From a virus: a DNA stretch of 23,227 bases. Below the pieces are notes generated by a model. That model was not told the origin of the DNA. It did no database searches and worked only from the letters and a program-made list of their open reading frames with translations. The translations under genes and the position numbers were made by a program. The stretch lies in the IMG/VR virus record IMGVR_UViG_3300006175_000032, positions 1-23,227 of that record; one strand, given 5' to 3'. Below are positions 1 through 23,227 of this stretch, one piece after another. Numbering within the stretch: position 1 is the stretch's first letter; every line of letters begins with the position of its first letter.

Positions 1-15
1 GAATTGCTGTTTCAT
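1..15 (-). CDS. Start of a further minus-strand gene, cut by the window edge
   Basis: An ATG at 15-13 overlaps the stop codon of the gene at 12-416 in an ATGA junction, the usual coupling in this block. A GAGG lies four bases upstream on the minus strand. Only five codons (MKQQF) are visible before the window ends, so no function can be given. Confidence 0.4.
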
Positions 16-416
16 GGGGCCTCACACACGGCGCACTCGCCGAAGTTGTTGATCACCAGCTCATCGGTCAGCGTGGACATCCACCGCTTGGCCTTGGCCT
101 CGCCATAGAGGGCCGCGAGCTGGGCGTGCTGGATTGCAGCAGCCTTGCATTCGCCCTCCAGGGTGAACGGGCAGTTGCCGAGCAGGTGCGTCCAGTCATG
201 CCATGCACGGAATGCCCGATACGTGTAGGCGTCGGTGAAAGCCGGGTGGTCCTCGGGCACCCAGGCGTCAGTGACAACCATGCGACCCGTGGTGTGGAAC
301 GTCTTGGCCAGATCGGCGAACGAGTTGGGAGCATCGCTCGCCCAATCGAAGCCACGCGGGAACGTGGTCGCGCAGATGTCCCGCACAGCGGTGTTGAACT
401 CCAGGTCAGCGGTCAT
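12..416 (-). CDS. Hypothetical phage protein, 134 aa
   Basis: I do not recognise a function. The protein has a His/Trp-rich centre (RAFRAWHDWTH) and a C-terminal pair of cysteines (ECAVC) next to the end; these could bind metal, but that is speculation. The ATG at 416-414 is preferred over the in-frame ATG six bases upstream, because AGGAG lies eight bases before it and only two bases before the other. The gene is last but one in a leftward run of small genes. Its start overlaps the end of the 63-aa gene by 11 bases, consistent with translational coupling. Confidence 0.75.
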   Translation of the reverse strand: MTADLEFNTAVRDICATTFPRGFDWASDAPNSFADLAKTFHTTGRMVVTDAWVPEDHPAFTDAYTYRAFRAWHDWTHLLGNCPFTLEGECKAAAIQHAQLAALYGEAKAKRWMSTLTDELVINNFGECAVCEAP

Positions 417-597
417 TGGCATTGCTCCTGAAAGGGCAGGTTGAGCAGTAGGAAGCCCACATCGCGTTGGCGCTCAGCCCGTGGCATGGGCCAGTGCAAG
501 GCGTGCAGACCGGCGCGGGCTCGGGCTTGGCTGGTGCGCCAACCGAGGCACGGACCATGTCGTGATCGCAGTCGATGACGTTGATGAAGCGGACCAT
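406..597 (-). CDS. Small Cys-rich protein, 63 aa, possibly zinc-binding
   Basis: The C-terminal half carries five cysteines in the pattern C-x2-C-x3-C ... C-x2-C (CTPCTGPC, then YCSTCPF), which looks like a small zinc-binding knuckle. The N-terminal 20 residues are not informative. The start is supported by GGGAG six bases upstream. Only one base separates it from the stop of the 40-aa membrane-peptide gene (TGACATG junction), so the two are probably co-translated. No family is recognised; the zinc role is inferred only from the cysteine spacing. Confidence 0.65.
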   Translation of the reverse strand: MVRFINVIDCDHDMVRASVGAPAKPEPAPVCTPCTGPCHGLSANAMWASYCSTCPFRSNANDR

Positions 598-598
598 G

Positions 599-721
599 TC
601 AGTCTCCCTTGAGTGTGTTGCGAATGACGGCAGCCAGGACTCCGATGAGTGCCCTTACCAGCGGTCCAAGTGCCCATATGAGGGCCAGACCCGTGAGGAG
701 CATTCCTACGTTGTCCACCAT
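599..721 (-). CDS. Very small predicted membrane protein, 40 aa
   Basis: This reading frame starts at an ATG overlapping the stop of the 60-aa gene by one base (TGATG) and ends one base before the start of the 63-aa gene, so it exactly fills the gap between them. AAGGA lies nine bases before the ATG. The peptide is almost wholly hydrophobic: residues 5-22 form a likely transmembrane helix, then R23 and a second hydrophobic stretch to about residue 33, ending in a short polar tail (RNTLKGD). A role in lysis, superinfection exclusion or host membrane takeover is possible, but nothing in the sequence decides between them. Confidence 0.65.
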   Translation of the reverse strand: MVDNVGMLLTGLALIWALGPLVRALIGVLAAVIRNTLKGD

Positions 722-903
722 CAGTCGGCGTCCTTGTGGTTGGGGGTGAACGTCACGACGCTGCCGACAACGTGCGGCTTGTCATCCGACAGCACTTGCA
801 TCGGTGGCAGCTTGCCCGTCCTCATGACCTCGTCGGTGAAGCGTTTGAGCACGGCGATGATTGCCTTCGGATCGCGATGCTCGATGGTGATGCGGTGGAT
901 CAT
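721..903 (-). CDS. Hypothetical protein, 60 aa
   Basis: This small mixed alpha/beta-looking protein has no family I recognise (begins MIHRITIEHRDPK, ends FTPNHKDAD). Its ATG overlaps the stop codon of the zinc-peptidase-like gene upstream in an ATGA junction, which decides the start; a longer in-frame extension exists but runs inside the upstream gene. An AAGG about nine bases upstream can serve as ribosome binding site. It overlaps the start of the 40-aa membrane-peptide gene by one base. Confidence 0.65.
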   Translation of the reverse strand: MIHRITIEHRDPKAIIAVLKRFTDEVMRTGKLPPMQVLSDDKPHVVGSVVTFTPNHKDAD

Positions 904-1361
904 GCCGAAGCGCCTTGCAGGAAGGATGTGATCTCGCGCGGCAGCGTCTCGATGGGCACTTCCAAGCCCTTGACGTAGGTCATGATGGCCATGCGGTTGT
1001 CGCGCACCATCTTGGGCGTGACCTTGCCGCCATTGCGCTTGATCGCGTCGAAGCCCCATTTCGTGGCGTAGTATTCCCACTCGACCACTTCGGCCGGTGA
1101 CAGCAAGTCCTTCGACGGCGGCTGCGTGGCGACGTGGCCAGCTTCATGCGCAAGGGTGGCGAGGCCGCGCTGCGTCCTGCCCTTCGGTGCCCAGATCAGG
1201 CGCTCCTCCGGCGCGCTGGTCGACGCAGTAGAAGCGAGCGTTTCCGATATGCCTGGGATCGGTGTGAAGTGTTTCCGCACCCCTGCGTCCCGCTTGACTG
1301 CCGCAGCGACGCGCAGCCGCTCCAGCTCCTCCGACATGACGATGGCTCGTTCCTTACGCAT
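900..1361 (-). CDS. Zinc-metallopeptidase-like phage protein (HEAGH motif), 153 aa
   Basis: Residues 72-76 are HEAGH, the HExxH signature of zincin metallopeptidases, with two His ligands and the catalytic Glu. A Glu-rich helix about 20 residues later (VEWEYYATKW, E94/E96) could give the third zinc ligand, as in gluzincin-type folds such as ImmA/IrrE-like proteins. The N-terminal 30 residues are charged and helical. The ATG at 1361 is chosen because GGAGG lies five bases upstream; two earlier in-frame ATGs lack this. The repeated motif CACGA-N8-ACYA lies 12 bases before the ATG. Whether it cleaves host or phage proteins, or is inactive, cannot be told. Confidence 0.75.
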   Translation of the reverse strand: MRKERAIVMSEELERLRVAAAVKRDAGVRKHFTPIPGISETLASTASTSAPEERLIWAPKGRTQRGLATLAHEAGHVATQPPSKDLLSPAEVVEWEYYATKWGFDAIKRNGGKVTPKMVRDNRMAIMTYVKGLEVPIETLPREITSFLQGASA

Positions 1362-1416
1362 TACGCCCTCCATTGGTTGACCGCTTCGTGTAGCGAATGA
1401 TCGCAAGTAAGTTCAT
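1354..1416 (-). CDS. Possible 20-aa leader peptide
   Basis: A 20-codon frame (MNLLAIIRYTKRSTNGGRNA) starts at an ATG overlapping the stop of the 73-aa gene (TGATG) and has GGAGG five bases upstream, as good as any gene here. It ends eight bases inside the zinc-peptidase-like gene and contains motif copy A. It may be a translated leader that couples the two genes, or a chance frame. No composition signal decides this. Confidence 0.35.
   Translation of the reverse strand: MNLLAIIRYTKRSTNGGRNA
1374..1390 (-). promoter_or_regulatory. Repeated motif CACGA-N8-ACYA, copy A
   Basis: On the minus strand this reads CACGA, eight bases, ACCA. It ends 12 bases before the ATG at 1361, directly before GGAGG. 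It is one of five copies with identical spacing. Confidence 0.5.
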
Positions 1417-1637
1417 CAGTGCCTCCAGGTTGTCCAACGCTCGCGGACGTATGGCTCGCCGTGCTCCAGCATGTCTGCCAGGACGTGTGCCTCGCCCCAG
1501 AATAGGTCGGTGCGTGTGACCCTCATGTGCCCATCAGGATCAATCCAGCGCACGCGGTAGGTGGGGGAACCACCAAAGCCGAAGTCGCGGCCCCCCTCGA
1601 TCTGCACCGTCTCAGGGCGCGCATAGATGCCATCCAT
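1416..1637 (-). CDS. Hypothetical protein, 73 aa
   Basis: No known family is recognised. The core YRVRWIDPDGHMRV followed by a helix ending HVLADMLEHGE resembles the core of the 92-aa protein at 1990-2268 (RLRWLDNLTGETR, then DLAEVLGEY), so the two may be diverged paralogues. The start at 1637 has GGAGG six bases upstream and lies one base after the stop of the 67-aa membrane-protein gene (TGACATG). A longer in-frame extension upstream runs inside that gene and is not used. Confidence 0.7.
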   Translation of the reverse strand: MDGIYARPETVQIEGGRDFGFGGSPTYRVRWIDPDGHMRVTRTDLFWGEAHVLADMLEHGEPYVRERWTTWRH

Positions 1638-1638
1638 G

Positions 1639-1842
1639 TCACGCCTCCTCGGCCACAAACAGCAGGCCCAGCACGAGGATGGCAGCGCCACCAATCAGCA
1701 GCCCTTGGGCCAGCAGTTCCAGCTTGAGGAGCGACATTGCGCCCCCGGCCATCTCCATCAGGTGTGCCACAATGACGTGCTTGTGCGCGCGCTTGTGCTG
1801 AAGGTGCAGACGGCGGACTGCGGTGGTGGCGATGCGCTTCAT
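1639..1842 (-). CDS. Small predicted membrane protein, 67 aa
   Basis: The N-terminal half is strongly basic and His-rich (RRLHLQHKRAHKHV). The C-terminal half carries one clear transmembrane segment at about residues 42-64 (rich in L, A, G, V, I) and ends in EEA. The ATG at 1842 has GGAGG eight bases upstream; a TTG 15 bases earlier would open the same frame but lacks a site. The ATG overlaps the stop of the 28-aa gene (ATGA). Basic charge before the helix suggests the N-terminus stays in the cytoplasm. Holin-like or other membrane roles are possible, but no family is recognised. Confidence 0.65.
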   Translation of the reverse strand: MKRIATTAVRRLHLQHKRAHKHVIVAHLMEMAGGAMSLLKLELLAQGLLIGGAAILVLGLLFVAEEA

Positions 1843-1925
1843 GGTGCTTTCCTCCAAGACATGATGCAGGCGCCCAGCAGATACGTGCTGCTGGCCACGA
1901 GGATGACGAATGTTGCGATGTTCAT
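1839..1925 (-). CDS. Tiny predicted membrane protein, 28 aa
   Basis: The peptide has a hydrophobic stretch from residue 3 to about 22 and a basic end (SWRKAP), typical of a single transmembrane helix. GAGGG lies four bases before the ATG, and motif copy B lies 27 bases before it. The stop overlaps the next gene's ATG. LGAC at residues 17-20 loosely resembles a lipobox, but G in the second position is unusual. A longer in-frame start at 2036 would run into the 92-aa gene and across motif B, so the short form is preferred. Confidence 0.55.
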   Translation of the reverse strand: MNIATFVILVASSTYLLGACIMSWRKAP

Positions 1926-1952
1926 GTGTCCCTCTGCTGGTCGGTCATATAC

Positions 1953-1969
1953 TAGTTGTCTGGTTCGTG
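1953..1969 (-). promoter_or_regulatory. Repeated motif CACGA-N8-ACYA, copy B
   Basis: On the minus strand it reads CACGA, eight bases, ACTA, in the 64-base gap between the 92-aa and 28-aa genes. A 5-bp inverted repeat (TTGTC/GACAA) overlaps it. Confidence 0.55.
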
Positions 1970-1989
1970 GACAAGTCACAAGCCAGTGA

Positions 1990-2268
1990 TCAGGCGTTGC
2001 GGATCGACGCTGCGATACGCGCCAGCGCATCGGCAAGCGGGTTCAGATCAACCTTGCTGGGACGCGGCGGATTAAGCTGGGAGATGCCGGTATACTCGCC
2101 CAGCACTTCAGCCAGATCGGCCGTGTCGACGCTGTCGAGAAAAATGGAGCGCGTCTCGCCTGTGAGATTGTCCAGCCAGCGTAGGCGCACGCCATGCCCC
2201 CACTGGTCGACCTCGATTGACTTGTGGCTGCGCTCGTTATTCTGGAAGCGATCGGTGCGTGTAAACAT
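1990..2268 (-). CDS. Hypothetical protein, 92 aa
   Basis: The protein has a probable beta-hairpin region (RLRWLDNLTGETRSIFL), then a helix (DTADLAEVLGEY), a Pro-containing linker and a C-terminal helix (LADALARIAASIRNA). The core resembles that of the 73-aa protein at 1416-1637. The start at 2268 has GGAAGGA six bases upstream; motif copy C lies 15 bases before the ATG, between this gene and the stop of the upstream gene. Function is not recognised. Confidence 0.75.
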   Translation of the reverse strand: MFTRTDRFQNNERSHKSIEVDQWGHGVRLRWLDNLTGETRSIFLDSVDTADLAEVLGEYTGISQLNPPRPSKVDLNPLADALARIAASIRNA

Positions 2269-2283
2269 TGGTTGTCCTTCCAC

Positions 2284-2300
2284 TGGTTAGTCTGTTCGTG
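2284..2300 (-). promoter_or_regulatory. Repeated motif CACGA-N8-ACYA, copy C
   Basis: On the minus strand it reads CACGA, eight bases, ACCA. It fills the 34-base gap between the stop at 2303 and the ATG at 2268, directly followed by GGAAGGA. Confidence 0.55.
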
Positions 2301-2302
2301 TA

Positions 2303-2980
2303 TCAGCCACGCGCAATAGTCGCGGCTGCCTTGCGTGCAAAGCCATGCGCGGGAAAGCCAACGATAACCTTGCGGTCACGACGCTGGCACAGTTGGCACG
2401 ACGCACAGGTTACATCATCGCGATACGTTGCCGGGCATGTGGCCACCTTGCGCCCTGCCGGTGTCACAACGTCATGTCGCTTGCCGTGTTCCGCGTCGAG
2501 TATCGTCACGACTGGCGCAATCTCCAGGTCTGCCAATTCGTCAGCTTCCGCGAGATTGTCAGCCGATAGGTTGACTGTGAACCCGCGATCGTTGGCATAC
2601 TTGACCAGCTCGCGATTGCCCGCGTCGCTCATGGGCTTGTGCGTGTATGTGAAGCCACGCTTGCCAGTGTTCGCATTGACCAGCGCGAGCATGTCCGCCC
2701 GATCAATCTCGTTGTTTGCACCGGGCAAATCGCCCGCTTGATTGTGGCGCCATAGTTGACCGTCAGGCAGTGCCGCAACCTTGCCAGTGAAGGTTGACCA
2801 ATCGTCGCCCGCCTTGCCTTCCGTCACCTTCCGCCAGTGAATGTTCAATGGTCCGCCCGCAGCGTAGCAGCCGCGCGCTTTAAGCGGGCACGCATCAGGA
2901 CACGTTGCCGCGGTAGTCGTGGAAACGGGAATAGGGCCAACCTTGCGATTGCTACTCTTGACCGTTAGGTGTGTGTTCAT
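2303..2980 (-). CDS. Conserved Cys-rich phage protein, 225 aa
   Basis: The sequence matches a family of uncharacterised phage and plasmid proteins (I believe DUF7227) by its N-terminal cysteine cluster (TCPDACPLKARGCYA, C-x3-C-x6-C), a central GQLWRHNQAGDLPG block, RGFTYTHKP, and a C-terminal cluster C-x9-C-x2-C-x2-C. The clusters suggest binding of zinc or an iron-sulfur cluster; no enzymatic function is known to me. ATG at 2980 is chosen because AGGAG lies about ten bases upstream, and an inverted repeat and motif copy D lie before it. It is the first gene of the leftward block and probably an early gene. Confidence 0.8.
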   Translation of the reverse strand: MNTHLTVKSSNRKVGPIPVSTTTAATCPDACPLKARGCYAAGGPLNIHWRKVTEGKAGDDWSTFTGKVAALPDGQLWRHNQAGDLPGANNEIDRADMLALVNANTGKRGFTYTHKPMSDAGNRELVKYANDRGFTVNLSADNLAEADELADLEIAPVVTILDAEHGKRHDVVTPAGRKVATCPATYRDDVTCASCQLCQRRDRKVIVGFPAHGFARKAAATIARG

Positions 2981-2985
2981 CTGGT

Positions 2986-3021
2986 TGTCGCTCCTGTAGT
3001 CGGTCAACTCGTGGAGCGACA
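2986..3021 (-). promoter_or_regulatory. 9-bp inverted repeat covering a ribosome binding site
   Basis: TGTCGCTCC (2986-2994, plus) and GGAGCGACA (3013-3021) form a perfect 9-bp stem with an 18-base loop. In minus-strand RNA the GGAG of the binding site for the gene at 2980 lies in the 3' arm, so the stem could block translation. The loop contains most of motif copy D. Confidence 0.5.
2997..3013 (-). promoter_or_regulatory. Repeated motif CACGA-N8-ACYA, copy D
   Basis: On the minus strand it reads CACGA, eight bases, ACTA, ending 16 bases before the ATG at 2980. It sits mostly in the loop of the inverted repeat at 2986-3021. Confidence 0.55.
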
Positions 3022-3067
3022 TATCGGCGCAATCCACCGATCAGTCAAATCACGAATGCGTGTTCAC

Positions 3068-3084
3068 TAGTCGGCAGACTCGTG
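3068..3084 (-). promoter_or_regulatory. Repeated motif CACGA-N8-ACYA, copy E
   Basis: On the minus strand it reads CACGA, eight bases, ACTA, and is preceded by an A6 tract (3093-3098 read on minus), as an upstream element of a promoter might be. No gene starts directly after it; the next is at 2980. Confidence 0.55.
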
Positions 3085-3160
3085 GAGTCAGATTTTTTCC
3101 TTTCATCAAACCAGAACAGCCCGTCTCAAAAACTCGACTCGATCACGCAACGGCCTTCAC

Positions 3161-3182
3161 GCCCCTCGTGCGCCCCTCGTGC
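3161..3182 (+). repeat. Tandem 11-base repeat, two copies
   Basis: GCCCCTCGTGC occurs twice in direct succession, followed by a partial third copy (GCCC). It lies in the divergent intergenic region. Function unknown. Confidence 0.6.
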
Positions 3183-3450
3183 GCCCTAGCGCGTGCGTCA
3201 CGTTGCACCGATAGGCTACTCAAGCCGGCCGGCATAGCACCTAACGCATTGATCTAGCTGCCTATTGCTGCCTTGCGTTTGCCGATTGTGTCGCGATTGC
3301 GCCGCGAGCCGTGGCGATAGGTTCCATCTGGCGACGCGAGGGGGAGGGGGATCGACCAATCTCGTTTCAAAATCCCGGTAAAGCCCGCTTATTCTTCTTC
3401 TTGGCTTTCGACGGTGGTGAAGGGACTCCGAAATGGGACCCAGGCCGGCG

Positions 3451-3464
3451 CCCCCGATAGGGGG
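3451..3464. other. Short GC hairpin CCCCC-GATA-GGGGG
   Basis: A perfect 5-bp stem with a four-base loop lies in the leader of the late block. No T-run follows on either strand, so a simple intrinsic terminator is unlikely. Confidence 0.45.
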
Positions 3465-3527
3465 TATGTGGTAACCGGGTAAGGGGACCTCCTAATGCCG
3501 CCTCATGACAGGAGGCAGGCCCCACGC

Positions 3528-3569
3528 AGGGTTCCCTCCAACCCCCTTTCAGTCCCCTTCAGGAACCCT
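3528..3569 (+). promoter_or_regulatory. 8-bp inverted repeat overlapping the fibre gene's binding site
   Basis: AGGGTTCC (3528-3535) and GGAACCCT (3562-3569) form a perfect 8-bp stem with a 26-base loop. The right arm overlaps the AGGA (3561-3564) that serves the ATG at 3574, so folding would hide the binding site. Confidence 0.4.
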
Positions 3570-3573
3570 TCCA

Positions 3574-4629
3574 ATGCCGGTCGAAGCGGCCACCTACATT
3601 CACGACCTGAACCCGGCCGACCCGACGCACACGGACGGCCTGAACCAGAGCGACGCCCACGCCCGCCTGATCAAGACGGTCCTCCAGAGCACCTTCCCGA
3701 ACCTTACTGCCGCCGTCACGGGCACCCCCGACCAGCTCAACCGATCGGCCACCGGCCGCGCGAACGCGGGCACCGTCGAGGTCGAGCCGAATGGGACCCT
3801 CTCGGGCGGTCAAGTGAAGCTGGACCCGGTTTCCGGCTCGGGCGCGGTGCAGCTCCAGAACACCGGCACGGCCGGCAACGACGGCGCCCTGGCGGTGGTC
3901 ATCAACGACCGCACGAACGCCAACCCCGTCACGGCGATGACCGTCTCCAAAGCCGGCGCGGTGAACGCGACAGCCTCGGTCAATGCCCCCGTGATCCTCC
4001 AGGCAGGGAACGCTCTGATCCCCCGAGGGGTCATCGTGGAGTGGTCGGGCGCGGCTAATGCCATTCCAGGCGGCTGGGCGCTCTGCGACGGCACCCAAGG
4101 CACCCCCGACCTCCGCAACGTCTTCATCATCGGCGCCGGCAGCACCTACGCGGTGGGCCAGACGGGTGGGGCGACCGCTGTGGCCACGATCACCGACGCT
4201 CAGGGCAATCACGCCCACACGACGGTGACCGCAGCCTCTCCACCCCTAGCGATGTCGGGCTCCTCGGACGCCCAGGGCTACCACGCACATACTGGGGCAA
4301 CCGCAGGCGCCGCACTCGATATTTCGATGATGCCACCCCACGACCACGGCATTGCTTCGGGTTCGGGCGTGGTGGTCTACAACGGTGGCACCAGGAACAT
4401 CGGCGTCACCGCTGGCTCTACTGAGGGCACGGTTGCATTCGCAGCCCAGGGCAGCGGCGCGGCACACGCGCACGGTATCTACGCCGATGGTCTCCACGCC
4501 CACAACATCGCCGTCAGCAACGTCCCGGCGCATCAGCATGGCATCGTCTACGACGGCAACCACGCGCACAACGTCTCGGTGGCCACGATGCCGCCGTATT
4601 ACGCCCTGTGCAAAATCATGAAGTTGTAA
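3574..4629 (+). CDS. Tail fibre with phage tail-collar domain and HxH repeats, 351 aa
   Basis: This is a host-recognition or tail-tip protein. Residues 150-200 carry a phage tail-collar signature (PRGVIVEWSG, then IPGGWALCDG and TPDLRN). After it come seven His-x-His pairs (NHAHT, YHAHT, PHDHG, AHAHG, LHAHN, AHQHG, NHAHN), the pattern that binds iron ions along the trimer needle of T4 gp37-type fibres. The end, MPPYYALCKIMKL, is typical of collar proteins. The start at 3574 is used because AGGA lies nine bases upstream and the N-terminus (virion-binding part) begins naturally there; the frame is open further upstream to 3505 but that part is Pro-rich and lacks a binding site. It is the first gene of the late block. 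Confidence 0.9.
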   Translation: MPVEAATYIHDLNPADPTHTDGLNQSDAHARLIKTVLQSTFPNLTAAVTGTPDQLNRSATGRANAGTVEVEPNGTLSGGQVKLDPVSGSGAVQLQNTGTAGNDGALAVVINDRTNANPVTAMTVSKAGAVNATASVNAPVILQAGNALIPRGVIVEWSGAANAIPGGWALCDGTQGTPDLRNVFIIGAGSTYAVGQTGGATAVATITDAQGNHAHTTVTAASPPLAMSGSSDAQGYHAHTGATAGAALDISMMPPHDHGIASGSGVVVYNGGTRNIGVTAGSTEGTVAFAAQGSGAAHAHGIYADGLHAHNIAVSNVPAHQHGIVYDGNHAHNVSVATMPPYYALCKIMKL

Positions 4630-4642
4630 CACGGAGCCACAC

Positions 4643-6304
4643 ATGCCCATAGTGCCGATCCGTGGACTCGCTGCGAAGGGCATTCTGCGCGACCCATCAC
4701 CCTACGAACTGGACCTCGATGCGTGGTCGAACGGCGCCAACGTGCGCTTCCACACCAACGTGGCCGAGCGTGCCCCAGCGTTCCGCACCGTGCAGGACAA
4801 CCTCACCGAGGAACCCACGTTTTGTGTCGGCCTGGAGCCGACCGGCGAGGGCTACGACAGCGTGATGATCCACGGTGCGGATGGCCGCATCTGGCAATAC
4901 GGCGCCGGCAGCCTCCTCGAAGTCACCGAGCCAGGGCACTCGAACGTCACGGACCCCCGAGCGGTCACCGCGACGTTTCTCGCAGACGTGCTCTACATCA
5001 ACCGTCCAGATGGACCCCCACGCTACTTCGGGCCGTCGTCTACTGCGTTCGCCCCTTTGCCGAACATGGAGACGACCTGGACGGCTCGCTCACTGCGGGC
5101 ATTCGGCGACTATCTGATCGCCCTGAATGTCGTCAAACCGAGCACCTTCACGGACCCCTACAGTGGCCAAATTCAGACCGGAGGCAACTTCCCGACCCTT
5201 GTGAAGTGGTCGAACCTCACCCTCGCGGGCCAAGTGCCCGACAGTTGGGACCCCGACGACCCCACAAAGTCGACCGGAGAGAACCCCCTGGAGGAGCTGA
5301 CCACGCCGATCGTGGACGGCCTCCCGATGCGGTCGTTGTTCGTCATCTATTCCGAAGACCAAATCTGGGGAATGGAGCAGATCAACGACACGGAAATCTT
5401 CGCGTTCCAGAAGCTGTTCTCCGAAGGCGGCATGATCGCCCCTAACTGCGTCGTTGAGGTCGACGGCGTCCACTACGTGTTCGGCCCGAAGGACATCTAC
5501 CGCCACGACGGCGTGTCCAAGCAGTCGATCATCGACAAGCGCAATAAACAGACGTTCTACCGCTATCTCAGCCGGCAGAAGTCTGAAGTGTGTTTCGTCG
5601 CCTACATGCCGCAATACACGAGCATCGTCTTCGCGTGCAACTCGAACGATCCCAACGCGCACTTCAGCGGCAGCTCGTGCGATCGGTGTAATTGGGCGGC
5701 GGTCTATGACCTCGCGGCGGACACATGGTCGTTCATTGACCTCCCGAACGTCTCTGCGATCACCCAGGCGAACATCGACACCATCTTCACCTACGCTTCG
5801 CTCCCCGACACTGTCACCTATGCGAACGTCGGCGGGTCCTACTACGACCAGGACAACACGTTCGTGAAGAATGTGGTCGCCTGCTCCGGTGCGGTCGGCA
5901 CAACGATCACCGCGTCGCGACTGCTCGCCTACGACTTCATCGACAAAGGCACGCTCACGCTACCGATCGCCACCGATTGCACAGCCCCGGCGTTCGTTGA
6001 GCGAACTGGTGTTGCCCTCGACCAACTCGGGAGCGACTTGCAGACCTACAAGAAGGTCCGCCGAATGTTCCCGCTGATCAACACGTTCCATAACGTGCCC
6101 GTCAGCATCCAAATCGGTGGCTCGGAGACGCCTTCAGGCACCCCAACCTACCTTCAAGCGGTCATGTTCGACCCCATCACGCAATACAAGATCGACGGCG
6201 TGAAAGGTGGTCGGTATCTGGCCGTCCGCTTCACCGTATCCACAACCGACGACTTTGAGGTCGCCGGATATGACCTCGACGTGACCAACGCTGGCCGTCG
6301 GTAA
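4643..6304 (+). CDS. Tail accessory / virion structural protein, 553 aa
   Basis: The N-terminus (RGLAAKGILRDPSPYELDLDAWSNGANVRF) matches a common group of podovirus structural proteins that sit at the head-tail or tail-tube junction, functionally comparable to P22 gp10-like stabilisation proteins. The body is rich in beta-strand patterns (YVFGPKDIYRHDG, AAVYDLAADTWSF) that suggest a beta-propeller-like fold. ACGGAG lies six bases before the ATG. It follows the fibre gene by 13 bases, in the same transcript. The structural role is fairly secure; the exact position in the virion is inferred. Confidence 0.75.
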   Translation: MPIVPIRGLAAKGILRDPSPYELDLDAWSNGANVRFHTNVAERAPAFRTVQDNLTEEPTFCVGLEPTGEGYDSVMIHGADGRIWQYGAGSLLEVTEPGHSNVTDPRAVTATFLADVLYINRPDGPPRYFGPSSTAFAPLPNMETTWTARSLRAFGDYLIALNVVKPSTFTDPYSGQIQTGGNFPTLVKWSNLTLAGQVPDSWDPDDPTKSTGENPLEELTTPIVDGLPMRSLFVIYSEDQIWGMEQINDTEIFAFQKLFSEGGMIAPNCVVEVDGVHYVFGPKDIYRHDGVSKQSIIDKRNKQTFYRYLSRQKSEVCFVAYMPQYTSIVFACNSNDPNAHFSGSSCDRCNWAAVYDLAADTWSFIDLPNVSAITQANIDTIFTYASLPDTVTYANVGGSYYDQDNTFVKNVVACSGAVGTTITASRLLAYDFIDKGTLTLPIATDCTAPAFVERTGVALDQLGSDLQTYKKVRRMFPLINTFHNVPVSIQIGGSETPSGTPTYLQAVMFDPITQYKIDGVKGGRYLAVRFTVSTTDDFEVAGYDLDVTNAGRR

Positions 6305-6334
6305 CACGAACCTGCATCCCATGAGAACACATAC

Positions 6335-6715
6335 ATGGCTTTTCAATTCGGCGCCACGCTCCGCAACGACATCGTGAGCCAAATCCAGACGGCAGTGGGC
6401 TCCACCGGCACCCTCAAGATTTTCTCAGGCTCGGAGCCCGCGAACTGCGCGGCAGCCGATCCCGCGGGGCTGCTCTGCACGATCACCCTTCCTGCCACCT
6501 TCCTGACCAGTTCGGGCGGCGTGACGACCCTTTCGGGCACCTGGAGTGCCTCTGCGTCGGCCACAGGCACCGCAGCCACATTCCGTATCTACAACGGCGC
6601 TACCTGCCATGTGCAGGGCAACTGCACGACTGACCTCGTGCTGAACAACACCAGCATCACGTCGGGTCAGACCGTCTCGGTCACGTCGTTCAGCGTCACG
6701 GCCGGCAACGCATAA
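6335..6715 (+). CDS. Small tail-associated protein, 126 aa
   Basis: The protein starts with an amphipathic helix (LRNDIVSQIQTAVG) and then has short beta-strands with many Ser, Thr, Ala and Gly: TGTLKIFSGSEP, then TFRIYNGATCHVQGNC. It resembles small conserved proteins encoded beside phage tail fibre genes in many podo- and siphoviruses. It has four cysteines (C38, C48 and a pair in CHVQGNC). The binding site is weak (GAGA about ten bases upstream). It lies between the tail accessory gene and the large glycine-rich gene, so a tail-tip or fibre-attachment role is likely but not shown. Confidence 0.65.
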   Translation: MAFQFGATLRNDIVSQIQTAVGSTGTLKIFSGSEPANCAAADPAGLLCTITLPATFLTSSGGVTTLSGTWSASASATGTAATFRIYNGATCHVQGNCTTDLVLNNTSITSGQTVSVTSFSVTAGNA

Positions 6716-6740
6716 CCAGCGCCGATAAGGGAGAGTTCCT

Positions 6741-7619
6741 GTGGCGACAGTCACGATCTACCTTGTCGGCAACGGCACAAGCCTCACTTGGACCGCACCC
6801 AGCACCGTCACCGCGAAGGTGGAGGTGTGGGGCGGCGGCGCAGCAGGCGACGAGAGCAGCGGCAACGCCGGAAACGGCGCCTACTACGCGGCCAAGAACT
6901 CGCTGTCGCTGACGGCGAATACTGGCTACAGCTTCCAGCTTGGCGCCCCTGGCGACCGCGCCGGCACACTCGCTGGTGGCGACACATGGTTCTCCTCCAC
7001 GGGCACTGTGCTCGCGCCGGGCGGCGGATCGGGCACCACGGCGGTTGGCGACACAACCAATGCCGGTGGCGCTGGTGATCCCAACTCCTCCAACACGGGT
7101 GGCGGCATCGGTGGTGGTGGCGGCGCGGGCGGCCCACATGGCGTCGGCAACGCTGGTGGCAGTGCTCAAACCGGAAACGGCGGTGGCGGTGGTGGTGGAA
7201 ACGGCGGCGGCACAGCCGGCAGCGACAACTCCACCGACAATGGTGGCGCAGGCGGTAATGGTTTTGCAGGCACTGGTGGCTCCGGTGGAGTCAGCGGTGG
7301 TGCGAACGCCACAAACGGCGGCGCAGGCGCTGGCGGTGGTGGTGGTGATGGCTTCGACGCCTCGGCAGCACCAGCCGGAAATGGCGGCGACGACTTCGAC
7401 AATGGCGGCGGCGGTGGTGGTGGTGGTGGTCTTGACTCAGCCGGCACCGCGCTTGGCATAGGCGGCAATGGTGGAACGCCCGGAGGTGGCGGCGGCGCCG
7501 GCTTCAGCGGCTTCGGCAACGCCGGCAGTGGCGGCTGGTCGGTCATCAAGATCACCTGGACCGCGACGGTCGGCTACACCCAGCACCTATACTTCGGCAG
7601 TTTCCCAGCGCCGAACCCG
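6741..7619 (+). repeat. Glycine-rich module 1
   Basis: First of two in-gene modules of about 295 codons each. It shares order and landmarks with the second: opening YLVGNG, then WGGG, GLDS, GGAGF, and closing WSVIKITW and YFGSFP. Confidence 0.7.
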
Positions 7620-9998
7620 GTCGGCACCCTTTCGGCTACTCTAGCCAACGCAACGCTATCCTCGGCTGGCTCTGTGCTGGTCGAAGGCACCCTTTCGGCT
7701 ACCCTGGCTGACGCCACGCTCTCCGCAGCCGGTGGCGATCTCGTTGTTGGCACCCTTTCAGCGACCCTGGCCGACGCGACGCTCTCTGCGTCGGGTGGCG
7801 ATATTGTTGTTGGCACGCTCTCGCAGACCACGACCGCGACGCTATCTGCGGCGGGCTGGAGCACGGCGGTCGGTGATCTAAGCCTCCTTTTGGAGGACGC
7901 AAGCCTTTCGGCGGACGGCAACGTGCCATCTTCAGGCACCGTCGATGTCTATCTTGTTGGCGACGGCAACAGCCTTTCATGGACCCCAAGCGAGACCGCT
8001 ACAGCGACAATCGAGTGTTGGGGTGGAGGTCAGGCTGGCAACGGCTTTCCGGGCAATCCTGACGGAGGCAGTGGCTCTACCTACGCGAAGAAGAACAGCT
8101 ACTCCCTGGTCTCGGGCACGCCGATCACCTTCCAGCTCGGCGCTCCTGGCCTAAGTGCCGGCGCAGCCGGTGGTGACACATGGTTCGATTCCTCCTCGAC
8201 GGTTCTGGCACCGGGCGGTGGGTCCACTACGACGGCGATCGGCGACATCATCAACGCTGGCGGCGCTGGCGCACTGAACTCCGCGAGCACGGGCGGCGGC
8301 ACGGTCGCTGGTGGTGGCGCGGGCGGCCCCCACGGCGTGGGTCATGCCGGTGCAGTCTCAGGTGGCGAGGGCGGCGGTGGTGGCGGTGGCAACGGCGGCG
8401 GAACTGATGGGTTCCCCTCTACCAACACTGCCCCTGACGACACTGGTGGCACTGGCGGCGGCGGCTATGGTGGCATTGCGGGCGGCGCAGGCGGCTCTGG
8501 ACAGGCCACACCCCCAACGGACGCCCAAGCGGGTGGCCCCGGTGCGGGTGGTGGTGGTGGTCAAGGCAACATTGCCGGTAAGCCAACCCCAGGCGGCAAC
8601 GGTGGCGACGACTTCGACAACGGTGGTGGCGGTGGTGGTGGTGGTGGCCTCAACTCGACCGGTGACCAGCTAGGCAACGGCGGAAACGGCGGAACTCCTG
8701 GCGGCGGTGGTGGCGCCGGCTACACGAACTACGCCACTGAAGGCGCTGGTGGTTGGTCGGTCATCAAGATCACCTACACCGGCATCGGTAGCAATCAGCA
8801 CCACTATTATGGCAGCTTCCCACTCACCGAGAACCAAGCGAACCTCTCGGTTGTTGCACATGATGCAACCCTTTCGGCTGCTGGGTCTGTTGCTGTTGTT
8901 GGCACCCTGAGTGCCACAACTTCGAGCACACTCAATGCGGCCGGGTGGTCGGCGGCTGTAGGCACACTGAGCCTTACGGTGGCAGACGTTTCGCCATCAA
9001 ACGCCGCCATCACTGGCACGCTGGCTCTCACGACGACCGCGGCACTGTCCTCGGCCGGCACCGTCCTCGTTGAGGGCACCCTCGGTCTAACGATGGCGTC
9101 CGCTACGGCGTCGCCCGGCGCGCTCATCACGGTCAACGACATTCTGAACCAAGTCTCCAATCAATCCTTCCCGGTTCGAGGGACCTTCTTCATTGCACCC
9201 GGCTTCACCTATCAGGATGACAGCGGTGCGGTGGTTCCGTTCCCACCAGGGTCTTTGACCCCGACAACGCCGGAAGAAGATTGGGGCTTCACGCATCCTG
9301 GCTTAGCGGCCGGAACCTACGTGATCCATGTCACTGATCCGGCGACTGGCGCGGAGGGACACACCACGGTCGTCGTGCGCAACGCCGCGAACGTTGCTGG
9401 CACGCTCTCGGCGACCCTTGCGCCGGCTACGTTGTCGGCGGCGGCGGTCACCGGGGCATCCGGGGCACTGAACCTGACGGCAGCCGATGCGACCCTATCG
9501 GCGATCGGCAAAGTTCGTGTCGCTGGCACACTCGCTCAGACGATCGACAACTTCACGCTCGATGCGCAGGGCTCGACTGGCAGCGGCTATCTGGCCCTCA
9601 CGCTGCAAGACTGCACGCTCTCGGCGACCGCTGATGTTCCCGTCATCGGAACGCTGTCATTGACGATGCAGTCGGCTGCGTATGTGCCCCCGATCATTCC
9701 TACCGTGCAGCGTGGTTCGACTACAACGTATCGAAAGGGCGTCCTTCCGATTCTCAAGGGTGGGACTGAGACGTTCGCACAGAAGCAATTCGATGCGTTG
9801 CACGCGACGATCATCAACCTGCAACTGATGACCCCACAAGCGGCCACGAAGCCACCTACCAAACTGCTCGACGGCATGAAGCGGCTCTCGCGCGCTCCGT
9901 GGCGGCCGGTGCTTGGTCAGGACCAAGATGCGTGGGTCTATTGGGATGCGGCTGCGCAGCAGTGGCGCTTCCTATCGGATACCCCAACCAACACTTAG
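6741..9998 (+). CDS. Large glycine-rich repeat tail protein (adhesin-like), 1085 aa
   Basis: The protein is modular. Residues 1-293 form a glycine-rich module opening with a beta-type strand region (YLVGNGTSLTW ... VEVWGGG) and continuing with long GGxGGG runs. Residues 399-693 repeat this module (YLVGDGNSLSW ... IECWGGG). Such glycine-rich segments in phage adhesins can form polyglycine-II helix bundles. Between and after them lie about 14 repeats of roughly 20 residues with consensus GTLSxTLxxATLSAxG, interrupted at about 790-890 by a non-repeat Ig-like stretch. The C-terminal 95 residues form a separate domain. The start is a GTG with AGGGAGA six bases upstream. It probably forms an elongated fibre; the receptor is unknown. 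Confidence 0.8.
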   Translation: MATVTIYLVGNGTSLTWTAPSTVTAKVEVWGGGAAGDESSGNAGNGAYYAAKNSLSLTANTGYSFQLGAPGDRAGTLAGGDTWFSSTGTVLAPGGGSGTTAVGDTTNAGGAGDPNSSNTGGGIGGGGGAGGPHGVGNAGGSAQTGNGGGGGGGNGGGTAGSDNSTDNGGAGGNGFAGTGGSGGVSGGANATNGGAGAGGGGGDGFDASAAPAGNGGDDFDNGGGGGGGGGLDSAGTALGIGGNGGTPGGGGGAGFSGFGNAGSGGWSVIKITWTATVGYTQHLYFGSFPAPNPVGTLSATLANATLSSAGSVLVEGTLSATLADATLSAAGGDLVVGTLSATLADATLSASGGDIVVGTLSQTTTATLSAAGWSTAVGDLSLLLEDASLSADGNVPSSGTVDVYLVGDGNSLSWTPSETATATIECWGGGQAGNGFPGNPDGGSGSTYAKKNSYSLVSGTPITFQLGAPGLSAGAAGGDTWFDSSSTVLAPGGGSTTTAIGDIINAGGAGALNSASTGGGTVAGGGAGGPHGVGHAGAVSGGEGGGGGGGNGGGTDGFPSTNTAPDDTGGTGGGGYGGIAGGAGGSGQATPPTDAQAGGPGAGGGGGQGNIAGKPTPGGNGGDDFDNGGGGGGGGGLNSTGDQLGNGGNGGTPGGGGGAGYTNYATEGAGGWSVIKITYTGIGSNQHHYYGSFPLTENQANLSVVAHDATLSAAGSVAVVGTLSATTSSTLNAAGWSAAVGTLSLTVADVSPSNAAITGTLALTTTAALSSAGTVLVEGTLGLTMASATASPGALITVNDILNQVSNQSFPVRGTFFIAPGFTYQDDSGAVVPFPPGSLTPTTPEEDWGFTHPGLAAGTYVIHVTDPATGAEGHTTVVVRNAANVAGTLSATLAPATLSAAAVTGASGALNLTAADATLSAIGKVRVAGTLAQTIDNFTLDAQGSTGSGYLALTLQDCTLSATADVPVIGTLSLTMQSAAYVPPIIPTVQRGSTTTYRKGVLPILKGGTETFAQKQFDALHATIINLQLMTPQAATKPPTKLLDGMKRLSRAPWRPVLGQDQDAWVYWDAAAQQWRFLSDTPTNT
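7620..7934 (+). repeat. GTLS repeat block 1
   Basis: About five consecutive copies of a roughly 20-residue unit with the pattern GTLSATLADATLSAAG. The first three are nearly identical at DNA and protein level, suggesting recent duplication. Confidence 0.75.
7935..8820 (+). repeat. Glycine-rich module 2
   Basis: Second copy of the module: opening YLVGDG, then WGGG, GLNS, GGAGY, and closing WSVIKITY and YYGSFP. Confidence 0.7.
8833..9690 (+). repeat. GTLS repeat block 2, with an inserted domain
   Basis: About nine or ten more diverged copies of the 20-residue unit lie here, split by a non-repeat stretch at about 9130-9395 that looks like a small beta-sandwich domain (GTFFIAPGFTYQDDSG, GTYVIHVTD). 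Confidence 0.65.
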
Positions 9999-10004
9999 GA
10001 CCGA

Positions 10005-11057
10005 ATGGCGTCGTTCATCGTCTACGCCTTGCCGCGCTCTCGCACGGCTTGGTTGGCTCGCTTTTTGACTTACGGTGAGTGGGCGTGCGGGCATGATGAA
10101 GCCCGCCACCTACGCAGCGTAGAAGACGTCAAGTCGTGGTTCGCACAGCCAAACACAGGGACCGCCGAAACCGCGGCGGCTCCCTTCTGGCGCACGGTGC
10201 AGGACATCAGCCCCGACACGAAGGTGGTGGTGGTGCGTCGGCCCGTGGAAGACGTGCTTGAGAGCCTGATGCGTCTCGCACCGTTCGACCGAGTGCAGCT
10301 CGAAGCGCATCTCCGTCGTCTGGATCACAAGCTCGACCAGATCGAGAAGCGTGTTCCCGGTGCGCTGTCGGTGTCGTTCTACGACCTTGCCGATGAAGAA
10401 GTCTGTGCGCGCGTCTTCGAGCACTGCTTACCCTACAAGCACGATCCCAACTGGTGGGCCGCCATCTCGCCCATCAACGTGCAGATCAATCTTGCCGCGT
10501 CGATCCGCTATTTCCAAGCGCACCGGCCGCAGCTTGAGAAGCTGGCCGCACAGGTCAAGTGCCTAACGCTGGCGGAGTTCGCTCGGAAGCCGCTCCGCGA
10601 ACCGGATGAACTGACGATCCGGCAAGAGCCATTGGAGACCTTCTTTCGTGATGGCCAGCACCTGTTTGCAGAGCATTGCGTGAAAGTTGGTGAAGCACCC
10701 GACGCCTACAACATGAAGAATTACCCCCTTCATCAGGCGATCGAAGCGAACGGCAATCTTCAGATCATCACGGCTCGCTGTAACGGGCGCATGTTTGGCT
10801 ACTTGATGACCGTCATCGCCCCTTCCTTCGAGAAGGTGGGCGAGCAAACAGCAGTTCACACCACGTTTTACGCCTCACCGGAGTTTCCCGGCCTCGGGCG
10901 ACATCTTCAATCAGCGGCACACGCGGCCCTCCGCGAACGCGGCGTGCAGGAAGTGATCCTTCGCGCGGGTCCACGCGGCGACGGCCCTCGAATGGGTCCG
11001 ATCTTCAAGCGGATGGGTGCCGAGGATCACGGACAACTTTTCCGCCTTCAACTATAG
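10005..11057 (+). CDS. Sulfotransferase-like domain fused to a GNAT acetyltransferase, 350 aa
   Basis: Residues 1-215 look like a P-loop sulfotransferase: the N-terminal YALPRSRTAWL (residues 7-17) matches the phosphosulfate-binding loop and VVVVRRPVEDVLESL (74-88) matches the 3'-phosphate-binding segment. Residues 225-350 look like a GNAT N-acetyltransferase, with the acetyl-CoA-binding turn EFPGLGRHLQ (293-302) and a C-terminal strand. GNAT proteins of this type are often encoded among podovirus virion genes. The frame is unbroken and AGGA lies four bases before the ATG. It could modify phage or host surface molecules, but substrates are unknown. Confidence 0.7.
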   Translation: MASFIVYALPRSRTAWLARFLTYGEWACGHDEARHLRSVEDVKSWFAQPNTGTAETAAAPFWRTVQDISPDTKVVVVRRPVEDVLESLMRLAPFDRVQLEAHLRRLDHKLDQIEKRVPGALSVSFYDLADEEVCARVFEHCLPYKHDPNWWAAISPINVQINLAASIRYFQAHRPQLEKLAAQVKCLTLAEFARKPLREPDELTIRQEPLETFFRDGQHLFAEHCVKVGEAPDAYNMKNYPLHQAIEANGNLQIITARCNGRMFGYLMTVIAPSFEKVGEQTAVHTTFYASPEFPGLGRHLQSAAHAALRERGVQEVILRAGPRGDGPRMGPIFKRMGAEDHGQLFRLQL

Positions 11058-11069
11058 GACATTTTAACG

Positions 11070-12584
11070 ATGGGACTTGGAGCAGCCGGCACCGCTGCCG
11101 CAATCGGTGCGGCTGGGGCCGTTGGTTCCGCTGCGCTCGGCAACAGGAAAGGCAGTGGGGGAAGCGGGTCGTCAAGCTCGATGACCTCGCCGTGGTGGAA
11201 CCAGCAACCCTACGACATCACCGGACTTGCCGAGGCCCAGCGTGTTTACGCCCAGCGTCAAGCAGAGGGACCATACACCGGCGAACAGGTTGCCGGTGGC
11301 AATCCTGTCCAGCAGAACGCGATCAACAACGCCGCCGCGTGGAATACCGGAACTGGCGCAGCACTGCCGGGTCAAACGGCGGGCTTGTCGTCCGAGCTTA
11401 TGGGTGCGGCGCCCGGCTATCTAGCGAATGCCGGCAACATCGCGGCGGGAGGCATTGCTGGCCCGAACGCCGGCCTATTCGACACTTTGCGTGCCTACGG
11501 CACGGGTCAGTCGACTACGCCAGGGGCTTCTCCAACTCTGTCGAATGCGCTTGAGAGTGCAGCCGTCAACGGCGCCAACTCGCTCGGTGGGTTCACTTCG
11601 GGGCTTCAGGGCGCAGCCGGTCAGGCCGCTTCTGACCCAACTTCACGCATCACCGCAGATGCTTCGCAGTATGCGAACAATCCTGGTGTGAAAGCATCCC
11701 TCAAGTCGGTCAATGATCAGATCGACAAGACGCTCAACGAGCAGACGGTTCCGCAGTTGAACCGCGAAGCGGCGATGGGCGGCGCATTGAACAGTTCACG
11801 CGCGGGCGCGGCCGAAGCGATGGCGAACGAGAACGCCGCTATCGCGAAGGGTAACGCCGACGCAAGCATCCTGAACAACGCCTATAACACCGGCACGAAC
11901 ACCGCAGCAGGGCTCTATTCGAGCGGCCTGAACACGTCGGTCAACGCCAACCTCGGCGGCATCGCGGGCCTCGGAAATCTTGCGAGCGGCACCGCGGGCC
12001 AGCAGATCGGCCTCAACGAGTTCAACACCAACTCCCGTCTCGGTGCATCGAACGCGGGCTTGTCGCAGGGCCTCGGTTACGAGCTTGGCGATGTCAACGC
12101 GCGCCTATCGGGCAACAACCAGCTCGGCAATGCGCTCGGCCTCGGCATCAACGCGGGCACAGCAGCCGGCGCGCAGGCGACGAACAATTTCAACCTCGGT
12201 GCGAACGCGGGCACCTTGCAGCAGCAGATGCAGCAAGCGGCCGATACCGATGCACTCCAGCGGTGGGAGCTCGCCAACCAATACCCCCAGACCAACCTCA
12301 ACAACTTCTGGGGTATCATCAGCACGCCTCTGGGAACCGCATCGAACAGCAGTTTCCAACAGCAGCTCCCGACACCGAACTACCTCCAGCAGGGCATCGG
12401 CGGCGCACTCGCAGGCGCAGGGCTCTACCAGACCTTTGGCGGTGGCGGCAGCGGCGGATATGGGACCTCGAACGCAACCGATCCCTACAGCCCAAATGGC
12501 CTGACAGCCAACACGTTGAACAACATCGCGTCGTCCGCGTCGCTGTATGGGAACTACAGCCCCCAGATGCCGGGCCTTTACTGA
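11070..12584 (+). CDS. Internal virion / DNA-ejection-type protein, 504 aa
   Basis: The first 24 residues are a hydrophobic Ala/Gly helix (GLGAAGTAAAIGAAGAVGSA), as in pore-forming ejection proteins. The block WWNQQPYDITGLAEAQRVY, then YTGEQVAGGNPVQQNA, resembles the N-terminal region of podovirus internal virion proteins. The rest is Asn/Ala/Gly-rich and repetitive. Its place directly before the transglycosylase-containing protein supports a role in the ejected complex. AGGA lies about ten bases before the ATG. Confidence 0.6.
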   Translation: MGLGAAGTAAAIGAAGAVGSAALGNRKGSGGSGSSSSMTSPWWNQQPYDITGLAEAQRVYAQRQAEGPYTGEQVAGGNPVQQNAINNAAAWNTGTGAALPGQTAGLSSELMGAAPGYLANAGNIAAGGIAGPNAGLFDTLRAYGTGQSTTPGASPTLSNALESAAVNGANSLGGFTSGLQGAAGQAASDPTSRITADASQYANNPGVKASLKSVNDQIDKTLNEQTVPQLNREAAMGGALNSSRAGAAEAMANENAAIAKGNADASILNNAYNTGTNTAAGLYSSGLNTSVNANLGGIAGLGNLASGTAGQQIGLNEFNTNSRLGASNAGLSQGLGYELGDVNARLSGNNQLGNALGLGINAGTAAGAQATNNFNLGANAGTLQQQMQQAADTDALQRWELANQYPQTNLNNFWGIISTPLGTASNSSFQQQLPTPNYLQQGIGGALAGAGLYQTFGGGGSGGYGTSNATDPYSPNGLTANTLNNIASSASLYGNYSPQMPGLY

Positions 12585-12594
12585 GGGATACTAC

Positions 12595-14529
12595 ATGCCT
12601 TTCGACATCAACGGGGGCTACGTCCCTGATGACAGCCCGTCGCCGGCTATGGACTGGCTGCACTGGCTGACCAGCGGCAACACCACGCCGCCTCAGCAGG
12701 GCAGCCCCGAGGCACCCGATCCGGGCGTCACGATCCCCTGGTGGTCACCCCTACCGGCGATCGGTCGGGTCCACCGGGCATCCGGCCCGTTCTCACAGCC
12801 CGACCAGCCCCCAGCGGCTCCTGCGCCGGCCCCAGCGCCGGCCCCACAGGCGCCTCCAGCGGCTCCTATGCCGGCCCCTAAGCCAGTCGCGCCGGCCGCA
12901 CCGGCACCGGCTCCAGCGGCCCCACAGGCGCCCCCAGCGGTCCCCCAGGCGCCTTCCGCGCCCCCACCGCTCCAGCAGGACGCCTATGCGCAGCTCAACC
13001 TCCCTTCGCAGGGCTCGAAGGAAGGCAACTACTACGCCTCCGCGATCCCACCGCCGAGTGTGGCGATGCAGGGTGTGCTCGGTGCCGCAGTCCAGAAATA
13101 CGCGCAGCAATACAACCTCGACCCCGCGCAGCTCCTCAAGGCGAGCGTATGGACCGGCTATCACGAGAGCGGCTGGAACCCCAACGCGCTTGGCCCACAG
13201 ACCAAATCGGGACGTGGACAAGGCATATGGCAGTTCATGCCCGGCACGGCTCAGCAGTTCAACCTGACGAACCCGAACGACGTAGCCACGTCCACGGATG
13301 CCGGCGTCCACTACATCGCCCAGCTCGCCGCCAAGCACGGCGGGGACTTGGAACAGGCGATCGGTGACTACGGCACCTTCTCGACCGGCCAGGGCGCCCA
13401 GGCTGATATGGCGGCTCGCAATGGCTTCCGTGAGTTCATGGGCCAGGGACCGATCCAAGGCCCGACGATTGCCACGAACTCAGAGGTTCCCAGCGGCGCC
13501 CCTCCCGGCATGAGCGGACCACCCGACCTATCGAACATCAAGCTGCCGTATCCCGGCGATGAGACACAGCTTCCGCGGGGCAACAAGCTGCTCGCCCTCG
13601 CGGCTGGCATCTTGTCGGGCCGAACGATGGGCGAGGGGCTCGGCAAGGGGCTTCAGAACCTCAACGCCCTCTCGATGGCTGACATCACCAACAAGCGCGC
13701 AGCCAACTCGCAGGCAATCCAGCTCGCGCAGATCGGCGCACTGAACAACTACCGAGCGCAGATGGCGAAGTTCGCTGCTGGTCGGCTCGCGGTGCAGCAA
13801 GCGGGTGTCCCCATCCGACAGGAGCAGGCGTCCACGAGCCTCCAGCGGATGCTCAACACCACCACACCGGAAGGCGTGGCGGCGAATGCAACTGCGCGCA
13901 CGGGCGCCAACCAAACCACCAAAGAGAACGTCGAGGACATCGACCGGCTCTACAACGATGCGGCCGACGCGCAGACACGTGCGCCTCAGATCGAGGCGAT
14001 GCGACAACTGCTCGGCAGCGGTCAGGTCGCTACAGGACCCGGATTGGCGTCGTTCAAGCGACAGCTCTCGAATTTCTTCAACGTGGACCTCGGTTCCGAC
14101 CCGACGCAGACGCAGCTCACTGGCGCAGTGGCTTCTCAGCTCCGCGGCACGTCGGCCTTCGCAAAGAACATGCGCAACGTGAAAGAGTTCAACTCGCTCA
14201 TGGAAGGCTTGACGACCACGGACTTGCAGAACCCGCAAGCGATGGGACGACTGGTGAACGGTATCGACAACCTGAACCAGTTAAAGCTCCAGCTCGGCAG
14301 CGATTGGCGCAGCCTGCCACCGCAGCAGCAAGCAGCCATGCGCGGCAACCAGGACACCTACCAGAACTGGTTCCAAACCGAAGTCTCGAACTGGCGCCAG
14401 GGTCTCGACAAGAAGGGCGGCTTCTACGGCCTCGGCATGGCCGCCCCCAACGCATCTCAGCCGGCCGCTCCAGGCACCGTCACGGGCGCCTACAACGGCA
14501 TTCAGTATCAATTCAAGCCAGGACAATAA
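12595..14529 (+). CDS. Internal virion protein with lytic transglycosylase domain, 644 aa
   Basis: The likely job is local cleavage of peptidoglycan during DNA entry, comparable to T7 gp16. Residues 68-127 are an Ala-Pro linker. Residues 155-275 form a soluble lytic transglycosylase (SLT) domain: catalytic Glu E191 in HESGWNPN, then GRGQGIWQFMPGTAQQF and YIAQLAAKHGG. The remainder to the C-terminus is helical. The ATG at 12595 has GAGGG seven bases upstream and follows the previous stop by 10 bases; a longer frame upstream overlaps that gene and is not used. Confidence 0.8.
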   Translation: MPFDINGGYVPDDSPSPAMDWLHWLTSGNTTPPQQGSPEAPDPGVTIPWWSPLPAIGRVHRASGPFSQPDQPPAAPAPAPAPAPQAPPAAPMPAPKPVAPAAPAPAPAAPQAPPAVPQAPSAPPPLQQDAYAQLNLPSQGSKEGNYYASAIPPPSVAMQGVLGAAVQKYAQQYNLDPAQLLKASVWTGYHESGWNPNALGPQTKSGRGQGIWQFMPGTAQQFNLTNPNDVATSTDAGVHYIAQLAAKHGGDLEQAIGDYGTFSTGQGAQADMAARNGFREFMGQGPIQGPTIATNSEVPSGAPPGMSGPPDLSNIKLPYPGDETQLPRGNKLLALAAGILSGRTMGEGLGKGLQNLNALSMADITNKRAANSQAIQLAQIGALNNYRAQMAKFAAGRLAVQQAGVPIRQEQASTSLQRMLNTTTPEGVAANATARTGANQTTKENVEDIDRLYNDAADAQTRAPQIEAMRQLLGSGQVATGPGLASFKRQLSNFFNVDLGSDPTQTQLTGAVASQLRGTSAFAKNMRNVKEFNSLMEGLTTTDLQNPQAMGRLVNGIDNLNQLKLQLGSDWRSLPPQQQAAMRGNQDTYQNWFQTEVSNWRQGLDKKGGFYGLGMAAPNASQPAAPGTVTGAYNGIQYQFKPGQ

Positions 14530-14535
14530 CGCCTC

Positions 14536-16794
14536 ATGGGCACTCTGACACTGACGCTCCCCGATGGGCGGACAGGTAGCCTGCAAGTCGATGACGGGTT
14601 CGCGTCATTGTCAGACGCCCAGAAGGCGGACTTCCTCGACCATGTTCGCGGCCAGCTTGAGCCGCACCAGTCCTTTTCAGCAGACATCAAGGGCGGTCTC
14701 CACGACCTCGGCACCGCGGCGTCAACCGGCGCACAAGCGGTCGGAGTGGGGCTCAACAGTCTCGGCCTGCCGGGTCAGGAGACCGCCAATAACGTCGCCA
14801 GCTCGCTCCAGGGCATCACGCCCAACGAGCCGGCGTCGCCCCAGCCGAGCCCGATCGCGGACCTTCGGGCTGGGCAATACGGACAAGCACTCACTGACAC
14901 CGCGCACCGCGCGCTGCGGGGAGTTGTAGGGTCCGCCCCTATCTTTGCCGGCGAAGCCCTCGGTGGCCCTGTTGGGGCAGCCGCAGGCGCCGGATTGGAA
15001 GCCCTCGGCCCCACGGCAGCAGCCCGCGCGCAGGCCAACAACCGCCCCATGACGGGCGCCGACGTTGCGGCCGCAATTCCCGGTGCCGCCGCTCAGGGCC
15101 TCGCTGGCGCGATGCTCCCAGGCGCCGGCCTCCCCGCCAAGCTCGCCAACCCGCTGCTCCGCGCAGGCGCACGCGCCGGTATGGGCGCAGCCGGTATGGG
15201 CGGCATGGCTCTCACTGGCCAAGTCGCTAACACGCTCGGCACCGACAAGGGCCTCCAGGTCAACCCTGAGGAGATCGGTAACGCGGCCCTGACGGGCGCC
15301 GCAATGGGCGGCACCGCGGGCGGCGCGGAGCTGGCCCGAGAGGGCGTCAAGAACGTCGCTGACAAGGCGATGGCCCGCTCGATGCCGATGCCAGACACGG
15401 AGACTGCCAAGAGCGTCTACCGCGTCACCAACGATATGCAGGCGGTTCAGCAGCAGCGAGCCGCAGCCGGCCAGCCGATCGCGCCCACCGTCGCCGCGAA
15501 CGCGGTGAAGGACATGCGCCTGGACGCCCTGAAGCAGTTCACGGCGGGGCTCCTGGCGGGGCAGCTCATTGACAAGCCCGACTACCTCCAGCTCGGCAAC
15601 ACCATCGACGCTGCGCTGCGCGCCAACAACACGATCAGCAAGAGCCAGCTCGACCACATTGACAGCCTCGGCCTTGAGCCGGCGCAGTCGGCGTTCCTGA
15701 AGGACAACCTCACGGACCTGAACACGGCCTCGTCGCAGTCGTTCAAGAACCGCGAGGTCGGCCCGTTCCAGAAGGTCGGCAACGTGGTCGGTCAGGTGGG
15801 CTCGATCGGCGCGGCCCTCGCGTCCCACAACCCGGCTCTGATCATCGGCGCCGCGCTGGGCCATAGGGCTGAGGGTGCGATCGGTGGTCGCGTCGGTATG
15901 ATGGCTGACCGGCTGATGGGCACGAACACGCCGCCCATCCTCCTCCAGCGGATCAACGCACTGAAGGCCCTCCAGGCGGCCGGGATAGACCCCCACGGCC
16001 TCGGCATGGGCGCAATGCCCGAGCTGCCACAGGCGCCCGGTAGGGTCGGCCCCACGCCCGGCTTCATCCGGCCGATGGGTGGCCCCCAGGTGATGAACCC
16101 ACCGGCTCCCGAGCCCCCGTCAGGCGGTCCCGTGCCGCCGTTCATCCGGCCCCGGCCACAGATGCCCACTCCGCAGCCCGGCCAACCGGACCCTGTGACC
16201 GGCCTCCCGCCCAGCCCTGTGCCACCGAACACGCCTCTGCCGGCGAACTATCCGGTGCCCCCGAAGGCCCCTTCTCTGCCCGCCTTCCAGCCCGATACGG
16301 CCCAGACGGTGGCGTCGACCATTGCGGCCGATAAGATGGCCCAGCCGCCGTCTACGGTGCCTCTGAGCGGCGCGATGGCGTATCTGAAGAACGGCCTGCC
16401 GGGCATGACTCCCGAGCAGATCACCGCCGCCCTCCAGGCCCATGAGACGGCCGGCCGGCTCCCCCAAGGAACCGTCGCGGACCTCCAGACGGCCCCGAAG
16501 GTGCCCCCGGCAATGGGCGCCAAGCTCCAGCAGCTCGCGGCCGGTCTCGCGGCGCAACGCCAATACGCGGTGGATGTGTCGGAGCAGGCGCGTGTCAACG
16601 CTCGCGAGTATCAGAACAACGCGCGGGCCTATGCGGCGATGCACCCTGAGATCGCTGATGCGGTCCTCCAGATCGCCCAGGCGGCCAAGACGCCGGAAGC
16701 GAAGCGCGCACTGGCGCAAGCCTACGTCGCGACCCACCCAGAGGCCCTCGGCAAGTTCCCCGAGTGGCTCCTCAACCACGGACAGCGAAGCTGA
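14536..16794 (+). CDS. Large ejection-type virion protein, 752 aa
   Basis: The first 42 residues look like a small folded part (LTLTLPDGRTGSLQVDDGFASLSDAQKADFL). Several Ala/Gly-rich hydrophobic segments follow (for example about residues 128-158 and 430-445) that could enter a membrane. Residues 516-588 are Pro-rich, and the C-terminal part is helical. This composition, size and position right after the transglycosylase protein fit a third internal virion protein forming part of the DNA-ejection conduit. No catalytic motif is seen. The binding site is weak and 12 bases off, so coupling from the preceding gene is likely. Confidence 0.6.
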   Translation: MGTLTLTLPDGRTGSLQVDDGFASLSDAQKADFLDHVRGQLEPHQSFSADIKGGLHDLGTAASTGAQAVGVGLNSLGLPGQETANNVASSLQGITPNEPASPQPSPIADLRAGQYGQALTDTAHRALRGVVGSAPIFAGEALGGPVGAAAGAGLEALGPTAAARAQANNRPMTGADVAAAIPGAAAQGLAGAMLPGAGLPAKLANPLLRAGARAGMGAAGMGGMALTGQVANTLGTDKGLQVNPEEIGNAALTGAAMGGTAGGAELAREGVKNVADKAMARSMPMPDTETAKSVYRVTNDMQAVQQQRAAAGQPIAPTVAANAVKDMRLDALKQFTAGLLAGQLIDKPDYLQLGNTIDAALRANNTISKSQLDHIDSLGLEPAQSAFLKDNLTDLNTASSQSFKNREVGPFQKVGNVVGQVGSIGAALASHNPALIIGAALGHRAEGAIGGRVGMMADRLMGTNTPPILLQRINALKALQAAGIDPHGLGMGAMPELPQAPGRVGPTPGFIRPMGGPQVMNPPAPEPPSGGPVPPFIRPRPQMPTPQPGQPDPVTGLPPSPVPPNTPLPANYPVPPKAPSLPAFQPDTAQTVASTIAADKMAQPPSTVPLSGAMAYLKNGLPGMTPEQITAALQAHETAGRLPQGTVADLQTAPKVPPAMGAKLQQLAAGLAAQRQYAVDVSEQARVNAREYQNNARAYAAMHPEIADAVLQIAQAAKTPEAKRALAQAYVATHPEALGKFPEWLLNHGQRS

Positions 16795-16795
16795 C

Positions 16796-17203
16796 ATGGC
16801 TTTTCCGAAACTGAACCAGGGGGGCGCCTTCAAGGCCCCCTCGACCGCCCAGGGCTACAATCACGGCCACGCCTCGGCGATGGCGCACGCGGCGAACCGC
16901 AAGGTCGCGGTGGCTAAGGCGCTCTCGTCCCTGAAGGCGCCTGCCGCACCCCCTGCTGGTGCGGTTCCGCCACCTCCGATGGATGCGCCGACTATCGCAC
17001 ACGTTGCCCACCACGCGGCGACCAAGCACGGCGTCCATGCCACGGCGCAGGGCGTCCACAAGGCGATCGACAGCCTGATGGCGAAGGGCCGCTTCACGCC
17101 ACTGCAAGGTGCGGCGCTGAAGCAAGGCAATGGCCCCCTCATGGGGCCTCCTGGCCAGACTGCGATGAACGACATCGCCAACGCGATGAAGGGTCCTATG
17201 TGA
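16796..17203 (+). CDS. Hypothetical protein, 135 aa
   Basis: The N-terminal half has Ala-rich, His-containing stretches (YNHGHASAMAHAANRKVAVAK) and a Pro-rich linker; the C-terminal half has His-rich helices (HVAHHAATKHGVHATAQGVHKAI). The ATG at 16796 lies one base after the previous stop (TGACATG). No clear binding site is seen. It sits between the ejection-protein gene and the terminase region, so it may be virion-associated. Family not recognised. Confidence 0.65.
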   Translation: MAFPKLNQGGAFKAPSTAQGYNHGHASAMAHAANRKVAVAKALSSLKAPAAPPAGAVPPPPMDAPTIAHVAHHAATKHGVHATAQGVHKAIDSLMAKGRFTPLQGAALKQGNGPLMGPPGQTAMNDIANAMKGPM

Positions 17204-17493
17204 TGCTGAAGACTGCTGAGTTCCTCACGTTCATGGACCTCTACAACACCGTGATGGACTGCGCGGCACTGAAGTTCCCCGAGAAGACCGCGGCAATCGA
17301 AGCGGCCGCCGACGAATACCTGCCGCGCTCACAGCCAGCGGCTTACCGCGCAATCGTTCAGCGCCTCGCAGCGCGACCCCCAAAGGAACCCGATGTCCAC
17401 ATCCAAGACTCCCCGCCCCCGGCGAAGGAGCCCGCTGCTGCCGACGCGCAGGCCGGGCGTGCCCGCCGTGTGGCATCCCGAGCTGGTCGGTAA
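17203..17493 (+). CDS. Hypothetical protein, 96 aa
   Basis: The N-terminal two-thirds are helical (AEFLTFMDLYNTVMD, then FPEKTAAIEAAADEYLP) and the end is Pro/Ala/Arg-rich. The ATG overlaps the upstream stop (TGATG), with AAGGG nine bases before it. The last 101 bases overlap the next gene in another frame, an unusual length. Function unknown. Confidence 0.6.
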   Translation: MLKTAEFLTFMDLYNTVMDCAALKFPEKTAAIEAAADEYLPRSQPAAYRAIVQRLAARPPKEPDVHIQDSPPPAKEPAAADAQAGRARRVASRAGR

Positions 17494-17941
17494 AATCCGG
17501 GGCTACCCCAAGACGCAAGAGACGTTCGATCGCAAGCAAGCGATCATGCGTCAGCAAATCCTCCTCTACAACGCCGAAGGCATCACGGGACGCAATGGTG
17601 TCCCCGACGGCTGGGCCGGAAAGAAAGCATTGATCAACGAGATTAACGCGGCCAGCGAGGCCGACGCGAAGGCGGCTGTGGACGAACTTGAGGAGTTGGG
17701 CAGGTTCGAGCCTGACAACGTCGAGAGCCGAGCGATCTTGGAGGAAGCCTTCAAGGTCGTATATGCAGAGAAGCATACGCCCGAGGAGGCGCCTGTCCCG
17801 CTCTACGCGGTGAAGGACCGCCTCGCGGCCATGAAGATGATTTGGGAAGTAGTCCAGAAGAAGCCGCTGTCTCGCCAGGAAGTTGGCGTGACGAAGGCTG
17901 AGGACTTCCTCGCCGCCCTTGCAGCTAAGCCAGCGGAATGA
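17393..17941 (+). CDS. Probable terminase small subunit, 182 aa
   Basis: The putative role is DNA recognition for packaging. The protein has a basic N-terminus (RPRRRSPLLP), then WHPELVGKIRGYPKTQETFDRKQ, and acidic helical segments ending with KDRLAAMKMIWEVVQKKP, a pattern found in the oligomerisation region of small terminases. The next plus-strand gene is the large terminase, supporting the call. The ATG has AAGGA five bases upstream and lies 101 bases inside the preceding gene. No helix-turn-helix can be shown by eye, so other roles are possible. Confidence 0.45.
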   Translation: MSTSKTPRPRRRSPLLPTRRPGVPAVWHPELVGKIRGYPKTQETFDRKQAIMRQQILLYNAEGITGRNGVPDGWAGKKALINEINAASEADAKAAVDELEELGRFEPDNVESRAILEEAFKVVYAEKHTPEEAPVPLYAVKDRLAAMKMIWEVVQKKPLSRQEVGVTKAEDFLAALAAKPAE

Positions 17942-17943
17942 AG

Positions 17944-17988
17944 CCTCTCGCTGTCCCCACTTTGAAAGTTTGCAGGGACAGCGAGGGG
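17944..17988. terminator. Long hairpin after the small terminase gene
   Basis: Arms at 17944-17957 (CCTCTCGCTGTCCC) and 17975-17988 (GGGACAGCGAGGGG) pair over 14 bp with one G-U wobble; the loop itself has a small inverted repeat (ACTTT/AAAGT). No T-run follows on either strand, so it may instead stabilise or process RNA. Confidence 0.45.
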
Positions 17989-17992
17989 ATAA

Positions 17993-18088
17993 CTATCTTC
18001 GCCAGCGGATGTGCTCCAAGATCAACAAGAACAACAAGAACAACGCGAACATAAGTACGCTGGTAAGTAAACCGATCTGAATCGTCAC
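17993..18088 (-). CDS. Tiny predicted membrane protein on the minus strand, 31 aa
   Basis: A GTG at 18088 is preceded by AGGAGG five bases upstream, the strongest binding site in the window. The peptide has one hydrophobic helix at residues 5-24 (IGLLTSVLMFALFLLFLLIL) and ends in EHIRWRR, a basic tail. It is antisense to the late block and sits between the small and large terminase genes. Roles such as holin helper, lysis control or superinfection exclusion are possible; none is shown. A short plus-strand frame over the same bases has no binding site. Confidence 0.55.
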   Translation of the reverse strand: MTIQIGLLTSVLMFALFLLFLLILEHIRWRR

Positions 18089-18180
18089 GAGCGCCTCCTG
18101 AACAGGGTGTTGTCGAAGTAGATGTTTCGATCACTAACTGTCCGGAGCTGCGCCCTCAGGCAACAAACCCAGACAAGGCA

Positions 18181-18202
18181 AAGATGTTCCACGGAACATC
18201 TT
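18181..18202. other. Palindrome with parS-like half-sites
   Basis: Perfect 10-base arms AAGATGTTCC and GGAACATCTT flank two bases (AC). The inner TGTTCCAC/GGAACA half-sites recall parS, but two central bases are missing. It could be an operator or a hairpin. Confidence 0.45.
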
Positions 18203-18334
18203 CTCTCCATTTGTCGGGGTTTCCCACTCGGTCTCGGTTCCAGGGCAGACGAGGCCCTTAGCAGAGTGGTGACTACCTCAGTTTGATCCGATCCGCAAGC
18301 CCCATTGTGCGTCACCTTCATCATAGGCACTGAC

Positions 18335-19924
18335 ATGACCCCCGCGATGTTGGAAGTCCGGCGTCGCTTATACGAGGACTTCCCCTACTACGCCGAGAAC
18401 GCCCTGAAGATCAGGACGAAGCCTGATCCCGTGACGGGCAAGAGTGACATCGCTCCGCTGGTCCTAAACGAGGCCCAGCGCCGGCTGCAAGAAGTCATCA
18501 ACCGGCAGCTCGCGGCCCGTGGATACGTCCGTATAGCCATCCTGAAAGGCCGCCAGATGGGCCTCAGCACCCACGTCGGTGGCTGGGGCTACTGGTGGTG
18601 CTCACAGCGGAAGGCACAGAAGGCGCTCGTAATTGCCCACAAGGGCGACAGCACGAGCACGCTGTTCGATATGACACGGCGTTTCCACGACGAGATGCCC
18701 GACATCCTCAAGCCCTCCACGCGCTACTCCAACCGCAAGGAGCTGGTGTTCGACAAGCTCGCCAGTTCCTACCTCGTGGTGACGGCGGGCGGTGACAGCG
18801 TCGGCCGATCGGAGACGATCACTTTCGCGCACCTGTCCGAGCTCGCGTTCTGGCCCAAGACGACCGCGCAGGAAACCTTCAGCGGACTCATGGATGCCAT
18901 CCCGGCCGGCCCCGGCACGGCGGTGTTCATCGAGAGCACCGCGAACGGCGTCTCGGGCTTGTTCTATGAGCAGTGCCAGAAGGCCCGCAAAGGCGAAGGC
19001 GACTTCGAGTTCATCTTCCTGCCGTGGTTCATCGACCCGACATACCGCAAGCCAGCACCGAAGAACTTCTCGCGCACACCCACCGAGCAGAAGCTCGTGG
19101 ATCTCTATGGGCTCGACAACGAGCAGCTCATGTTCCGTCGTGGGCGTGTCGCGGAGAAGGGCGTCGAGCTGTTCAAGCAGGAGTATCCCTGCAACGCCGA
19201 CGAAGCGTTCCTCACTTCTGGTCGCCCGGTGTTCAACCCCGAGCGCATCGCAGAGATGCGGGAGAAGGTGCGGCCGCCGGTCGCTCGCATGGCCTTCACA
19301 GCCGGCGAGTGGGAGGAGCATCCGCTCGGCGAGCTCCGACAGTTCATCGAGATCGACCCGAAGGAGAGCTACTATCTCGGGTGCGACGTGGGCTTCGGTG
19401 TGCAGAAGGACCCCAGCGTCATTCAGGTGCAGGACGGCAAGCGTCGACAGGCCGCCGTGTGGCGATCCGATCGCGTGGACCCCGACTACCTCGGCGTGGT
19501 CCTGGCCGCCCTCGGGAACCTCTACAACGAGGCTCAAATCATCTGCGAGAGCAACGGCCCCGGCATCCTCACGAACCGTGTGCTGGAGAAGGACGAAGCG
19601 TATCCGTGGGTGTTCCACGAGACGGTCTACGACAAGCAGGCCGACGAGGAGCGCGAGAAGCGTGGCTTCACCACGAACGAGAAGTCCAAGGCGCTGATCA
19701 TCAACGAGCTTCGCGCACGCCTACGCAATCGCGAGATCGAGATTTACGATTCCACCACGCTGGACGAGATGCAGTCCTTCGTCGTCACCGAGAGCGGCCG
19801 CATGGAAGCCGAGAAGGGGACGCACGACGACTGTGTCATCGCCCTCGCCCTCGCCGACCACATCAACGATGGCTCTTTCACCCCGATAGTGAACGACCCG
19901 GCATACTACGAGAGCATTGAATGA
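18335..19924 (+). CDS. terL: Terminase large subunit, 529 aa
   Basis: This is the DNA-packaging motor and endonuclease. The N-terminal ATPase has the Walker A-type motif KGRQMGLST (K71) and the segment TFAHLSELAFWP in the Walker B region. The C-terminal RNase H-like nuclease shows CDVGFGVQKD (D351), ICESNGPG and THDDCVIALALADH, giving the acidic metal-binding residues. The length is normal for the family. ATG at 18335 is chosen as the first ATG of the domain; its binding site is weak (AGG), and a second ATG five codons on is possible. It overlaps the portal gene by four bases. Confidence 0.95.
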   Translation: MTPAMLEVRRRLYEDFPYYAENALKIRTKPDPVTGKSDIAPLVLNEAQRRLQEVINRQLAARGYVRIAILKGRQMGLSTHVGGWGYWWCSQRKAQKALVIAHKGDSTSTLFDMTRRFHDEMPDILKPSTRYSNRKELVFDKLASSYLVVTAGGDSVGRSETITFAHLSELAFWPKTTAQETFSGLMDAIPAGPGTAVFIESTANGVSGLFYEQCQKARKGEGDFEFIFLPWFIDPTYRKPAPKNFSRTPTEQKLVDLYGLDNEQLMFRRGRVAEKGVELFKQEYPCNADEAFLTSGRPVFNPERIAEMREKVRPPVARMAFTAGEWEEHPLGELRQFIEIDPKESYYLGCDVGFGVQKDPSVIQVQDGKRRQAAVWRSDRVDPDYLGVVLAALGNLYNEAQIICESNGPGILTNRVLEKDEAYPWVFHETVYDKQADEEREKRGFTTNEKSKALIINELRARLRNREIEIYDSTTLDEMQSFVVTESGRMEAEKGTHDDCVIALALADHINDGSFTPIVNDPAYYESIE

Positions 19925-21975
19925 TCCAGGGCAAGCAGCCCAAGATGACCGACGATCAACTCGTCGCGACGATTGATCTTGGCATCGGGCAGAGCGTCGG
20001 GTTCAGCGAAAGTAAGCTGGCGAAAGAGAACGAGCGCATCCAGTTCTACTACGACGGCGAACGTCCGAAGAAGACTGGAGGCAGCGACAGCGGCTACAAC
20101 TCGCTCGACGTTTACGACGGCGTCGAGGACATGAAGGCCCAGCTCCTCGACACCTTCAGCGCCAACAAGCGGCCCGTGCGGTTCGATCCTGCGAATGGCG
20201 AAGACCTCGCCGGAGCGAAGATCAGAACCGACTACGTGTCGTGGGTGCTGTTCAACCAGAACAAGGGCTACAAGCTCTTTCAGGATGTCATCGACCAAGC
20301 CCTGCTGTCACGCAACGGCGTGGTGAAGGTCTGGTGGGAACCGAAGATCGAGACGGAATACGTCTACCTCTCGAAGCCCAACCTGATGGAGCTGACAGCC
20401 TACCTTCAGAAACACGCTGATGAGCAGGCCCAGGTCGTTGACATGGACCTGGAGGAAGACGGCGTCACCATCCAACGCGCCCAGGTCAAGCTGAAGAAGG
20501 ACAAGGGGTGCGTCCGTTGTGAAGTGCTGGCCCCCGAGGAGTTCGGCATCAGCCCGATGTCGGTGAACATCCCTACGGCGGACCTCGTCTTCCACCGGCA
20601 CGAGATGACTGTGTCGGACCTGATCAAGGCCGGCTACGACCGCGCCAAGGTCGAGCAGCTTCAATCGAACGATCGCCTATGGATGGCGATGGAGCCGCAG
20701 AAGATCGCGCGCTTCCTCCCCACTGATGACTTGATCGGCACCAAGGCCCTGGAGGATGGCTCCGAGGCCAAGCGCGTGATCATGGTCTACGAATGCTACC
20801 TGGAGCTGGACCTGGACGACGAGGGTGAGACCCAACTGTTCAAGGTCACCAAGGTCGGCAACACGATCCTCGACAAAGAGCCGGTGTCGCGTAAGCCCTT
20901 CGTGGTGTTCACCCCTCTCCCGCGCCCCAAGGCGTTTTGGGGTCAGAACTTCGCCAAGCTGCTGATCGCGACGCAGAACGCGCGCACCTACCTGACGCGG
21001 GCGATCATCAATCACGCGATGGTCACCAACAACCCGCGCCTTCAGGTCGTCAAGGGTAGCGTGATGAACCCGAAGGAACTCACAGAGAACCGCTTCGGGG
21101 GCATCGTCAACGTCACCCGGCCGAACGGGATCATCCCGCTTGAGCAGGCGCCGCTGAACCCATTCATCTTCCAAGTCATCGGAATGTTGAAGTCCGACAA
21201 AGAAGAAAAGATCGGGATCAGCGATCTGTCGCAGGGGCTCAACAAGGACGCAGTCAGCAAGCAGAACAGCGGTGACATGATCCATGAGCTGATCACTGTC
21301 TCGCAACTTCGGCAGAAGATCGTCGCGCGGAACTACGCTGACTTCCTGTCGGACCTCTACAACGAAATCTACCGGCTCGTGCTGGAGAACGAGAAGCGCG
21401 AGAAGATCGTGCAGATCGCCGGCGATTGGCAGCCCGTCGACTTCAGCCAGTGGCCCGAGGAGACCAACACGTCCATCAGCTTCGCGCTTGGCTACGGCGA
21501 GGCTGAGAAGGAAGCGCAGAAGTGGGCGATGATCGGGCAGACACTCGGCGCGGCACAAGTCCTTGCTCCGTGGTTCACGCCCGAGCAGGCTTACTACACC
21601 GCCAAGCGTGGCATTGAGGAGTTGGTCGGCCCCGAGGTCAACCAAGTCCTGCGTCCCTTCGGGCAACCCCAACCGCCCCCGCCGAACCCCTTGCAGCAAG
21701 CCGAGATCGCCATGAAGCAGGCCGATGCACAGGTGAAGCAGGCGAACGCGCAGGCCGCGGTGCTGGCACAGCAGAACGAGAGCAAGAAGCTCGATCAGCA
21801 GTTCCAGCTCGAAATGGCTCGCATGGCCCTCGAAGGCCGCAAGCTCGACATGGAGTTGCAGCTCAAGCAGGACGCGCTGGCCCACAAGGTCGCCGTGGAT
21901 GCTGCCGAAATCACGCTCCAGCAAGAGGCCCAGCAGAACGACAAGCTGATGGCCGAAGCACAACCGACACACTGA
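19921..21975 (+). CDS. Portal protein, 684 aa
   Basis: The protein forms the dodecameric head vertex through which DNA enters and leaves. It resembles P22-like podovirus portals: N-terminal FYYDGERPKK, then VWWEPKIETEY, VLAPEEFGISP, FVVFTPLPRPKAFWGQNFAKLL, and the core GIVNVTRPNGIIPLEQ. Residues 592-684 form a Gln/Ala-rich coiled coil (barrel-like C-terminus). Directly following the large terminase with an ATGA overlap is the classic order. The start may be the second ATG (codon 9). Confidence 0.9.
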   Translation: MIQGKQPKMTDDQLVATIDLGIGQSVGFSESKLAKENERIQFYYDGERPKKTGGSDSGYNSLDVYDGVEDMKAQLLDTFSANKRPVRFDPANGEDLAGAKIRTDYVSWVLFNQNKGYKLFQDVIDQALLSRNGVVKVWWEPKIETEYVYLSKPNLMELTAYLQKHADEQAQVVDMDLEEDGVTIQRAQVKLKKDKGCVRCEVLAPEEFGISPMSVNIPTADLVFHRHEMTVSDLIKAGYDRAKVEQLQSNDRLWMAMEPQKIARFLPTDDLIGTKALEDGSEAKRVIMVYECYLELDLDDEGETQLFKVTKVGNTILDKEPVSRKPFVVFTPLPRPKAFWGQNFAKLLIATQNARTYLTRAIINHAMVTNNPRLQVVKGSVMNPKELTENRFGGIVNVTRPNGIIPLEQAPLNPFIFQVIGMLKSDKEEKIGISDLSQGLNKDAVSKQNSGDMIHELITVSQLRQKIVARNYADFLSDLYNEIYRLVLENEKREKIVQIAGDWQPVDFSQWPEETNTSISFALGYGEAEKEAQKWAMIGQTLGAAQVLAPWFTPEQAYYTAKRGIEELVGPEVNQVLRPFGQPQPPPPNPLQQAEIAMKQADAQVKQANAQAAVLAQQNESKKLDQQFQLEMARMALEGRKLDMELQLKQDALAHKVAVDAAEITLQQEAQQNDKLMAEAQPTH

Positions 21976-21984
21976 GTAGGGCAG

Positions 21985-22001
21985 CCTGGGTCGCTCCCAG
22001 G
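21985..22001. other. Hairpin after the portal gene
   Basis: CCTGGG and CCCAGG form a perfect 6-bp stem with loop TCGCT. No T-run follows. It lies just upstream of the structured leader at 22005-22055. Confidence 0.4.
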
Positions 22002-22004
22002 AAG

Positions 22005-22055
22005 CCTGTGTCCCGGCCGGGGGTAACCGGGTGAACAACCCCCCTTACACACAGG
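22005..22055 (+). promoter_or_regulatory. Nested stems hiding a ribosome binding site
   Basis: Outer arms CCTGTGT (22005-22011) and ACACAGG (22049-22055) and inner arms GGGGGT (22019-22024) and ACCCCC (22038-22043) nest. The outer right arm covers part of the AGGAG (22053-22057) used by the ATG at 22063. The loop contains the 11-mer GGTAACCGGGT shared with 3470-3480. Confidence 0.4.
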
Positions 22056-22062
22056 AGCCCTG

Positions 22063-22239
22063 ATGGAAAAGAAAGCCACCAAAGAGGAGGCTCGATACAC
22101 ACGAGGCGGAACCGAAGAAAAGCATTGTGGCGTCTGCACCATGTTCCGCGCACCCGACAAATGCACGGCGGTCGAAGGCACCATCAGCCGCGAAGGCTAC
22201 TGCGACTACTTCAAGAAGCGGCGGCTGCCCCGTGCTTGA
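22063..22239 (+). CDS. Small four-Cys protein, HiPIP-like, 58 aa
   Basis: The core is HCGVCTMF, then KCTAVEG, then GYCDYF: C-x2-C-x8-C-x12-C. This resembles the cysteine pattern of high-potential iron-sulfur proteins in a shortened form, as found in small proteins near portal genes of other phages; zinc binding is the alternative. The first 20 residues are charged. AGGAG lies five bases before the ATG. It is followed by an eight-base overlap with the next gene. The iron-sulfur idea is inference from the spacing. Confidence 0.65.
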   Translation: MEKKATKEEARYTRGGTEEKHCGVCTMFRAPDKCTAVEGTISREGYCDYFKKRRLPRA

Positions 22240-22522
22240 TCTCGATCAGGTTCGGCTGGTCATCGAGCGCGGACAACGCGCCTCGAACCTGCTGACCAAT
22301 CCGTCGTTCACATGGATCGTGAACGATCTGACCAACATGCACGTAGCCGGTCTCTGCGCCGCCAAGCCGGGCGAGACCGACGCAATCAACTACCACCACG
22401 CCATGCAGCACACTCTCGCCGAGATCGTCTCGGTGCTTGAGGGTTACGCACAAGCAGGCGAGGCACAGCAACACGTCCTCAATGTCATCAATGACGAGGA
22501 CGAACTAGAGGATACACCGTGA
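22232..22522 (+). CDS. Hypothetical helical protein, 96 aa
   Basis: The protein is helical throughout (RLVIERGQRASNLLTN, then HHAMQHTLAEIVSVLEGYAQAGEAQQ) and ends in an acidic tail (NDEDELEDTP). Start is a GTG overlapping the preceding gene by eight bases; a longer frame upstream overlaps the four-Cys gene and is not used. It sits between portal and scaffold genes, so a head-assembly role is plausible, but no family is recognised. Confidence 0.65.
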   Translation: MLDLDQVRLVIERGQRASNLLTNPSFTWIVNDLTNMHVAGLCAAKPGETDAINYHHAMQHTLAEIVSVLEGYAQAGEAQQHVLNVINDEDELEDTP

Positions 22523-23227
22523 GCGATAGCACCATCCACCAGGACGTGCAGGATACCGACGACACGGGCTTTGAAGCCTTCCTGTCTTCATTCAATGACG
22601 ACGCCAAGAAGCGTCCATCAGAAGGTGACGAAGGGGCACCAGAACCGCAGGACGAGACCCCTGCGCAGACGGAGAACACCGAGGGTGAGCCTGAAGGCTC
22701 CGAGCAAGCCGCTGATCCCGACGACCAAGAGTTCGAGGTCAAGGTTGGTGAGGAGACCAAGAAGGCCACGCTACGCGAGCTGAAGCGCCTGTTTGGGCAG
22801 GAAGCCGCGCTCACCCAGAAGTCTCAAAAGGCTTCCGAGCAACAGCGTGTTGCCGAGGCCAACATCGCTCGTGCTGTCGCCCTTCACAAGGGAATGACCG
22901 AACGTGCGCAGGCGCGTTATCAGCCCTTCGCAGAGCTGGGTGCGCCCGAATGGGCACAGCTCGCGGCCAACCTCCAACCGGAGCAATACAACGCTCTGCG
23001 CGAGGAAGCTGCCAGTGCGAAGGAGCATCTGGATTTCCTGACAAAAGAAGGCACCGCCTTCATGCAGGAACAGCAGAACCAAGCCCTCCAAGCCCACCAT
23101 GTGGCGGCTCAGGAGTGCGTCAAGGTTCTGTCCGATCCAGCGACCGGCATCGAGGGCTGGGGTGAGCCACTCTACAACGAGATGGTGGCATACGCAGCCG
23201 AGATGGGCATCCCGCAGGCACGGCAGT
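22519..23227 (+). CDS. Scaffold protein, N-terminal part (cut by the window edge)
   Basis: The frame stays open to the window end (236 codons). The N-terminal 75 residues are acidic and low in structure (Glu/Asp/Pro-rich), then FEVKVGEETKKATLRELKRLF, a strand-helix pattern common in phage scaffolds (EVTLDELKR-like), and long charged helices follow. It starts at a GTG overlapping the previous stop (GTGA). Its place after the portal and before an expected capsid gene agrees. The role is to guide procapsid assembly. Confidence 0.75.
   Translation, partial: MSDSTIHQDVQDTDDTGFEAFLSSFNDDAKKRPSEGDEGAPEPQDETPAQTENTEGEPEGSEQAADPDDQEFEVKVGEETKKATLRELKRLFGQEAALTQKSQKASEQQRVAEANIARAVALHKGMTERAQARYQPFAELGAPEWAQLAANLQPEQYNALREEAASAKEHLDFLTKEGTAFMQEQQNQALQAHHVAAQECVKVLSDPATGIEGWGEPLYNEMVAYAAEMGIPQARQ

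Follow-up and report, generated by a model that had tools for sequence, protein, structure and literature searches.

What reads a short two-block sequence that recurs ahead of the leftward genes of a podovirus? The window analysed here is the whole of a 23,227-base virus record (IMGVR_UViG_3300006175_000032), which is incomplete and possibly a fragment. Its rightward genes, from about position 3,500, encode tail, virion, ejection, terminase, portal and scaffold proteins, and the closest named matches come from UFV-P2 and other LUZ24-like Pseudomonas phages. A leftward cluster of small genes begins at 2,980. The first of them encodes a DUF7227 protein of 225 aa (2303..2980, minus strand) and is followed by a gene for a 92-aa protein without a family (1990..2268, minus), by three overlapping or abutting genes (1839-1925, 1639-1842 and 1416-1637, together 1416..1925, minus), and by a gene for a 153-aa protein (900..1361, minus) with a metallopeptidase-like HEAGH motif recognized by eye but no Pfam family. 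Downstream of the latter, overlapping or abutting genes continue to position 12. The cluster contains four gaps of at least 34 nt, the fourth being the divergent region that separates it from the rightward genes.

Two other records touch on this cluster and its contig. A 9,769-base contig of another record (L043) is the same phage, with one mismatch in 9,146 bases, and reaches 623 bases past the right end of the window, probably into the major capsid gene. The phage contig L102 shares two adjacent leftward-gene homologues with the window, a 37% homologue of the 153-aa HEAGH protein adjoining a homologue of gene 12-422; the contig of L102 also carries an exact 80-bp repeat ahead of two genes (L202:16938-17017 and 17738-17817).

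Results

Five co-directional sites occupy the gaps of the leftward cluster

The initial annotation had reported five minus-strand copies of CACGA-N8-ACYA, and a pattern scan confirmed all five together with a gap of exactly eight bases in each. Copy 1 (3068..3084, minus; 24-bp site TCCACGAGTCTGCCGACTAGTGAA, a near-dyad) is the upstream member of a tandem pair at the head of the cluster, and copy 2 (2997..3013, minus; extended site TCCACGAGTTGACCGACTACAGGA) lies 16 nt before the ATG at 2980. Copy 3 (2284..2300, minus), in a gap of 34 nt, lies 15 nt ahead of the ATG at 2268; copy 4 (1953..1969, minus) lies 27 nt ahead of the ATG at 1925, and copy 5 (1374..1390, minus), in a gap of 54 nt, 12 nt ahead of that at 1361. 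These four distances also agree with those first given. The motif is present in all four gaps of the cluster, with two copies in the divergent one, and is absent from its overlapping or abutting gene junctions, including those inside 1416..1925. All five copies point along leftward transcription.

The full site proved longer than first described, namely 24 bp of the form T-M-CACGA-R-N5-Y-R-ACYA-N4-A, the added invariants being T at the second base ahead of CACGA and A at the fifth base past ACYA. The invariant positions (T.CACGA........AC.A....A) form two blocks that flank a variable 8-bp centre, and identity within the family is 0.65. A partial dyad with one best centre is strong in the head pair (9 and 7 of 12 pairs) and weak in the other three sites. 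As far as searched here, the family appears to be new in sequence.

The recurrence is not a chance effect

The chance expectation for CACGA-N8-ACYA in the window is 0.32, but because the pattern was chosen after looking, we tested the discovery itself. Under a free search, 3.5 kb readily yields five-copy bipartite words: some such word arose in 14 of 40 shuffles of the 3.5-kb region, so a bare count of five is unremarkable. Whole-region word counts, for a motif picked after looking, were accordingly dropped as proof. The picture changed when discovery was confined to the cluster's four intergenic gaps, which total 675 bases. Here the motif takes all four gaps with five copies, which was equalled by none of 600 dinucleotide shuffles and by none of 600 sets of real segments taken from other parts of the window; the best controls reached three gaps with three copies (shuffles) and, once, four gaps with four copies (real segments). 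An earlier run with a shorter fourth gap gave 0 of 1000. Furthermore, in leave-one-out matrix scans of both contig strands, each held-out site ranked straight after the four training sites, with scores of 13.9-22.9 for the held-out sites and 12.3 for the best non-site with the full matrix. The five copies are thus real, and these controls and ranks make the chance recurrence of a loosely defined pattern scarcely credible.

The same matrix found no further copy above background on either strand of the 23-kb contig, the late operon included. Near the late operon its top plus-strand matches are the head pair read in reverse complement, scoring 11 and 10 against 27-30. A sixth exact match to the motif (9845-9861, plus) lies inside a gene, and a near miss 13 nt before an ATG (6305-6321, plus) fell outside the 20 best matrix matches and was taken as chance.

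Upstream of the late (tail) operon the window instead holds a conserved non-coding element, TTTCAAAATCCCGGTAAA (also given as TTTCAAAAAnnCCGnTAAAGC; 3365..3382, plus), which is separate from the five-copy motif. It is kept in all seven relatives examined (L152, L153, L203, L212, L213, L214 and L218) despite low protein identity, and is mostly followed by GTTGTTGTTG-like runs. It may be a late promoter, a packaging site or a processing site. In two of these relatives (L203:8890-8960 and L214:4976-5020) a sequence before the late operon, GACCAAGCTATGTAGGCAATAGAAGATGGTCGGAGGCCTAC, overlaps the promoter-like TGTAGGCAATAGAAG; it could form an H-type pseudoknot, and an Rfam search with it gave no match.

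The copies share no RNA structure and adjoin weak host-type promoter signals

An RNA element had been named as one alternative to a promoter; it would act in the leaders to control translation. Three copies adjoin a ribosome-binding sequence, and copy 2 falls in a strong hairpin (z -5.7) that holds the GGAG of the DUF7227 gene. This hairpin contains a perfect 8-bp stem, GTCGCTCC/GGAGCGAC, around copy 2 (2968-3020, minus), which would hide the ribosome-binding sequence of that gene. However, the other four copies show no better folding than shuffled sequence, no common pair emerges from RNAalifold, and copy 1 lies 87 nt from any annotated start, away from a ribosome-binding site. A common RNA structure is therefore not supported, and we regard an RNA element as very improbable. 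The promoter of the N4 virion RNA polymerase consists of inverted repeats around a short loop (PMC4496689), and the window copies, having no common hairpin, do not belong to that class.

The initial annotation was also right that the motif does not have a sigma70 layout: a strict sigma70 promoter (TTGACA-N16-18-TATAAT) has no match in 1-4600. Nevertheless, when the sigma70-like sites on the minus strand of the first 3.5 kb are ranked, two of the top five, both weak, fall in the leftward gaps. One, TTGTCC-N17-TATATG, has copy 4 as its spacer; the other, TTGACT-N17-GATATG (3020..3048, minus), lies between copies 1 and 2 and may be due to chance. If the latter is used, copy 2 would cover its start point.

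These observations bear on the view that the sites recruit host RNA polymerase to the leftward genes through a phage or host activator or sigma factor. Bipartite, oriented sites directly ahead of gene groups, in a region free of a strict sigma70 promoter (1-4600), are what such a protein might leave. On the other hand, a distance of 12-27 nt to the start codon places the sites at or downstream of the most likely transcription starts, rather than at about -40, the usual activator position. Relatives of this phage show repressors and polymerases, and we found no candidate activator. We consider an activator improbable.

Relatives carry phage polymerases, repressors and repeated signs of their own

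The virion protein encoded at 4643-6301 led us to prophages in Asaia sp. W19 (G030, also L203) and in genomes G077, G091, G317 and G638, and later to G998 and G1017; prophage status was judged from gene content and from position in bacterial genome contigs. These prophages share 35-46% identity with the virion protein, and in the first five the structural module is collinear and the terminases are 47-55% identical. The nearest relatives, at 39-46% identity, are podoviral prophages of Acetobacteraceae and other Alphaproteobacteria. All five first-found prophages contain a T7-type RNA polymerase (PF00940), although the copy in G317 has stops and sits on a short contig of its own; the fetched stretches of G998 and G1017 showed none. 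In G638 an integrase immediately precedes the polymerase gene. In G030 and G317 the small genes leftward of the same divergent region give way to a Cro/CI-type HTH gene, likewise leftward, and to an integrase. No repressor gene is found in the window, and the contig ends short of the repressor position of the relatives.

The T7-type polymerases of G030 (L222:8671-11274) and G077 (L225:5378-7731) are apparently split in two frames (275+588 aa and 207+589 aa), which is reminiscent of N4 RNAPII with its two subunits, or of a shared break. The nearest terminase relatives encode, in L044:4034-9160 (also L045; IMGVR_UViG_3300033571_001461), a structural-module protein of 1708 aa with a C-terminal T7/N4-type RNA polymerase domain (phrog_414, 4e-23; PF00940; HDSFG), probably a virion RNA polymerase. 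Window gene 14536-16794 aligns weakly with the N-terminal part of this protein and is without the polymerase part.

The initial annotation had proposed looking for the motif in related phages, and our scan found no CACGA-N8-ACYA family in any relative. The structural relatives among viral contigs (L044, L045, L152 and L153) reach no further than the divergent region, and viral contigs related through single leftward genes, including relatives of the DUF7227 gene and of gene 12-422, are without the family. Two wider scans yielded no candidate. In viral contigs a pair-pattern scan gave 14 matches, about chance level and mostly protein repeats or iteron-like arrays, and a scan with the single extended pattern gave 20 matches, none with a second convincing site.

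Unbiased repeat searches nonetheless revealed families of other sequence in most prophage relatives. In G638, five copies of TCCACGACTGCCWACCTAW (family also given as TCCACGACTGCC) all lie along transcription, among them copies between integrase and polymerase, just downstream of the polymerase gene and ahead of the late operon. G030 has five copies of TTACGYAATAGAA plus a variant before its late operon, G317 three copies of TGTAGGCAATAGAAG, one of them before the late operon, and G077 three copies of AGGGCAACCATTTACT, one facing the late operon. Five and four copies of GTTCGCAAAAGGGAACT, co-directional and ahead of leftward genes, occur in G091 and G1017, respectively; in G091 one copy also precedes the polymerase operon, and none precedes the late operon. 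G030 carries a second family, the palindromic TAACGTTA(C), distinct from its promoter-like one, which lies before leftward genes, 9-35 nt ahead of their starts; a second copy sits about 80 bp upstream of the first, with a promoter, TTGACA-N17-TAGGGT, between them. No repeated family was found in G998. Repeated signs before leftward genes are thus common in this phage group, and their sequences vary from phage to phage.

Discussion

The initial annotation preferred a promoter family for a phage RNA polymerase or a phage-coded activator, with an operator or an RNA element in second place. Part of this proposal has gained ground, since the copies are co-directional, relatives encode polymerases, and the TCCACGA box recurs in one relative. 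Other features, namely the variable core, the lack of a late-operon copy, a layout like that of repressor operators and the absence of a polymerase gene from the contig, do not fit it well. We tentatively favour, at close to even confidence, the operator reading, in which the five sites are candidate binding sites of one phage DNA-binding regulator, for which a temperate podovirus's immunity repressor is the likeliest candidate. The regulator itself, its binding to the sites and the resulting repression are all inferred.

The chief rival is that the sites are promoters of a single-subunit (T7-type) RNA polymerase of the phage, encoded outside the contig. Transcription starting at or just after ACYA-NN (often GGA) would give leaders of 12-27 nt. 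All five copies face genes, all five first-found prophages have a PF00940 polymerase, and the co-directional family of G091 and G1017 also lies ahead of leftward genes and, in G091, of the polymerase operon. In LUZ100, a T7-like phage that shows temperate features, the polymerase gene is preceded by a phage-specific promoter (PMC10134795). The G638 family, which is placed like polymerase promoters, has TCCACGA and, downstream of it, an AC in common with the window sites. The blocks of the window sites are two nucleotides further apart than those of the G638 family, and copy 1 aligns with it through a 2-nt insert. By a hand estimate, a box of this kind would be shared among the handful of families seen with a chance of 1-2%, which is suggestive. 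The gapped G638 match is, however, not unique in the window, its score of 25 being tied with that of a coding site.

T7-type promoters (T7 TAATACGACTCACTATAG; those of LUZ100, PMC10134795, and of G638) are likewise short, oriented, repeated and placed before genes, but in the window the core is variable, no copy stands before the late operon, and a polymerase was not seen in the incomplete contig. Instead of a nearly invariant core of about 17-20 bp, the window family shows an identity of 0.65 with two conserved blocks, whereas the promoter-like families of the relatives reach 0.80-0.86 (G091, 0.77) with invariant runs of 7-16. T7-type enzymes read promoters at about -14 to -8, and here that part is variable. 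Nor do the copies serve late as well as early genes, with none on the plus strand before the late operon, unlike in G030, G077, G317 and G638. This last argument is weakened by the ambiguous case of G091, with its identity of 0.77 and no late copy. Overall, we think polymerase promoters considerably less probable than not.

For the operator reading, two blocks round a variable centre are the pattern of contact by a two-domain or dimeric protein, and the copies lie in every leftward gap with none above background elsewhere in the 23 kb. The partial dyad, the sigma70-like sites in the gaps and the similar placement of TAACGTTA(C) in G030 point the same way, as does the pairing of Cro/CI-type repressor and integrase that ends the leftward cluster in G030 and G317. 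Against it, the predicted promoters are weak and none passes a stricter consensus scan, the dyad is weak in three of the five sites, the window holds no repressor gene, and TCCACGA is shared with the G638 family that maps like polymerase promoters. The single orientation of all five copies fits promoters, and it fits repressor sites only if these are asymmetric.

Such asymmetric sites are known. Repressor sites of the L5 type lack symmetry, are placed in promoters and in short gaps between genes, run with transcription and are most variable in mid-site (PMC9283540), and the window sites resemble those of cluster A mycobacteriophages (L5, TipsytheTRex; PMC9283540) in asymmetry, gap placement, orientation and variable middle. 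Like them, the window sites are found in a promoter region and in short gaps in one orientation, although the promoter assignments here are weak. The window site, with 24 bp, two blocks and eight variable bases, differs from the L5-type 13-mer with two, and five sites in one cluster compare with more than 20 genome-wide; moreover, no repressor gene was found in the window, and host and phage type are unrelated. Another parallel in arrangement is TAACGTTA(C) of the Asaia sp. W19 prophage, likewise a tandem pair at the leftward head around a host-type promoter, but of other sequence and with a fully palindromic core, its own function being inferred as well.

If the operator reading holds, the tandem pair (3068 and 2997) would act as operators around a host-type promoter that heads the leftward cluster. 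The other three copies might be operators at internal promoters, or stoperator-like road blocks that would stop passing RNA polymerase.

The phage group concerned is little described: podoviruses with LUZ24-like structural genes, whose relatives have integrases, Cro/CI-type repressors and T7-type RNA polymerases. We think it unlikely, yet worth stating, that a stoperator-like repressor marks all transcription-unit junctions of a leftward, lysogeny-side cluster with oriented two-block sites or that a T7-type polymerase tolerates a variable core between two fixed boxes. If the sites are promoters, they would imply a polymerase with an unusual recognition pattern; if they are stoperators, these podoviruses of Alphaproteobacteria would share a control principle known chiefly from mycobacteriophages.
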